Positions 1 to 64,000 of a DNA stretch of 64,000 bases are shown in pieces (the stretch's first letter is position 1; every line of letters starts with the position of its first letter). A program made the translations under genes and the position numbers. Where the stretch lies: positions 224,003 to 288,002 of the forward strand of contig NZ_KE383828.1 in the NCBI RefSeq assembly GCF_000422425.1. Reading direction: 5' to 3'. The notes below the pieces were generated by a model. That model searched no databases. It was not told the DNA's origin and saw nothing but the letters and a program-made list of their open reading frames with translations. Origin of the DNA: Oceanospirillum beijerinckii DSM 7166. Lineage in GTDB: Bacteria > Pseudomonadota > Gammaproteobacteria > Pseudomonadales > Halomonadaceae.

Positions 1-165
1 ATGTTGCATCAGACCTTGCCGTTAAGGCAGTAGAAACACGCCAACAGGAATGCAGAGAAGATAAGCGCACGTTGCATCAGACCTTGCCGTTAAGTCAGTA
101 GAAACAGCTGCCCTTTGTGTTTCTCTTTTGCGTATTGGTTGCATCAGACCTTGCCGTTAAGGCAG
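1..165 (+). CRISPR. Distal end of a CRISPR array, type III-like repeats
   Basis: Three copies of a 35-nt repeat are seen at 3-37, 71-105 and 138-165, separated by spacers of 33 nt (38-70) and 32 nt (106-137). The second copy has one substitution (G to T in the AAGGCAG part) and the third keeps only its first 28 nt. The repeat begins GTTGCATCAGACC and ends GTAGAAAC, so the predicted 8-nt crRNA 5' handle is GUAGAAAC, a form typical of type III-B and related arrays. A short TGCC/GGCA stem lies in the middle. Because the degenerate copy is at the right, the leader and cas genes should lie left of the window. No cas gene is visible here, so the subtype is inferred from repeat style only. Confidence 0.88.
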
Positions 166-172
166 GCCCAGT

Positions 173-202
173 GTCGGATGGCGCTTCGCTTATCCAACCT
201 AC
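173..202. repeat. Single REP unit abutting the CRISPR array
   Basis: One right-type REP unit (GTCGGATGGCGCTTCGC, ending in CCAACCTAC). Read on the minus strand it starts with GTAG followed by an imperfect hairpin, the usual form of a RAYT substrate. It lacks its left partner and starts 7 bp after the truncated last CRISPR repeat. Confidence 0.8.
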
Positions 203-279
203 GGATATTATGGATAGGGGAATAGGCTATCCGCGTTAGGATGTGAGTTTATCTATCCAAGAGACAACAAGGATGTGGT

Positions 280-762
280 ATGCAATATCGGCGCAATTAT
301 GTTGAAGGTGGGACGTACTTTTTTACGGTTAATCTACAGGATCGGGGTGAAACTCTATTGGTCGATCATGTCGATGAATTACGTGAGTCTGTACGTTGGG
401 TAAAGAGACGCCGACCTTTTTATATTGTTGCCTGGGTTGTCTTACCTGATCACATTCATGCGGTATGGACTTTACCTGAAGGTGATGCGGACTATTCGTC
501 CCGCTGGTGGGAAATTAAAAAACGCTTCTCAAAGGTGTTGCCACAAGATGAGCTTCGTTCTTGCGTGAGGGAAAGAAAAGGAGAGCGTCGTTTTTGGGAA
601 CATACCATTAGGGATGATCAGGACTTTCGACATCATGTTGACTATGTGCATTACAATCCAATTAAGCATGGTATGGTTAACCAATTGAAAGATTGGCCTT
701 TTTCTAGCTTTCACCGTTATGTCGTCAATGGAGTGTATCCAACTGGTTGGCACGGTTCGTAG
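280..762 (+). CDS. REP-associated tyrosine transposase (RAYT, Y1_Tnp/TnpA_REP family)
   Basis: This 160-aa protein is the size of a RAYT. It has the metal-binding HUH motif as HIH (His58, His60, in LPDHIHAVWTLP) and a catalytic-tyrosine region in YVHYNPIKHG (Tyr122/Tyr125), so it looks intact. Such enzymes are domesticated relatives of the IS200/IS605 transposases and nick at GTAG-headed REP hairpins. REP units sit on both sides (173-202 upstream; 759-790 and 915-944 downstream), and at least five further paired elements occur in the first 18.5 kb, all with GTAG outer ends. An AAGGA ribosome site precedes the ATG. The stop codon overlaps the first downstream REP unit. Confidence 0.88.
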   Translation: MQYRRNYVEGGTYFFTVNLQDRGETLLVDHVDELRESVRWVKRRRPFYIVAWVVLPDHIHAVWTLPEGDADYSSRWWEIKKRFSKVLPQDELRSCVRERKGERRFWEHTIRDDQDFRHHVDYVHYNPIKHGMVNQLKDWPFSSFHRYVVNGVYPTGWHGS

Positions 763-944
763 GTCGGAAAAGCCGTAGGCGCCTTCCGACATTGTTGGGT
801 TCACGTATTTATTTGGGATGGTGTATTCACCTTGGATTGGCGCTTTGTTTTTCGTTGGCTTTGAAATGGTTTGAGGGTGCTCAATTTCAACCAAGGCGTG
901 ATGGAGAGGCCGTTGTCGGATGGCGCTTCGCTTATCCAACCTAC
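759..944. repeat. REP pair (BIME) downstream of the RAYT gene
   Basis: The left REP unit (759-790, GTAGGTCGGAAAAGCCG form) and the right REP unit (915-944) face each other with GTAG at both outer ends. The 124 bp between them contains an imperfect inverted repeat around CACCTTGG and CCAAGGCG. The rest of the gap up to the next gene at 1107 shows no coding signal. The left unit overlaps the RAYT stop codon. Confidence 0.8.
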
Positions 945-1106
945 GAAATTTATCGGATGTGGTATAACCTCCCGCTGTTTTTATAGAGCCCTTCGGAGAC
1001 GCTAATCTCTTGTTTTTATATTGTTATTGATCTTGTTGAACAGACGTATCGGCTGTTAATCTGCTAATGGATTTAATGTTGAGACGGTGTTTGACAAGGA
1101 GATGAT

Positions 1107-2426
1107 ATGGAGCTGCTGGGTGTTAAGGTGTCGGGGCTGTTTGGTTGTTTTAATCATACGCTGATGCTGAATGAGGCAAACAAGGTGACGATTTTAACCG
1201 GGCCGAATGGTTACGGTAAAACGGTGCTGTTGAAGATTCTGGATTCGGTTATCAGTTTGCAGCTGGATTTTTTTCATAAGCTGGAGTTTGAGCTTATTGA
1301 GGTGTTCTTTAGTCGTCATACCCTCCGGTTTACCAAGGAAGTGCCCTGCTCGCCCGGTTTTCAGATGATGCTGGATCAGCAGGAAGAGACGCGCTTTTCT
1401 TATCGGGAACATTTTGCGTCGTTGTTAAAGCGTCGGATTACGACGGATGATCTTGAGCTGCTTTTGCCTCAATTGGAGCGTATTAATAGCCTTAAATGTT
1501 ATGACCGGAGTATTCGGGATATTGTCGATATTAACGAGGTCGTTGAGCGCTATCCTGATGTACTGGCGTTATCGGGTATAGAGACTTCGCGCTTTTTCCC
1601 GGATTGGTATATCGGGTTGGTGGCACCGATTAATGCTCACTTTATCCGGGATCAACGTCTGATCAGCCGGGACAGTGCCAGTGATTACCGCGAGGGGGCT
1701 GCTACGCCTAAGACGCTGCTGGATACCATTGAGCAATACGCTTTGGATCTGGCTCAGGAGTTACGCCGTTACCGTCAGGAGTATGCTGAGTTATCGCAGC
1801 AGTTGGATGCGTCTTTGCCGGTGCGTTTACTCGGTTCTGATTCACAAAGCCCGGCGGTGTTGTACTCCAGTGATCAGGTTCGGGAGCAATTGGGGCAACT
1901 ATTAGATCTTCAGCAAAAATTACAATGCCATCAGTTGTTGCATTCCCATTTGCAGTTATTGCAAACCGATGTTGAAATCCGGGATCAGGACCGGGCTATT
2001 TTAACGCTGTACATTGATGATACCCGTAAAAAGCTGGCCGTTTTTCAGCCATTGCTGGCTAAGATTGAGACATTTATTGACCTGCTTAATGATAAGGGGC
2101 TGGCGTTTAAAACCGCTCAGGTTGATATTGAACGGGGCTTGGTGTTTAAAAACCATAAGGGTCAAAGCCTGTCATTGAACCAACTCTCTTCCGGTGAACA
2201 ACATCAGATTATTTTGCTGTTTGAGCTGATTTTCCGTGCCGGTGATAACGATCTGATTCTGATTGATGAACCCGAAATTTCCCTCCATATTGCCTGGCAG
2301 AAAGAGTTTTTGCATGACCTGCAGCAGATTATTGCGGATCGGGATGTCAAAGTGCTGATTGCCACTCACTCCCCGCAGATCATTGACAGTGAGTGGGATC
2401 TGACGGTGGATCTGGAGGATGAGTGA
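1107..2426 (+). CDS. AAA/ABC-type ATPase, AriA-like component of a PARIS-type defence module
   Basis: This 439-aa soluble ATPase of the AAA_15/AAA_21 (OLD/SMC-like) class has Walker A GPNGYGKT (32-39), an ABC signature LSSGE (about 360-364), Walker B LILIDEPE (about 383-390) and an H-loop ATHSPQ (about 419), with a helical insertion between the halves. In PARIS, AriA is such an ATPase; it holds the DUF4435 effector AriB and releases it when a phage anti-restriction protein is sensed. The next gene encodes a DUF4435 protein and its start overlaps this stop codon, which strongly suggests a two-gene unit. AAGGAG lies 5 nt before the ATG. Assignment to PARIS rather than another AAA+DUF4435/OLD-like pair is an inference from architecture and order. 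Confidence 0.8.
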   Translation: MELLGVKVSGLFGCFNHTLMLNEANKVTILTGPNGYGKTVLLKILDSVISLQLDFFHKLEFELIEVFFSRHTLRFTKEVPCSPGFQMMLDQQEETRFSYREHFASLLKRRITTDDLELLLPQLERINSLKCYDRSIRDIVDINEVVERYPDVLALSGIETSRFFPDWYIGLVAPINAHFIRDQRLISRDSASDYREGAATPKTLLDTIEQYALDLAQELRRYRQEYAELSQQLDASLPVRLLGSDSQSPAVLYSSDQVREQLGQLLDLQQKLQCHQLLHSHLQLLQTDVEIRDQDRAILTLYIDDTRKKLAVFQPLLAKIETFIDLLNDKGLAFKTAQVDIERGLVFKNHKGQSLSLNQLSSGEQHQIILLFELIFRAGDNDLILIDEPEISLHIAWQKEFLHDLQQIIADRDVKVLIATHSPQIIDSEWDLTVDLEDE

Positions 2427-3283
2427 TGAGGCAATATCTCTCCAATGAAGCGCGCATCAACGAGCTGCGCATGTTGATGAAGAAGAAAAAATACCGCAAT
2501 AAGTTGTTTATTCTGCTGGAAGGGACATCGGATATTCGTTTATTCCGTAGTCTGTTGAACCGGGATAAGGTGGTTGTGGATTCGATGGATGGCAAGGGCC
2601 GTATTGAGCAGATTGTGCGTGCGGTGGACAAGGTGCATCAGCAGCGAGTGAAGGGTATTTGTGATGCGGATTATGATCATTTGAATGGCAGGAGTTACGC
2701 TTCGGGCCTGATTTTGCTTACGGACAGCCATGATATTGAAGCTATGATGTTAGGCTCTCCTGCCCTTGATGCCGTTATTTCTGAGTATGCCTCGCCGGAG
2801 TATTACGATGCGCTGCATCGGCAATTGCTGAAAAAGGCGTTAGAGGTGTGCTACGAGATCGGCCTGCTGCGTTGGATCAATGACGATGAAAATCTGTTTT
2901 TGAGCTTTAAAGAGCTTGATTTCAGGCGTTTCACCACGATTAACAATCTGAAAATTGATTTTGATCGCTCCAGGGTTATTCCTGCTTTACTGAGTATCAG
3001 CAAAAGCGCCCGTATTCAGCAACAGGCGCTGGAGCAGAGGCTTGAAGAGTACAGGGAAAGAGAGGCCGACCCTTTCCAGGTGTGCGCGGGACACGATCTG
3101 ACCCGGTTTATGGCGATGGTGATGAACCAGCAGGAGGTAGGAATGTATCGCCTGGACGGTCGCGGTTTGGAATCAGCGCTGCGTCTGGCCTATCAGATTG
3201 AAGACTTTGAACACACGCAGCTTTTTGAGCAGCTGTCTGATTGGGCACAACAGATGGAAACGGGTTCTATTTTTAGTCATTGA
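2426..3283 (+). CDS. DUF4435 (TOPRIM-like) protein, AriB-like effector
   Basis: This 285-aa DUF4435 protein has a TOPRIM-like acidic arrangement: FILLEGTSDIRLF with Glu32, then ICDADYDH with Asp80 and Asp82. In PARIS the corresponding AriB protein is a nuclease reported to act on tRNA after release from AriA. The ATG overlaps the upstream TGA (TGATG) and GGAGG lies 8 nt upstream inside the ATPase gene, so translation is probably coupled; an in-frame GTG at 2423 is a less likely start. The C-terminal half is helical and unrecognised. The role as effector is inferred from family and neighbour. Confidence 0.78.
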   Translation: MRQYLSNEARINELRMLMKKKKYRNKLFILLEGTSDIRLFRSLLNRDKVVVDSMDGKGRIEQIVRAVDKVHQQRVKGICDADYDHLNGRSYASGLILLTDSHDIEAMMLGSPALDAVISEYASPEYYDALHRQLLKKALEVCYEIGLLRWINDDENLFLSFKELDFRRFTTINNLKIDFDRSRVIPALLSISKSARIQQQALEQRLEEYREREADPFQVCAGHDLTRFMAMVMNQQEVGMYRLDGRGLESALRLAYQIEDFEHTQLFEQLSDWAQQMETGSIFSH

Positions 3284-3304
3284 TATGGCTAATACAGACG
3301 GACT

Positions 3305-3455
3305 GAGCCGGAAATGCCGCAAAGCGTCTTCCGACAGCGACCGGATAGCGGAGCAAGTGCCGGATGGCGCTTTGCTGATCCAGTCTACTCTGATATCAAG
3401 AAGCTTATTGGGCTAAGGTATTCCCCCCTTCCCGATAAGCCTCTTGATTTCAGTA
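3305..3455. repeat. Degenerate BIME with back-to-back element ends
   Basis: A diverged left REP unit (3305-3335) and right unit (3359-3388) are followed by the usual outer flank (TGATATCAAGAAGCTTATTG). A second outer end in opposite orientation then follows (GGTATTCCCCCCTTCCCGAT at 3417-3436, continuing into CTCTTGATTTCAG). This looks like an old element with part of another joined to it. It fills the space between two convergent genes and no terminator with a T-run is seen. Confidence 0.6.
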
Positions 3456-5819
3456 TCAGTTGCCGTCCTGGCCCTGTAACAATGCTTGCTCGTTTACGAT
3501 GATCGTTGCAGGACAGGATTCAACCGTTTGGTTAACGGGCTCGATATCTGACGGCTCAGGTTGATAAAAAAGCCCTCCTAAACCCCCAAACAGAATTAAA
3601 GTGATGCTTACCAAAGCCGCTATTGCCTTTAAGGCGGTTCTGGATCGCCTTAAGCCCTGTTCAGCCGGGTCTTTGGGTTTATTCACATAATGCAGGAACC
3701 AGGTCACAACCCCTATCACTACACCTAATACCGCCCAGTGCCAGTCCAGACTCCAGAGTTCCACGGCGGGGTCGGTCATCTCTTTAAAGTTGGTGCCAAA
3801 CACCCCGGACAGAAAGATAATCCCCGTGCCGACCGTAGCGATATTTTTAACGTTTCTGTCGTGCTCTTTTTCTCTTTTCTGCTGGGCCTTTTGTGCCGTG
3901 ATTTCCCGTTCCTGAATATTGATTTCCAGCAAAGTCCGGGTATCCGACATATCTTTTTCCAACTGTTCTATTAGTGCCTTCAAAGAGAAGTGTTTTTCCC
4001 AGGCCTTATAGCTTTGGTTATGGATATCCAGAATACTGACATCGGTAAAGATGTCGTTCACCCGGAATTCAATCAGATATTGCTGTAGCTCTTTCAAACT
4101 ATGGAAGCGCTGATCAGAGGATAGATCACCTTCACTCAGCTCCAATGTTTGATCTACGCCGTGCAAAAAGCTGTACTGCATATAGGCCAGCAACAGGATA
4201 TTCAGATAAACCTGACGCCCCTTGTCCGTCATAAATCCTTCATGAAAGTCCCGATCCGGCTGAGAAGAGATATTCGGATTAATCAGCACCACACCGCCTT
4301 CCCTGGCCGCATAATGCTCTATATCACTGTCGCCCCAGTGAGTGTAGCTACTATGGTTTACTCCAACATAACCCTGATTATGCAGATGAGCCATTTGGCA
4401 CAATAAACGCTTCAGGTAATCATTATTCCGGCTATGTTTGGTCAGCCTATGGTCCTTACCGCTTAACATCATGGTGTAGATTAAAGGACGGGCAAAGCTG
4501 CTATGAAGCGCCTCATTACCTGGCAGCAGGCATTCCAGCAGTTCGGTTAAGGTAAACGACTCATCTCTCTCCAGACCGAAGGCATAACTTTTTCCCAGGC
4601 ATTGCTCAAGATGTTGGGTATTCGTTGCCACACCTTCCTTTTTAAGGCCATCACACACTCTTTCCAGATAGGGTGCTGAAGAGGCGCTGATATCCGCCAG
4701 ATAGGGATAACACAACTGGGCTGATTCCCGTTTGCCCCGCTCCTTATCCGCAAGAATGTAGTTCAGCTCCCGGATATCCTCCAGACAAAGTGGCACCTCG
4801 CCCTTTAAGAAATTGTCTGGTGCGACAATATCCAGTTGTAAAAAGCGTAGTGCAACCACCACGCTGTTCACTCCGACGGAGAATCGATCGAGGTATATAT
4901 TGTCAATCTCAAAGCGGGCAAACACCCGGTCATCTTTATCCAGCTGACAATAATCAGGGTGCTTATTATCGTCGCCACTGCTCTTAGTACTATTATTCTT
5001 AGCGCTATGGCTCTTAACACCAATTGGCTTGGCTGCCGGTATTAAAGCCCCTGTCTCTTCATAGTGAAAAAAATTACTGATCGCCTTTTTCGTCAGCGGC
5101 ATCCAGATACCTTGGCGAAACCCTTGAACCCCTTCCCGGTTGAGATAGTCAGTAAAGGCTTTACTGATACTGTGGCGCTGTGTGTGTATCGTATTCTTTA
5201 ACGCACTGCCTTCTGAAGCATTCTCGTTTAATGTATTCGGTTTCAACGACTTAAGGCTATTATCAACACCAACACCAAACAGCTTTTTAACGCCTTGATG
5301 AAAATCGTCACTCACTTTTAACGCAGGGCCCTGCCAGACCATTAACTCCGGCTTCGCCTGTATGGGCAGCGCTTTAATAGCGGCCAACTCAGCTACACTA
5401 ATGGCGTCTAAATTCTGTGTATTTTCCCAGTTCTGCTGACGAAATGACGCCAGCTCTTCCGGTACAGTGAAATTGGGTGCTTGGTTAAAAATCAGATAGG
5501 TTAGCTGCTGACTCTTATTTTTTTTATTCTTTTTACTCCCCCCCTTCAGCTCGGTTTGTAAGGGGAAGTAAAGCGCTCTGGGGCGCGAAAGTAATGCCTC
5601 TTCCTGCTCCAGACGCTCCATGATGTCTTCTGGTGGCTTGATTTCTTCCTGAATCAGAGCAGACAGATCCCTTGGTGTTTGCAGCAGTTGTTCACAAAGG
5701 TTTTGAATTAAGGGTTGCGTCTGTTCTAAGCCTACATTATCAAACAGTCGCCTTACATAACGTTCAACACTTTTGCGACGCAAAGTAACCGCATCAATAA
5801 CACCTGATTCATTTTCCAT
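3456..5819 (-). CDS. Large protein with CorA-like C-terminal membrane domain, function unknown
   Basis: This 787-aa protein has an unrecognised cytoplasmic part of about 600 residues containing a lysine-rich patch (KGGSKKNKKNKS). A charged coiled-coil stretch (roughly 610-655) precedes a hydrophobic segment ending in GVFGTNF (about 672-678), then a second membrane helix (about 693-711) and a third (about 730-752). The GTN in GVFGTNF occupies the place of the GMN signature that ends the pore helix of CorA magnesium channels, and the stalk-TM-loop-TM order is the same, but the loop and third helix differ. The ATG at 5819 has AAGGA 8 nt upstream; a longer reading to 5867 would start inside a BIME. 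It converges on the PARIS-like pair. CorA-like membrane proteins are known partners of some type III CRISPR systems, so a defence role is possible but unproven. Confidence 0.6.
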   Translation of the reverse strand: MENESGVIDAVTLRRKSVERYVRRLFDNVGLEQTQPLIQNLCEQLLQTPRDLSALIQEEIKPPEDIMERLEQEEALLSRPRALYFPLQTELKGGSKKNKKNKSQQLTYLIFNQAPNFTVPEELASFRQQNWENTQNLDAISVAELAAIKALPIQAKPELMVWQGPALKVSDDFHQGVKKLFGVGVDNSLKSLKPNTLNENASEGSALKNTIHTQRHSISKAFTDYLNREGVQGFRQGIWMPLTKKAISNFFHYEETGALIPAAKPIGVKSHSAKNNSTKSSGDDNKHPDYCQLDKDDRVFARFEIDNIYLDRFSVGVNSVVVALRFLQLDIVAPDNFLKGEVPLCLEDIRELNYILADKERGKRESAQLCYPYLADISASSAPYLERVCDGLKKEGVATNTQHLEQCLGKSYAFGLERDESFTLTELLECLLPGNEALHSSFARPLIYTMMLSGKDHRLTKHSRNNDYLKRLLCQMAHLHNQGYVGVNHSSYTHWGDSDIEHYAAREGGVVLINPNISSQPDRDFHEGFMTDKGRQVYLNILLLAYMQYSFLHGVDQTLELSEGDLSSDQRFHSLKELQQYLIEFRVNDIFTDVSILDIHNQSYKAWEKHFSLKALIEQLEKDMSDTRTLLEINIQEREITAQKAQQKREKEHDRNVKNIATVGTGIIFLSGVFGTNFKEMTDPAVELWSLDWHWAVLGVVIGVVTWFLHYVNKPKDPAEQGLRRSRTALKAIAALVSITLILFGGLGGLFYQPEPSDIEPVNQTVESCPATIIVNEQALLQGQDGN

Positions 5820-5860
5820 CAATCTATTCCTTGAAATGCAACTGCACCGATGAATCGATG

Positions 5861-5998
5861 ATACCATTCCCGATAAGTTTCTTGATATTAGAGTCGGTTG
5901 GATAAGCGAAGCGCCATCCGACTGACTCAGATACCGGATGATTGTCGGAAGGCGCCTTGCGGCTTTTCCGACCTACAACAGCTTATATTGTTTGGTAT
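5861..5998. repeat. Complete BIME (about 138 bp) with inverted outer ends
   Basis: The cleanest inverted-orientation copy. Outer ends ATACCATTCCCGATAAGTT and (reverse complement of the right end) ATACCAAACAATATAAGC enclose a right REP unit at about 5896-5922 and a left unit at 5944-5976. It lies directly upstream of the CorA-like gene. Confidence 0.8.
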
Positions 5999-6174
5999 TA
6001 TCTTCGGTATCTGCAACGTTAATACACAGATAAAACACTTTAGTTTCCGAGCCATTGCTATTCAATAGCTTTGTTGAATCAATCTGTTCGGCTGTTAAGC
6101 CCTTTAGGCTATCAAAACTTATAGTGACTCAATTGAAGCTAACCCTACAGTCAGGCACTGTACTGCACTTGATT

Positions 6175-6201
6175 ACCCTCTAACCCTCTAACCCTCTAAC
6201 C
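6175..6201. repeat. Telomere-like 8-bp tandem repeat
   Basis: Three and a half perfect copies of ACCCTCTA lie in the long non-coding stretch 5999-6465. No other feature is evident in that stretch except the hairpin at 6328-6356. Confidence 0.85.
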
Positions 6202-6327
6202 ACAAGCCAACCGATCACAGATACCAGCCCCCAATACTCAGTTTTTCTGATTTTATTGCATTTATTTGACAAAATTTTCACCCCCAATGGCTATTAATAC
6301 ACAGTACTTTTCCCCGTATAAAGCCCG

Positions 6328-6356
6328 TATTTTCCGGCCGCTTCGGCCGGAAAATA
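6328..6356. other. Perfect 13-bp hairpin in a gene leader
   Basis: TATTTTCCGGCCG and CGGCCGGAAAATA form a perfect 13-bp inverted repeat around a CTT loop, 110 bp before the TTG start of the next gene. There is no strong T-run on either side, so a classical terminator is less likely than a leader hairpin or protein site. Confidence 0.7.
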
Positions 6357-6465
6357 TCGGAATATTTATGTTCGGGTACTTAAAGCATGTCGCCACCCCT
6401 TTTGCCATGGGTCAGCGGCAGATCAAACCTGAAACACATATCATAAATCGCATTGGGTATCTGCT

Positions 6466-8454
6466 TTGCATAAACTAAAGAGATTTTTTGGCCCTCTCTA
6501 TCCTGTCCTTTGGGCCTCTATTGCACTATTAAGTATTTTCACACTGTCTCGTTTAGGACTTGCAGTATGGCACTTTGATCGCGTGACAGATGCCGATGGC
6601 TGGCTGCGTGTTTTTGCCAGTGGCTTACGCGTGGATATCGCCTCGATTTGCTTTCTGTTTATCTTACCTGCTTTTTTATCCTGCCTGATTTCAGGCCCAC
6701 ATAAAACGGGACAACTCTGGAATATAGTGCTGCGTCTTTGGATGACTGTCGGGTTGTTATTTGCCGTGTATATGGAAGTGGCGACCCCTCCTTTTATTCA
6801 GGAGTATGACCTGCGTCCCAACCGTTTATTCATTGAATATCTTGTTTATCCGCAAGAGGTTTTTGGGATGCTGTGGTCCGGCTATAAACTGGAACTGTTT
6901 ATCAGCCTGCTGGCGAGTATTCTGACGCTTGTTCTGGGGTGGAAATGGACAAAGAACCTGGTTGAAGATTTGTACTATCCAAAGTGGTATTGGCGCCCTG
7001 TGATCGCTGTTCTGATCGTCTTTATTGGAGTGCTGGGTGCCCGCTCATCTTTGGGCCATCGACCGATGAACCCTGCTATGGTGTCTTTTTCCAGCGATCC
7101 TTTGATGAATGATCTGGTGTTGAACTCAGCCTATTCGGTACTCTTTGCCGCTAAGCAAATGGGCGCTGAAGCCAATGCTTTTAAGTATTATCCAAAGATG
7201 GGTAAGCAGCAGGTTATTGATGAAATCCAGGCCTCAATGAATGTCAAACCAACAACGTTTGTGAGTAAAACCAGCCCTACACTGGCTCAGCATGATGCGA
7301 CCTATCAGGGAACCTCGAAAAATATTGTGATTCTTTTAATGGAGAGTCATGGTGCCCGTTATGTGAGTAGCCTGGGAGGTATTGATCTCTCCCCCAATAT
7401 GGATCAGCTCATGGATGAAGGCTGGGCCTTTACCCGTATGTATGCGACGGGGACTCGTTCTGTACGGGGTATTGAGGCCGTTACAACGGGATTTTCACCC
7501 ACACCGGCCCGATCTGTAGTAAAGCTGGGTAAAAGTCAAAATAACTTTTTTACCGTAGCCAGATTGCTGGCAGACCGCAGTTATCATACTCAGTTTATCT
7601 ACGGTGGTGAGAGTCACTTCGATAATATGAAGTCATTTTTTTTAGGCAATGGCTTTGAGGATATGCAGGACTTCCCGACCTTCTCAAACCCCAAGTTTGT
7701 TGGCTCATGGGGCGCTTCAGACGAAGACCTGTTTAATAAAGCCGACGAGCAGTTCACTCAGTTGACTCAGGAGGGTAAACCCTTCTTTAGCTTGGTATTC
7801 AGCTCATCTAACCATAGCCCATTCGAATACCCGGATGGCGTGATCACCCCTTATAATGAACCGAAACAGACGGTCGAAAATGCGGTGAAGTACGCCGATT
7901 ATGCGCTGGGCCAGTTCGTTGAAAAAGCAAAGCAATCATCATATTGGGATAATACAGTCTTTGTTGTTGTCGCTGATCATGATGCCCGTACCCATGGCAC
8001 TCAGCCCATACCTATCGACTATTTTCATATTCCGGCCATTATTTTTGGCGGCGGTATTGAAGCGCGTAAAGATGATCGTCTGGTCAGTCAGATCGATCTT
8101 GCCCCTACGCTTTTGTCGCTTGCGGGCATCAGTAGTCAGAATCCAATGATCGGCCACGACTTAACCCGGAGTGTGCCTCCCGAAAAACAGAGGGCACTGA
8201 TGCAACGTGATAAGAACTTTGGCTGGCTGACATCCGATAATCAGGTTGTTGTATTACAACCAGGGCAAGGTATATCCACGTATCGGTATGATAATCTGAC
8301 ACATCGTTTGACCCCTCATCAGGTTGATGCTTCCATTGTAACCCGTGCCCATGCAAACGCGATGTGGGGCAGCCTCGCATTTGATGAGAACTTTTATAAA
8401 CCACAAGAAGAGAGCGGTCTTTCTCTTTCCAGAGCAGAGCCCTCTTTCCAATAA
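6466..8454 (+). CDS. LTA synthase family sulfatase-fold phosphotransferase (inner membrane)
   Basis: This 662-aa protein has about five N-terminal membrane helices (residues 10-190) followed by a periplasmic alkaline-phosphatase/sulfatase-fold domain. Family metal and nucleophile residues are visible: Glu293 in LLMESHG, Thr330 in YATGTRSVRG (the nucleophile position in LtaS-type enzymes) and Asp504-His505 in VVADHDAR. Gram-negative relatives transfer phosphoglycerol or phosphoethanolamine from phospholipid to periplasmic or surface glycans, so an OpgB-like or related role is plausible. The substrate is not identified. The only upstream in-frame start is TTG at 6466 and no good ribosome site precedes it, so the true N-terminus is uncertain, although the first helix begins soon after it. 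Confidence 0.82.
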   Translation: MHKLKRFFGPLYPVLWASIALLSIFTLSRLGLAVWHFDRVTDADGWLRVFASGLRVDIASICFLFILPAFLSCLISGPHKTGQLWNIVLRLWMTVGLLFAVYMEVATPPFIQEYDLRPNRLFIEYLVYPQEVFGMLWSGYKLELFISLLASILTLVLGWKWTKNLVEDLYYPKWYWRPVIAVLIVFIGVLGARSSLGHRPMNPAMVSFSSDPLMNDLVLNSAYSVLFAAKQMGAEANAFKYYPKMGKQQVIDEIQASMNVKPTTFVSKTSPTLAQHDATYQGTSKNIVILLMESHGARYVSSLGGIDLSPNMDQLMDEGWAFTRMYATGTRSVRGIEAVTTGFSPTPARSVVKLGKSQNNFFTVARLLADRSYHTQFIYGGESHFDNMKSFFLGNGFEDMQDFPTFSNPKFVGSWGASDEDLFNKADEQFTQLTQEGKPFFSLVFSSSNHSPFEYPDGVITPYNEPKQTVENAVKYADYALGQFVEKAKQSSYWDNTVFVVVADHDARTHGTQPIPIDYFHIPAIIFGGGIEARKDDRLVSQIDLAPTLLSLAGISSQNPMIGHDLTRSVPPEKQRALMQRDKNFGWLTSDNQVVVLQPGQGISTYRYDNLTHRLTPHQVDASIVTRAHANAMWGSLAFDENFYKPQEESGLSLSRAEPSFQ

Positions 8455-8499
8455 GGGATAGAATCGGTGTTCCCAAGATCGTTGGCGGGATGAAAGCCC

Positions 8500-8997
8500 T
8501 TAGCTTTTCAGCATTTTTGGCTTTAGCAGTACCATTAGCTCCATTGAGCCTTCGGCCAGATCCTGCCAATGCTCACCCTCAAAGCTTAACTGGGCATAAG
8601 CGCAGGTGGGCATATTATCGACCGTACTGGTACTCAGGTAGTTGCACAGATCGGTGAGCGCGGGGTTATGTCCGATGATCACCACTTCTTGCATGCTGTT
8701 ATCCCGCTTATGACACCAGGCCAGCAGATCGTCCCTATCAAAGGTGTAGAGATCATCATCCAACTGCCATTCAAACGGGTGCTTAGGCAAGTTTTTACTG
8801 ATCAGATCGATGGTTAGCTGGGTGCGCACTGCCGAGCTGCAAAAGACATTTTCAAACTTACAGCCCGCATTCAATATCGGTTTTGCCATCAGACCGCAGG
8901 ACTTTTGCCCACGTTTATTCAGTGGCCGCTGTTTGTCAGACAGAGAGTCATCGGCCCAGCTGGATTTGGCATGGCGAATAAGATGGAGTTTTTTCAT
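8500..8997 (-). CDS. sixA: Phosphohistidine phosphatase SixA
   Basis: This 165-aa histidine phosphatase superfamily member carries the N-terminal catalytic signature LHLIRHAKSSW (His8), then SSAVRTQLTIDLI and VVIIGHNPALTDL with the second catalytic His. Length and motifs match SixA, which removes phosphate from phosphohistidine on HPt/PTS-type proteins. The gene converges on the preceding membrane enzyme with a 45-bp gap, and its start faces the photolyase gene across a 123-bp divergent promoter region. Confidence 0.9.
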   Translation of the reverse strand: MKKLHLIRHAKSSWADDSLSDKQRPLNKRGQKSCGLMAKPILNAGCKFENVFCSSAVRTQLTIDLISKNLPKHPFEWQLDDDLYTFDRDDLLAWCHKRDNSMQEVVIIGHNPALTDLCNYLSTSTVDNMPTCAYAQLSFEGEHWQDLAEGSMELMVLLKPKMLKS

Positions 8998-9120
8998 AAC
9001 GGTCCCTGATAAATATTTTACTGATCATTGTAAAAGTAATCGACTACATCTTCATAGCTGTAATGAACCAAGCCAGTATCAGATACGTAATTAAGGTATC
9101 GATAACTATCCGGTGAGCCT

Positions 9121-10650
9121 ATGTCCGTACTGCGCTTAATTCTTGGCGATCAGCTTTCTACCAGTCTCTCCAGCCTGAGAGATTATCAACCCGGCGATAC
9201 CCTACTGATGTGTGAGTTAAAGCAGGAAACTCAGTGTGTGCGTCATCATAAGAAGAAGCTGGTCTTTGTACTTTCTGCTATGCGCCATTTCTCCAGGGCG
9301 CTGCAAGACTGGGGGTTTAGCGTCCGCTACTTTACCCTGGATGATGCCCTGACCAGTTTCACCGAAGCGGTACACTGTGCGCTTCAGGAAAACACATACA
9401 GCCGGGTGGTGGTTACTCATCCCGGAGAATGGCGCGTACTTGCTGAGTTAAAAACGTTACAACAGCAACTTACTATGCCTCTGGAAATCCGTGAAGATGA
9501 TCGCTTTCTCTGTACTCAGCAAGCGTTTGCCCATTGGGCTGAGGGTAAAAAACAGCTGCGTATGGAGTTTTTCTACCGGGAGATGCGCAAGCGATATAGC
9601 ATTCTGATGGAGGGTAAGCAACCTGTCGGTGGTCAGTGGAATTACGACAGTCAAAACCGCAAATCGCTGCCGGATGATATTCAACCACCAGAACCCTGCC
9701 AGTTTAAACCCGATACGATTACCCAAGAGGTGATGGCTTTGGTGGATCAACATTTCCCCCATAACTTTGGCTCTACACAGGGCTTTAGTTATGGCATTGA
9801 TCAAACACAGGCTGAAAAAGTATTAAGCACTTTCATTGAACAACGTTTGGGACTGTTTGGTGACTATCAGGATGCGATGAAAACCAACCAACCCTGGTTA
9901 TTTCATTCCCATCTGGGCTTGTATCTGAATATCGGCTTACTGACGCCGTTACAGGTGATACAACAGGCCGAAACCGCTTACAGAAAAGGCGCTATCCCTC
10001 TGAATGCGGCAGAAGGTTTTATCCGCCAGGTACTGGGCTGGCGTGAATATGTGCGCGGGATCTACTGGCTGAAAATGCCCGATTACGCCAAACTCAATAC
10101 TCTGCATGCCACCCGTCATCTGCCCGATTTTTACTGGCATGGTGAAACCAAGATGCACTGCCTGTCCGAGTGTGTAAACAATACCCGTGATAATGCATAT
10201 GCCCATCATATTCAGCGTTTGATGGTACTGGGCAACTTTTCACTACTGGCCGGTATTAATCCCAGTGAGGTGAGTCGCTGGTTTCTGGAAGTTTATGCCG
10301 ATGCCTACGAATAGGTTGAACTGCCCAACGTCAGCGGCATGACGCTGTTTGCCGATGGCGGTATGTTGGCCAGTAAACCTTATGCTGCCGGTGGCAGCTA
10401 TATCAATCGTATGTCCGATTACTGCCGCCACTGCCAATACAATGTGAAAGAGAAAACCGGCGAAAACGCCTGCCCGTTTAACTATCTGTATTGGGATTTT
10501 CTGGATCGTAACCGCTATCTGTTAAAACCCAATCCTCGCCTGGCGCTACCCTATAAGAACCTGGATCGAATGAGTGATCGGCAAAAAGAAGCTTTTCGGG
10601 ATAGTAGCCGGGAGTTCTTAGCCAAACTGGAGCAAAACCTGCCGGTTTAG
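9121..10650 (+). pseudogene. Prokaryotic (6-4)/FeS-BCP type photolyase split by an in-frame TAG
   Basis: Two in-frame pieces (9121-10314 and 10315-10650) together give a 509-codon photolyase-related protein, close to the length of PhrB-type FeS-BCP enzymes, which use FAD, a lumazine and a 4Fe-4S cluster to repair (6-4) lesions. The N-terminal DUF523-like domain begins LRLILGDQLS; the FAD region includes GFIRQVLGWREYVRG. The reading frame is open on both sides of one TAG codon (10312-10314) in the context YADAYE-stop-VELPNV, where family members normally have Trp (TGG to TAG, one substitution). The first cluster cysteine lies before the stop (CLSEC) and the others (DYCRHC, ENACPF) after it, so the truncated product would lack a complete cluster. 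It could also be a sequencing error, a true nonsense allele or amber readthrough. Confidence 0.85.
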
Positions 10651-10669
10651 TCCTGATGTCCGGGAAGTT

Positions 10670-10705
10670 AAAAAAAGCCCTGTTGCAAGCAAGAGCAACA
10701 GGGCT
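10670..10705 (-). terminator. Rho-independent terminator after the binding-protein gene
   Basis: An 11-bp perfect stem AGCCCTGTTGC / GCAACAGGGCT (10676-10686, 10695-10705) is followed on the minus strand by six Ts. It ends the leftward binding-protein transcript and separates it from the convergent photolyase. Confidence 0.9.
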
Positions 10706-10759
10706 GGATTATCAAGACTGATAATCATGAGTGGACTTCAGAATTTGAGCAGTTAGGGA

Positions 10760-12043
10760 TTAGTTACCTGCTACCAGTTTGCACTTAGACTCAGACAGAG
10801 GTCGGAAGGCCTTATCGGCCGGAATCGTGCGCAAAATTTTCAACAGATCCCAGTCATTTTTAGACTCGGATGGTTTCTTCACTTCCGCCAGGTACATATC
10901 ATGGATCATACGACCGTCATCACGGATACGGCCATTGGTAGCGAAGAAGTCGTTGATTGGGGTTTTCTTCATCTCAGCCATCACCGCCTGAGAATCATCA
11001 CTACCTGTGGCTTTAACCGCATTCAGATAATGCATGGTCGAAGAGTAGATCCCTGCATGTACCATGGATGGCATTACACCGGTACGTTTCTGGAAACGTT
11101 GTGACCAGTCACGGGTATCTTTGGTGCGATCCCAGTAGAAGCCTGTGGTCAACTGCAGGCCTTGAGTCGTCTCCAGACCTAAGCTTTTCACGTCATGCAG
11201 GAAGACCAGCAGACCAGCCAGTTTCTGACCTGAGGCCACAACACCAAACTCTTTTGCGGTCTTCAGGGCGTTTACGGTATCGCCGCCAGCGTTAGCCAAG
11301 CCAACAATTTTTGCACCAGAGGCTTGTGCCTGCAGGATAAAGGAGGAGAAATCACTGGTTGCCAGCGGGTGACGTACGCCGCCAACCACCTTACCGCCGT
11401 TGCTTTTCACAACGCTGGAGACATCACCTTCCATCGCATGACCGAAAGCATAATCTGCCGTCAGGAAGAACCAGGTATCCCCACCCTCTTTTACGACCGC
11501 TTCACCGGTGCCATGAGCCAGGGCATAGGTGTCATACACATAGTGCACAGAGTTGGGTGTACAGTATTGGTTGGTGATAGATGAAGATGCGGAACCCGAT
11601 ACGATGGATAGCTTATTCTTGGACTCCACCACCTTGTTTACAGCGATGGTAACGGCTGAAGACACCATACCGGCAACCAGATCGATATTGTCGGTATCTA
11701 TCCACTGGCGCACCTTATTGGCACCAATATCCGGTTTGTTCTGATCATCTGCCGCCACAATAGTGATCTTCTTACCATTAATGGCACCGCCCATATCTTC
11801 AATGGCCATCTTGGCCGCTTCTAAGCCATTGGGACCTGCCAGCGGGCTATAGGTGCCAGACATATCGGCGATATAGCCGATACGGATCTCATTGTCTGAG
11901 ATCCCTTTAGCATGGGCTCCACTGACTGCTATTGCAGACAGTACGGCACCTGCCAGTGTTTTTTTCAACAGCGAGCGTTTGTGATTCTTGGAACTGTTTT
12001 TATCTTGAGAAACGGTGGATTGGCTCATTGTGTGTTTCAGCAT
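10760..12043 (-). CDS. ABC transporter substrate-binding protein, branched-chain amino acid/amide type
   Basis: This 427-aa periplasmic binding protein of the Peripla_BP_6 (LivJ/UrtA-like) family has a long signal region (RSLLKKTLAGAVLSAIAVSG, cleavage after AHA). The mature start KGISDNEIRIGYIADMSGTY, with SPLAGPNGLEAAKMAIED, is typical of the family. No permease or ATPase gene is adjacent, so its transporter partner is elsewhere. It is the last gene of the leftward fatty-acid cluster, which suggests it binds a related carboxylate or amide, but the ligand is not evident. AAGGGAAGC precedes the ATG. A strong terminator follows and a hairpin at 12172-12193 separates it from the acyl-CoA synthetase. 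Confidence 0.88.
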   Translation of the reverse strand: MLKHTMSQSTVSQDKNSSKNHKRSLLKKTLAGAVLSAIAVSGAHAKGISDNEIRIGYIADMSGTYSPLAGPNGLEAAKMAIEDMGGAINGKKITIVAADDQNKPDIGANKVRQWIDTDNIDLVAGMVSSAVTIAVNKVVESKNKLSIVSGSASSSITNQYCTPNSVHYVYDTYALAHGTGEAVVKEGGDTWFFLTADYAFGHAMEGDVSSVVKSNGGKVVGGVRHPLATSDFSSFILQAQASGAKIVGLANAGGDTVNALKTAKEFGVVASGQKLAGLLVFLHDVKSLGLETTQGLQLTTGFYWDRTKDTRDWSQRFQKRTGVMPSMVHAGIYSSTMHYLNAVKATGSDDSQAVMAEMKKTPINDFFATNGRIRDDGRMIHDMYLAEVKKPSESKNDWDLLKILRTIPADKAFRPLSESKCKLVAGN

Positions 12044-12171
12044 AATGCTTCCCTTGTTGTTGTTTTTGTATCAGTTGTATCGGTTGTGTTGCTTTCTGTC
12101 TATGTATGTTTTTCACAGCCATAAAACAGCTATTTCAATAGAGAAAACTCAGGACCGGAAACCCGGCCCCG

Positions 12172-12193
12172 TGGTCTGCCCGGCAGCAGACCA
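12172..12193. other. Intergenic hairpin between synthetase and binding-protein genes
   Basis: TGGTCTGC / GCAGACCA form an 8-bp perfect stem with a 6-nt loop. No T-run follows on the minus strand, so it may be a transcript-stabilising or attenuating structure and not a terminator. Confidence 0.5.
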
Positions 12194-12288
12194 GTCCATC
12201 GAGTTATGATTGTTATAGGCACTCTTGATAGGTACTCTTGTTGAGTACTTTTTGACGTTAAACGTCCAGCGTGCTTGAAAAAAATCGA

Positions 12289-13893
12289 TCAGGCGCTTTC
12301 AGCAAACTGCTCACGCAGATTACGTTTTAGCAGCTTGCCTGCGGTATTCTTGGGTAACTGATCCACAAACAGCACCTTTTTTGGCACCTTAAAGGCCGCC
12401 AGATGCTCTTTCGCGTGGCGGATCAGTCCCTGAGCATCCTGCTCCTGATCCGGTTTAAGCACGACAACGGCGGCAATCGCCTCAATCCATTTATCATCCG
12501 GTACACCAATCACCGCGACTTCGGCAATAGATGGGTGGGTATAAAGCGCTTCTTCCACATCACGACTGGCGACCAGTACACCGCCGGTATTCACCACATC
12601 CTTGATGCGATCCACAATATAGATAAAGCCCTCTTCATCCTGATAACCCAGATCACCAGAGTGGAACCAACCACCGGCAAAAGCCTCTTCCGTTTCTGCT
12701 GGTTTATCCCAGTAACCCACTAACAAATGAGGCGACTGATGCACCAGCTCGCCGTGCTCACCGGGTTTGCATTCCTCCCCGGTAGCGGGATCAACAATAC
12801 GGGTATGTACGGTGGCAACAGGTTTACCACAGGAGCTGGGGCGTGCCTCATGTTCTTCCGGGCGCAGCACTGTCGCTAATGGCGCAATCTCGCTTTGACC
12901 GTAGCAGTTATACAGACCGGATTTTGGCAGACGTTCACCCAATTCATGGACAATCGGCTCCGGCATAATGGACGCACCGTAGTAGATTTTCTCCAGATGT
13001 TGCAGCTCGGCATCAACAAAATCCTGATGACGTAGCAGGGCGATCCAGACCGTCGGTGGCGCAAAGAAAGCATTCAGTTGATGTGCTTTCAGCAAATGTA
13101 AAATGCTGTCCGGTGTTGGGGTATCGATCAGATAGGTAAAACCACCATTCAACAGTGCAGGCATGGTGAAAACATGCATCTGAGCCGAGTGATAGAGAGG
13201 CAAGGCCGCTAAGGTGCGATCATTGCGTTGAATATCCAGATGGTTGATGCAACTGGTGTATTCACTGATAAAGGATCGATGAGTATGCATCGCCCCTTTA
13301 GGGTGGGAAGTTGTACCGGATGTATAGAGAATCTGCACCACATCCGACTCATCCAGTTGCAGATCAGGCTCCCGGCTGTCGCCATCCGCTAAAGCGATGG
13401 TCAGAATATCCTGTGTTTCCTGAGCGGTTTCAGCAAGCGTTGAGTCTGCACCGTGCAAGGTGCCGTGAATACTGATTCCTACCTGTTCATACACGTCATC
13501 CACATGCGTCTTCAGGCTGGGATCTGAAAACAGAGCCCTGGCACCGGACTGATTCAGAATATAGATCAGCTCCTCTTTTACCAGGGCAAAGTTAACGGGT
13601 ACATGGATCAAACCCGCCTTGGCACAGGCCAGCCATAGAATCAGGTAAGCATCGGAGTTTTTGCCGCAGGCTGCCACCCGGTCACCTTTTTCCAGCCCGG
13701 ATGCAATCAGATGGTTCGCGACACGATTAACCGCAAGATCCAGCTGATCATAACGCCATTGGCGCTCGCCATAGTGCAACGCAACTTTATCATTGAACTT
13801 ATTTGCTGCCCGGCGAAAGGCATCACCGATGGTATTGCGGGTTGCCCGTTGGATCGCCCGCTGAGTATTTGCTGCTAAGTTATCCATTAGCAT
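12289..13893 (-). CDS. Acyl-CoA synthetase (AMP-forming, FadD-like)
   Basis: This 534-aa member of the AMP-binding adenylate-forming family carries the P-loop ILYTSGTTSHPKGAMHTH, a later YNCYGQSE-type core motif, the hinge aspartate region GWFHSGDLGYQDEEGFIYIVDR and the C-terminal catalytic lysine motif LPKNTAGKLLKR. It activates a carboxylic acid, probably a medium or long fatty acid given its neighbours, to the CoA thioester. The ATG at 13893 follows AGAGGTG; a GTG two codons upstream is less likely. It lies in the leftward beta-oxidation cluster, downstream of a degenerate BIME. Confidence 0.9.
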   Translation of the reverse strand: MLMDNLAANTQRAIQRATRNTIGDAFRRAANKFNDKVALHYGERQWRYDQLDLAVNRVANHLIASGLEKGDRVAACGKNSDAYLILWLACAKAGLIHVPVNFALVKEELIYILNQSGARALFSDPSLKTHVDDVYEQVGISIHGTLHGADSTLAETAQETQDILTIALADGDSREPDLQLDESDVVQILYTSGTTSHPKGAMHTHRSFISEYTSCINHLDIQRNDRTLAALPLYHSAQMHVFTMPALLNGGFTYLIDTPTPDSILHLLKAHQLNAFFAPPTVWIALLRHQDFVDAELQHLEKIYYGASIMPEPIVHELGERLPKSGLYNCYGQSEIAPLATVLRPEEHEARPSSCGKPVATVHTRIVDPATGEECKPGEHGELVHQSPHLLVGYWDKPAETEEAFAGGWFHSGDLGYQDEEGFIYIVDRIKDVVNTGGVLVASRDVEEALYTHPSIAEVAVIGVPDDKWIEAIAAVVVLKPDQEQDAQGLIRHAKEHLAAFKVPKKVLFVDQLPKNTAGKLLKRNLREQFAESA

Positions 13894-14116
13894 TGTCACA
13901 CACCTCTTACTTGTTACTTCTTGTTTTTATTTTTCATTTAGTAAGGCGTCATGACCCCTTGTCATAGAGTCAGCACCAGTTAATAACGTGTTGAATGTTC
14001 AAACAATGGCCGAAGGGGTCATCTTTTTTGATCCAAACGGCCATCGCTTTTGCGAGATTAAACCATTGTGTTTAATTATCTTGAGTCGCTTAATAACCCT
14101 AAACAGCGGCACTGCT

Positions 14117-14231
14117 GTAGGTTGGAAAAGCCGCAAGGCGCCTTCCGACAATCACCCGGTGTCAAAACCCATATTGGCTGGCGCTTCGCTTATCTAACCT
14201 GCTCAGACATCAAGGACATTGTCGAAAATGG
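14117..14231. repeat. BIME in the junction before the acyl-CoA synthetase gene
   Basis: A good left REP unit (14117-14149) and a diverged right unit (about 14176-14202) are followed by a decayed outer flank. It occupies most of the 360-bp gap 13894-14253. The remainder (13988-14090) has a short stretch reading FFDPNGHRFCEIKP that recalls the end of a VOC/glyoxalase protein but is too short to call. Confidence 0.72.
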
Positions 14232-14253
14232 CATTCGTTTGTATTAAGGGCAA

Positions 14254-16785
14254 TCAGTTGCTTAAGGGTTTGCCTGAAGCTAAAAAGTGCTCTATACGGG
14301 CTTTTGCCTTTAGGTTCTGTATCAGGGTCAAATTGCACTCTCGTTCCCAATCGTAAAAATTCTCGTACCAATCTGGCTTGGCTGCTAGGTTAAGCAAATC
14401 AAGCAAAGCGCTTTCCAGTTCGCCTTGGTAACCCTCAGTTGATACAGGAATATCTTGCGCGATTAGTTCAGGTTGGCTTTGGTTTAACTCACTGGAAGAC
14501 CGGTACGCTTGATAGCTTTGCCAGAGCTGCTCGGCTTGACTAACGGCATCAAACAACAAACGATCACGATTCATGCTGATAGCGTCCGTTTCACGGAAGA
14601 TAGCCAGCTGTTGTGCCTCTAGGGCTGATGCAGTGACCTTAGCCCCCTGAATGAGCCTAAAGCTATGCTCAATCGCCTTATCTGCACCAAAGCGCTGTGC
14701 AGAACGCGCCAACAACTGCTTGCAGCCACCCCAGCCCGGTACGATTCCGACCAGATTTTCCACCAGACCAACCTGAGTTTCTGCGTAGGCTTGAACAGCA
14801 TGGCAATGCAGCACCAGCTCCAGACCGCCACCTAGCGCTTTGCCCGCCACTGCAGCTACGACAGGAACAGGAGCTTGTTCTATAGCCTGGAAAATCTGCT
14901 GACCTCTACGAACAAAACCATCAATTCCATCGCTTTGCTCAGTCAGTTCAAGGAACTCTTTTAGATCTGCCCCTGCGGCAAAGATATTACCGTCGCTATA
15001 GATCACCAGAGCTTTGTTGTATTGAATAGCCAGTTGCAGTGCCTGCTCCAGTTCATTGAGCAAGGTGCTATTCAGAGGGTTAACTCTATCGGTCAGTTGC
15101 AGACACCAGACATTGCTTTCGGTGATTGCGCTGATCTCACTTCTTTTACTGGTGCTCGACTGAGATTCAGAACCGGAGTTTTTGTCGCTATTTGCTGAGG
15201 AGCTATCTGTCTCAGATGGCATAGCTGGAGAAGATGACAAAGACGGCATACGCCATAGAGCACAGCGGGAGAAGCGTTGCACCAGTGCATCATCCGATAG
15301 GTCGCTTAAGTGCAATACGCCTTCAGGTTTCGCGGTTTGTGAAGCCTGATCCAGTTGCGATAACAGCTCAGCAGACTCGATACCATCGGCTTGCAGACGC
15401 TGACAGAAGTGCTCCACGCCAATACGCTGAATCAACTCAAATGGGCCAAAGCGCCAGTTGTAACCCAACTTCATAGCGCTATCGACGGACTGAGTATCTT
15501 CGGCCACTTCAGGCACCAGCTGGCTGGCGTAGTGCAACATCCGCGACAGCACTTTCCAGGCATAAATAGCACCTTTATCCAGATCAGAACTGTTTTGTGA
15601 TTCGGCTCCGTCTTCGCCAGCATCTACACAAGTAGCTTTAGCGGAGACAGAAGCAGAAACAGGGCCACTTACAGAACTTGATACCGTGCAATTTAGCAGG
15701 CCATTAATATCACCGGCTTTCACGGAGCCAACCGCCAGATTGGATTTGATCGGTGCCCGGTATTCCAAGGTATCCAGATCCAGTACCTCACGGATCTTCT
15801 CACCGGCTTCGTTTTTATGCTGACGATAGAATCCCTGCAGCACTCTGCCCTTACGGCCAAAATAACCTTTCTCGACCATACCCTGAATAACAGGCACGGT
15901 TTCGGCGTAATGGGCAAAATCATCAGTGTCAGACAGCAAAGAAGCCAAACTGGCGGTCACTTTAGGCATCAGATCAATACCGCATAGATCCCATAAACCA
16001 AAAATGCCGGTTTTTGGGAAACCGCACAGCTGCATCACCTGATCGGCTTCTTCTACCGTTAAACCCAGTGCAATCGCTTCCTGTAATGCGACCTGCATCC
16101 AGTAAACACCCAGACGGTTAGCGATAAAGCCAGGACGGTCTTTACACTGAATAACGGTTTTACCCATCTTAATATCATTAAAACGAGTGATCCGTTGCTG
16201 TACTTCAGACAGCGTCTGTTCGCCGGATACAATCTCCACCAAGCGCATATAACGGGGTGGATTAAAGAAATGAGTTACGACAAAGTGCTGACAAAACGCT
16301 TCAGATAAGCCCTCAACCAACTTCTCTAATGGGATTGTCGAGGTATTGGATGAAACAATGGCATGGGGGGCTCGAACCGCTTCGATACGTTTATAAAGAT
16401 CCTGCTTAATGGCCAGATCTTCGATAATCACTTCAACAATCCAGTCATAATCCGCCAGTTTAGCGAAATCGTCTTCGGTATTGCCCACCTCGATACGATC
16501 CGCAACCGAGGGATGCATCAAACCACCGGAGGAACCAGCACGGATAAAACGATCAATAGCCCCTTGAGCAATACTATTACGCGCGGTTTTGTTACCTGCC
16601 CCATGACCAGAGTCAACCGGCAGATCATCAGGCAAACGATCCAATAGCAGTACGTGTGCCCCGCTATTAGCAGCCTGTGCCGCAATCCCCGCCCCCATCA
16701 CTCCGGCACCGATTACTGCCACCCTGGTGATATCCTGAGCAGTTTTGTCCTTCTGAACAGCTTTGGCATCTTGAGTAGTCATCAT
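14254..16785 (-). CDS. 3-hydroxyacyl-CoA dehydrogenase / enoyl-CoA hydratase, FadN-like order
   Basis: In this 843-aa bifunctional protein the NAD-binding 3HCDH_N domain comes first (GAGVMGAG at 26-33; TSTIPLEKL; HFFNPPRYMRLVEIV; PGFIANRLG), then 3HCDH C-terminal domains, and the crotonase domain last (FAAGADLKEF and GKALGGGLEL, roughly 590-770). That order is the FadN type, the reverse of classical FadB. A serine-rich linker (SSSPAMPSETDSSSANSDKN region) joins the parts. It catalyses the hydration and dehydrogenation steps of beta-oxidation. The ATG at 16785 has TAGGAG upstream; the frame stays open to 16866, but that extension reads through a BIME and is rejected. It sits with the thiolase upstream. 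Confidence 0.9.
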   Translation of the reverse strand: MMTTQDAKAVQKDKTAQDITRVAVIGAGVMGAGIAAQAANSGAHVLLLDRLPDDLPVDSGHGAGNKTARNSIAQGAIDRFIRAGSSGGLMHPSVADRIEVGNTEDDFAKLADYDWIVEVIIEDLAIKQDLYKRIEAVRAPHAIVSSNTSTIPLEKLVEGLSEAFCQHFVVTHFFNPPRYMRLVEIVSGEQTLSEVQQRITRFNDIKMGKTVIQCKDRPGFIANRLGVYWMQVALQEAIALGLTVEEADQVMQLCGFPKTGIFGLWDLCGIDLMPKVTASLASLLSDTDDFAHYAETVPVIQGMVEKGYFGRKGRVLQGFYRQHKNEAGEKIREVLDLDTLEYRAPIKSNLAVGSVKAGDINGLLNCTVSSSVSGPVSASVSAKATCVDAGEDGAESQNSSDLDKGAIYAWKVLSRMLHYASQLVPEVAEDTQSVDSAMKLGYNWRFGPFELIQRIGVEHFCQRLQADGIESAELLSQLDQASQTAKPEGVLHLSDLSDDALVQRFSRCALWRMPSLSSSPAMPSETDSSSANSDKNSGSESQSSTSKRSEISAITESNVWCLQLTDRVNPLNSTLLNELEQALQLAIQYNKALVIYSDGNIFAAGADLKEFLELTEQSDGIDGFVRRGQQIFQAIEQAPVPVVAAVAGKALGGGLELVLHCHAVQAYAETQVGLVENLVGIVPGWGGCKQLLARSAQRFGADKAIEHSFRLIQGAKVTASALEAQQLAIFRETDAISMNRDRLLFDAVSQAEQLWQSYQAYRSSSELNQSQPELIAQDIPVSTEGYQGELESALLDLLNLAAKPDWYENFYDWERECNLTLIQNLKAKARIEHFLASGKPLSN

Positions 16786-16805
16786 TTTCACTCCTATTCT
16801 TTCTA

Positions 16806-16946
16806 ATACCAAACCAGATAAGTTGTTGTAGGTTGGAAAAGCCGCAAGGCGTCTTCCGACAATCATCCAATTTCTCGGATTCAGTGCCGGATGGCGCTAC
16901 GCTTATCCGACCTACCTGATATGAAGAAACCTCTCGGGAATGGTAT
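16806..16946. repeat. Complete BIME between thiolase and dehydrogenase genes
   Basis: The best direct-orientation full copy: outer end ATACCAAACCAGATAAGTT, left REP unit 16828-16860, right unit 16886-16915, outer end finishing CTCTCGGGAATGGTAT. The outer ends are imperfect inverted repeats of about 19 bp. Confidence 0.85.
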
Positions 16947-16965
16947 AAATTCCTTGTAAACCCTT

Positions 16966-18189
16966 CTAAATCATCCGCTCCAGAATCAGTGCGATACCCT
17001 GACCACCACCAATACACATGGTGACCAGCGCATAACGTCCCTGGATTCGTTCCAGTTCATACAAGGCTTTAAGGGTGATAATGGAACCGGTGGCCCCCAC
17101 AGGATGACCATGGGCTACCGCACCGCCATTTGGATTCACTATGTCAGGATCAAACCCCAAAGTTTGAGAGACCGCCATAGCCTGAGCAGCAAAGGCCTCA
17201 TTGGACTCAATCACATCCATATCCGCGACGTTTAAACCCGCCTGAGCCATCGCTTGCTCAACGGCTGGAATCGGTCCCAAGCCCATCACATCCGGTTTCA
17301 CCCCAGCAAAGGCGTAACTGACAAAACGGGCTTTTGGCGTTAGTCCGCGTTTTTCCGCTTCCTGCTGTGTAGTCAGCACCATGGCTGCAGCGCCATCGTT
17401 AATACCCGAGGCGTTACCGGCCGTGACCACACCTTCTTTCTTAAAGGCGGGTTTTAGTCCTGACAGTGACTCGGTAGAGATATCCCCACGTACATGTTCA
17501 TCCGTACTAAATTCCACCAACTCACGCTTTCTCTTCCCTGCACCCTTTACAGCAACGGGCACAACCTGGGATTGCCACATGCCTTCTTTAATGGCCCGTG
17601 CGGCACGTTGATGGCTTTGATAAGCGTACTCATCGATCTGATCACGGCTAAAACCGTACTGCTGGGCGATATTTTCTGCCGTGATCCCCATATGACCGCT
17701 ATCAAAAGGATCACTCAGAATATCCAGCGTCATATCCAGCACTTGCCCATCCCCCATACGTTGTCCAAAACGCATGTTAGGCAACAGATACGCACCCCGG
17801 CTCATACACTCAGCACCACCGGCCAGCGCGATTCGGCTATTTCCCGCCACCAGCTGTTGCGCCGCAGAGATCAACGATTGCACTGCCGAGCCACATAGAC
17901 GATTTACATTCAGCGCCGCTGAGCTTTCTGGCAGGCCAGCATTTAGCGCTATATGACGGGACAGATATACGTCCTGCGGACAGGTAGTGATGATATGGCC
18001 AAAGACTGCATGATCAATCTCTGCAGCCTCAATCCCAGATCGACGGATAGCTTCTTTAGCTGCAAAGGTGCCCAGCTCGGCAGGGGTAAAGCCTGATAGC
18101 GAACCACCAAAGGCACCAATAGCGGTTCTGGCACCATCAAGGATCACGATATCTTTCAGCTGAATAGCGTTGTTATTATTTTGAGTCAT
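16966..18189 (-). CDS. Acetyl-CoA C-acyltransferase (thiolase, FadA-like)
   Basis: This 407-aa thiolase has the nucleophilic Cys in NRLCGSAVQS, the His in GGAVAHGHPVGATG and the second Cys in TMCIGGGQG, all intact. It cleaves 3-ketoacyl-CoA to acetyl-CoA and a shortened acyl-CoA. The ATG at 18189 (MTQNNNNAIQL) follows AGGAAGCAAT; the 24-residue upstream extension consists of repeated low-complexity CKRL-like residues and is not used. The neighbours are an acyl-CoA dehydrogenase upstream and the FadN-like gene downstream, giving a complete beta-oxidation set. Confidence 0.92.
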   Translation of the reverse strand: MTQNNNNAIQLKDIVILDGARTAIGAFGGSLSGFTPAELGTFAAKEAIRRSGIEAAEIDHAVFGHIITTCPQDVYLSRHIALNAGLPESSAALNVNRLCGSAVQSLISAAQQLVAGNSRIALAGGAECMSRGAYLLPNMRFGQRMGDGQVLDMTLDILSDPFDSGHMGITAENIAQQYGFSRDQIDEYAYQSHQRAARAIKEGMWQSQVVPVAVKGAGKRKRELVEFSTDEHVRGDISTESLSGLKPAFKKEGVVTAGNASGINDGAAAMVLTTQQEAEKRGLTPKARFVSYAFAGVKPDVMGLGPIPAVEQAMAQAGLNVADMDVIESNEAFAAQAMAVSQTLGFDPDIVNPNGGAVAHGHPVGATGSIITLKALYELERIQGRYALVTMCIGGGQGIALILERMI

Positions 18190-18361
18190 ATTGCTTCCTA
18201 AACTTTTTACTGGCGGCCAGTCACAATCCAGCCGTTTACAATACAAGCGTTTACATTCCAATCGCTTACATTCAATAGACCTGAGAATCGGATCACCTCA
18301 GGCCCCTATTCGGTCTAATCGGTCTAAATCACCTATGTACTCAGTGCTATTGGAAGGTGTC

Positions 18362-18496
18362 ATACCAAACCAGATAAGTTGTTGGCCGGAAAAGCCGAAA
18401 GGTGCTTTCCGACAATCATCAGGTCCCTGAGAAAATGTCGGATGGCGCTTCGCTTATCCAACCTACCCTGATATCAAGATACTTATCGGGCATGGT
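18362..18496. repeat. Complete BIME between acyl-CoA dehydrogenase and thiolase genes
   Basis: Outer end ATACCAAACCAGATAAGTT, left REP unit about 18380-18413, right REP unit 18437-18466, outer end ACTTATCGGGCATGGT. It ends 10 bp from the stop codon of the dehydrogenase gene. Confidence 0.85.
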
Positions 18497-18505
18497 CTTA
18501 AAGTC

Positions 18506-19684
18506 CTATTTCCCCAACAACGACCGGGCGATCACTTCCTTCATAATCTCGGAAGTACCGGCATAGATGGTCTGGATACGGGCATCGACATAGAAACGGG
18601 AGATCGGGTATTCGGTGGTATAGCCATAACCGCCAAACAGCTGCAGACACTCATTGATGGTTTGGCACTGCATCTCGCTCAGCATCAATTTGAGTACAGC
18701 CGCATCGGTGGCCGTCATCTCACCACGAGAGTACTTGGCCATACATTGATCAAAATAGGCACGCCCCAGCTCCATCTGAGCTTTGACCTCGGCCAGCTTA
18801 AAGCGGGTATTTTGGAAATCAGCGATACGCTGTTTAAAGGCCTTACGTTCTTGCACGTAATTCAGAGTCAACTGCAGTGCACCTTCCATTGCACCCAAGG
18901 CCTGAGAAGCCACCCCCAAACGCTCACGGGGCAATTCTTGCATCAGATAGACAAAGCCCAGATTCTCTTCGCCTAACAGAGCGTCATGAGGTACATGCAG
19001 ATCATCAAAAAACAGTTCAGCGGTATCACTGGAGTGCTGGCCAATTTTTTTGATGCCTTTACCACGGGAAAACCCAGGTGTATTGGTATCCACTAAAAAC
19101 AGAGAAATGCCCTTAGCACCGGCTGAAGGATCGGTTTTCGCACAGACAATCACCATATCTGCCAGTAAACCGTTGGTGATAAAGATCTTGCTGCCGTTAA
19201 TCTTCCAACCGGAATCGGTGCGCTCTGCCGTGGTACGCATCGCAGCCAGGTCACTGCCCGCACCGGGCTCAGTCATTGCGATAGCCCCCAGCACAGAGCC
19301 GTCGATCATTTTGGGCAGCCAATAATCTTTCTGTTTTTCGTTACCGATATGCAGTAAATAAGGCATCACGATATTGGCGTGAATATTGTAACCTCCGCAT
19401 ACACCACCGAAGCCCTGACGGGAGAGCTCTTCAATCACCAACTGACAGATCTCAAAGCTGGCACTGGCACCACCGTACTCTTCCGGCATATCCACGCCCA
19501 GCAGACCGGCTTCACCCAAGGTATTCCACAAACTTCTGGGCACCTGACCGGCTTCTTCCCAGTGTTCAAAGTTAGGCGCGATCTCCTGCTCCAATACTCG
19601 TTGAATCATGGTTTGGAAGATCTGGTAATCCTCATCGTTTGCTTTTACATCGCTAGCCGATTGACCTGATAAATACTGACTCAT
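18506..19684 (-). CDS. Acyl-CoA dehydrogenase
   Basis: This 392-aa flavoprotein with the complete three-domain ACAD layout shows the family motifs AMTEPGAGSDLAAMRTTA (FAD/substrate loop) and LQLFGGYGYTTEYPISRFYVDARI. The catalytic base region lies in the last 30 residues (TIYAGTSEIMKEVIARSL). It oxidises acyl-CoA to trans-2-enoyl-CoA, passing electrons to ETF. It is the first gene of the leftward cluster. The 312-bp gap 19685-19996 to the divergent AraC gene should hold both promoters; I saw no clear operator in it. Confidence 0.92.
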   Translation of the reverse strand: MSQYLSGQSASDVKANDEDYQIFQTMIQRVLEQEIAPNFEHWEEAGQVPRSLWNTLGEAGLLGVDMPEEYGGASASFEICQLVIEELSRQGFGGVCGGYNIHANIVMPYLLHIGNEKQKDYWLPKMIDGSVLGAIAMTEPGAGSDLAAMRTTAERTDSGWKINGSKIFITNGLLADMVIVCAKTDPSAGAKGISLFLVDTNTPGFSRGKGIKKIGQHSSDTAELFFDDLHVPHDALLGEENLGFVYLMQELPRERLGVASQALGAMEGALQLTLNYVQERKAFKQRIADFQNTRFKLAEVKAQMELGRAYFDQCMAKYSRGEMTATDAAVLKLMLSEMQCQTINECLQLFGGYGYTTEYPISRFYVDARIQTIYAGTSEIMKEVIARSLLGK

Positions 19685-19996
19685 ATGTATTCCTGCTCTT
19701 CTTATTTTTAGTGGATCAGGTCCCGGTAAAAATTTGGCTGCAATAAACCAACCTGATCATTAAGGCCATTAAAAAGCTTTATTTACAGAGCACGAATGAC
19801 AACCGGGGTCGATTTAATTGACCAGAACGGCCAAGTCACGTTGAGGGATAGACGTTGCTTGTCGTGCTGTACTATCTTGAGAAGCACTGGCTGATTCGGT
19901 GCTGAGCAACTTGCGGGAAGAACAGAGCAATCTGTTAACACTTAGCAACGCCGACAGAATAAAAATAACAAGACAGAGAAGAGATAAGGAAGCAGG

Positions 19997-21112
19997 ATGA
20001 CTAAGGCTCATATCGCCAATCACTATATTCAAGCCTGTATCACCGGCGCAGAAACGCAAGGTTTTGAACGTAAAGACCTGCTGGAAGCCGCCAATATTCC
20101 CGAGGATTGGTTTAATCAGCCTGATAAATTGATTACCGAGGAACAGCTCAGTCAACTGATTAAAGCGGTATGGCGCTGTACCCAGGATGAGTTTATGGGA
20201 CTGGCTCACCAGAGATGTAAAAACGGCGTTTTTGCCCTGATGGCTGAACTGGCTCAACAGGCGAAAACCCTGGGTGGTATGTTAAAACAGAGCGCGCGTT
20301 TCTATGCTGCGGTATATGACGGCATTGATGTGGGCCTGGATGATAGCTCGACTCTATTTTCTCCCCCTTCTACTCGCTCATCGACAGTGCCATCCAAACC
20401 AGACGGTCAGACTCGCACTCAAGCTAATGATCCAACCAACGATCAATCCAATCAAAACAGCCCATTACTGTTTTACCGCCTGCACCTTCAGGACCAAAAC
20501 CAGGACCCCAATCACCTACTGCAGGAATTTCTACTGCTGATGTGGCAACGTTTTGGCGGCTGGTTAGTGGGTCAACAGATCCCCTTCGCCAGTACCCACT
20601 TTAACTACCCGGCTCCCCCTCACGAAAACGTCTACCGGGAGATGTTTACCGGCGAGCTTCAGCATAACCAAGCCATCAGTGGTTTTTATCTACACCCCCG
20701 TTTTCTGCAACTGCCTATCGTACGTAGCGAAAGCGAGTTAAAAGATTTTCTTAAGGAATCTCCTGCTTATATTCTGCATCGCCCGGATCTGGATGACAGT
20801 CTGCAAACCCGTATCCGTCTGATACTGCAGCAATACGATTTTGACCAGATGCCAGACCTGGATCAGATCAGCGCCCAGCTTCATCTGGCTCCCAGAACCC
20901 TACGCCGCAAGCTCAGTGACGAAGGTAGTTCACTCAGAGTAATTAAAGAGAACCTGCGCAAAGATTACGCCATAAAACTACTCGATGCCGAACATCTGAA
21001 TATCGGTGAGATCAGCCACAAGACAGGCTTCTCTGAAGCGGCTGCATTTTGTCGCGCCTTTAAACGCTGGACGGGGCTTTCACCATCGGACTGGCGCAAT
21101 AGTTATGTGTAA
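19997..21112 (+). CDS. AraC-family transcriptional regulator
   Basis: This 371-aa protein has an N-terminal Arabinose_bd/OruR-type ligand domain and a C-terminal double helix-turn-helix (LRRKLSDEGSSLRVI, then IGEISHKTGFSEAAAFCRAFKRWTGLSPSDWR). A polar insertion rich in Ser, Pro, Gln and Asn (about residues 115-155) is unlike typical members. AGGAAGCAGG lies directly before the ATG. Its divergent position next to the beta-oxidation cluster makes it the likely activator of that cluster, responding to a fatty acid or acyl-CoA; this is inferred from arrangement. Confidence 0.88.
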   Translation: MTKAHIANHYIQACITGAETQGFERKDLLEAANIPEDWFNQPDKLITEEQLSQLIKAVWRCTQDEFMGLAHQRCKNGVFALMAELAQQAKTLGGMLKQSARFYAAVYDGIDVGLDDSSTLFSPPSTRSSTVPSKPDGQTRTQANDPTNDQSNQNSPLLFYRLHLQDQNQDPNHLLQEFLLLMWQRFGGWLVGQQIPFASTHFNYPAPPHENVYREMFTGELQHNQAISGFYLHPRFLQLPIVRSESELKDFLKESPAYILHRPDLDDSLQTRIRLILQQYDFDQMPDLDQISAQLHLAPRTLRRKLSDEGSSLRVIKENLRKDYAIKLLDAEHLNIGEISHKTGFSEAAAFCRAFKRWTGLSPSDWRNSYV

Positions 21113-21314
21113 TTCTATGTAATAACCGCCCTACCCCTGACAGATATCAATGTAATTTTGCGTAATTGAAGCCGCAGTCAGGCGCTCTATATTGGGTAAT
21201 GATTTGAAAGACTCAAAGTCGTTTTAAGAATCGACCCGACAAGTTTGTGATCTGAGTGAATACACATCAATGATGAGCTTGTACCCCAATCCAAGGAAAT
21301 GATGGAGCACACAG

Positions 21315-24236
21315 ATGTCTGATAACAGCAATAAAAACACACCCAGCTGTCAGTTCTGTATAGATAATCCTGAACAAGACGTTAAAGAGATGTTTATTTC
21401 AGGTCAGGAAAAGCGTATTGCCCGGGGAGAACAACCGGCAAAACGTGCAGTATTTCGTAAAGTCCATGGCGTCGCTCATGGTGAATTTCAGATCAAAAGT
21501 GACCTGCCTGCAGAGTACAAAGTAGGTGTTTTTGGCCAGAAGGACAGTTATCCGGTCTGGGTGCGTTTTTCCAGTGATACCGCCCCCAATGCCACCGATT
21601 TAAAGGCAACCTCGGGCATAGGGATTAAGCTGTTTGGTGTTGAAGGTGAAAAACTGCTGGGCGACGGCACAACCCAGGATTTTATTCTGCAAAACAATGA
21701 TGTTTTCTTTGTCGATGATGCCCAGGCGATGTGCGAATTTACCCGCGCGGGTGTGGTAGAGGCAGACTACGACAGTTACTTGAAAACCCATGAAACAACC
21801 GCTCGCATCCTTGACGAGATGGAAAAGAAAGAAGCCAGTGTGCTGACCACGACATTCTGGAGTGCCCTGCCTTACAAACTGGGTCATAACCGTCCGGTCA
21901 AATACAAACTGGAGCCGGAACAAGAAGTCGACGGGGAACCTTTTGACAGCCCCAGCTATCTGGCGATTGATCTGACGCGACGCTTGCGCAGCAAGGAAGC
22001 CCGTTATCGCTTTATGGTGCAGTTCCAGCAGGATGGCGACCCTATTGACCAAGCTACCGTGCGCTGGGAAGGCCCTTGGGTACAATTGGCGACACTGGTA
22101 TTGCCACCTCAGGATATCACTACCCGTGGTCAGGCAGAGTACGGTGAAAATCTGGCCTTTAATCCCTGGCATGCGCTGGCGGAACATGAACCTCTGGGCA
22201 GTCTGTCTGCAGCCCGCAAGATCACTTATGCCGCCAGTGCAGAGACCCGCCATGCTGCCAATGGCATCAGCAATCAGGAACCCGGCCAGCCTCGTCCGGC
22301 ACAATTCCAAACACCTGCGCAAGACACCTGTATCGTTAAAGCGGCGATCTACCCTGGTATCGGCGTTGCCCGTGTGGGTAACAGTCCTGACGAGTTCTTT
22401 ATTGGCCCCGAAGTGGATAACCCGGCCCCAGAGGCGCCAGGTTTTTACCGTGATAGCCAGGGCGCATTAAAACGCCAGGCGGCCCGTTTCAGAATTTACG
22501 GTCTGAATGCAAAAGGCGAGATCATTAAAGAGCTGACTGCTGCGGATGCAGATATAGAGTGGAGTGTGCATCTGGCAAACCAAAAATCAGCCTGGTACGA
22601 ATTCCAGCTGGCTCTGGATATTCCTGAGGCTAAAGATGCGCCACCCAGCCTGCGCCGCAACGCTTTAATCTCAGATCGTCGGAGTTTGGTAATAGACCCT
22701 GGTTCTCGCAGTATTTCTGGGCTGAACAAAAGCGGCGACGACTACCGTTTTAATACCGATTATTTTATGGATATGCCAGAGCCTGTGGATCTGGGTGAAA
22801 TACGTACCGATGAACAGGGCCGACTGCTGGTACTGGGGGGCTTTGGCAAATCAGCTTCCTATGACAAATCCCCTGCCATCACGTTTGGTAATAATCAGGG
22901 TTGGCACGACGATACCTCAGATGGTCCGGTGACCGCAAAAGTCCACTATGAGGGTGTCGATCTGACCGTTGACCCGGCCTGGATTGTCGTTGCGCCACCC
23001 AACTATGGCCCTCAGTTGAAATCTGTACGCACCATGTGGGATCTCATGCGTGACATTGCTATCCAAAACAAGATGATAGCTTGCCCCGCCCGACCATCAT
23101 TCACCAAAGATATTCTGCCTATCTTCCAGCGTATGACCGATCTGCAATGGGTGAATGCCGGTTTTGCCTCCAGCTTTGGTTGGCAAGGACCGTTTAACTT
23201 TGAAGAACCACAGTGGTTAAAACGTATGTCCAGCCTGGATGCCAGCTATCGGGGCTTACGTCGCACCCTGTATCAACAGTTCAGGAAATATGACCGTGAT
23301 GGCATATCCCCGATTCCCTGGCCGTACCTGTATGGCGACGCCATGAACTTACCACCGGTATCACCGCGTCAGCACTCTGTTCTGACGGATACCCAGATGT
23401 CGATGCTGGAACAGTGGGCCAACGGTGACTTTATTGATGATTACGATCCAGATGCGGCTCCAATCACTGACCTGGAGAATCTCGAACCGGCAGAACAAGC
23501 CGCTATGCTGGATAAAGCCTCGCTGGACTTCTGTCTGGCTGACGCCTTTCACCCAGGCTGTGAAATGACCTGGCCGGTGCGCGATTCCCGTATGTATATG
23601 TCAGCATTTCGCTTTAAACATCCAAAACATGCGAATTGGAAAGAGCCTAACTATGGCCCTCAGTTAAACGGGGATGTGCTCAGTCTGCCCAGTGGTCCAT
23701 TATCAGCCGGTCAACTACCCGGTGGTATCACCCGTTGGATGGCCGTGCCTTGGCAAACAGATACCGCCAGCTGTCGCTCTGGTTACGACAAGGAATTTGA
23801 TCCTTATATTCCTTCATTCTGGCCAGCACGTGTGCCGAACCAGGTGATGACCAAAGAAGCCTACGACGTTGTGATTGATGAAAGTCAGCCACTGGAAAAA
23901 CGTAAGCAGGCGTTCAGTCAGCGGGCTGATTGGGATTATCCTCTCAATACAGACAAGAGCTATACCTATCAGATCAATCAAATGATTGCGCATTTCGATC
24001 AGATGGGTGTTGTTGAGGTACGCGAGGGACCAAGAGACAGTTCAGGCTTCCCATCCTATGTCCAGGTTTCCGATCGAAATGCCCTGATTACACCACCGAT
24101 AGGAGAACGCAGAGGGGATCAGGAAGATGAAGCTTGCCATCCTCTGTCTCATGGCCTGGACCTGCTTGACGAGCTGATGGAATCCATCTCGGATCTCAGC
24201 CAGATCGACAAAGTCCACCGCCTGGACAGAAAGTAG
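21315..24236 (+). CDS. Fusion of catalase-like heme domain with LodA-like CTQ amine/amino-acid oxidase
   Basis: This 973-aa protein has two recognisable halves. Residues about 30-325 look like a heme catalase-family domain: distal His51 in RKVHGVAHGEF, VRFSS, QNNDVFFVDD (Asn127/128), FNPW, and a proximal ligand pattern R301-K-I-T-Y305. From about 339 the sequence is LodA/GoxA-like (AAIYPGIGVARVGNSPDEFF). The residues that form cysteine tryptophylquinone are present: Cys749 in FHPGCEMTWP and Trp813 in MAVPWQTDTASC, 64 apart, as in LodA. LodA enzymes oxidise lysine, glycine or similar amines and release H2O2, so the fused catalase domain could remove or use that H2O2. GGAG lies 7 nt before the ATG. 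There is no classical signal peptide. The next gene is the LodB-like maturation flavoprotein. The fusion itself is the odd feature. Confidence 0.85.
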   Translation: MSDNSNKNTPSCQFCIDNPEQDVKEMFISGQEKRIARGEQPAKRAVFRKVHGVAHGEFQIKSDLPAEYKVGVFGQKDSYPVWVRFSSDTAPNATDLKATSGIGIKLFGVEGEKLLGDGTTQDFILQNNDVFFVDDAQAMCEFTRAGVVEADYDSYLKTHETTARILDEMEKKEASVLTTTFWSALPYKLGHNRPVKYKLEPEQEVDGEPFDSPSYLAIDLTRRLRSKEARYRFMVQFQQDGDPIDQATVRWEGPWVQLATLVLPPQDITTRGQAEYGENLAFNPWHALAEHEPLGSLSAARKITYAASAETRHAANGISNQEPGQPRPAQFQTPAQDTCIVKAAIYPGIGVARVGNSPDEFFIGPEVDNPAPEAPGFYRDSQGALKRQAARFRIYGLNAKGEIIKELTAADADIEWSVHLANQKSAWYEFQLALDIPEAKDAPPSLRRNALISDRRSLVIDPGSRSISGLNKSGDDYRFNTDYFMDMPEPVDLGEIRTDEQGRLLVLGGFGKSASYDKSPAITFGNNQGWHDDTSDGPVTAKVHYEGVDLTVDPAWIVVAPPNYGPQLKSVRTMWDLMRDIAIQNKMIACPARPSFTKDILPIFQRMTDLQWVNAGFASSFGWQGPFNFEEPQWLKRMSSLDASYRGLRRTLYQQFRKYDRDGISPIPWPYLYGDAMNLPPVSPRQHSVLTDTQMSMLEQWANGDFIDDYDPDAAPITDLENLEPAEQAAMLDKASLDFCLADAFHPGCEMTWPVRDSRMYMSAFRFKHPKHANWKEPNYGPQLNGDVLSLPSGPLSAGQLPGGITRWMAVPWQTDTASCRSGYDKEFDPYIPSFWPARVPNQVMTKEAYDVVIDESQPLEKRKQAFSQRADWDYPLNTDKSYTYQINQMIAHFDQMGVVEVREGPRDSSGFPSYVQVSDRNALITPPIGERRGDQEDEACHPLSHGLDLLDELMESISDLSQIDKVHRLDRK

Positions 24237-24251
24237 GCCTGGAAGACGATC

Positions 24252-25395
24252 ATGACAGCGCCTTTAAACGCAACACCCATAGAAGAAGGGCCTGTCCGGC
24301 CCTCGGCGCACTTTGATGTGCTGATTGCCGGTGCAGGTCCTGCGGGTTGCAGCGCTGCTATCACTTTAGCCCCCCGTTACCGGGTGGCTTTAGTGGATCG
24401 CAGTGATCAGCAGACCTTTCGTATCGGTGAATCACTCTGCCCTGCGGGGCGTCGCTTGCTGACTAAGATGGATCTATGGCAAGACTTCCTGCGCCAAGGG
24501 CATCAGGCCTGCTATGGCAACCGTTCCATCTGGGGCAGTGACGGTGTTCAGGAAACTGATTTCCTACGCGACCCGGATGGTAACGGCTGGCATCTGGATC
24601 GAGCCCGTTTTGATTTCTGGCTACGGAATCACGCCGTTGCCAAAGGTAGTCAACTATACAGCCCCCTATACCGTCAGTGATGTGAAATATCAGGATGACG
24701 TTTGGCATGTGTTGTTAAAGTCCGCGGATGACGAAATCACTGTTACTGCAAAGCTCCTGATTGACGCCGCCGGGCGTGCCTGCCCTATCGCCCGAAAACT
24801 GGGAGCCAAACGAACAGCAACCGATAAGTTGGTTTGTGGTTATCTGGTTGGCCGTGAAGTCCCCCAATCCACCGATGCCGGTTTTAGCTATATTGAAGCC
24901 AGCCCGGAAGGCTGGTGGTACAGCGCACCTATTCCTGATGATCGTCGAATTCTGGCCTTTTTTACTGATACCGGACTACCGGCTACCCAGTGGGCACTCA
25001 ATCCCGAGGGGTTGATACAACATGCTTATAAGCAGGCATCGTTAGCGGCATTACTGGATCGTTGCCAGTTCCAGGCAACTGAAGAGTCCGGTTATCACGC
25101 TGCGCATACCTCAACTCTGGATACCAAATACGGAAACCAGTGGCTGGCCACCGGTGACGCTGCGATGAGTCTTGACCCACTGAGCTCGCAAGGTATCTTC
25201 AACGGTCTTTATACCGGCTTATACGCAGCCCTGAACGCTGACAAGTGGTTTTCCGGTCAGATCACGGACTTTAGAGACTATAACCAACAATTGGACAACA
25301 TTGAAACAGCCTACCGACAGCACTACGACGAGTGGTATGGACTCCAGAGACGCTGGCAGGATCAGCCCTTCTGGAGTGCGAGACACAAACGCTAA
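24252..25395 (+). pseudogene. LodB-like FAD-dependent maturation protein, frameshifted
   Basis: The first frame (24252-24680) has the dinucleotide fold VLIAGAGPAGCSAA and FRIGESLCPAGRRLL; the +1 frame then carries the rest (VSDVKYQDDVW, IDAAGRACPIARKLGA, GDAAMSLDPLSSQGIFNGL) to 25395. Removing one C from the C5 run at 24662-24666 joins the two parts into one protein of about 380 aa with the size and motifs of LodB, a tryptophan-halogenase-like flavoprotein needed to form the CTQ cofactor of LodA. It follows the LodA-like gene by 15 bp. Either this allele is broken, leaving the oxidase unmatured, or the homopolymer was misread. Confidence 0.82.
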
Positions 25396-25613
25396 GCACT
25401 GATATTTGTTATGCACTGATAAATGATCCAGGCGGCAGAGGCCCTGCTTCTGCCCGGCCTGACATCAGTACCGTCACCAGCAACCTCAACTAATACCTCA
25501 ACCTACACCTCAAATAGCCCCCTGCAGTACACCCATACCTAAACTCAAGGCTTGCTTGCATATGACCAGATCAGTCTGCTCTTATTTTTTCTATTTCGCC
25601 ATCAATTAATAAT

Positions 25614-25632
25614 GCAAATGATAATGCTTCTC
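25614..25632. promoter_or_regulatory. Candidate Fur box
   Basis: GCAAATGATAATGCTTCTC matches 14 of 19 positions of the classical GATAATGATAATCATTATC Fur site by my count. It lies 90 bp before the DUF4856 gene in an AT-rich promoter region. The rest of the gap 25396-25706 shows no other signal. Confidence 0.55.
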
Positions 25633-25721
25633 TATAGATTTATACTTAACCGTGTGATAAATTTATTTTCAGTCGTTAACTGATTGTTAATAAGCACTTT
25701 TTTATATTGAGAGGCTTAACT

Positions 25722-27122
25722 GTGAAATTAAAACTGATTGTGACTTCCGTTGCTCTGGCATCCGCAATGAACGCTTTTGCGGCTCAAGATTACGCAAACT
25801 TCCCCGTAACCGTTAAAGATTATGATGGCAGTGCTAAAGACTCGGTGGCCTATACCGGTCAGGCGGCCCGTCAGGTTCTGCACACCTCTCTGAAAACTCT
25901 GTCCAAGCAGGGTAACGGCGAGCCAAACGCTCAGCTGAAAGCTAAAATGCTAACCTACTTCGACGGTAAGCACTCTGGCCGTGACATTCTGTCCCCGGTA
26001 TCTAAAAGCGGCTTCGTGGTCACACCAGATCAGGTGGATAAACTGTCTGGTGATAAGAATCTGGCAGGTAAAACCTATAAAGGTACGGTTGCCGGATGGC
26101 CTGGTAACATGAAGGGACCAGAAATGGTTCGCTTTATGATCGACAAAGCCTCCTCCGCAAACAAAGGCTTTGATCCACTGACCGGTTACGATTACACCCA
26201 GTTAATCTCCAAGTTCCTAATGGGTGCAGTATTCTACAATCAGGCCGTAGACAACTATTTGGATGAGCAGCTAGATGCTGACAAAAAGCCAAACAACAAG
26301 CCTTACAAAGACGGTGCTAAATACACCGGTAAAGAGCATGTTTGGGATGAAGCATTCGGTTACTTCGGTGCTCCGGCTAACACGCTGAGCCTGACTGCGG
26401 AAGATGTATATAACATCGCTAAACAGAAGCCTGAAGCCTTCAACAAAGCCGATGCTAACAACGATGGTAAAGTCTCTCTGTACAACGAGATGACCTACGC
26501 CCACGCTTACTACGCAGCAGGCTTCGATAAAGGCGGTAAGACCAACTACCTGCACACCATCACTCAAGCATTTGTTGACGGTCGTCAGCTGATCACTGAT
26601 GCCGATGGTGAAGCGCTGAGTAACATGGAGCGCCTGCAGCTGAAAGGTTACGCAGAGATCATCGAAAAGAATTGGGAAAAAGTAATCGCTGAAGCCGTAT
26701 TTAAGTATGCGGGCTCTACCTACAAGGATCTGGGCAAGCTGCACCAACTGATCGAAGCCAATAACGACAACATCGACAAAGAATACCGTACATACGCTAA
26801 GCACTGGGGTGAGCTGAAAGGCTTCGCACTGGCGCTGCAAACCGGTAAAAACAATTTGGGTGAAACGGCAGATAAGCTGAATAAGCTGATCGGTTTCGGC
26901 CCTATTCTGCTGGGCGGTACTCAGGTGGTCGGTATTGATGGCAACAATGATTTTATTCAGTCTTACTCCATGAACTTCGAACAATACCAACTGAATATGC
27001 TGAAAGTTCAGCAGCTGATGATTGATGAGTTTGGCGTTAAAGCTCGTAACAAAGATGTGCTGTCAGATATGAGCGGCCTGGCTGACAAGCTGAGTTCTGG
27101 CGTTGCGGTTGAAAACGACTAA
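25722..27122 (+). CDS. DUF4856 (imelysin-related) exported protein, probably iron-regulated
   Basis: This protein has a signal peptide (KLIVTSVALASAMNAFA, then AQ) and resembles DUF4856 proteins, which are often found with imelysin-like iron-uptake components. A calcium-loop-like stretch ADANNDGKVSLYNE is visible near the middle. The GTG at 25722 is preferred, with GAGAGG 7 nt upstream; an upstream TTG (25707) would put five residues before the signal peptide. A Fur-box candidate lies in the promoter and a terminator follows. Codon use is unusually biased (GGT, AAA, CTG, GAC), suggesting high expression. The molecular function of the family is not established. Confidence 0.8.
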   Translation: MKLKLIVTSVALASAMNAFAAQDYANFPVTVKDYDGSAKDSVAYTGQAARQVLHTSLKTLSKQGNGEPNAQLKAKMLTYFDGKHSGRDILSPVSKSGFVVTPDQVDKLSGDKNLAGKTYKGTVAGWPGNMKGPEMVRFMIDKASSANKGFDPLTGYDYTQLISKFLMGAVFYNQAVDNYLDEQLDADKKPNNKPYKDGAKYTGKEHVWDEAFGYFGAPANTLSLTAEDVYNIAKQKPEAFNKADANNDGKVSLYNEMTYAHAYYAAGFDKGGKTNYLHTITQAFVDGRQLITDADGEALSNMERLQLKGYAEIIEKNWEKVIAEAVFKYAGSTYKDLGKLHQLIEANNDNIDKEYRTYAKHWGELKGFALALQTGKNNLGETADKLNKLIGFGPILLGGTQVVGIDGNNDFIQSYSMNFEQYQLNMLKVQQLMIDEFGVKARNKDVLSDMSGLADKLSSGVAVEND

Positions 27123-27144
27123 TCGTCTTTCACAACAGTCTCCG

Positions 27145-27176
27145 ATTCAAGCAGCCCCTAATTCAAGCAGCCCCTA
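27145..27176. repeat. Perfect 16-bp tandem duplication
   Basis: ATTCAAGCAGCCCCTA occurs twice without a gap (27145-27160 and 27161-27176); the second copy forms the left arm of the following terminator. Confidence 0.9.
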
Positions 27177-27199
27177 TGGCAACATAGCGGCTGCTTTTT
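27167..27199 (+). terminator. Rho-independent terminator after the DUF4856 gene
   Basis: A 12-bp stem GCAGCCCCTATG / CATAGCGGCTGC with a GCAA tetraloop and one C-C mismatch is followed by five Ts. Confidence 0.88.
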
Positions 27200-27217
27200 G
27201 CTATCAGGATCTTAGTT

Positions 27218-28213
27218 TTGTTAGAAACATACCTTACAGACTTTTTGCAAAACCTTTCTGAAACCTTTACCAGCCCTAAAAAGCGGGTCTTTATCGGCTA
27301 CCTGTTGTCAGGCTTTGCATTGGGCATGGCTTGGCTGTACTGGCGTAAAAAACAATCGCTAAAAGAAAGTTGGCAGAGATGTTTTGCAAAAGAGATCTGG
27401 TGGTCCCCTTCGTCACGAGCCGATTATCAGGTGTTGCTGCTTAACAAGCTCACCTTTCTGTTTTTGGCCCCACTACTGTTAACTCAAATGACAGTGGCCA
27501 GCTGGCTATTTCAAACCCTGTATGAAGTGATCGGCCATAGGCCAATTTTTGGCAGTGACTGGCCCACAGGCTCTATCCCTCTACTCTTTACCCTGTGTTA
27601 TTTACTACTGGATGACTTCTTTCGTTATTACCTGCATAAGCTGCTGCATGAAGTACCGGCCCTGTGGGCTTTCCATAAGGTGCATCACTCGGCTCGTACC
27701 ATGACGCCACTGACAGTATTTCGTGCCCATCCGGTAGAAGGCGTGTTGTTCTCCCTGCGCACCGCCATCGTACAAGCGATCAGCATTGCCGGCTTTGTCT
27801 TCTTCTTCGGTCCTCAGGCCGATTTAGTCACCGTTTGGGGAGCCAGTATTTTTGCATTCTTGTTTAATCTGACTGGCTCAAACCTGCGTCATAGCCACGT
27901 TAATATTGCCTACTGGCCAAAGCTGGAGAAGTTTTTGATCTCGCCAGCCATGCATCAAATCCATCACTCTACCGACCCGAAACACTTCGATAAAAATTAC
28001 GGCGTCATTTTGGCTGTCTGGGACCGATGGGGTGGCACTCTGGTTCACGGTCACGAATCTGAGGGTATCAGTTATGGTCTGTCACGCAAGATCAGAGCCG
28101 ACGAACATAGTCTGAAAAGCTTGTATCTGTTGCCTTTTAAGGAATCAGCCAGCGCTGTGCTTAAAAGCCTGTCTCAACGCAGGCCGTTTAAGAGATTTCA
28201 GCAAAACACCTAA
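27218..28213 (+). CDS. Fatty acid hydroxylase / sterol desaturase family membrane protein
   Basis: This 331-aa membrane-bound di-iron protein shows the histidine clusters of the family: HKLLHE, HKVHHS, HSHVN and MHQIHHSTDPKHFDKNYG. Hydrophobic segments lie at about 25-42, 85-110 and around 185-230. Members hydroxylate or desaturate lipids (fatty acids, sterols, carotenoids); the substrate is not evident. It starts with TTG, preceded by AGGA at a good distance, immediately after the preceding terminator, so its promoter is probably inside or just after that gap. Confidence 0.85.
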   Translation: MLETYLTDFLQNLSETFTSPKKRVFIGYLLSGFALGMAWLYWRKKQSLKESWQRCFAKEIWWSPSSRADYQVLLLNKLTFLFLAPLLLTQMTVASWLFQTLYEVIGHRPIFGSDWPTGSIPLLFTLCYLLLDDFFRYYLHKLLHEVPALWAFHKVHHSARTMTPLTVFRAHPVEGVLFSLRTAIVQAISIAGFVFFFGPQADLVTVWGASIFAFLFNLTGSNLRHSHVNIAYWPKLEKFLISPAMHQIHHSTDPKHFDKNYGVILAVWDRWGGTLVHGHESEGISYGLSRKIRADEHSLKSLYLLPFKESASAVLKSLSQRRPFKRFQQNT

Positions 28214-28289
28214 GCGCTAATGAGGGAAATACGATGGCGCTACAAACAGATGGCGCTGATACCGACAGGATATGTCTAATGCCTGGCTC

Positions 28290-30080
28290 TTAATACGCCT
28301 TACGATAGTTGCCCTGATAGTCAAAGATACGTTCCTGTACCTGCCAGTAATGTTTCTGCTTACGGGCAACAACAAAGTCTGGCGCTGGCAGTAAGGCCTG
28401 TACGCTGAGCACCTCTTCCAAACGCTTAAACTCCTGCGGAGCCTGACTATTCGCTAAACGTCGACCAAACAACCTGTTAAACACTTTGCGCTGAGCCGGT
28501 TTACTGAAATCAAAGGACTCAACCAGTTCTTCACCATCTTCACCGTGATAAGTGATCCTTAGCTTGCCCTCACTTTTACTACCATTTTTGCTGTCACTCT
28601 GGCTTTCACTCACACTCAATGTGATACCCGCGCAACGAATCACCATGGCATCTTTCAGCTTCAGAGCATCACGGAGTTGATCATCCGGGTCGATAATGGC
28701 TTTTTTACACTCGTGACAGTTACGGGCCGCAATATCGTTCTCAGCGCCACAATGGGGACACTCTTTAAAACGAAAACGGTAGTCGCACTGCTCAGGGCGC
28801 TCTGTCGATTCTTCTCCTTCAGAGGGCTCTAACAAACCCTGACAACGACGACCATAATGCTCAATCACATTACCCTGGCTATCGGTTTTACCCCAGAAGA
28901 TATTGGCAAAACCACAACCGGGACAAAAGACCTGCACCGGTTCGCTATCAGGGTTGGGCTTCTTCTCCCCCACTTCTGGATGATGCAAATTAACGCTGTT
29001 ACCGGCGTAATCGATCACCAGGCAATCTTGTTTACCCTCATCCAAACGCAGTCCTCGTCCCACAATCTGCTGATAAAGGCTAACAGACTGGGTTGGGCGC
29101 AGAATAGCGATAAAATCCACATGAGGCGCATCAAAACCCGTAGTTAATACCGATACATTCACCAGATACTTGAGCTGGCGCTGTTTGAAGCGCAGGATCA
29201 GGGAATCCCTCTCATTCAGATCGGTCGCCCCGGTAATTAAGGCGGTTTGTGAGTCAGGCAGGTAACCTGTAATTTCTTTGGCATGGTCCACAGTCGCCGC
29301 AAAAATCATCACCGCCTGACGTGTCGCCGCCAACTCCATCACCTGCTCGATAATAGAACGAGTTACCCGCTGGTGTTTGCTCAATAGCTGGTTGACTTCT
29401 TTCTCGGCATATTCGCCAAAGCGGTTCTGTTCTAAAGCAGAGAAATCATATTGCGCCACTGCCGCATCAACCAGATCGGGTTTTGTCAGATAACCCCGGC
29501 TGATCATATAGCTTAGGGGTAATTCATAGATGCAGTGCTGAAAAGGCTTGTCCTGCTCGCTACGGACAAAGCCTCTGTAGTGATAACGATAGATCCACCC
29601 CATACCTAAACGATAGGGGGTTGCCGTAAGGCCCAGTACTTTCAATGCCTGATTATGCTGACGTAATAGTTCAATAATACGCTGGTACTGACTGGTCTCT
29701 TCTCCACTGACCCGATGGCATTCATCAATAATGATCAATGAATACTCATGCTTGAACTGATCCAGATTAGCCGCAACCGACTGTACGCTGGCAAAGGTGA
29801 CCTGATGATAGCTTTCCTTACGCTTTAAGCCTGCAGAAAAAATCCCACCGGTTAAGCCATAGCTTTCATACTTGGCATGATTCTGCTCCACCAACTCCTT
29901 TACATGTGTCAGCACAAGAATTTTACGACGAGCCAAACGGGCTAACTCGGCAATCACCAAGCTTTTACCGGCCCCAGTAGGCAAGACAATAACAGCGGCA
30001 GCATCGGACTTACGGAAGTGTTTCAGAGTGGCATCAACGGCTTCTTGCTGATAAGGCCGCAGTTTAAAAGGCGCATTCAT
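28290..30080 (-). CDS. radD: DEAD/DEAH-type helicase RadD (YejH)
   Basis: This 596-aa superfamily 2 helicase-like protein, close to the 586 aa of E. coli RadD, has Walker [10 protein letters not shown], motif [15 protein letters not shown], motif [13 protein letters not shown] and motif [20 protein letters not shown]-terminal zinc-type cysteine pairs follow ([21 protein letters not shown]). RadD takes part in double-strand break repair with RecA and SSB. It is transcribed alone, with no obvious terminator of its own before the convergent hydroxylase gene. Confidence 0.92.
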
Positions 30081-30170
30081 TAGGCAAAACTTAATGGTTA
30101 CAGGAACTTAACAGCTTTATGAACTTAAGCCTTCCATAGTAACAGATCTCAACTCAGCTTCCTGCTTTAA

Positions 30171-30211
30171 TAAAAAGAAAGCCCGGTTTAACTTTCGCTA
30201 AACCGGGCTTT
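30171..30211 (-). terminator. Strong terminator of the HD-GYP regulator gene
   Basis: A perfect 13-bp stem AAAGCCCGGTTTA / TAAACCGGGCTTT (30178-30190, 30199-30211) is followed on the minus strand by a T-rich tail. Confidence 0.92.
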
Positions 30212-30266
30212 CCATTATCAGAAACCAAACGATGTTGACGCCCTTTTGAAGCATCGATGTAGACTG

Positions 30267-30308
30267 TTTACTTCTTGGTATTTACTTCTTGGTATTTACT
30301 TCTTGGTA
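30267..30308. repeat. Three perfect 14-bp tandem repeats
   Basis: TTTACTTCTTGGTA is repeated three times without a gap, directly after the stop codon of the HD-GYP gene and before its terminator. Confidence 0.9.
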
Positions 30309-30309
30309 T

Positions 30310-31410
30310 TTAATAGTGCAGCAGAGATTCCAAGCGGGATTCACCGTTGGGTAATTCATCAGGGTGTTGCTGACGAATACCTTCAACACTATCAACAATA
30401 CTGAGGAACACCTCAGTTAATTCTGGATCAAAGTGGTTACCTGCCTCTTCACTAATTAACTTGCAAGTATCTTCCTGACTCCAGGGCTGTTTATAGGGCC
30501 GCTCGGAACGCAGTGCATCATAAACGTCACATAGTGCAACAATGCGGCTTTCCAGAGGGATATCAGCACCCTTCAGGCCATTTGGATAACCTTTACCATC
30601 CCAACGCTCATGATGGGTTAATGCGATCTGTGCAGCCATATGCATCAGAGGTGTATCCGTATCGCTCAGAATCTCATAACCGATACGTGCATGGGAGCGC
30701 ATAATATCCCATTCCCGGTCATTCAACTTGCCCTGCTTCAACAGTACGCCATCAGGGATACCAATCTTGCCCACATCGTGCATCTGCGATGCCATCTGCA
30801 CCTGATTGGCAAACTCACTATCCCCCGTCGCCGCTAAAGCCAGAGCACCACAGCTTTTACTCATACGTACAACGTGCGCACCCGTTTCATTATCACGGTA
30901 TTCTGCGGCACGGCCTAAGCGATATAAGATCTCTGACTGGGTGTTTTCCAGCTGTTCTGTTTGGCGCTTCACTTCCAGGTGCAGATTGTCACGCTCATCT
31001 TTCAGCTCTTTCGATAAGGCCACCAAGCGAAGGCTATTACGGACTCTTAACAGCAATTCGTTGACATCAAAAGGTTTCATCAGATAATCCAGAGCACCTA
31101 ACTCCAGTGCCTGCATTTTGTCTTCAGTTGACGTCAAAGCGGTTAGCACAACCACTTGGGGTGGATGCTCAAGATCACGCTGCATCATAGCCATCAGCTC
31201 AAGACCGTGAAGCGAAGGCATATTCAGATCCAGCAACAACAAATCGACGGGATGAGCGCTGCACCAATTGATCACTTCCTTTGGATCGGTCAAGGCAGAC
31301 ACATTAAAGCAACCTGCTTTTTTAAGGGAAGCAGTGACTATGCGAATATTCATCTCTTCGTCATCCACCACGAGCAGGCGGGCTTCACGCAGAGCCTCGT
31401 CAAAAATCAT
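30310..31410 (-). CDS. Response regulator with HD-GYP c-di-GMP phosphodiesterase domain
   Basis: An N-terminal REC domain (LLVVDDEEMN, phosphoacceptor in LLLLDLNMP, LMKPFD) is followed by a coiled coil and an HD-GYP domain (HVVRMSK, HDVGKIGIPD, HHERWDGKGYPNGL). It probably hydrolyses cyclic-di-GMP under control of phosphorylation. The ATG at 31410 (MIFDEALREARLL) has GAGG six bases upstream; in-frame starts at 31422 and 31467 are weaker. No cognate kinase is adjacent. Confidence 0.9.
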   Translation of the reverse strand: MIFDEALREARLLVVDDEEMNIRIVTASLKKAGCFNVSALTDPKEVINWCSAHPVDLLLLDLNMPSLHGLELMAMMQRDLEHPPQVVVLTALTSTEDKMQALELGALDYLMKPFDVNELLLRVRNSLRLVALSKELKDERDNLHLEVKRQTEQLENTQSEILYRLGRAAEYRDNETGAHVVRMSKSCGALALAATGDSEFANQVQMASQMHDVGKIGIPDGVLLKQGKLNDREWDIMRSHARIGYEILSDTDTPLMHMAAQIALTHHERWDGKGYPNGLKGADIPLESRIVALCDVYDALRSERPYKQPWSQEDTCKLISEEAGNHFDPELTEVFLSIVDSVEGIRQQHPDELPNGESRLESLLHY

Positions 31411-31496
31411 AGACTGCCTCATATCATCTTTTCTTATATTCAACAACCAGTCGGTAGGTATTAACAAAGGGCTATATTAATTTACACACCGTAACC

Positions 31497-31667
31497 CTAC
31501 AACTCATTTCGACCCAATCCATAACCAATTACCATGGCAACTGTACCACCAATAGCCAGGTAGCCATTATCCAGACCAATAATCTCAGCCCAGTTTACAA
31601 AAGCAGTGGACAAAAGCAGCAGGCCTCCACCATTTAACAACACACGACCCAGCGCTACCCGTTCCAT
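31497..31667 (-). CDS. Small two-helix membrane protein, 56 aa
   Basis: This short frame begins MERVALGRVLLNGGGLLLLS and ends IGYGLGRNEL. Two hydrophobic segments (about 5-25 and 36-51) are joined by a short acidic loop (NWAEIIGLDNG). An AAGG ribosome site precedes the ATG. It lies just upstream of, and on the same strand as, the HD-GYP gene, about 90-260 bp away. The composition is that of a real membrane protein and the frame is otherwise unexplained. I do not recognise the family. Confidence 0.6.
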   Translation of the reverse strand: MERVALGRVLLNGGGLLLLSTAFVNWAEIIGLDNGYLAIGGTVAMVIGYGLGRNEL

Positions 31668-31808
31668 ACCTCAACCTTAATGGCAAATAATCCAGAAAAA
31701 ACAAGATAACTGTTTTTAACTCTCATCTCTATAAAATCAATAAAAAAGAGCCAACTATGTTGCTTTAACTCAGTATTTTATTCGTGGTTCAGCCCAAGCA
31801 CCACGACA

Positions 31809-33185
31809 CTAACTGACTCTAACGTATCCCATTAAACCTGTCTTCATATGCTCAATAACGTGACAGTGATACATCCAACTACCGGGATTATCTGCAACAA
31901 AAGCCCCTTTGGCTCGGCCATTCTTGCCTAGAAGTATTGTATCCGTGTGGAATGGTGTCACAGGCTTACCGTCCATCTCCAGAACCAGGAAGGTATGCCC
32001 ATGCAAATGAATAGGATGGTGGTACTGGGTATTGTTTCTTAGATCAAAGATATACGTTTTACCCAATTTTAGATCTGCAACAGGTTCCGGAATATTTCCC
32101 GGACTCATTCCTTCCCAAGCCCTGCGATTAATCAACCAGAATGTTGGATGGATATTGCCAGCAGCATCAGTTGGACTGATCGCTCCCTCCCATTCAAAGA
32201 CAAAGCTCACGGTCTCAGCCTTAGCCAGATCTGGTACTGGAATAGGATTTAATGGCAGTTGAGGCAACTGACCGTTATTTTTAACCCCTGGGTCCTTTGC
32301 TCCAGATTTAAAGCTGGCTAATGGAAAACCAAAACGTCCCCGCAAAAATTCCAGTGTAAACTCAGCACCCTCTTCTGGCATGATAAAGCCCAGGTCTAAT
32401 CGCATACCCGGACCGATTTTGTGTTGCTCTAACGGATAGTATTCTTGAATAGCGTTACCATCAATCGCAATAACCTGAGCCTCAACACCCTTCATATGCA
32501 GGTCATAGGTCATCGTATTATCTACATTGGCAATACGAAGACGTACCCGACTCCCGGCGGGATAACTCAGTAAAGGATTGTTCACGCCATTGGCCGTCCC
32601 CCACTCTCCCGGCGTTCCCATGCGTGCCGCATAACGAGGACGGGTCAGGGTTTTCCACTGCCCTTGCTTATCCAAATACCAATGCTTCAGGATAAGCACT
32701 TCATCAATATCAAAATCAACCGGCTTGGCCTCGTCGACAATAATGGCCCCCACCAAACCACGCCCCAGCTGCTGAGTGCTATTCATATGAGGGTGATACC
32801 AGAAAGTACCCGCATCGGGTGGTGTAAACTCATAAACAAAGGTTTCACCAGGCATAATAGGCTTCTGACTTAACAGAGGCACGCCGTCCATCTCAATAGG
32901 GATACGCAGACCATGCCAATGAATCGTAGTGGGTTCGTCCAGCTTATTGGTAAATTCAATACGCACCGGCATGCCCTGACGAGCACGAATCACAGGCGCT
33001 GGAATCTCACCGTTAAAAGCTAATACCTCGGTTTGATAACCTGGCACCAGCTCTGCTACGGCGGGCTCGGCCGTTAAACGATAGTGATAAGGGTTGGCTC
33101 CCTCAACCTGCGCCAAAGACCATCGTGGTAGAGCCATAGCTACCACAGATAGAGTACTTAACTGTAAAAATTCCCTACGATTCAA
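31809..33185 (-). CDS. Tat-exported multicopper oxidase
   Basis: A Tat signal (NRREFLQLSTLSVVAMALP) precedes three cupredoxin domains with all copper motifs: TIHWHG, FWYHPHM, HPIHLHGHTF and MYHCHVIEHMKTGLMGYV. It is a periplasmic laccase/CueO/CopA-like oxidase. The frame opens at GTG 33233, but TTG at 33185 has GAGG eight bases upstream and puts the twin arginines near the N-terminus, so it is preferred. There is no Met-rich insert as in CueO, and no copper regulator is adjacent. Confidence 0.88.
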   Translation of the reverse strand: MNRREFLQLSTLSVVAMALPRWSLAQVEGANPYHYRLTAEPAVAELVPGYQTEVLAFNGEIPAPVIRARQGMPVRIEFTNKLDEPTTIHWHGLRIPIEMDGVPLLSQKPIMPGETFVYEFTPPDAGTFWYHPHMNSTQQLGRGLVGAIIVDEAKPVDFDIDEVLILKHWYLDKQGQWKTLTRPRYAARMGTPGEWGTANGVNNPLLSYPAGSRVRLRIANVDNTMTYDLHMKGVEAQVIAIDGNAIQEYYPLEQHKIGPGMRLDLGFIMPEEGAEFTLEFLRGRFGFPLASFKSGAKDPGVKNNGQLPQLPLNPIPVPDLAKAETVSFVFEWEGAISPTDAAGNIHPTFWLINRRAWEGMSPGNIPEPVADLKLGKTYIFDLRNNTQYHHPIHLHGHTFLVLEMDGKPVTPFHTDTILLGKNGRAKGAFVADNPGSWMYHCHVIEHMKTGLMGYVRVS

Positions 33186-33310
33186 TGAGGTATCCTCAAC
33201 ATGGACATTTTTTAGGCATAATAGACTATTCACTACAAATAGGAAGCATTATTATTTGAGATAGATCAAGGGAGGTTTGAACACTGCTAATAAGTCAGCC
33301 TACACGCTTA

Positions 33311-34471
33311 TCAGTATGACACATGCTGTCGGAACAGCTGAATCAAAGTGCGGTTAAACAGGTCAGACTGCTCATAAAATGGAAAATGTGCGGAATGCTC
33401 AAACCAGGTTAATCTCTTGTCCGGTGCGTGTAGCAGTCGATAGTAATCAGTCACCAGCGTCACAGGTGCAGCCTGGTCATATCTCCCCATCAGAAAATAG
33501 ATCGGCACCTCAACACTGGGAATATCTGTTCTAAAATCAAACTCCCAAACCTGATCGTCATAAAACAAGGCTTGTGATAGCTGCCAACCCTGCAGCCATT
33601 TATTCTGCTGATTGAGATAAGGATGATGACTCAGAATAGTTTCTTCAATAGTTCCCGTATCGGTTTTGCCTACCAACTCCCCGCCAAAAAAAGCCATCCA
33701 TTTTGCAGTAACCTCATAACCGGCATCATCCAGATATTCACCATCCTCATTCGATCGCCCTACGGCCACTAATTCATTAATCGCCTGCACATGAGCGTTT
33801 GACTGGGCCTGTTCCAAAGCAAAGTCATAGCTCAGTTGTTCATTTTCGACAACACTCACGATCTGCCCAACTCCGGCATAGGCGTAATAATCGGAAGGCT
33901 GCTGCTCCAAGAGATACATGGCGATGACAGTGCCGAAGGAGTGTGCCAGGAGATAGATTTTATCTCGCTGAAAGGTTTGCTTAAGCGCAGAGGTTAAGAC
34001 ATGGGCATCATCCACCAACTGGGCCAGAGACAAACTTTCTTCCGAGATAGAGATATCAAACGATAAACCGGCTCCCCGCTGATCCCAGTTCACTACTATA
34101 AAGTGTTTTTCTAACTCGGCATTTGTTTGATGCAGCAGAGGCATCATCGCAAAACCCGGTCCACCATGGAGTACTAACAAAATAGGCTTTGAAAAGTCAT
34201 CCCCTTGAATATAAACCGCCTGGGGCTGATCATTGATTAGCAGAGTTTGCAGGCCGTTTTCTGCTTTTAAGATGGTTGATGGGTTAGGTGAGGTACTGCC
34301 AGATGAAATGCTATCCGTAGAAGCGGGGTCTATAGAAGCGAGGTCTATAGAGGCTTTATCCACCAAAGTGATGAGCTTCTGGTTCGCAAAAGCTGGCAAG
34401 AAAACAGTGGAACAAGCGAATAACAACGAAAAGAGTAGATATAACTTCCCAGAACGCATCCATGCACACAT
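33311..34471 (-). CDS. Exported alpha/beta hydrolase (proline iminopeptidase-like)
   Basis: This 386-aa protein has an N-terminal signal (SGKLYLLFSLLFACSTVFLP). An alpha/beta-hydrolase domain follows with oxyanion motif LVLHGGPGFAM, NWDQRGAGLS, nucleophile elbow LLAHSFGTV and the catalytic His near EHSAHFPFYEQ. HGGPG and DQRG are typical of prolyl iminopeptidase-like S33 enzymes. A short repeated linker (SIDLASIDPASTDSIS) between signal and domain arises from a tandem repeat in the DNA around 34320-34360. GGAGGGG precedes the ATG. The substrate is unknown. Confidence 0.85.
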   Translation of the reverse strand: MCAWMRSGKLYLLFSLLFACSTVFLPAFANQKLITLVDKASIDLASIDPASTDSISSGSTSPNPSTILKAENGLQTLLINDQPQAVYIQGDDFSKPILLVLHGGPGFAMMPLLHQTNAELEKHFIVVNWDQRGAGLSFDISISEESLSLAQLVDDAHVLTSALKQTFQRDKIYLLAHSFGTVIAMYLLEQQPSDYYAYAGVGQIVSVVENEQLSYDFALEQAQSNAHVQAINELVAVGRSNEDGEYLDDAGYEVTAKWMAFFGGELVGKTDTGTIEETILSHHPYLNQQNKWLQGWQLSQALFYDDQVWEFDFRTDIPSVEVPIYFLMGRYDQAAPVTLVTDYYRLLHAPDKRLTWFEHSAHFPFYEQSDLFNRTLIQLFRQHVSY

Positions 34472-34521
34472 TTTTTAACCCCTCCCTGGAGCAATTAGAA
34501 TGATATGGTCCGCTTTGTACA

Positions 34522-34604
34522 CACTTACACAAAAGTGTTTCGATATATTTTGGCCAATGGCTAAGGCATGAAGCCATCTTCTAAAGAGAAACTTTTGTGT
34601 GAGT
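34522..34604. repeat. Inverted-repeat element, copy A
   Basis: CACTTACACAAAAGTGTTTC (34522-34541) and GAAACTTTTGTGTGAGTG (34587-34604) form an imperfect stem around a 45-bp loop upstream of the hydrolase gene. Similar stems with ACAAAAGT cores occur at 41499-41573 and 51606-51694. Confidence 0.55.
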
Positions 34605-34692
34605 GCTTATCCTTACCGCCATTACAGAGTATGCTAATAAAAAACAATTCGCCCATCATCACTTATAAATAGGCCAATTATCCTGACCTAAA

Positions 34693-35382
34693 TCAAGCAT
34701 CAGCCAGAGATCGAGTCGCAACTGGCATCGCTTTCTTTACCTTAAGACTTTCATGCTCAAGTGAAGATTCTGACATGGACTTAGGCTCCGATTTAGGCTC
34801 AAGATCAGGTTTAGCCTGGCGGTAACGACCTAATACTGAGCTTACTGCCACAAAAGCCACCATTGAATACAGAACAGTCATCGGCGGAAAGAAAAACAGC
34901 GCAGTAGTCAAAATAGCAATATCTGCTGCCAGTAAAGTTTTTGCAGCAGCTAAACCATATTGACGCTCCAAAAATACTGCCAGAATAGAGGTGCCGCCTA
35001 TAGAAGCGTTGTTACGCATCAAAACAGTTAAACCAAAGCCGATCAACAAACCGCCTGAAATTGCGGCTAACAGGGGATGAGCCATATCCAACACAAAGCT
35101 ATGCTCAATCAGATCCGATAGTCCTGATAACAGAGAAACCGCAACAAAAGTGCGTACCGTAAAGCCAAGGCCTAGGTATTTCAGGGAGATCAGATAAAAC
35201 GGCAGATTGATAACAAAAAATACCTGACCAAAAGTCAGATTAGAGAAGATTTTAAGGGTAATTAAACCTATCCCAGCCGTGCCACCCACAAGCAGATCAG
35301 CAGCGTTAATCATCTGCACACCCAGGGCAACCAGCAAACAGGCTTCCATAATAGACAGCCAATTATTGGCGCGTTCTTTCAT
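34693..35382 (-). CDS. YitT/DUF161-family membrane protein
   Basis: This 229-aa protein has five to six membrane helices and a soluble tail rich in Lys, Ser and Glu. The GGTAGIGL and NNASIGGTSILA segments are typical of the YitT/YczE-type DUF161 family, of unknown function (possible transporters). The ATG at 35382 has GGAGAG seven bases upstream; an in-frame TTG five codons before is less likely. It stands alone. Confidence 0.82.
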   Translation of the reverse strand: MKERANNWLSIMEACLLVALGVQMINAADLLVGGTAGIGLITLKIFSNLTFGQVFFVINLPFYLISLKYLGLGFTVRTFVAVSLLSGLSDLIEHSFVLDMAHPLLAAISGGLLIGFGLTVLMRNNASIGGTSILAVFLERQYGLAAAKTLLAADIAILTTALFFFPPMTVLYSMVAFVAVSSVLGRYRQAKPDLEPKSEPKSMSESSLEHESLKVKKAMPVATRSLADA

Positions 35383-35790
35383 TGATAAACTCTCCAAATA
35401 ACATAGGAGCCAAAATCTTGTTTTGAAACTCCGAAGTTCAACTTGTGGTTAAACCTTCAGTTAGCCTGCTATGACACAATGCGTGACAAAGCAGCTGATA
35501 CCTAGCCGGCCCGTGCCCCTCGTCAGGGCTGAGGAAATATCGCAGGATTGTTGTTATTGGAGAGCGCCACAGAGATCACAGTAAGATCAACTGTTAATAC
35601 GAGCCTTATACAGTTTGTCTTTTGGACAAACCTCTTCCTCATAGCAAATTATACCTAAGTCGAATATCTGGCATAGAGACAAGTCCAGATTGTTCCCAGT
35701 AAAATAGAGACAATCGTAAAAATATAATTACACCCATACAAATAGGACAAGCTTTTGATCTGATTAGCTTTTTGTATGCGTACAATAAAC
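35383..35790. other. Intergenic region without recognised feature
   Basis: 408 bp between the end of hypF and the start of the YitT gene. I find no coding signal, convincing terminator or repeat. It should hold the YitT promoter. Confidence 0.6.
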
Positions 35791-38502
35791 TCAAATCATC
35801 TCTTTCTCAGCTATACGCCTTGCAGCAGTGATCACCGCTTGCCCTAAAGCAATACCGCCATCATTCGCCGGAATATTGTGATGCTGAAATAGAGTCAATT
35901 CTGGTAATTGCTCCGCAAACTGCTGTTCAAACAGTTTTATTAGCAAACGGTTCTGACACACTCCACCGGTAAATACCAAGTGCCGAACAGAGTGTTGATG
36001 TGTGGAAAGTTGTTTTTGAACCAGTTGTACCCAGGCCAAAACTAAACCTTTATGAAACGCCCATGCTAAGCGGCCTGAGCTTTCACCCTGTCTTTGTCGT
36101 TGCAACAGCTCAAGCAAAGCAGGTAATGCATCAATAGAACTTACGAGGCTATTCTCAGAGTCTGACTTGCCCGAGGCTTCTTCTCGAATCGCTTCAGTCC
36201 AATCATCTCCATCGCTTAACGCAAAGCTTAAAGGCTTAATATCACCGATATCGCTCTCTTTTGTCTTTAGCTGCTCCTCAGCCAAAACCTGAAGTGCAAT
36301 AGCCGCCTGCCCCTCGTAACTGATACTACCACTGTGTAAGTTTAAAGCTGCCGCAAAGGCATCAAATAAACGGCCGCAAGAGCTTGCAACAGGGGCATTA
36401 AGCCCATTTTCTATCATCTGCAACACTAAGGGAACGGGTTTATCAACAAAAACGGGTAAAGACAGATAAGCCGAATATTCCTCTTTACTGGCGGTGCTTA
36501 ACAGAGCCAAAAGATTGCGCCAGGGTTCTTGCATCGCTTTTGCACCGCCAGGTAACGCCAGAGCCTTTAAGCCCCCTAGCTTCTGACAGTGATGATAATC
36601 AGCAAGCAACAGTTCACCACCCCATAATTCATTGCTCTCTCCAAGCCCTCCTTCAAGTCCTCCTCCAAGCCCTTCTTCAAACACCTCTACACTTTGCCCC
36701 ATACCCAAGCCATCCAGAGCAATTGCCAAGACTGGAGAGCCATCAAGCGGGTATAGATTATCGACCAAGCAAGCGGCCACATGAGCATGATGATGTAACA
36801 CAGACTCTATAGGAACAGTCAACTGCTCGGATAACGGCTGAGCATATTTTGATGATAGATATTCAGGGTGATAATCACAGGCCAAATAGCCCACATCAAA
36901 CTGATAGAGGTCCAGGAAACGCTCAATCCCTTGCTGATACTGATCAAAGGTACGGGCAGATTCCAAGTCCCCCATATGATTCGACAAGGTGGCCCGACCA
37001 TCAGACAACAAACAAAAGGTGTTTTTCAGCTCTGCGCCTAACGCCAGTATCTTTGTATCTCTAATATCGCGGAGGATATTATCTGAGTCAGTCGCCCCTG
37101 AAACACCAGGGTTAGAATTAAGCGTATCTGAGCTTTGTGAAAACCCATCTGGCAACACTATGGCAGATGGCGCATATCCTCTGCCCCGCCGGATCACCTG
37201 GAATGAATTTTCCGGCATTGAGTTAGAACCCCCCAGGGGTTTTGTATCGGTTCTTTTACTTCTGACTTGACCCGGATCGAAATCCAAACACTGTATCACT
37301 GCATCATCAACACGATTTTCAATACGGCGATTATGTAATAAGAAATAATCTGCGATACCGGACAAAGTATCCAAGGCTTCCTGATTATCTATGGCCTGGG
37401 GTTCGCCGGAGGCGTTACCTGAAGTCATTACCAAGGGAATATCCAGCAAGTCAAATAACAGATGATGCAAAGGCGTATTAGGTAACATTAAACCCAGTCT
37501 GTTCTGGCCTGGTGCAACGCCTTCGGCTAAACCATTGACGGTTTGATCGCCTTGTGAGACTGATTGACTCTGAGAGCCTATCCTATCCAATAACACCACT
37601 GGGGCTTGCGGAGACGATAATAGCTGCCATTGCTCATCATTAATCAGACAAAGCCTCTCGGCCTGCTGTCGATCTTTAACCATCAAGGCAAAGGGTTTAT
37701 GGGGACGAAATTTACGTAACCTTAACTCAGCAACCGCCTGAGCATTATTAGCGTCACAGGCCAGATGAAAACCACCCAATCCTTTAATCGCCACAATAGC
37801 ACCTGTTTTTAACAAAGCTGCGGTTTTAGCGATAATATTAGCTTGCTCAAGCTTAAGTGGTTCTCCTCTCTTATCGGAATCGCCCGGATTATTGATTAGC
37901 CCTTGATTAGCAATCAGTGCCAGCTGAGGCCCACAGTCCGGACAGGCAATAGGCTGAGCATGAAAGCGACGATCAGCAGGATTATCATATTCCTCCTGAC
38001 ATGCCGCACACATATTAAAATCAGCCATACTTGTGACAGATCTATCATAGGGAATGCCGTTGACAATCGATAAGCGCGGCCCGCAATGAGTGCAGTTTGT
38101 AAAAGCATAACCATATCGACGCTGACGGGGATCTCTGATCTCTTCTAAGCACTCAGGACAGGTTGCCATATCCGGTGTACAGCCTGTTTGTACTTTGCCT
38201 TGATCACTGGCACGAATCTCAAACCCATCGCAGATAAGCATACCTTTAACAGATGCTGCCTCTGTAGAGAAATCAATGTACTGGTAATCCAGCTGTTCGA
38301 TTCTGGCAAGCAGTGGCAAGTTAATTTCCAGCTCAGCAACAAAATGATCAACAACATCTCTCTCAGCCAACAGAGCAATCACAACGCCCTGCCCCGAGTT
38401 CTGAACAAAGCCTTTTAGCCCAAGACGATTTGCAACCTGCCATACCGCTGGCCTGAAGCCAACGCCCTGAACCTGTCCCTTGACTGTTAATTGCCATGCC
38501 AT
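35791..38502 (-). CDS. hypF: Carbamoyltransferase HypF (NiFe hydrogenase maturation)
   Basis: The 903-aa HypF has its domains in order: acylphosphatase (GQVQGVGFRP), two C4 zinc modules (CPECLEEI...CTHCGP; CAACQEEY...CPDCGP), YrdC-like domain (IKGLGGFHLACDA, VMTSGNASGEP) and Kae1-like carbamoyltransferase (HHHAHVAACL, FTGGVCQNRLL). It converts carbamoyl phosphate to carbamoyl-AMP and passes it to HypE for the CN ligands of NiFe sites. It is longer than the usual 750-780 aa because of Ser/Asn/Gly-rich insertions (for example around GGGLEGGLGESNE and SSDTLNSNPGVSG). No other hyp gene is adjacent; the H2-sensor hydrogenase lies 15 kb to the right. Confidence 0.93.
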   Translation of the reverse strand: MAWQLTVKGQVQGVGFRPAVWQVANRLGLKGFVQNSGQGVVIALLAERDVVDHFVAELEINLPLLARIEQLDYQYIDFSTEAASVKGMLICDGFEIRASDQGKVQTGCTPDMATCPECLEEIRDPRQRRYGYAFTNCTHCGPRLSIVNGIPYDRSVTSMADFNMCAACQEEYDNPADRRFHAQPIACPDCGPQLALIANQGLINNPGDSDKRGEPLKLEQANIIAKTAALLKTGAIVAIKGLGGFHLACDANNAQAVAELRLRKFRPHKPFALMVKDRQQAERLCLINDEQWQLLSSPQAPVVLLDRIGSQSQSVSQGDQTVNGLAEGVAPGQNRLGLMLPNTPLHHLLFDLLDIPLVMTSGNASGEPQAIDNQEALDTLSGIADYFLLHNRRIENRVDDAVIQCLDFDPGQVRSKRTDTKPLGGSNSMPENSFQVIRRGRGYAPSAIVLPDGFSQSSDTLNSNPGVSGATDSDNILRDIRDTKILALGAELKNTFCLLSDGRATLSNHMGDLESARTFDQYQQGIERFLDLYQFDVGYLACDYHPEYLSSKYAQPLSEQLTVPIESVLHHHAHVAACLVDNLYPLDGSPVLAIALDGLGMGQSVEVFEEGLGGGLEGGLGESNELWGGELLLADYHHCQKLGGLKALALPGGAKAMQEPWRNLLALLSTASKEEYSAYLSLPVFVDKPVPLVLQMIENGLNAPVASSCGRLFDAFAAALNLHSGSISYEGQAAIALQVLAEEQLKTKESDIGDIKPLSFALSDGDDWTEAIREEASGKSDSENSLVSSIDALPALLELLQRQRQGESSGRLAWAFHKGLVLAWVQLVQKQLSTHQHSVRHLVFTGGVCQNRLLIKLFEQQFAEQLPELTLFQHHNIPANDGGIALGQAVITAARRIAEKEMI

Positions 38503-38903
38503 ATTCTAACGACCCATAACCGACTTCAAAGTGCCTCTTCATACCTAACAATGCCTTTTCATGCCTGACCTGCTTAAAGGCTTTTTATGTTTAAGACCTG
38601 TGCATACTTGATACCAGTTTCACATATTGACCTTCTACCGGCTGTATAACCTTTCAAAATTAATCAACACAACCTCATCAGGCCAGTCAGAGACTAGAAG
38701 AATCCTCTTTGAACACAAAGCCTGACAGCTGAGCCAGTAAGCACACAGAATTATGCCTCTAACACCCTGTATTCAAAGTCTTTTTATGAGTCTAATACAA
38801 CATGTTTTTTAACAGAGAAAATTCACACTTAATCATGGCTGAAAGCACTGCACAATGCTACGCTTAGGCTCTTTGCAAGATGGCCAACAGAAGAGTTTGA
38901 TAA
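38503..38903. other. Divergent intergenic region of hypF and hisC
   Basis: 401 bp holding the promoters of two divergent genes. I see no convincing operator or repeat. Confidence 0.55.
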
Positions 38904-39971
38904 ATGAGCAAGTTTTGGAGTGAAGCGATAAAAACCCTGCAACCCTATGTACCGGGCGAACAACCGAAACAGGGTAATATTGTTAAGCTAAACACCAACG
39001 AGAACCCTTACCCACCTTCCCCTAAAGTGGTTGAGGTATTAAGCCATTTCCCAATGGAACGTTTGCGTCTGTACTCTGACCCGGATTGTTCGCAGCTGAA
39101 ACAAACTCTGGCCAATCATTTCCATCTGACGACCGATCATGTGTTTGTCGGTAACGGTTCTGACGAGGTACTGGCCCACATCTTTATGGCCTTTTTCCGT
39201 CAGCCAGAGCCTCTGCTGCTGCCGACCATGACCTATAGCTTTTACGATGTGTACTGTAACCTGTATGACATCGAGACCAAGCATATCCCTCTGACGGAAA
39301 GCTTTGAGATCGATCTGCAACAGTACCGTCAACCGAATGGCGGTATCATCTTTGCCAATCCAAATGCACCTACGGGTATTGCACTGCCTCTAGTCGAGAT
39401 TGAAGCACTGCTGCAGGATAATACTGACACTGTGGTTGTGGTTGATGAAGCTTACGTAGACTTTGGCGCTGAAAGTGCAGTGACACTGGTCGATAAATAC
39501 CCGAACCTACTGGTGGTTCAGACCCTGTCTAAATCCCGCAGTCTGGCGGGGATGCGCGTGGGTTATGCGATTGGTAGTAAAGAGCTGATTGATGGCCTTG
39601 AGCGGGTAAAGAACTCTTTTAACTCCTACCCGCTGGATATGTTGGCAATCGCTTCAGCCAGCGCCGCAATCGAAGATGTCAATTACTTCGAGCAGACCGT
39701 AGAAAAGATCATTACTGATCGTGACTGGACTACAGAACAACTGAGCCAGCTGGGCTTTAACGTGCTGCCATCCAGCACTAATTTTGTTTTTGCCAGCCAT
39801 TCAAGTCTTAGCGGTGCAGAACTGATGCAACACTTGCGCACCCAGAATATCCTGGTACGTCATTTTACCAAGCCGGGTATCGAAAACTTCCTGCGCATTA
39901 CTATCGGGACCCGCGAAGAGATGCAGGCAATGGTTGCTGCTCTGAAAACCCATCCAGATCTGGTCAACTAA
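38904..39971 (+). CDS. hisC: Histidinol-phosphate aminotransferase
   Basis: This 355-aa fold-type I PLP aminotransferase shows NTNENPYPPSP, VGNGSDEVL, ANPNAPTGI, VVVDEAYVDFG and the PLP lysine in QTLSKSRSLAGMRVGY. Length and motifs match HisC. It converts imidazole acetol phosphate to histidinol phosphate. It is a single gene away from other his genes and is followed by a bidirectional terminator. Confidence 0.9.
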   Translation: MSKFWSEAIKTLQPYVPGEQPKQGNIVKLNTNENPYPPSPKVVEVLSHFPMERLRLYSDPDCSQLKQTLANHFHLTTDHVFVGNGSDEVLAHIFMAFFRQPEPLLLPTMTYSFYDVYCNLYDIETKHIPLTESFEIDLQQYRQPNGGIIFANPNAPTGIALPLVEIEALLQDNTDTVVVVDEAYVDFGAESAVTLVDKYPNLLVVQTLSKSRSLAGMRVGYAIGSKELIDGLERVKNSFNSYPLDMLAIASASAAIEDVNYFEQTVEKIITDRDWTTEQLSQLGFNVLPSSTNFVFASHSSLSGAELMQHLRTQNILVRHFTKPGIENFLRITIGTREEMQAMVAALKTHPDLVN

Positions 39972-40075
39972 TATTGGGCAAGCTTGTCTTTAGTTAAGTC
40001 TCTCTCAATGCCATTTTTAAATGGCGCTTTTAAATAACAACGAGAGAGACTTTCAGACCATAAAAATCAAGACAT

Positions 40076-40114
40076 AAAAAAATGGCTCTATCAACGTGAT
40101 AGAGCCATTTTTTT
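40076..40114. terminator. Bidirectional terminator between hisC and the putAbiC-like gene
   Basis: AAAAAAATGGCTCTATCA / TGATAGAGCCATTTTTTT form a perfect 18-bp stem with an ACG loop, with a T-run in both directions, placed between convergent genes. Confidence 0.95.
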
Positions 40115-40226
40115 GCTTAGACTTTTTACAACCTTGATCAACACCTTAACCAGCACGCTGATCAATATGCAGTGGAGCGAACACCGCTAAACAGAGATCA
40201 CTCCACATACCTTACAGGCAGCGGTA

Positions 40227-41459
40227 TTAAGCCGCTTCAGCTTCACCCGCATCATCAGCTTGGTCAGCTTCGCTAACCTCTGCTTCAACACCCAGGAAAG
40301 CTTTGTACTCATCCAACTTAACGGACTGACCGAAGCTATCATCACCGTAAGTGGCAACAAACTCAGCCATTGTTGCTTTCAGATCACCTACTTTCGCACG
40401 ACCACCATGCAGAGGCATCAGATCCAGATTCTCAAAGAATGCAGCTTCGGATACCAGAGTTTCGTAATCAGAGCTGTTAGCGACAGAAGTGTTCAAGCTG
40501 GAGCTGTTCAGGAACAACAGAGTCATCACGTCATTATCGATTACAGCGCGAACGATATCCGTGTACTCTTTCTTCGCTACACCGTTAGCTTCTGATTTGT
40601 GGTTATCAACAAACTTCAGCATCTGAAACAGCAGCGCATTAAAGCGGTTTAATTGAGCACTGGCCTCAGAAGCAACGAATACTTCTTCACAAAGCACATC
40701 CGCAGAAGTACTCTTGATTTTGCCAGAGCGAATGGAAGTCACAACCGCTTTAGCTTCTGCAACGATCTTGTCTTGCTCATTGCTTACTTTATCCAGCAGG
40801 TTGAAGAAGGTGTTATCAAACTGCTGAACTTTTTGCTGCTGCTCTTGCTTCTGCAGAGATTTTGCAGTTTCTTCCTGAGCATTTGCCGCATTGACCATCT
40901 CCTGACGAGTCATACGCAGTTCTTTCAACTGGATCAGAATCGTCGCGATCAGAGCAATAAAGGTTACAAAAGTCAGGATCGGGCTCAGCATACCGCCGAA
41001 GAAGTCACCAAACGTCCCCAAGTGCTCGATAACCGAGTTGTCAGTATCCTTAACAATCGGCGCAACTACCTGCATCAGAACATTAAAGACAAACAGGAAT
41101 GGAATAAAGAATACTGTAGCGCTTACGGCCATCAGAATTGTTTTAGACAGACCTTCATCTTTTGCTTCCGGCAGCTCACTTTTAATGGTTGGCTCGTAGA
41201 AAGGCTTAGCTTTCGCAGACACCCAACGAGCAGAAGAGAAGGCTACCAGAGCACTGATACACAGGAAGAACAGCTCAGACCAAGTGCTGGCCCCATCGTC
41301 TCCAGCCACCAGGCTGTACAAGAAAAAGGCTACAAACCAGATAAAGGCAGATGCAATCCTTTTCTTTTTCTTATCCATCTCCAGTTTCGATGAAATTCTG
41401 TCGAATGTGAAATACACAATGAACAGATACACCGAGATCAGAACAAATTCATTGATCAC
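40227..41459 (-). CDS. putAbiC-type membrane protein (putative phage abortive infection)
   Basis: This 410-aa protein has two or three N-terminal membrane helices, another at about 110-140, and FGDFFGGMLSPILTFVTFIA followed by a coiled coil rich in Gln and Glu (LKELRMTRQEMVNAANAQEE). The NTFFNLLDKV region comes next. This order is characteristic of the family annotated as putative phage abortive infection protein (putAbiC). The tail is acidic and Ala-rich. The GTG at 41459 has AAGGAG nine bases upstream; the TTG at 41477 overlaps that site and is rejected. The role in defence is only by family name; no partner gene is adjacent. Confidence 0.65.
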   Translation of the reverse strand: MINEFVLISVYLFIVYFTFDRISSKLEMDKKKKRIASAFIWFVAFFLYSLVAGDDGASTWSELFFLCISALVAFSSARWVSAKAKPFYEPTIKSELPEAKDEGLSKTILMAVSATVFFIPFLFVFNVLMQVVAPIVKDTDNSVIEHLGTFGDFFGGMLSPILTFVTFIALIATILIQLKELRMTRQEMVNAANAQEETAKSLQKQEQQQKVQQFDNTFFNLLDKVSNEQDKIVAEAKAVVTSIRSGKIKSTSADVLCEEVFVASEASAQLNRFNALLFQMLKFVDNHKSEANGVAKKEYTDIVRAVIDNDVMTLLFLNSSSLNTSVANSSDYETLVSEAAFFENLDLMPLHGGRAKVGDLKATMAEFVATYGDDSFGQSVKLDEYKAFLGVEAEVSEADQADDAGEAEAA

Positions 41460-41498
41460 TATTTTTATCTCCTTCAATTACAAACAAAATCTAATCAC

Positions 41499-41573
41499 CT
41501 AAACAAAAGTTTCTCTACAAAATAGCCAGTCGCCTCTCTACCGACCAGCATAAGCTGAAAGACTTTTGTTTAG
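41499..41573. repeat. Inverted-repeat element, copy B
   Basis: CTAAACAAAAGT (41499-41510) and ACTTTTGTTTAG (41562-41573) are a perfect 12-bp inverted repeat with outward similarity, upstream of the putAbiC-like gene. The remaining gap to 42261 shows no coding signal and no other clear feature. Confidence 0.6.
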
Positions 41574-42261
41574 TTAATACGTCTGCTAAACAGCCTTCAC
41601 CAACATTCCAGAATAGTTCAGAAAGTGGTCAATGGCGTCAATTTTAACCTTTCATCACAGCCATAACCGCTACTTGACAATACAAAGCAGACTAAAGTTC
41701 CCTATCACAGGTCATCACTCGCCTCTTTTGGGTAAAACGTAACTCATTTGAACCCAATTTAATAACGCAAACGTCAATTTAGCCCAACAATGGCTCAACC
41801 TAACAGCACTAATCTCTAAGAGAAATCTCTATCTTTAAAATCAGTCGATTATAGCATCTTGTGCCTGCCAGAATACAACTTACTGCGACATGTTCAATTA
41901 TCCTTTTTGACCAATTTGATCAATTGATTTCTCAGTGACGGGCTGACTCGGCACACAGCCATTTTCAAGAAAGATCCCCGGCAGCCTTGACGAACACCAT
42001 GGGTAAGCGCTCTCATAATAAAGGCCATGACACAACCCTGGAAGATCCGCTGCAGATTTTAGGCCGATAAGGCACAATACAACACTCTGTATACACGCGG
42101 TCATGATATTAGAGCATGGCCCAGAACTTACCCCAGGATAAATTCTGGACCATTAAGCTCCAGCTCTGATCTAACCTCAGGCCAAAAGCCCAGGCAGTAC
42201 AAGAAGTACTGGAAGCATCTACTCCGATGTTTAAAACATGGTCTCAAAAATTACTCTGAAA

Positions 42262-44199
42262 TCAACACGGATCATTCTTTAAATCCTGCTCTATTTCGTC
42301 GATGTAGTTTTTCGGTGGTGGAACCCAGCCATGTTGACTACGAGTATGATAATCCGCCCTATCCTTTTTCATCGCGTCTGACATCGCCTCCTCTAACTTG
42401 ATAAACAGTTGAGTGTACTGATAGCTGAACTTCACATCTTCATCAATCTTCTGCCAGACATCATACAACTCGGCCTCATGCACTTGCTCACGCTCTAACA
42501 TGGCCGTTTTCATTTGTTCAACCCGAAATGGATGTAACCCCATAGCTTTTAGTGCCTCCCCACCCATCTCCATCGCTGAGTGATAGGTTTCACTGACAAT
42601 CCAGTCCGCTCCGGCACGCTTGAGTTCATAGCCATGGCCACGGTCAAAAGCACGGGCCAGAATATGCACATGGGGATACGTATGCTTGACATAGTGAACC
42701 AGGTCGGTGGCCCTCTGTTTATCATCAATCGCGACCACTATCAGGCTGGAGTGCTCAATACCGGCAGTATGCAGTAGATCAGGTTGTGTAGAATCACCAA
42801 AAAAGCTTTTGATATTAACCCTGCGTACATTATCTACCTGAGACATATCATGATCCAGCACCACGGTTTTAAAACCGTTCGCTGTAAGCATACGATTCAC
42901 AATCTGACCAAAACGCCCAATACCAGCGATAATGGCAGAACCCTGCTCATCAATCTCATCCGGTACTTGCTGTTTATTCGTCTTCTGGCTTAACTTAGGC
43001 ACGATCACCTTATCGAAAAAGATAAATAAACCAGGTGTCAGGAACATAGAGATCGCTACCACCATGGATAGAATCTGAGCCAGCTCAGTTGGCAGCACAT
43101 GGTGTTGCTGGCTGTACCCCAGCAGCACAAAACCAAACTCACCAGCCTGGGCCAAACTAAGGGTTAATAACCAACGATTGGACCCTTTAACCCGAAAGAT
43201 CAATGCCAGAATATAGAGCACAACCGCTTTAATCAGCATCACTGCCAACGTTAGCGCCAAAATCACACCGGCATACTGTGCCAAAAGATCAAAACGAATA
43301 CCGGCACCTACAGTAATAAAAAACAGACCTAATAGCAGGCCTTTAAACGGCTCTATATTGGATTCCAACTCATGTCGGAACTCACTATTGGCCAACACCA
43401 CTCCAGCCAGAAAAGCCCCCAGCGCAGGTGATAAACCCACAAGGCTCATCAACGCAGCAATACCAATTACCAGCATCAGCGCTGTAGCGGTAAAGACCTC
43501 CCTTAAGCCGGACTCCACCACATAGCGAAATAGCGGATGAGCCAGATAATGACCACCGGCAATAACGCCCACAACAGCAGCAACGACAACAGCCGCATGA
43601 GCCCAACCGGGTAGATTAGCCACTAGAGACAGCTCTTCATGATGACCACTCGCTGTAGAACCTGATGCAGACAGATCGATAAGCTCCGGTAAAGCCAACA
43701 ATGGAATCAGCGCTAACATAGGGATAACAGCGATATCCTGAAACAGCAGCACCGAAAAAGCGCTACGACCACCTTCGGTTTTTGCCAGCTTTTTCTCCTG
43801 GAAGGTCTGCAATACTATGGCCGTGGACGACAGAGCAAAAATCAACCCCACAGCCAACCCCACGGACCAGACCTGCCCTAGCTGCATGGCGATAAAGGTG
43901 ATCAAACCGGTCGTAATGGCCACCTGAGCACCACCCAACCCCAGCAAACGCGCTTTCATCTCCCATAGCATACGGGGCTCTAACTCCATACCTACCAGAA
44001 ACAGCATCATCACCACGCCAAATTCAGCAAAGTGCTGAATCGCAGCTGTTTCCTGCCCAACCAGACCGATAATTGGACCTATGATCACACCTGCGATCAG
44101 ATAACCCAGTACCGAGCCCAGCCCCATTCGCTTCGCCAGAGGAACGGCAATTACCGCTGCACACAGGTAGATAAATGCCTGTAAGAAATATCCAGTCAT
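42262..44199 (-). CDS. kefC: Glutathione-regulated potassium/proton antiporter, KefB/KefC type
   Basis: This 645-aa CPA2 antiporter has about twelve membrane helices (with VGMELEP, FQDIAVIP and LAQAGEFGFVLLG) followed by a cytosolic RCK_N/TrkA-N domain (AIIAGIGRFGQIVNRML, VVLDHD). The tail is long and charged. It releases K+ with proton entry in response to glutathione adducts, protecting against electrophiles. Its ATG overlaps the stop of the upstream kefG-like gene by 4 nt, as expected for an antiporter with its ancillary flavoprotein. Confidence 0.9.
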   Translation of the reverse strand: MTGYFLQAFIYLCAAVIAVPLAKRMGLGSVLGYLIAGVIIGPIIGLVGQETAAIQHFAEFGVVMMLFLVGMELEPRMLWEMKARLLGLGGAQVAITTGLITFIAMQLGQVWSVGLAVGLIFALSSTAIVLQTFQEKKLAKTEGGRSAFSVLLFQDIAVIPMLALIPLLALPELIDLSASGSTASGHHEELSLVANLPGWAHAAVVVAAVVGVIAGGHYLAHPLFRYVVESGLREVFTATALMLVIGIAALMSLVGLSPALGAFLAGVVLANSEFRHELESNIEPFKGLLLGLFFITVGAGIRFDLLAQYAGVILALTLAVMLIKAVVLYILALIFRVKGSNRWLLTLSLAQAGEFGFVLLGYSQQHHVLPTELAQILSMVVAISMFLTPGLFIFFDKVIVPKLSQKTNKQQVPDEIDEQGSAIIAGIGRFGQIVNRMLTANGFKTVVLDHDMSQVDNVRRVNIKSFFGDSTQPDLLHTAGIEHSSLIVVAIDDKQRATDLVHYVKHTYPHVHILARAFDRGHGYELKRAGADWIVSETYHSAMEMGGEALKAMGLHPFRVEQMKTAMLEREQVHEAELYDVWQKIDEDVKFSYQYTQLFIKLEEAMSDAMKKDRADYHTRSQHGWVPPPKNYIDEIEQDLKNDPC

Positions 44200-44855
44200 A
44201 GCCTACCCTCCCGTGTACTGAGGTCATGAGATAAATAGGGCGTTTCAGCGGAAATAGAGCCCTGTTCACACAGATACTGATTCAATGTGACATAATCTGT
44301 CGCATCCTGATAAACAATGTTCTGTTCTTTAATCAGGGTTAACAGACGCACAAAACTTTCGATATGCACATCCAGTCTCTGCTCCTCCACCGCAGTGCGG
44401 GCGCCAAACAGAGTATAAGGCGGCAAATAGTGCATCCGGGTAAGATTAGCGACCTGTTCTAACGGCCGTAACAGCTCCCGGATAGTGAAGCGGTTATAAC
44501 TACCAGGGCTGTAACTATCCTCCACACCACCGGCCGTAATTGCACAGAAAAACAGTTTGTTCTGCAGCGCCTTGCCCTCAGGTCCGTAGGCAAAATCATA
44601 TTCCAGCACCAGGTCCTGCCACTCTTTCAGCAGTGACGGCGTGGAATACCAGTACAGCGGGTACATAAAGATTACCACGTCATGATCAACCAGCCGCCGT
44701 TGCTCACGGCAAATATCAATATTGAAAGTAGGGTACTCACCATACAGACCAACACAGGTTACCCCTTCCACAGCCTGACAAGCGTTAAATAAAGGCTGAT
44801 TCACCTCGGAACGGTGAGGGGAAGGGTGGGCATAAAGTATTAGAATTTTATTCAT
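44196..44855 (-). CDS. kefG: Kef ancillary NAD(P)H oxidoreductase, KefG/KefF type
   Basis: This 219-aa Flavodoxin_2 family quinone-reductase-like protein includes KILILYAHPSPHRSEVN, VIFMYPLYWYSTPSLLKEWQD and FFCAITAGG. Such proteins bind FMN and activate KefB/KefC. The ATG at 44855 puts the flavodoxin strand at the N-terminus with GGA five bases upstream; an upstream frame extension to 44906 is rejected. Translationally coupled to the antiporter gene (ATGA overlap). Confidence 0.88.
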   Translation of the reverse strand: MNKILILYAHPSPHRSEVNQPLFNACQAVEGVTCVGLYGEYPTFNIDICREQRRLVDHDVVIFMYPLYWYSTPSLLKEWQDLVLEYDFAYGPEGKALQNKLFFCAITAGGVEDSYSPGSYNRFTIRELLRPLEQVANLTRMHYLPPYTLFGARTAVEEQRLDVHIESFVRLLTLIKEQNIVYQDATDYVTLNQYLCEQGSISAETPYLSHDLSTREGRL

Positions 44856-45377
44856 AAAAATCCATTTCGACTCGGTTACAACCGTTTGCTCAGATCCAGG
44901 TAGCAAAGCACAGACTCATCTTTAGCTACTGATTATTAATTTTTAGGATAACTACCCTTAAGTATGTGCTTTCTATAAGAAAATTCAATTGTAGAGACTA
45001 TCTTGAAAACTACCGCACTACGGAATCACAAATATGAAGAAGCCCACAAATTAGCAAGTCCCCCACTATTCATCTTCCTACCTGTTTGCAGAACCTATGA
45101 ACTCACGGTTATCCTGATCGATTTACCCATAGCGTTTTTCTTAGCCGAAGTTTCCAGAATATTTCCCTCAGCAGCGGCTTATTTAACATCATTTTTCCCC
45201 TATACTTGATAAAGTAAGGCTGAAACCTAATACTCTTTAAACTTAAGTAAGTGATTCCAAGTGAAACAAGCGCTTTCTCAGTGACAACATCAGAAATCCT
45301 TTTATTTCTCTTTAGTGCACGCGTTTTACGCAGTTTTCCAAATAGATCGATCAGTAATCAGAATAGGATCCCGCCCT
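44856..45377. other. Intergenic region without a convincing gene
   Basis: 522 bp between divergent genes. A 68-codon frame at 45003-45209 has no ribosome site and no recognisable composition. AGGTAGCAAAGC (44898) and TTGAAAACTACCGCA (45003) recur in the same order at 53722 and 53754. Confidence 0.5.
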
Positions 45378-46187
45378 ATGTCAGACTCCGCCCCCCAACG
45401 TGTTCAAATAATCGACGGCGCATTTAATTTTCGTGATCTGGGTGGTTATCGCAACCTGCAGGGTCAACAAGTATGCTGGGGCAGAGTATTCAGATCTGGA
45501 CACCTCAGTGGCATCACTCCTGAAGGGCAGCTGGCAATCAATCAACTAGGGCTGTCCCATATCCATGATTTTCGTATCGGCCATGAGCAAAAAGCCTATC
45601 CTACTCTTTTGGAGAATGTCGTACGCTACGAACACTATCAAATGGATTTTGCCAGCCTGGAACAAGTGATTGATCTCGCCCGTAAGGAACAGCTCAGCGC
45701 ACAAGATGCCTACAAGCTAATGCAGCAGGGCTATATCGATGCCGTTCAGAACCTTGCCTGTACTCTGGGGGACTTTCTTAAACAACTGTCCCGCGCCAGC
45801 AAAGAGGCTGTTATAGGCTTTCACTGCATGGCAGGAAAAGACCGAACCGGCATCGCCGCAGCCAGCTTTTTAATGGCATTGGATATACCTGAAGAAACCA
45901 TCATTGAAGACTACCTGCTTACCCAACAGCACCTGGATCATGATCATATTCTGGATTTTGTTTATGAGCTGGTCCGCAGCAACGTACTGGAAACATTGGG
46001 TCATGTACCATCATGTGTAGAGCGCAGCGCCCTACGCCCTTATTGTGTTGCTGATGAAGGTTATATCGAAAGTTTCTTCTCAACAATGAAACTGGAGTTC
46101 GGTAGCAGAGAGAAGTATCTTTCAGAAGGTTTAGGCCTCCGTCCAGATGACCTCTGTCAACTAAGACAAAATTTCCTTATTGCTTAG
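45378..46187 (+). CDS. Tyrosine/dual-specificity protein phosphatase (Y_phosphatase3-like)
   Basis: This 269-aa protein starts VQIIDGAFNFRDLGGYRNLQ and has WGRVFRSGHLS and the CX5R signature FHCMAGKDRTGIAA, typical of bacterial MptpB-like/Y_phosphatase3 enzymes that act on phosphotyrosine, phosphoserine or phosphoinositides. The ATG at 45378 is used; an upstream GTG (45315) would add an atypical 21-residue piece. It stands alone at the left border of the accessory island. Confidence 0.85.
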   Translation: MSDSAPQRVQIIDGAFNFRDLGGYRNLQGQQVCWGRVFRSGHLSGITPEGQLAINQLGLSHIHDFRIGHEQKAYPTLLENVVRYEHYQMDFASLEQVIDLARKEQLSAQDAYKLMQQGYIDAVQNLACTLGDFLKQLSRASKEAVIGFHCMAGKDRTGIAAASFLMALDIPEETIIEDYLLTQQHLDHDHILDFVYELVRSNVLETLGHVPSCVERSALRPYCVADEGYIESFFSTMKLEFGSREKYLSEGLGLRPDDLCQLRQNFLIA

Positions 46188-46264
46188 CATGTTGCACGCA
46201 CTCTTTGCGCCATCATAGTGATCTTTTTATCACCTTCGCTGAAATCTAATCCCAGCGTTTTCCA

Positions 46265-46390
46265 TTACTCAGCCTGAGCTTTCAAAACATCCGGCAGTAG
46301 CTTGTCGAACCAAGAGCCATCAAACAGATCTTCAATTTCACCCACCAAATAGCTCTCTGCCACTTTCTTTTCTGACATCAAGTGAAACAT
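46265..46390 (-). pseudogene. Short C-terminal gene fragment (41 codons)
   Basis: A minus-strand frame (VAESYLVGEIEDLFDGSWFD, then KLLPDVLKAQAE) ends in TAA and has protein-like composition, but no full gene surrounds it. It is probably the 3' remnant of a lost gene, in the 46188-46710 gap. The parent family is not recognised. Confidence 0.35.
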
Positions 46391-46710
46391 GCCATGCCGC
46401 TATGTCAGGTCCTGCTTAAAACCTTATTACACTGTATATTGGTGTAATAAATCAATATTACAGCGCTACCACCTGCCACAAGATAGAAACACTTCGGATT
46501 TTTTGTTTCTACCTGTAGCCGATATGCAGCCTCCGTCTAAATCATATAAATATCAACAAGTTAAGAAATCTTCTGTAATACGTCGTCAGAAAGTAACCAA
46601 GACGTAATCTCTTATCAAGATCAGTAATCATGAGCAATACATATATTGGCCAAGCATGTTTATTATTGAAGACGCTTAAAAACACAGCAAACAACCAGGA
46701 CATATTTCTC

Positions 46711-47217
46711 ATGACAAAACGTCACGCTAAAGCCCGCATCATTAACAAAACCGGTCACGATATTATTACGGCATCTATCGTTCACAAATATAGTAACAAT
46801 TACAAGAACATGAAAACCTTGGGTAAGATCCCAAATGGTGCGACCAGCAGTGAATACCTAGAGGTTGAGTACAACACAGGGGTTGGCACCCTAGGTAAGG
46901 ATTGGTGGCTGGTAACCTGGCAGTATGATGACGAAAAAGTCTATTACACCGATCCAAATAATTTCCGTGGCATTTTTGACTTCATGGAAAAAATAGCCTC
47001 TTCAGCGGCTTCGTCAGAAATGTCTCCAGTTCTGGCCGATGCTATGTTCAACAGTGAAGGTACCTCTGGTTTTAAGCAGCATACCTTACGTTCAAAAGAT
47101 CAGAATAAGTTCGTTGACTTTATTCTGATGCCAAACGGTAAGGTAGAGATCAAGTCAGTTTCGGGCACTCCCTCTAAAACCGTTTACTCATCGAAAAAAG
47201 CGAAAGCCACCGCTTAA
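46711..47217 (+). CDS. PUD1/2-like (aegerolysin-related) beta-sandwich protein
   Basis: This 168-aa protein has the run ARIINKTGHDI, VHKYSNNYKN, YNTGVGTLGKDWWLVTW and YTDPNNFRGIFD. It resembles, from memory, the PUD1_2 domain (up-regulated in daf-2), which has an aegerolysin-like fold. No signal peptide is apparent with the ATG at 46711; an upstream ATG (46630) would add 27 residues with a weak hydrophobic stretch. The next gene, 73 bp downstream in the same direction, is a secreted sphingomyelinase D-like enzyme. Aegerolysins bind sphingolipids such as ceramide phosphoethanolamine, so a lipid-directed pair is possible. The family call is moderate and the function is unproven. Confidence 0.55.
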   Translation: MTKRHAKARIINKTGHDIITASIVHKYSNNYKNMKTLGKIPNGATSSEYLEVEYNTGVGTLGKDWWLVTWQYDDEKVYYTDPNNFRGIFDFMEKIASSAASSEMSPVLADAMFNSEGTSGFKQHTLRSKDQNKFVDFILMPNGKVEIKSVSGTPSKTVYSSKKAKATA

Positions 47218-47290
47218 TCGAAGTCTTTACACAGTAAACGAGGCACCAGAAATGGTGCCCATCTATCCCTGTCGTTATAGAGAGATATCA

Positions 47291-48151
47291 ATGAAACAAC
47301 GTTTCCCCTTCTCACCCTCACTATTTGTTCTATCACTGCTGTTCTCATTACCAGCCTTCTCCAACCCACCTGTCTACGCCATTGGTCATATGACCAACGT
47401 TCCAGATGCACTGAGTTATTACACCCAACGCAACGTCAATGCCATCGAGGTGGATATCAACTTTGAAAATGGACAACAGGCTTACCTTCACCATGGCACG
47501 CCATGTGATTGCTCGACCAAGCTCCACTCCGGGCAAAAGAGTGTGTGCTCTGTTGCCAATGCCTGCAATGGAAAGACTCTTGCTGAACGGCAATTCGGCG
47601 CTATTGCGAAGCTAGATCAGCACGCTTTATCTATGGTTTATCTTGATAGCAAAGTCAGTAAACTCTTCCCTACTGATCAAGAGAAATACGGTAAGCAGGT
47701 GATTGAGCTAATCGAAAGCAGCCTGTTCAATCAAGGGTACAAGGGAATTGTAATCGTATCGACCGGCACCACAGATGCAGAGTTCTATCTTCAGGCTGCA
47801 GTAGACAGAGCCAAACAATCGCCGAATCAGTCTCAGATCTACTTCACCTATGACATGATCGACAGCTATTCTCAGGCCAAAAAAGCACTGAATCGCTTGA
47901 ATACAAAGAACCTTGTGTACTCAACCGGGCTGACCTCTATCGCCAGGATAGATAAACACTACCTGGCCAATATCGCAGCAGCCAAGAAGGACGGCTTCTA
48001 TCCAATTATCTGGACCGTAGATAAAGAGCAAAAGATTAACGATTACTTCAAGGCAGGTGCCCTGGGCGTCATGACCAATCAACCCGGTAGCCTGATGAAT
48101 GTCGTTCAGCAAAGAGGCCTCACTCTTGCCCAACCGAACTTCAGACCCTAA
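47291..48151 (+). CDS. Secreted sphingomyelinase D / phospholipase D-like enzyme
   Basis: This 286-aa protein has a signal peptide (SLFVLSLLFSLPAFS) followed by a GDPD-like TIM barrel carrying the venom/Corynebacterium SMase D signature set. It has the catalytic His33 in AIGHMTN, Glu53 and Asp55 in NAIEVDINF, the HHG His67/68 in YLHHGTPCDC, the Asp in VYLDSKVSK, IIWTVDKEQKI and GVMTNQPGS. Such enzymes cleave or transphosphatidylate sphingomyelin and lysophospholipids. The ATG at 47291 gives the signal peptide directly. It is paired with the PUD-like gene upstream. The C-terminal ATXXDNPW tail of venom enzymes is not seen. Substrate and role (toxin or lipid scavenging) are inferred. Confidence 0.85.
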   Translation: MKQRFPFSPSLFVLSLLFSLPAFSNPPVYAIGHMTNVPDALSYYTQRNVNAIEVDINFENGQQAYLHHGTPCDCSTKLHSGQKSVCSVANACNGKTLAERQFGAIAKLDQHALSMVYLDSKVSKLFPTDQEKYGKQVIELIESSLFNQGYKGIVIVSTGTTDAEFYLQAAVDRAKQSPNQSQIYFTYDMIDSYSQAKKALNRLNTKNLVYSTGLTSIARIDKHYLANIAAAKKDGFYPIIWTVDKEQKINDYFKAGALGVMTNQPGSLMNVVQQRGLTLAQPNFRP

Positions 48152-48442
48152 CCAAACCATGCTCCCTTCAACATGAAGTGGAGCTACTACCCACACTATA
48201 GATTTACTCCGTGTCACTCTGGCCCCATCATGCTTTCTGCAACACCTGTGTTAAAAACTTCAAGCCATGAGGCAAGCACTAAAGAACAGCGAAAGCCTCA
48301 AATGGACAGACGCCGATAAAACACTATCTGCACAAGATAGCCGAACAGCGCTGGAAAGCATCCGTGGTGACAACGCCCCCATCGAAATCAATACAGTAAC
48401 TCATCTCCAAAGCCTCGCACCAGCGAGGCTGGGTACAGCCCG

Positions 48443-48598
48443 ATGCTCGATACCAGAAACTGGACCGCTCCAGAAGCCCGTCTGACACTGGAAGTGTTTA
48501 AGCAAGTTATCGAATGGTCCACACAGCATCAAAAGCCCTACCTTTGGCGCGCCTACCTACTGGCCATACTCACCGGCCGTAATCAACTCCTGAATTGA
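48443..48598 (+). pseudogene. Tyrosine integrase remnant
   Basis: A 51-codon piece (RLTLEVFKQVIEWSTQ, then KPYLWRAYLLAILTGR) matches the start of the catalytic domain of phage P2/P4-type integrases, where the RLTLE...LALLTGQRR pattern is standard; it stops before the catalytic residues. The frame is open upstream to at least 48410. The rest of the gap 48152-48706 has no intact gene. It marks a decayed prophage or integrative element. Confidence 0.55.
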
Positions 48599-48706
48599 CT
48601 GATTCGACGCATCCAAAACACACGCACCGCCGCCACCTTACCGGGATAGGCATACACCGCGTGATAACAAGCCTGAGACAGAGACAAAGTACCCCCATCA
48701 TGTTTT

Positions 48707-48970
48707 CTAGGTCTTGCTCCCATGCGTGGTTGCTCCTATTAAAAACGTGTATTGCCCGTCAGCTTCCACCAAACTTGTAGGAAAGATGTCTTCTACTGTG
48801 CAGCCAAACACCCGCGCATACTCAATGGCTTGGTAAACAGTTGGAGTACGATGCTGACGCTCATGACCAGAAACGACCCCTTGAGAGATGGGAGGCTGCA
48901 GCAGCCTTCCCAACTCATCTTGTCTTAGGCCTGCTTTCTTTCGATATACAGAAATGTAATTTTTTGGCAT
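48707..48970 (-). CDS. XRE-family repressor-like protein
   Basis: An 87-aa helix-turn-helix protein (KNYISVYRKKAGLRQDELGRLL, with ISQGVVSGHERQHRTP as recognition region). The start at ATG 48970 removes a long non-homologous extension. It is divergent from another XRE gene, with operator-like repeats between, like a phage CI/Cro switch. Confidence 0.75.
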   Translation of the reverse strand: MPKNYISVYRKKAGLRQDELGRLLQPPISQGVVSGHERQHRTPTVYQAIEYARVFGCTVEDIFPTSLVEADGQYTFLIGATTHGSKT

Positions 48971-48992
48971 ATCCACAACACACAATAAAAAA

Positions 48993-49049
48993 CGCATTTT
49001 GCAATATACAGTCAAGCAAAACGTTATGAACATTGCAAAACGCATATGG
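48993..49049. promoter_or_regulatory. Operator-like repeats between divergent XRE genes
   Basis: Three related sites occur in 57 bp: CGCATTTTGCAAT (48993-49005, inverted), AAGCAAAACGTT (49014-49025) and CATTGCAAAACGCATAT (49031-49047). They share a GCAAAACG core and lie between the two repressor-type starts. Confidence 0.65.
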
Positions 49050-49061
49050 TATAAATCACAC

Positions 49062-49514
49062 ATGGATATAGGAACGAAGATAAAAACAGCACGCGAAGCA
49101 CTGGGACTTACCCAGGGCCAGCTTGGTGAACTCTGCGGTTGGGAAGGCAACTCTCAGCCAAGGATTGCTGGTTACGAAAAGAATAAACGCCAGCTAACCC
49201 CTGACGGCTTAGTGTTGATGGCAAAAGCTTTACGTAAACCCATTACCTATTTCTTTGAAGATGCAGGCACAGAGCTAATCTCTGAACCTGCCAGCTCACT
49301 TCTAACAGATACCGTTACCGGTAACACTGAAGATATCGAGCTACTAAAGCGGATTATTGCCAAGGTTGAACGGATCTCATCTGACCAGAGAATCCTGATA
49401 GACCCGGAGCAAAAAGCACGTGCCATTTGCGCACTACTTCAAACTGAACTTCAGAACAAAGAAGAATCCAGTGATGCGACAGTGCAAGCCACTGTTCGCG
49501 CTCTATCTATTTAA
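49062..49514 (+). CDS. XRE-family regulator, Cro/CI-like
   Basis: A 150-aa protein with an N-terminal helix-turn-helix (IGTKIKTAREALGLTQGQLG, WEGNSQPRIAGYEKNKRQLT) and a C-terminal helical part. The ATG at 49062 is used because the operator-like repeats lie upstream of it. It pairs with the divergent 48707-48970 gene. Confidence 0.8.
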   Translation: MDIGTKIKTAREALGLTQGQLGELCGWEGNSQPRIAGYEKNKRQLTPDGLVLMAKALRKPITYFFEDAGTELISEPASSLLTDTVTGNTEDIELLKRIIAKVERISSDQRILIDPEQKARAICALLQTELQNKEESSDATVQATVRALSI

Positions 49515-49625
49515 GTACTCCCTTACCCGGACTTCCCATTCGTAAAGGGCTACAATGCGCTCAGCCCCTACGAGCCTCTGAATTCTAAGCCATTCAAGCA
49601 GCAGTTTTTCAGCAAGACATTCCAT
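49503..49625 (-). CDS. Small 40-aa protein with strong ribosome site
   Basis: A minus-strand frame starts MECLAEKLLLEWLRIQRLVG and ends EWEVRVREYLNR. GGGGGAGGAAT precedes the ATG at optimum spacing. Its end overlaps the 3' end of the opposite XRE gene by 12 bp. It is amphipathic, with no recognised family; it could be a small phage-type protein. Confidence 0.45.
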   Translation of the reverse strand: MECLAEKLLLEWLRIQRLVGAERIVALYEWEVRVREYLNR

Positions 49626-49718
49626 GTAAATTCCTCCCCCTAGGAACCTGATCACCATAGGCATAACGCCAACTCAAAGTAAATAGAGTGCTAAGCAGCA
49701 CATTACTTTTAGCTGAAA

Positions 49719-49749
49719 ATCACCAGTTCACTTAGCTATTCTGGTGATT
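49719..49749. promoter_or_regulatory. Palindromic site before the third XRE gene
   Basis: AATCACCAG and CTGGTGATT form a perfect 9-bp inverted repeat with a 13-bp spacer, ending 5 bp before the ATG of the XRE gene. It is probably its own operator, as there is no T-run. Confidence 0.6.
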
Positions 49750-49753
49750 CCCC

Positions 49754-50089
49754 ATGATTTCAGATCAAGCAAGCCGATTACGTCTGGCCAGAGTGGCAGC
49801 AGGTTTTACTCAGCAAACACTTGCCAAAAGAATGAACATTTCCTTATCCACTTATAGAGGATGGGAAACCCCTGATGGATCTGAACCCAATACCTTGGCA
49901 AAGCTCATTCAGCTATGCCAGATACTGGATATATCAATTGACTGGCTGTTAACAGGCGACAAGCAATACCGTATCACCGCCCAGCAAAAAGAAGCGATTT
50001 CAAATCTAGTGATTGCTTTTGATCTACCGCACTCGAAAAAGATGCAAAAAAGCTTGCAAAATAACAAATCGCAATATAGATCAATATAA
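49754..50089 (+). CDS. XRE-family regulator
   Basis: This 111-aa protein has a helix-turn-helix domain at residues 5-65 (LRLARVAAGFTQQTLAKRMN, LSTYRGWE, ISIDWLLTGDKQYRI) and a short lysine/glutamine-rich tail. A palindrome directly before its ATG suggests autoregulation. It lies next to the 3' end of the retron and may belong to the decayed phage region or regulate the retron. Confidence 0.8.
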   Translation: MISDQASRLRLARVAAGFTQQTLAKRMNISLSTYRGWETPDGSEPNTLAKLIQLCQILDISIDWLLTGDKQYRITAQQKEAISNLVIAFDLPHSKKMQKSLQNNKSQYRSI

Positions 50090-50223
50090 CAAATAGACAT
50101 TATAAACGATGAAAACGATCGAGAACAGCCATTCACTGGCTCAAGGGCCTCAGATCATGAGGGGCCATGTTGCATCAGGAATGAGTGCAGCAACGCTCTT
50201 TAACAATGTAGATTTCAGATGTG

Positions 50224-50256
50224 AAAAAACCCGCCTGGAATGGGCCAGGCGGGGTT
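50224..50256 (-). terminator. Terminator of the retron reverse transcriptase
   Basis: AACCCGCCTGG / CCAGGCGGGGTT (one bulge) with a 6-nt loop is followed by six Ts on the minus strand, 14 bp after the reverse transcriptase stop codon. Confidence 0.88.
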
Positions 50257-50269
50257 ATGACAGGCAGAT

Positions 50270-51442
50270 TCAAATAAAAGGCCAGTCTATTCTATCGAAG
50301 CTTTTTCTTAACTTTATGGCATACATGGGTTCTATTTGATTAACATAGTTAATCATTCCTAATAAATGATTTCGGAACCCTACCACTGAGGAAAACTTCT
50401 TCTTTTGAGAATGTATAACTGGACCAATGTCTTTTCTCAAACAGAAGTGAAGATGCTGTTTAATCTGATTTTTTACTTCTCTTCTAACTTTTGGATACTC
50501 TTTATCAACATTTAAACCCAACACTAATTTCTTAGTCTTTGGACCACTAATAACGGTTTTATTCTTATTAACTTGGAACTCGCGCTTATTTAATAAGCCA
50601 TATACAGATAAAAGAAAGCACCTTATATCTTTTCTGGATAAATCAGATGTAGTTGATAAATATAAGTCATCAGAATATCTATTATAAAGAAAACCATGTT
50701 GCTCAGAGAAGAGCAACAAATCTCCATCTAGCGACTTACATACTAAATTGGACAAAGCAGGACTTGTTGGAGCACCTTGAGGTAAAGAACCTAACATATT
50801 TCCTGAGCAAGTATAACTAGCAATACCTGAATCTTTAGACCTATTACTTATCCATTTAGACTTTTCACTAGGATAAATAAAACGAGGGTATACCCTAGTA
50901 CATATTCTAGCTAATTCTAATGACAACAATTTAGGATAACCTAGTTTATTAAAAACATAATAAACTTGTCTTTCTGATATAGAGTCAAAAAAATCCTTTA
51001 AGTCAATTCTAATTAGCCAACGGCAACCACAATGCAATTCAGCAGCATCATACACTCCTTTACCTTTAGAGTATGCCATAGCGCACTCATGAGAAGGTAT
51101 TTTTGATAAAATTTCTTCATTGATATACTGTTGAACACTCAAAAGCCTTGGCTCAGGAATACAGATAACTCTTCTTTTATCGTTACTATTCTTACCTTTT
51201 TTTCTAATTTTGAAAAAACGATAAGGCTTATCCTCATAGTTACGTGAAGCGATAGACTCTAGAAAAGACAGTTTACTTTTTGACAATACAGATAAATGAT
51301 TAAGTGTAAAAACTATAGGAATATCTCTATTGACACTATTAATTCTATTACCTATTTCAATTGCATTTCTAATAACATCATGGGAAATATTATCTCTATT
51401 GGCATTCTTTCGGTAGCGCTGAGGATTCCAGTTTTTGTACAT
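50270..51442 (-). CDS. Retron-type reverse transcriptase
   Basis: This 390-aa protein of RVT_1 retron type has a basic N-terminal region (YRFFKIRKKGKNSNDKRRVI), the finger/palm motif LLSVQQYINEEIL, motif A LIRIDLKDFFDSIS, motif B GSLPQGAPTSPALSNL, the catalytic YSDD in YNRYSDDLYLS and a retron-like LVLGLNV after the palm. There is no maturase or integrase domain, so it is not a group II intron enzyme. It would make msDNA from the structured RNA upstream. Base composition is much more AT-rich than the neighbouring chromosome. It lies downstream of a PRTase-like gene and is followed by its own terminator, giving a compact retron module. Confidence 0.88.
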   Translation of the reverse strand: MYKNWNPQRYRKNANRDNISHDVIRNAIEIGNRINSVNRDIPIVFTLNHLSVLSKSKLSFLESIASRNYEDKPYRFFKIRKKGKNSNDKRRVICIPEPRLLSVQQYINEEILSKIPSHECAMAYSKGKGVYDAAELHCGCRWLIRIDLKDFFDSISERQVYYVFNKLGYPKLLSLELARICTRVYPRFIYPSEKSKWISNRSKDSGIASYTCSGNMLGSLPQGAPTSPALSNLVCKSLDGDLLLFSEQHGFLYNRYSDDLYLSTTSDLSRKDIRCFLLSVYGLLNKREFQVNKNKTVISGPKTKKLVLGLNVDKEYPKVRREVKNQIKQHLHFCLRKDIGPVIHSQKKKFSSVVGFRNHLLGMINYVNQIEPMYAIKLRKSFDRIDWPFI

Positions 51443-51723
51443 CTACTTTTAACCCTTGGGTTAGAATAGTCGCGGTTCAGCATTGAGGCGCGAAGCACGA
51501 GAGACCGTTGAATCGCGACTATACTGACACTATGCGTCTGCTATTACTAAGGTACGCAAAATATGCGACCATTAAACTAAGCAAACATCCTTGATCACTT
51601 AATAAGCAGTCTTACATAAGTTTTCCACCTTCACCATCCGGTGGTTTATAAGGGTAGAGACAATAGTGCCGAAAAACTTTTGTATGACTACTTAGATGCC
51701 TGTTGGCACTAATGCTAGAAAAC
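51443..51723 (-). ncRNA. Candidate retron msr-msd RNA region
   Basis: These 281 bp between the PRTase-like gene and the reverse transcriptase have no frame but much structure. A long hairpin lies close to the reverse transcriptase start (ATAGTCGCG...at 51466-51479 with TGAATCGCGACTAT at 51509-51522, one mismatch; a candidate msd stem). A second stem is at 51606-51626/51674-51694 with a small CCACC/GGTGG hairpin inside, and there is a short palindrome AACCCTTGGGTT at 51451-51462. Retron RNAs lie upstream of the RT on the same strand. I could not identify the a1/a2 pair or the branching G with confidence, so the exact ends are unknown. Confidence 0.5.
51606..51694. repeat. Inverted-repeat element, copy C (within the retron RNA region)
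   Basis: GCAGTCTTACATAAGTTTTCC (split at 51606-51626) pairs imperfectly with GAAAAACTTTTGTATGACTA (51674-51693) around a 47-bp loop. The stem resembles copies A and B, but here it may be part of the retron RNA. Confidence 0.45.
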
Positions 51724-52959
51724 TCAAACTGGAACCCTCAGCGAACTCGGATAATAATCCTTATAAGGCTCTCTTTCAACTATCTTTTCATCTTGTATAC
51801 TTTTGAAATAGTTTATCTGAGCATGACCCAAATCTGTTAATCTAAGTGTTTCATCAATCCATTCATAGTTGATGGCATCTGAAACTATCTTTGCGATACG
51901 AAACTTATCAATACCTGTCCTTGCTGAAATAGCATCAATACTCCTAGGTTTTCTAGATATAGCCCCCAAAACCGTTAGCATTTCCTTTGCAGCAGGACTT
52001 TGTTTTTTCAACCAACCTGTTCGAGCGATTCGCTTCTGTCTTTGATTTTCTAAAACAAACTCACTATCTAACTCGTGATACCCAGAAGCAACTTCACTAG
52101 CAACACTAGTGGTTACACGATTAGGGAAAAGAGGACTCCAGGAATTTGACCTCTTATAAAAAATATTTGGTATATTATTTGGAGCGCTGTGTTCAAATGC
52201 AATCAGAGCTTCAACATAATTATAAGCAAATGACGGCATATTTTTTTTATTTTCCGGATCATATTTATCGCACAAACTCTTAATTCTACGCCTATCTAAT
52301 TCATGACCAAACGAACTATTAATAGTAGGACATTCTAGACAAAACTTAATACGAGGAGATATTGGATGACGCTCAATTTTATTTTTTCCATCTTTTGTAC
52401 AAGAATATGCTACAATATTGATCTCCAACCAACCTAAAGAAACCCAGCTTTTAATAGTTCTCACAAGCCATAATGAATACAAAAGCTTACATATTCTCTC
52501 ACCTGTTCCGATGAAGTCTGTTACGACGATCAAATTCCTGATTCTTTTATTCTTAAAATCCTCAACTGTAGGGTTAATAATAATACTACCGTTCTCTTTA
52601 GACCTTTTAAAACCTGATACAATTGTTGAAATAACACCTTCACTGCCGATATCTCTAGCACTATCTTTAATAAAAGCTTGATTAGGCTTTCCGCTAGCAG
52701 TGTGAGGTTTTTTCTTTTCCTCACGAAAGAATGGCTTATTCCTATCAGTTTCTTTTTCCACATATATTGATATTAGATTCGCCGAGCGGTCTAATTCTTT
52801 TTGTAGAAGACAATGAATTGCTTCACTAAACTCATTATTAGAAACCCATCGAAATGCCTTTAAGAGTTTTTCAGCATCAGCTTTGTCTTCAGAATCAAAC
52901 TGCTGTAGCCAAGCAAGGCCTTCTTTTGTACATTCTAAACGGCTCAATATATAGCCCAA
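51724..52959 (-). CDS. PRTase-like and winged-HTH protein, retron accessory/effector
   Basis: This 411-aa protein has a phosphoribosyltransferase-like core, with the PRPP-loop-like motif RNLIVVTDFIGTGERI (about 145-160), and a C-terminal winged-helix region (LGAISRKPRSIDAISARTG, IVSDAINYEWIDE). PRTase-like proteins with HTH domains are known partners in one retron class (type III in the published scheme, from memory). It lies directly upstream of the retron RNA region and RT, same strand, same AT-rich composition. The start is uncertain: a TTG at 52959 without a clear ribosome site. The role as toxin/effector is inferred. Confidence 0.65.
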   Translation of the reverse strand: MGYILSRLECTKEGLAWLQQFDSEDKADAEKLLKAFRWVSNNEFSEAIHCLLQKELDRSANLISIYVEKETDRNKPFFREEKKKPHTASGKPNQAFIKDSARDIGSEGVISTIVSGFKRSKENGSIIINPTVEDFKNKRIRNLIVVTDFIGTGERICKLLYSLWLVRTIKSWVSLGWLEINIVAYSCTKDGKNKIERHPISPRIKFCLECPTINSSFGHELDRRRIKSLCDKYDPENKKNMPSFAYNYVEALIAFEHSAPNNIPNIFYKRSNSWSPLFPNRVTTSVASEVASGYHELDSEFVLENQRQKRIARTGWLKKQSPAAKEMLTVLGAISRKPRSIDAISARTGIDKFRIAKIVSDAINYEWIDETLRLTDLGHAQINYFKSIQDEKIVEREPYKDYYPSSLRVPV

Positions 52960-53183
52960 CCATATAAAATAAAAACATCTAACAGTGAATCAATTGTTTT
53001 TCCGACAAAAACACTCAACACTACTTTAAATCAAACAAGAGGACAAACACTTCATAAACCTCGGTCGGCCAATCAGTTGTGCCCTTATGAGCTATATCAA
53101 CTCAAAATTTTACCAATCTAATAGAGGTTACACGGTGAAGCGCCTCTTCATTAATTTATCAAAATTAGGGGACAACCACTTGG

Positions 53184-53534
53184 TTAATTCTTATAAATCA
53201 ATTAGTTAGACCAAACTCAGGGCGTATCCAAGCAGAGAATGCCATCTATTTGAATGCGTTTACCGATGCGATCAGTTCTGCCCTTCGCTCTCCTGATACC
53301 GATTTTGTCCTCTACGTTGCCAGTAAGGCTGGTATTCAACGTCAGTTTAATGCTCGTTTTATTGAGAGTGTTACGCCTATCGTTAAGCAAGCTATTCAGC
53401 GCTCGGTCAGTGAAATGGTGGTTAGTTGCCTTTCGTCTGGTTCGGGTGTGGCTCCTCCGCCAGTTGTGGCTACATCTGCTCAGCCTGAGCCGGTGTCAGC
53501 AACAGTGCTAAAAGTCCTTAAAATGCCAACTTAA
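53184..53534 (+). pseudogene. Fragment resembling an HsdR-N-like restriction endonuclease family protein
   Basis: The frame is open from 53169 but has no good start. Protein-like sequence begins before the first possible TTG (53250): NQLVRPNSGRIQAEN, then TDFVLYVASKAG, FIESVTPIVKQAIQRSVSEM. This recalls the middle of bacterial type I-restriction-like (HsdR_N) proteins, whose pattern is DxDFVRFLA...FTPIVKKA. It is a 5'-truncated remnant with chromosomal-type codons, next to an IS fragment. The gap 52960-53183 shows no feature. Confidence 0.4.
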
Positions 53535-53594
53535 ATTGTCCACCCGACCCGCATGATCTTTCCTTAAGGTGACCAAACCAAATAGGAAAACATC

Positions 53595-53678
53595 ATGCTA
53601 AGCCGAGAGGACCACAAAAAGCAATTGGGGACGTCCACATTTATCTTCTTGAAAATTAACAGATATCTCTACAAATAA
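53595..53678 (+). pseudogene. IS21 transposase (IstA) N-terminal remnant
   Basis: The first residues MLSREDHKKQ match the common start of IS21-family IstA proteins and then diverge; the frame ends after 27 codons. CAATTGGGGACGTCCACAT just inside resembles a repeated insertion end; a related AATTAGGGGACAACCAC lies at 53163. Very little remains. Confidence 0.3.
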
Positions 53679-53834
53679 ACTTGGTTTCTAGTAAGGACTG
53701 CCCTAATTCTTTTGGGCTTTCAGGTAGCAAAGCTTGGTGTTCTCAGTGACATATTGAAAACTACCGCAAGCCAAAACCCCATAATTAAGACTTTGCCCAT
53801 CAAAATGTAATTCATTGATTTTAAAACATTAAAA

Positions 53835-55283
53835 TCAAGTCGTAGTACACACCATGCAAGGATCAAAACTCCTGACAATATGTTGCACCATCACCTGTTT
53901 AGGATCATTTCTTAGGTCTACACCCTGTAAGGCTTTTTCCAATGGGCCCGGTTGACCGTGGCTGTCTCTGGGGGCAAAGTTCCAGGTGGTAGGTGCGATA
54001 ATCTGATAGCGGGTCAGCTTGCCTTTTTTGACACTGATCCAGTGTCCCAAGCTGCCACGGGCGGCTTCCGTTAGTCCGATGCCGTCACCATCCTTGAGTT
54101 TAATCTCTTTATGGAAAGGGGCTTGGGGATCGATCTGGGTGAGCCAGCTTTGCATCATGGGCACGATGCGAGCCAGTTCGATCATACGGCCTATGACGCG
54201 GTTACGTACGTTATTGCCCTGCTGCTCCATCAGAGACAGCGCCAAAGGGTGACCATCAATCACCTGCCGGGCAAACGCACCTGTTTCCATGGGCATGTTG
54301 GCTAAACGGGGGGATTTGCACCAGCTGTAAGCGTTATCTTTCTCGGCGATAGGTAAAGTTTGCCCTTGTGATGGCGGTAAGGCTTTATCACCGGCAAGCC
54401 AACTATGGCTGATATCTTCCTGAATCGCGGAGAGTTCCAGCTTTTGATAGCCCGTTTGTGGTAACCAGATACCACTTGCCAGGCCTGCTTCGTTTTCTGT
54501 TTGAAAACAGCCGTAACTGAGCAATCTGTCGTAGGCTTTGCCCTGCTCGGCCAAACCGAGTTCTTCACTGAGATATAAGAAGTGCTTTAGGTCATGATCC
54601 TGCCAGCGCCCTGTTTGCCAGTAGGCCTGTAGCTGTTGCTCGTTTTCCAGGCCATTAAAGGCTTGCAGAGTACAGCCAAACAGTTTTTGCTCCAGAAACT
54701 GTCTGAAATTGGCCAGGGTCAGCTGCATACGCAGTATCTCTTGTGTCTGAATCGGTCGGGTACTGCCACCGGGCTGCACGCTTAAGGTGTGCGGCCACTT
54801 ACCCGCCAGATAACCGGTAAGGTGCAATAAATTGGCTCTGGCGGGTAATACATCCTGGGTGGCGCTGCCTTTAACAGCGGTAAAGCGCTGTGCTGTATTC
54901 TGATAGCTGCTGAGTTTTTGGTAATGATCACGAGCAAAATCCGGCATAAAGAACAGATAAAAGTGACTGAGGTGATCGGCCAGATTTTCGGTTGCCAAAG
55001 TAAGATTACGGCACAGTTCGCCGTTTAACGGGGCTTTTTCTCCAGCCAGATCTGCAATCGCCAATGCAGAGGCCGTAGATTGAGAGACGGAACAGATACC
55101 ACAGATTCTGGGCACCAGCACCAGTGCATCCAGTGGTGATTTACCCACCAGCATCTGCTCAAAACCACGATATAACGGTGAATTAACGTAGGCGGCCTGG
55201 ACGATGTCGCTGTCGATATTCAGATGAACTTCCAGATCCCCCTCCACACGGTTAAAGGGTCCCAGGGTGATTCTTTGGCTCAT
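53835..55283 (-). CDS. hupV: Regulatory (H2-sensing) NiFe hydrogenase large subunit, HupV/HoxC
   Basis: This 482-aa protein carries both Ni-binding motifs, RICGIC (Cys61, Cys64) and DPCMVC (Cys476, Cys479). It ends only three residues later (TTT), so there is no C-terminal peptide to be cleaved, as in HoxC/HupV sensors and unlike catalytic hydrogenases. Ile63 within RICGIC and Phe111 in HFYLFF occupy the positions of Ile62 and Phe110 of the Ralstonia RH, residues thought to narrow the gas channel and give O2 tolerance. It follows the small subunit by 131 bp. Its NiFe centre would need HypF and nickel, both provided by genes in this window. Confidence 0.92.
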   Translation of the reverse strand: MSQRITLGPFNRVEGDLEVHLNIDSDIVQAAYVNSPLYRGFEQMLVGKSPLDALVLVPRICGICSVSQSTASALAIADLAGEKAPLNGELCRNLTLATENLADHLSHFYLFFMPDFARDHYQKLSSYQNTAQRFTAVKGSATQDVLPARANLLHLTGYLAGKWPHTLSVQPGGSTRPIQTQEILRMQLTLANFRQFLEQKLFGCTLQAFNGLENEQQLQAYWQTGRWQDHDLKHFLYLSEELGLAEQGKAYDRLLSYGCFQTENEAGLASGIWLPQTGYQKLELSAIQEDISHSWLAGDKALPPSQGQTLPIAEKDNAYSWCKSPRLANMPMETGAFARQVIDGHPLALSLMEQQGNNVRNRVIGRMIELARIVPMMQSWLTQIDPQAPFHKEIKLKDGDGIGLTEAARGSLGHWISVKKGKLTRYQIIAPTTWNFAPRDSHGQPGPLEKALQGVDLRNDPKQVMVQHIVRSFDPCMVCTTT

Positions 55284-55414
55284 AATAGTCTTCTTATTGT
55301 TATCTTGGTCTGCTGTTTTGTTATGTTGGTCTATTGCTGATCGACACTATTTTTAATCACTTCTTTACCAGCCGTAAAAGACTCTGCCATAAAGTACTTT
55401 AATCACAAAGGCTG

Positions 55415-56443
55415 CTAGCCACGCTTTTTATGGATCGTCGGTGGTACGATTTTCAGCTCTGATACGGCATTATCCTTTAAACGGGCCGGTGTCGCGGCTT
55501 TGGATAAAGATGCCAGCGCGACAAACCAGGCTTTAGGCATATCGGTCGGTAAGCCGATAGGAATACCGGCCAGCTTGGGGGTCTGTTGGAAATGATGGCG
55601 CGGGCTTTCAAACTCTGGTGCCGTGCAGTTAATACAGGCATAACCGCCGCGGGTACAGGAACCTTCACCGTTCCATAACCGGGTATTGCAGTCCGCATGG
55701 GCCTGAGTCCCCATACAACCCAGGTGTTCCATCATACAACCCAGTTGACCATGGGCCTCGGCACTGGCTTTGTATTCATAGTATTCATTACGGGGACAGC
55801 CATGATGTACCAGCTGTTCGGCGTAGTGTTTGGGCCTTTGGAAGAGATCATAGTTAGCCTGATCCACTGGCATAGCCACCAGTTGCATCAATGTTTCGGT
55901 GACCCAATTGGGATGAGTTGGACAGCCTGAGATATTGATTACCGGCAAACCACCGGCACTGATAAAGTCACGGCCCAGTAGTCCACCGGAGTGCTCACCT
56001 TCAAACTGCAGCCCTGTGGCCTCAGTCACATTATCTTCTCCACTGCCAATACCGCCAAAGGCAGCACAACTACCGACCGCGATTACCTGCTGGGCTTTAC
56101 TGGCCAGTTCTCGCACCCAGTGAATCATAGGTTTACCCGTACCACCCAATATATGGAAGCGCCCACTTCCCTGAGGGCCTTGTAACATAGCGCCTTCGAT
56201 GCAGAGCAGATCCAGCCGTTGCTGATCATCCAGAATATCCTGTAAAAGCTGCTGAAACTCCTGATTACAGGCTTCGCTTAGCGAGGGATGCCACAGTAGC
56301 TCAATACCCATCAGATCCAGTGTAGATACCAGATCAGGACTTTCGGCACATAACAACGACATAGAGCAACCGCCACAACCACCGGACTGTAGCCACAGGA
56401 GGGTTGTCTTCGCGGGCTTTAATGTCTCTGTAATCGATGTCAT
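55415..56443 (-). CDS. hupU: Regulatory NiFe hydrogenase small subunit, HupU/HoxB
   Basis: This 342-aa protein has WLQSGGCGGCSMSLL (proximal cluster cysteines), VGSCAAFGGI, ISGCPTHPNW and C-terminal cluster cysteines (HGCPRNEYYEY, LGCMGTQAHADCNTRLWN, CTRGGYACINCTAP). It lacks a Tat signal peptide, consistent with the cytosolic sensor class. The ATG overlaps the stop of the kinase gene (ATGA). Confidence 0.92.
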   Translation of the reverse strand: MTSITETLKPAKTTLLWLQSGGCGGCSMSLLCAESPDLVSTLDLMGIELLWHPSLSEACNQEFQQLLQDILDDQQRLDLLCIEGAMLQGPQGSGRFHILGGTGKPMIHWVRELASKAQQVIAVGSCAAFGGIGSGEDNVTEATGLQFEGEHSGGLLGRDFISAGGLPVINISGCPTHPNWVTETLMQLVAMPVDQANYDLFQRPKHYAEQLVHHGCPRNEYYEYKASAEAHGQLGCMMEHLGCMGTQAHADCNTRLWNGEGSCTRGGYACINCTAPEFESPRHHFQQTPKLAGIPIGLPTDMPKAWFVALASLSKAATPARLKDNAVSELKIVPPTIHKKRG

Positions 56444-57837
56444 CCCTGCACCTCTTGTTGCTGAGAAAGAGAAGTCTGTGCAGGAGATGATATTAACGGC
56501 TCAACCGCTTGCTGAGGCAATACCAGGGTAAAGCAAGCACCGCCATCAACACTGTTAGTCGCCACTAACTGACCGTGGTGCTCTAGGACGATGCCATAGC
56601 TGATCGATAGTCCAAGGCCGGTACCCTGGCCCACTGGTTTAGTGGTAAAGAAAGGCTCAAACAGTTTATCCAGATACTCTTCTGGAATGCCCGAACCACT
56701 GTCGGTAATCTGCACCTGAACCCAATTCTGTTCAGGGTAGCTCAACTCTACGGTCAATTCAGGCTGGTCACAGTTCTCCATGGCATCAATGGCGTTTTGT
56801 ACCAGATTCATCAGCACCTGTTGAATCTGACCAGGGTGACCATAAGCTTCTGCCTGTTCCGGTAAGTGAGTATTTAATCGCAACTTGTCGCCCATAGGTT
56901 TTGATGTCCACTGCAGAGCGGTTTGCAGAGTATGCACCAGATCAAACTGCTGACGACCGCTGGCCTGCCCGGTAGAGAAGCGGCGCAGATCCTGAACGAT
57001 GCTTTGTACCCGCTCCGCCCCTTCAAGAGTGCCGTCAACCAAGGGATCAAGGTCCTTCACAATACGGGCGATACGCAGCTCTTCGGCAAGCTGCTGCAGC
57101 TGTGCTCCACTGACGCCTTTTTGAGCCTGATCTAAAAACTGCAATAAGCGCCGGGCATAGCCCTTTAACGCGTGCATATTGCCGTACACAAAGCTGATGG
57201 GGTTATTCAGTTCATGGGCCACACCTGCCACCAAACGCCCTAGTGATGCCATCTTTTCAGCATGTACTAGCTGCTGCTGAGTACGTTTCAGCTCTTCATG
57301 GGCTTCATTGAGTTCGTGATAAGCTCGTTTTAACTCGCCGATAGGACGACCAACAATCACCAGGCCATCAACACGCTGACGGTCATCAAACAGCGGTGTG
57401 CAGTTCAGGCTAAGCTCCAACGCATCACCACCCGGCAGGCACAGCTTGACCTCACAGTCATTGAGCGTGGCTTTGGTAGGGTTCTGCATCAATTGAGAAA
57501 AACAGATCTGGTCACTGCAAAACAGTTCGGTCAGTTGGCAGCCGGTCAGCTGGTCATGGGGCAAACCCGTTAATTCGGTTAAGGCGGGATTAAACTGCTT
57601 AACCAAACCCTGACGGTCAGTCACTACCAGAATATCACTCATCGCCTGCTGTACGCTGGCCATAAACTGATGGGCTTCTTCCAGAGCCTGGTTTTTCTCT
57701 TCGATCTCAACCTGATATTTCACCAGATCCGCATAAACTTCATCCATCTTCTGGATCACATCGATCCAGGCTTCATCCGTTGCTCCTGTGGGCAAAGTTT
57801 GCTCGGGAAACATTGTCAGCTCGGGTTTCTCTCTCAT
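56440..57837 (-). CDS. hupT: H2-responsive PAS sensor histidine kinase, HupT/HoxJ
   Basis: This 465-aa cytosolic kinase has a PAS domain ([20 protein letters not shown], about 65-165), a coiled coil, the H-box [15 protein letters not shown], an N-box [10 protein letters not shown] and G-boxes [11 protein letters not shown] and [11 protein letters not shown]. In HupTUV/HoxJBC systems this kinase binds the sensor hydrogenase and phosphorylates HupR/HoxA, an NtrC-type activator of sigma-54 promoters. That activator is not in the window. It is the first gene of a three-gene operon; the start ATG 57837 lacks a strong ribosome site and ATG 57813 is an alternative. Confidence 0.9.
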
Positions 57838-58182
57838 AAAAGGATTTAGTCCATTAGCAGCAGATGCAGATTTTACGCCAGTTTTTTATTCTTATTTGGG
57901 TTTCTTACAATGCGATACCGTATCTATTCCGCTTCCTTACATCTGGATGAGAAAACTCAGTAGAGGGCCCGGGATAATACCGCGAGAAAACGCCCCACAA
58001 GGCAATCATCAGGGAAGAGGATTCAACTTCAATAAGCCATTACACGTAGCAAGCCGCTTACCATCACTAGACCACTTCGCTATTTCAGTAACCACTTGCC
58101 CCCGTCTTAGGTACTGCTAACAGTTTACCAGAGCGCACCCTTTTAGGGCTAAAGAGTGAGTTAAGAAAGATACTTACCCAGC

Positions 58183-58199
58183 TGGCATATCCCTTGCTT
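58183..58199 (+). promoter_or_regulatory. Sigma-54 promoter (-24/-12) upstream of hupE
   Basis: TGGCATATCCCTTGCTT matches the sigma-54 pattern TGGCAC-N5-TTGC with exact spacing and only one change. It lies about 100 bp before the hupE start, in the 464-bp divergent region 57838-58301. Its place next to an H2-sensing kinase fits control by a HupR/HoxA-type activator. Confidence 0.78.
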
Positions 58200-58301
58200 T
58201 AAGAGATATAGGCAACATAAAACCCCAGATATGCGGGTAATACCCAGCTCTTTAAATCACAACAAACCATGTCTCTACAAACAAGACTATAAGGAATCGA
58301 C

Positions 58302-58868
58302 ATGCTGAAAAAAACTCTATTTGCTCTGGCGGCGAGTACTCTAATGACTACACCTGCATTGGCTCATAGCGGCCATGATGTTTCCAGTATCGCCAGCGGC
58401 CTGCTTCACCCATTAACAGGTCTTGATCACCTGCTGGCTATTTCGGCCATTGCTATTTGGGGTAGCCGACAAGAGAAAATTAACCCCCTAGCTTTGATAA
58501 TCGCTTTTCTGTTTATGATGGCATTGGGTGGTGTACTGGGTATTCAAGGCCTGCTTATTCCTGGAGTAGAAAGCGCTATTATCGTCAGCGTACTGGCTTT
58601 GGGTCTGCTGATGGCTCGTCAGGTTCAGTTAGGTACAGCAACCGGTATTGTCATGACTATGGCTATCGCCTTTGTGCATGGTCAGGCCCATGGTGGCGAA
58701 GTAGCTAATGCTACTGCCCTGGCTTATATCGCCGGATACCTGATCAGCTGTGCGGCACTGATGGCTGCTGGCAATAAAGCGGGTCAATGGTTAAACCAAC
58801 GTCCACGCCTGACACTGGTGCTTGGATCTGCCGTTTCTTTGACTGGCGGTGCAATTGCGCTGGGTTAA
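58302..58868 (+). CDS. hupE: HupE/UreJ family nickel permease
   Basis: This 188-aa protein has a signal-like first helix (TLFALAASTLMTTPALA) followed by about six membrane helices. The two nickel motifs are present: HPLTGLDH (His36, Asp42, His43, the numbering known for Rhizobium HupE) and AFVHGQAHGGE. It brings nickel into the cell for hydrogenase. It is divergent from hupTUV, with a sigma-54 promoter upstream and a terminator downstream. Confidence 0.92.
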   Translation: MLKKTLFALAASTLMTTPALAHSGHDVSSIASGLLHPLTGLDHLLAISAIAIWGSRQEKINPLALIIAFLFMMALGGVLGIQGLLIPGVESAIIVSVLALGLLMARQVQLGTATGIVMTMAIAFVHGQAHGGEVANATALAYIAGYLISCAALMAAGNKAGQWLNQRPRLTLVLGSAVSLTGGAIALG

Positions 58869-58909
58869 GCGATCTATGAAGTCAAACAGATAAAAACAGT
58901 TCTCGCCTA

Positions 58910-58945
58910 AAAGATCCGGCAACTGCCATTGTCGGGTCTTTTTTA
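58910..58945 (+). terminator. Terminator after hupE
   Basis: AAAAGATCCGGCA pairs with TGTCGGGTCTTTT through G-U wobbles, followed by a T-run; it lies between convergent genes. Confidence 0.85.
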
Positions 58946-58967
58946 CTGACTATCCTTTATTGCTCTT

Positions 58968-61103
58968 TTAAGCGGATATCTGCATCTCAATAGCAAGCAG
59001 CTGCTCTTCGGTTGGTAAACCTTTGGCATACTTAAAGCCTTGTGCGACCTTAGCACCCGCCAATTGAGCCTGTTGCTCTTCATGCTCGTTCTCAATACCT
59101 TCAACAACAGTGCTCAACCCCAAGTTATTAGCCAAAAACAGCAGGCTTTCAAATAAGGCAAAATCGCTGGGGTCACCAGAACACAAACGTGCTGTATAGC
59201 TACGATCCACTTTTAAACCCGTTATTGGGAATTCTTTAAGATAGGACAGTGAGGCATATCCAGTACCAAAATCATCCAGCATAATAGCCACACCAGCAGA
59301 CCTTAAGCGACTTAGCTGCTCCAATACGATCTGATCTTTCTCTAATAATGCGGTTTCTGTCAGCTCGACACTGAGAGCCGCTGGATCGACGTTATGAGCC
59401 TTCATCCCCTTGATTAACAGATCCGCCACATCATGATAAAAAAACTGTGCTGCAGAAACATTAAGCGATACTTTGACCTTATGCCCGTGACTTTCACATA
59501 ATAGAGGAATATCCTGCAACACCTGCTCAATTACAAACTCCCCCAACTCCTGCACTACTGGCGACTCTTCAGCTATGGGGAAAAACTCGGCAGGACTGAC
59601 AAAGCCCAGCTTATCATTTTGCCAGCGCATCAGAGCTTCATAACCGACCACATTACCTGTAGAGATATTGACCTGGGGTTGATAAACCATAAATAGCTCC
59701 CCCTGTCTGCGCGCTTTAAGCAAGGCCTGTTCCAGTTCATAACGACGCTGCAAGCGAGCGTTCATCTCATCTTCAAAGTACACCACACGATTTTTACCGC
59801 GGACTTTAGCTTCATTCAGAGCAAGGGAAACATGATGTTGAATTTCTGAAATATTACAGGTATTTAATGGGTATATCGCAACACCGATACTGGCCTGCAT
59901 ACCGTGCAAAGGATGGGCCTTATCTTGAGCGGGATTAAACACCGTCATAAGATTCTCTGTCAGCCCATGTACGCCATGTCGGGAAATATCTCCTAAAAGT
60001 ATGATGCCAAACTCATCCCCACCCAAGCGAGCTAAGTGAACATCTTCTCGTTTTACGACCCACTGCTCGCACCATTCATCCAACACCTTGCCGCAGTGCG
60101 CGACCATTTTTTTCAGTAACAGGTCACCTGCGTGAAAACCCCGGGTTTCGTTAAACCACTTAAAGTTATCCAAATCGATTTGCAACAGTGTGATTTTTCC
60201 ATCAGGTTCATCAGTGACATAATCAGAAATTTGTTGTTGGAAAAAGGTTCGATTACCAATCCCCGTCAGCTGATCATTAAAAGCGAGCGTCTCGATATTA
60301 CGTACATTATTTTGAATCTGGGCCGCCATATTTTTAAAAGACAGCCCAAGGCGACCAAACTCATCCCCTTTCTTTAGGATATCCGGCAGCTCCCAACGCC
60401 CCAGTGCCAGGCTTTGAGAGTAGTCCATTAATGCCTGTACAGGACGGGTCACAGTATTAGACAACAAAGCACTTAGAATCAGCGCCAGTAAGCCAAAAGC
60501 AACAACCATATAAATTAAGAACAGCATAAACTGCTGCTCTGCACTCTCAAGTACTGTGTTAATAGCCTGCTCAGTTTCATAAACCGAGCGTTTCACCGGA
60601 ACCAGGGATAACCAGAGTAAAACACCCCCGACCTGCTCCCCTTGATGTAAAATGGGCTGATTCATCAGTAATTGATTATTCAGTACTCTGAAGCCAGCTT
60701 GTGAGAGAGATATGCGCACGGGCAGTAGAGGATCAACACTGTTACCAAAGCTATCCAAGCCTGGAGTGCCATCATGCAAAACTTCATAATTATCGTCACA
60801 AACCAAAGCCTGACGCACCAATGGTGTTGCAGAAATCAGCTTCAGTTGCTCATCAATCGCTGATAAATGCTGGTATTTAGCGGGGGTTGACAGGCTGGAT
60901 GCCAAAGACTCTAACAGCACTTCACTGCGTGAGATCACCTCATTGACCAAGGAGTCATGCACTTTTTTTTGACTAACATCAGAAATAGACTGATTTAATC
61001 GCTGTAGTTCACCGTATATAGCTGCGGAAAAAAGCAACATCAGCATTAAAGCACCGGCTGAAAACAACAGTAAATAGCGAGTTCTTATTGGAATCCTATT
61101 CAT
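58968..61103 (-). CDS. Membrane GGDEF-EAL protein with HAMP domain
   Basis: This 711-aa protein has an N-terminal helix (YLLLFSAGALMLMLLFSA), a periplasmic sensor region to about 175, a second helix (about 190-215) and a HAMP domain (NTVTRPVQALMDYSQ). GGDEF (RLGGDEFGIILL, intact) and EAL (YEALMRW, SVELTETALL, DDFGTGYASLSYLKEF, LKVDRSY) follow. Both active-site sets look complete, so it may make or degrade cyclic-di-GMP. Confidence 0.93.
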   Translation of the reverse strand: MNRIPIRTRYLLLFSAGALMLMLLFSAAIYGELQRLNQSISDVSQKKVHDSLVNEVISRSEVLLESLASSLSTPAKYQHLSAIDEQLKLISATPLVRQALVCDDNYEVLHDGTPGLDSFGNSVDPLLPVRISLSQAGFRVLNNQLLMNQPILHQGEQVGGVLLWLSLVPVKRSVYETEQAINTVLESAEQQFMLFLIYMVVAFGLLALILSALLSNTVTRPVQALMDYSQSLALGRWELPDILKKGDEFGRLGLSFKNMAAQIQNNVRNIETLAFNDQLTGIGNRTFFQQQISDYVTDEPDGKITLLQIDLDNFKWFNETRGFHAGDLLLKKMVAHCGKVLDEWCEQWVVKREDVHLARLGGDEFGIILLGDISRHGVHGLTENLMTVFNPAQDKAHPLHGMQASIGVAIYPLNTCNISEIQHHVSLALNEAKVRGKNRVVYFEDEMNARLQRRYELEQALLKARRQGELFMVYQPQVNISTGNVVGYEALMRWQNDKLGFVSPAEFFPIAEESPVVQELGEFVIEQVLQDIPLLCESHGHKVKVSLNVSAAQFFYHDVADLLIKGMKAHNVDPAALSVELTETALLEKDQIVLEQLSRLRSAGVAIMLDDFGTGYASLSYLKEFPITGLKVDRSYTARLCSGDPSDFALFESLLFLANNLGLSTVVEGIENEHEEQQAQLAGAKVAQGFKYAKGLPTEEQLLAIEMQISA

Positions 61104-61216
61104 TATAGAGCGCTTTAGCTACAAGTGACATATAGAAAAAATCTTATTTATCAAAAAGATGGCAATTATTCTGCCACATTATGACGCATCATAGATAAGG
61201 ATCTCTAACCGCGTCC

Positions 61217-64000
61217 TCAGCTTCTGTATCGTTCTATGACTGAAATCAATAGCTCGACATCCAATGGCTTACAGAGGTAGTCATCAAAACCCTGTTCAAA
61301 GGCTTGATCAATAAACACTTGCTCCACATGACCACTCAGCGCCACGACAGGAACATCTTGCCCCTCTGGCTGACTACGAATCACTTGCAGCACTTCAGAG
61401 CCAGACAAGCCCTGTAAGTTCATATCCAATAACAATAAGTCTGGACTTTTATCCAAAAACAGCCCTATACCTTCTTCTGCATCTGCAGCCTGACGCACAT
61501 TTATCTGGCCAAGACGCTCTGAATATTTCAGTAATATCTGCTGCAACATGCGACGACTCACACTGTCATCTTCGATATAAATCAGGTCAAACTGCGCTGC
61601 GCTGTTTTGACCAGGAAAGGCGATGACCTGAGCGCCTTTCACATCAACACTTTCTTTATTACGGTCTCGCGCCCCTAGCTGAGTCGACTCTGCCACTCCC
61701 ATTTCAAGCAGCGTCACCCGGGAATCAGAGGCCTTATTTATCGCTTCCGATTCCTGTAGTAAAGAGTCTGCCAGTGGTAATGAAACCGTGAAACAACTGC
61801 CTACGCCGATTTCAGACTCCACTTCAATAGTGCCATGCATAGCTTCAACAAGATGTAAGGCCAGAGCCAGACCATTGCCTATTCCCTTAGCGTCGATACC
61901 CTGAGCTGCTTCAAAGGGCATAAAAAGTTTGTCTAAAAACTCACTTTCTATACCACATCCTGTATCAATTACTTTGAAGACCCCAAAGCCATTCTCTTTC
62001 TCAAGACTCACCGATAACACACCTCCATCCGGCGTATACTCGATGGCATTATCAAGTAAGTTGTTGATAACCTGGGCCAAACGTTTCTCATTACCCTGCA
62101 CGTTAACAACTTCAGATGACAAATTAAGGTCTAATCTCAAACTTTTAGTATCAATTTGATCAGCATATTGACGGGCGCATTCCTGCAAGACCAGATTCAC
62201 ATCTACAGGGCTGAGTTCAACAGCAATCTGACGACTTTCCATTTGTGCAAGGTCCAGAATCTGCTCCACAAGTGCAAGCATCTCTGTTCCTGAGTTAACA
62301 ATTTGCTGTATATGGAGCAGCTGCTCATCATCCAGACTCTCTTCATCCATTGCAATCAGCTGACCAAAACCCAAAATGGCATTCAGTGGCGTTCGGAATT
62401 CATGACTCATACGGGATAGGAACTGAGTTTTGGCCTTACTGGCCAGCTCAGCTCTATGTTTCTCATGCTGTAGTTTCTGCTCCGCCAGCAAACGCTCCTG
62501 ATCATTTTCATAGCCCGCTAGAATCGTTGCACAAGTGGCAACCCAAGGCTCTAGTAAAGTCATATCCTGGCTCAAACCGCAACTATCAGTTAGAACCAGG
62601 GTAAACATCATCTGTATCTCATCTGAAGATAAAATAGGCAGCAGCATAACACCTGACGACGTAGTCTGGCGTTTAGACCATTGTGACTTAGTCGACATAC
62701 TCTCAAATCCCAGAAATTCAGGCTGTAAAGACCGCTCATGGGCATGCCACTGAGCCAGATAGCTCTCTGACAGCATCTGTATCTCTCGATAAAAGTCCTC
62801 TGGCCACAAACCTTCCTGACTTGTTTTTATTTCAGCCAGTGGCTCGCATTTCAGCTGCTCTTGCAACCGAGGGGTCACCAGGAAACAACCATAATCTGCC
62901 TGCATTAATGTCATCAGATCATGCAGCTGGCCCGTCAGGTCTGGGCGCCTCTCTTTATTACAGATAAAGCGCGTCTGCATAGTAGAAATATAAGTGAGTA
63001 GGCGGTTATTAAATTGCTGGATAAACTCTTGTTTCTTACGCTCTGTTATATCCCGCACCAGTACCATAATTTTTTTGGCCGAGGTTCGGGCAAAGCGCAG
63101 TTCCAATATTTGGCGGTGCAACTCAACCTGACGGGTGACTTCACAGAAATAGCGAGCATCCGCATCACAGGCCTCATCCGTTAAGACACTCTTCAGTACT
63201 TCTCGTGACAACGCTGGGAACAGATCAAACAAGCTTTGCCCATCCTGCAAATGACGCAATAAAGGGCCACTTTTAGGCTGCTGAAAATTCAATAACTCAA
63301 AATGGGAATTTAACAACAATAACAGATCGGGCAATGATTCCAGTAAAGCTTCGTTCTCTGCTTCTCTGACAACTAACTCCTGAGAAGTCACTGACAGCTT
63401 ATCTGCTAGCTGAACACTGTTTCTGTGCAACTCAGCTTCCAGCTCTTTCCGAACACTGACATCACGCGCAAATACACATACATAAGCATTAAAACCATCT
63501 TGATAGAAGCTCATATGGCTTTCTGCCGGAAAGGAATATCCGGTACGCTTCATTAAACGGGATTCCAGCTGTACCCGCTCGCCACGGCGCACCCTATCCC
63601 ATAAAAGATGCCAACCATCGACACTCAAAGAGGTATCGACATCCTTCAGACGTAACTCGCCCAGCTCGTATTGATCGTACTCTAAAGTGGCTTGGGCAGT
63701 CTGGTTCGCAAAAACGATCTTGCCATCATGATCAACCCATAAAACTAACTCAGCAGCTTGGTCCAGTGCTCGACTACGACACTCAAGCTGCATCTCCAGT
63801 GTCCGTTTCAGTGTCACATCATCCAGTTCGATCACTACGCTTTCTAACGGGAATGCATGTGTTTTTATATGACACGACAACCAGCGAACCGCATCGCCTG
63901 ATCCCCATTGCCCAACATATATTAAATCATTTTGACTCATTAAAAGATGAGATAGGTCCGGTGCATCATCACCCTCAGTGGTTTGCAGGGTGAGCATAAA
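61217..64000 (-). CDS. Hybrid sensor histidine kinase/response regulator, 5' end cut by window
   Basis: More than 926 residues. The visible part starts within a PAS-like domain (WLSCHIKTHAF, VVIELDDVTLKR) and continues with PAS domains (LVLWVDHDGKIVFANQTA; ESLPDLLLLLNSHFELL), a GAF-like region (about 335-510) and HisKA (FLSRMSHEFRTPLNAILGF). An HATPase (NNLLDNAIEYT, DTGCGIESEFLDKLF, GNGLALALHLVEAMHG) and a C-terminal REC domain (IYIEDDSVSRRM, LLLLDMNLQGLSG, CKPLDVELL) follow. The ATG at 63997 is probably internal because the first domain is incomplete. Confidence 0.9.
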   Translation of the reverse strand, partial: FMLTLQTTEGDDAPDLSHLLMSQNDLIYVGQWGSGDAVRWLSCHIKTHAFPLESVVIELDDVTLKRTLEMQLECRSRALDQAAELVLWVDHDGKIVFANQTAQATLEYDQYELGELRLKDVDTSLSVDGWHLLWDRVRRGERVQLESRLMKRTGYSFPAESHMSFYQDGFNAYVCVFARDVSVRKELEAELHRNSVQLADKLSVTSQELVVREAENEALLESLPDLLLLLNSHFELLNFQQPKSGPLLRHLQDGQSLFDLFPALSREVLKSVLTDEACDADARYFCEVTRQVELHRQILELRFARTSAKKIMVLVRDITERKKQEFIQQFNNRLLTYISTMQTRFICNKERRPDLTGQLHDLMTLMQADYGCFLVTPRLQEQLKCEPLAEIKTSQEGLWPEDFYREIQMLSESYLAQWHAHERSLQPEFLGFESMSTKSQWSKRQTTSSGVMLLPILSSDEIQMMFTLVLTDSCGLSQDMTLLEPWVATCATILAGYENDQERLLAEQKLQHEKHRAELASKAKTQFLSRMSHEFRTPLNAILGFGQLIAMDEESLDDEQLLHIQQIVNSGTEMLALVEQILDLAQMESRQIAVELSPVDVNLVLQECARQYADQIDTKSLRLDLNLSSEVVNVQGNEKRLAQVINNLLDNAIEYTPDGGVLSVSLEKENGFGVFKVIDTGCGIESEFLDKLFMPFEAAQGIDAKGIGNGLALALHLVEAMHGTIEVESEIGVGSCFTVSLPLADSLLQESEAINKASDSRVTLLEMGVAESTQLGARDRNKESVDVKGAQVIAFPGQNSAAQFDLIYIEDDSVSRRMLQQILLKYSERLGQINVRQAADAEEGIGLFLDKSPDLLLLDMNLQGLSGSEVLQVIRSQPEGQDVPVVALSGHVEQVFIDQAFEQGFDDYLCKPLDVELLISVIERYRS

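What the first reader, a model, noticed from the sequence alone, without database searches (positions are those of the whole stretch)
21315..24236. Catalase-like domain fused to a LodA-type CTQ oxidase
LodA-type quinoprotein oxidases release H2O2. Here a complete-looking heme catalase-family domain (distal His51, Asn127/128, R301-x3-Tyr305) is fused in frame ahead of a LodA core that keeps both CTQ precursors (Cys749, Trp813). A single polypeptide could make and destroy, or make and use, peroxide. I do not recall this as a described enzyme architecture.
Basis: partly seen in the sequence, partly recalled or inferred. Interest (0 to 1): 0.78.

Follow-up and report, generated by a model that had tools for sequence, protein, structure and literature searches.

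The report
Known catalase-like/LodA fusion oxidase
The gene really does join a catalase-like heme domain to a peroxide-making quinone enzyme, but this fusion, almost certainly this very gene, was listed in print in 2015 and occurs in many bacteria; what the heme half does is still untested.

Summary
In detail: 21315-24236 is one intact 973-aa frame. Residues 1-335 adopt a mini-catalase fold (model pLDDT 91.5; best solved match 3e4y, TM 0.70) and keep the catalase heme-residue set. Residues 340-920 are a LodA/GoxA core.

The architecture is not new. PMC4417212 (2015) lists 21 catalase-LodA fusions. One is a 973-aa protein of Oceanospirillum beijerinckii DSM 7166, followed by a split lodB, in a genome with a second lodA-like gene. 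The window and its genome show all three features.

All 80 kept genome loci (best of 404 relatives) carry the full fusion, in seven phyla. The halves co-vary (r = 0.96), so the fusion probably arose once.

Most likely the CTQ half oxidises an unknown amine or amino acid, making H2O2 that the heme half consumes nearby. That is inference; I found no characterised member. Here the maturase gene lodB is broken, so this copy may never acquire its quinone.

The parts
21315..24236 (+). catalase-like/LodA fusion gene, 973 aa
   Evidence: full-length relatives in 81 of 81 loci kept by two collection scans
21315..22319 (+). N-terminal mini-catalase-fold heme domain (aa 1-335)
   Evidence: AlphaFold2 pLDDT 91.5; PDB best match 3e4y TM 0.70; profile hit to 3e4w E 7.7e-11
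21456..21467 (+). R48-x-x-H51: heme-coordinating Arg, residue 50 (Val here), distal His51
   Evidence: column counts over 82 rows; catalase/cAOS residue roles from PMC5617202 passages
21564..21566 (+). Arg84, heme-coordinating Arg equivalent
   Evidence: 82 of 82; role assigned by spacing from PMC5617202 passages
21693..21695 (+). Asn127, distal heme Asn
   Evidence: 80 of 82
22215..22250 (+). proximal helix: Arg301, heme ligand Tyr305, Arg312
   Evidence: each 82 of 82; helix 296-316 in the model
22332..24077 (+). LodA/GoxA-type CTQ oxidase core (aa 340-921)
   Evidence: Pfam LodA_N, LodA_C; PDB 3weu/2ymw and 6byw by sequence and by fold
23772..23774 (+). Cys820, CTQ cysteine (LodA C516 equivalent)
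   Evidence: alignments; 82 of 82
23820..23822 (+). Trp836, CTQ tryptophan (GoxA W697, LodA W581 equivalent)
   Evidence: alignment; listed invariant over 82 rows
24252..24680 (+). 5' piece of lodB (FAD maturase), 142 aa
   Evidence: NCBIfam LodB maturase positions 1-118, E 3e-22, below the equivalog cut-off
24514..25395 (+). 3' piece of lodB in another frame; homology from about 24686 (median of homologue alignments)
   Evidence: NCBIfam GoxB/LodB maturase to the end of the models, E 2e-40/4e-40, below the equivalog cut-offs; tblastn with intact homologues

Best explanation
This is a member of the already catalogued catalase-fused LodA-like proteins (group III of PMC4417212). Shown: a heme-catalase-fold domain with a complete heme residue set sits in frame before a CTQ oxidase core, with lodB downstream. 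Inferred: LodB helps to make CTQ from Trp836 and Cys820, and CTQ oxidises a primary amine or amino acid (substrate unknown, probably neither lysine nor glycine) with release of NH3 and H2O2. The tethered heme domain then removes that H2O2, catalase-like, next to where it is made, protecting the quinone enzyme and the cell. In this strain lodB is broken, so the CTQ half may stay immature unless the pieces, or the LodB of the second locus, replace it.
For: Domains and fold. Heme set R48 (69 of 82), H51 (81 of 82), R84 (82 of 82), N127 (80 of 82), R301, Y305, R312 (each 82 of 82); these correspond to the catalase/cAOS residues named in PMC5617202 passages (R301 by recall). In the window the residue before the distal His is Val, as in catalase (recalled); a T66V change is reported to induce catalase activity in coral cAOS (title of a cited paper and a passage seen). 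CTQ residues. Glycine oxidase is unlikely because GoxA's Y766/H767 fall in an insertion that the profile lacks and both NCBIfam equivalog cut-offs are missed. A lodB in one open frame lies within 1.5 kb downstream on the same strand in 75 of 81 loci. The two halves co-inherit: catalase parts one clade of 42 rows against 10 others, distance correlation 0.96 with 0 of 999 permutations reaching it, as expected for a working pair.
Against: Activity was not testable. Catalase-fold relatives include enzymes whose main reaction is another (cAOS, chanoclavine synthase). Val at position 50 occurs in only 3 of 82; most have Gln (44) or Leu (25). That position is also a weak guide: in the passages cAOS is said not to scavenge H2O2, yet wild-type Capnella imbricata cAOS, with an active site like that of the Thr66 enzyme, evolved O2 from H2O2 at kcat 303 per second. 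Close LodA cores without the heme domain exist (53-56% identical: L114, L115, L019, L122), so it is dispensable. No coordinates or error matrix were available to place heme and CTQ relative to each other, and the CTQ loops are poorly modelled (742-751 and 812-835 under pLDDT 50).
Confidence: 0.55

Rival explanations
1. Make-and-use: the heme domain uses H2O2 made by the CTQ domain as a peroxidase or peroxygenase on the CTQ product or another substrate, analogous to coral AOS-LOX, where the lipoxygenase half feeds a hydroperoxide to a catalase-fold half.
For: Same domain order as coral AOS-LOX/HPL-LOX (heme domain N-terminal, oxidase C-terminal). Catalase-fold enzymes with other main reactions are among the 50 listed fold matches (9jdb chanoclavine synthase rank 3, 1u5u cAOS rank 47). 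Residue 50 is Gln, Leu, Pro or Ala in 79 of 82.
Against: No widely conserved neighbour besides lodB that would suggest a pathway. The window's own protein has the catalase-type Val50.
Confidence: 0.25
2. The heme domain has mainly a structural, targeting or oligomerisation role, with heme kept for stability or sensing.
For: It has been lost, or never gained, in several close LodA lineages (5 label changes on the tree); weak Pfam score.
Against: Heme ligand Tyr305 and Arg84, Arg301, Arg312 invariant in 82 of 82 while mean column identity is 57%.
Confidence: 0.15
3. In this strain the locus is decaying: with lodB broken the LodA half is not matured and only the heme half could be active.
For: lodB homology ends in one frame at about 24659 (median; range 24623-24695) and resumes in another at about 24686 (median; range 24631-24748) in alignments with 51 of 55 selected intact homologues. 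The 2015 paper reports the same split.
Against: The 973-aa frame itself is intact with all key residues; split LodB pieces could reassemble, and a second lodB exists in the genome, though each LodB-like protein might be specific for its partner (PMC4417212 section 6). A shared assembly error cannot be excluded, because both reports may rest on the same assembly.
Confidence: 0.4

Closest known systems
Catalase-fused group III LodA-like proteins (Campillo-Brocal et al. 2015, PMC4417212, Table 3), in particular Oceanospirillum beijerinckii DSM 7166 H579DRAFT_00201
   Same: 973 aa, N-terminal pfam00199/cd08152-type domain, split lodB downstream, second lodA-like gene in the genome (window)
   Different: That paper found that the fusions do not cluster in any subgroup; my trees suggest one catalase-domain clade
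Marinomonas mediterranea LodA (3weu) and Pseudoalteromonas luteoviolacea GoxA (6byw)
   Same: LodA core, CTQ Cys/Trp, Asp816 and His746 equivalents of GoxA D678 and H583
   Different: No catalase match lies in them; GoxA's Y766/H767 loop is missing here; LodA has Cys where this has His746
Mycobacterium avium subsp. paratuberculosis 33-kDa catalase-related protein (3e4w/3e4y) and the catalase-family gene of plasmid pNGR234a (taken to be y4iL; the name is not in the record)
   Same: mini-catalase fold (3e4y) or sequence likeness over aa 32-323 (pNGR234a gene)
   Different: stand-alone genes; 19-20% (fold alignment) and 33% identical
Coral AOS-LOX / HPL-LOX fusions (PMC5617202, abstract and passages)
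   Same: catalase-fold heme domain N-terminal to an oxidase whose product it consumes
   Different: partner is a lipoxygenase; residue before the distal His is Thr in cAOS, Val here

Membership tests
LodA-like CTQ oxidases | LodA_N and LodA_C domains over curated cut-offs | tested here: met
   284 and 132 bits against 26.3 and 25
LodA-like CTQ oxidases | Cys and Trp that form CTQ | tested here: met
   Cys820/Trp836 aligned with LodA C516 and with GoxA C682/W697; Cys820 82 of 82, Trp836 in the invariant list
LodA-like CTQ oxidases | lodB maturase gene next door | tested here: inconclusive
   present downstream but split over two frames
LodA-like CTQ oxidases | oxidase activity with release of H2O2 | not testable with these tools
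   needs protein
GoxA glycine oxidase / LodA lysine 6-oxidase (NCBIfam equivalogs) | score over the equivalog cut-off | tested here: not met
   425.9 of 750 (GoxA) and 204.9 of 600 (LodA)
Heme catalase (PF00199) | Pfam gathering score | tested here: not met
   18.9 bits whole protein, 21.5 bits domain alone, cut-off 25
Heme catalase | catalase fold with Tyr ligand, distal His/Asn and heme arginines | tested here: met
   heme itself not shown
Heme catalase | full-size subunit | tested here: not met
   335 aa; the catalases listed have 474-502 or, for the large-subunit kind, 668-678 residues
Heme catalase | H2O2 dismutation | not testable with these tools
   needs protein
Catalase-LodA fusions of group III (PMC4417212) | N-terminal pfam00199/cd08152-type domain in frame with a LodA core | tested here: met
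   pfam00199 only below its cut-off, and cd08152 itself was not in the libraries
Catalase-LodA fusions of group III (PMC4417212) | placement in group III of that paper's tree | not tested
   their alignment was not held; my tree puts the query among fusions

The most novel reading that the evidence does not exclude
A self-contained peroxygenase cascade: the CTQ half turns an amine into an imine or aldehyde plus H2O2, and the tethered heme half, whose pocket next to the distal His differs from catalase in most members, spends that H2O2 on oxygenating the product or a partner, as an amine-driven counterpart of the coral AOS-LOX fusions.
Probability: 0.15. Interest if true: 0.6.

Novelty: already known. 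Interest (0 to 1): 0.25.

Why it matters
As an architecture it is catalogued, so it adds no new kind of system. It would matter biochemically: a natural fusion of an H2O2-producing quinoenzyme and a heme domain would be a direct test of peroxide channelling, and PMC4417212 said in 2015 that no group III protein had been characterised. Four searches of the open library aimed at LodA/GoxA/CTQ (listings of 10 of 10, 20 of 102, 16 of 16 and 12 of 321 papers) showed me no title on a characterised fusion. The corrected CTQ residues (Cys820/Trp836) and the broken lodB matter to anyone choosing a construct: take a relative with an intact lodB.

Tried and rejected
Considered and rejected: (1) chance or artefactual frame: 81 of 81 kept loci carry the same full-length fusion, and both halves have the same base composition (GC3 0.51 and 0.52). 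(2) The DUF4856 gene, fatty-acid hydroxylase gene and AraC-type gene beside it as parts of the system: hardly any recurs near the fusions (DUF4856 0 of 81, hydroxylase 0 of 81, AraC-like 1 of 81 on the opposite strand). lodB is the only widely shared neighbour; the next gene clusters hold 10, 10 and 9 of 81 loci, mostly Tenacibaculum, and were not identified. (3) Glycine or lysine oxidase: equivalog cut-offs missed. (4) A separate catalase-like gene next to eight unfused LodA loci: none at E 1e-3 in the stretches held (L114-L119, L122, L124); some of these stretches are short, and L117 is the distant second LodA of the own genome.

Led nowhere: consensus promoter and terminator scans, near chance; Rfam, no match at gathering scores; whole-model Foldseek, whose 50 listed rows (of 643 matches) were all LodA/GoxA, so the N-terminal domain was folded alone; NCBIfam on 64 N-terminal domains, only a weak catalase HPII match to the window's (E 0.0023) and one weak match to a hypothetical-protein model. 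Paper searches on y4iL/mini-catalases, catalase-related fusions and chanoclavine synthase gave background only. In one search the 3' lodB piece was searched without its first 50 residues, which precede the homology.

Limits: the 80 genome loci are the best of 404 relatives, ranked by likeness to the query, so conservation counts are biased to near relatives. The trees are quick ones; the catalase tree has only 10 non-fused rows (the fragment in L022 was left out), and its output warns that long branches meet there. In one search, 42 fusions, the query and 22 unfused rows were used; the other fusions and duplicate or near-duplicate loci were left out. A3 holds 64 of the 82 A2 rows. The second LodA's group (IB in the paper) was not tested.

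Full report
Observation. Window 21315-24236 (+) is a single ATG-to-stop frame of 973 codons. Pfam finds LodA_N (346-559, E 1e-84) and LodA_C (683-836, E 2e-38), and a sub-threshold Catalase match (42-149, 18.9 bits against a cut-off of 25). The catalase relationship is real. A profile of 82 fusion proteins matches the solved mini-catalase 3e4w at E 7.7e-11. An AlphaFold2 model of residues 1-334 from 64 fusions has mean pLDDT 91.5 and pTM 0.89. Its best PDB matches are 3e4y (TM 0.70), chanoclavine synthase, true catalases and, at rank 47, coral allene oxide synthase. The model of the whole protein (pLDDT 79.7, pTM 0.69) matches LodA and GoxA; its CTQ loops are unreliable, and no coordinates were available to me, so I cannot say whether the two active sites face each other.

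Residues. Over the query and 81 relatives: Arg48 69 of 82, His51 81 of 82, Arg84 82 of 82, Asn127 80 of 82, Arg301, Tyr305 and Arg312 each 82 of 82. By spacing these are the heme-coordinating arginines, distal His and Asn, and proximal Tyr that PMC5617202 names for cAOS and catalase (passages; that Arg301 matches the Arg four before the Tyr in catalase is recalled). The residue before the distal His, Thr in cAOS and (recalled) Val in catalase, is Val in the window and two others, but Gln in 44, Leu in 25, Pro in 7 and Ala in 3 of 82. It is a weak guide to activity: the same passages report catalase activity (kcat 303 per second) for wild-type Capnella imbricata cAOS. The alignments put solved LodA C516 on Cys820 and solved GoxA C682/W697 on Cys820/Trp836 (residue numbers counted by me from the printed alignment). 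That LodA C516 and W581 form CTQ is stated in PMC4417212 (passages). My direct W581-W836 match in LodA lies in a very weak second stretch, so it rests mainly on the GoxA alignment. Cys749 falls on Ile in LodA and Val in GoxA. GoxA H583 and D678 correspond to His746 and Asp816, while GoxA Y766/H767 lie in an insertion absent here (that these residues were mutated in GoxA is from the entry titles, their roles recalled).

Already in print. PMC4417212 (sections 6, 7 and 11 read in full, other passages by find) reports 21 LodA-like proteins with an N-terminal pfam00199/cd08152 domain. Only one of the 21 rows is 973 aa long: Oceanospirillum beijerinckii DSM 7166 H579DRAFT_00201. The text adds that this gene is followed by two genes matching the N- and C-terminal parts of LodB, and lists the genome with lodA-like genes of groups IB and III. 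The window has a 973-aa fusion followed by lodB in two frames, and its genome has exactly one more LodA_C match, an unfused LodA with its own LodB. The paper says no group III protein had been characterised. Four searches of the open library aimed at LodA/GoxA/CTQ listed no title on a characterised fusion; two of the listings were cut (20 of 102 and 12 of 321 papers), I read passages of few of the papers, and most subscription journals are not held there.

Distribution and history. One scan of genome contigs gave 404 relatives. All 80 kept loci, plus the single IMG/VR locus, carry the full fusion: Pseudomonadota 33, Bacteroidota 33, Actinomycetota 7, Myxococcota 3, Acidobacteriota 2, Cyanobacteriota 1, Bacillota 1 of the 80. 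These are the best-scoring ones, so the count does not say how common fusions are. In even draws LodA itself is uncommon (10 of 369 genomes of the class; 12 of 398 of the phylum; the window's own genome counted in both), and of the 13 matches two are fusions (the window's and L123). Among plasmids the tool counts 6 of 152 matching records with at least 80% of the query in one place. The catalase parts of 42 fusions form one clade against 10 stand-alone or otherwise fused relatives, and over 82 fusions the distances of the two halves correlate at r = 0.96 (0 of 999 permutations as high). On the LodA tree the fusion label needs 5 changes. The simplest reading is one old fusion, spread as a unit and shortened several times by loss of the heme domain; the trees cannot by themselves tell gain from loss.

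Surroundings. A lodB in one open frame lies within 1.5 kb downstream on the same strand in 75 of 81 loci. Of the other 6, L104 has a partial match just downstream, four (L049, L066, L079, L106) end at or within 122 bases of the gene, and L107 has none. No other neighbour is widely shared; the next clusters hold 10, 10 and 9 loci, mostly Tenacibaculum, not identified. In the window, lodB homology leaves one frame around 24659 (median; range 24623-24695) and resumes in another around 24686 (median; range 24631-24748), judged against 51 of 55 selected intact homologues. Whether this is decay, a working split gene or an assembly error is open; the 2015 paper saw the same and took it for a division of a previous gene.

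Mechanism. Best supported: amine or amino-acid oxidation at CTQ with H2O2 release (known for LodA and GoxA; PMC4417212 and PMC3948610, passages), then local use of H2O2 by the heme domain, most likely catalase-like removal. Shown here: domains, fold, conserved ligands, co-inheritance. Inferred: heme binding, CTQ formation, substrate class, peroxide transfer. The rivals are make-and-use chemistry and a non-catalytic role.

Verdict. A true and correctly spotted fusion, but catalogued a decade ago, probably this very gene. Corrections: the CTQ residues, the mini-catalase (not full catalase) nature, and the broken maturase gene.

Noticed in passing
window 24252-25395: The lodB maturase gene is split between two frames around 24623-24748, also reported in 2015; it casts doubt on CTQ formation in this strain.
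   Followed up: yes
L007:25-2382, L008:130-2382, L009: In three genomes of the window's own family a catalase-like domain is the C-terminal part of a long protein; in L007 and L008 (the two scanned) the front part has a weak Dyp_perox_C match (E about 0.009, under cut-off), suggesting a DyP-peroxidase/catalase-like fusion. Each of these genomes has a second catalase-like match about 6.5 kb away.
   Followed up: partly
L117:5603-8831 (own genome, contig 21): A second LodA/LodB pair without catalase domain, near moaA and moaC/moaD-type genes and a nitrite/sulfite-reductase-like gene.
   Followed up: partly
L114:5460-6833 (Rhizobium jaguaris plasmid): Directly upstream of an unfused LodA lies a gene with a T6SS Tle1-like phospholipase domain (E 8e-67) and, further up, a peptidoglycan-binding-domain gene.
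   Followed up: no
L115:8869-15739 (Bradyrhizobium barranii plasmid): An unfused LodA/LodB pair with a DyP-type peroxidase gene about 4 kb downstream.
   Followed up: no
L022; hits H6 and H8: Fusions that may be broken: L022 has a catalase part and a LodA part in separate frames; the Sinorhizobium meliloti and S. medicae matches were joined from 4 and 3 pieces. Not examined further.
   Followed up: no
window 25707-27122: DUF4856 protein downstream with a weak EF-hand match; not found near other fusions.
   Followed up: partly
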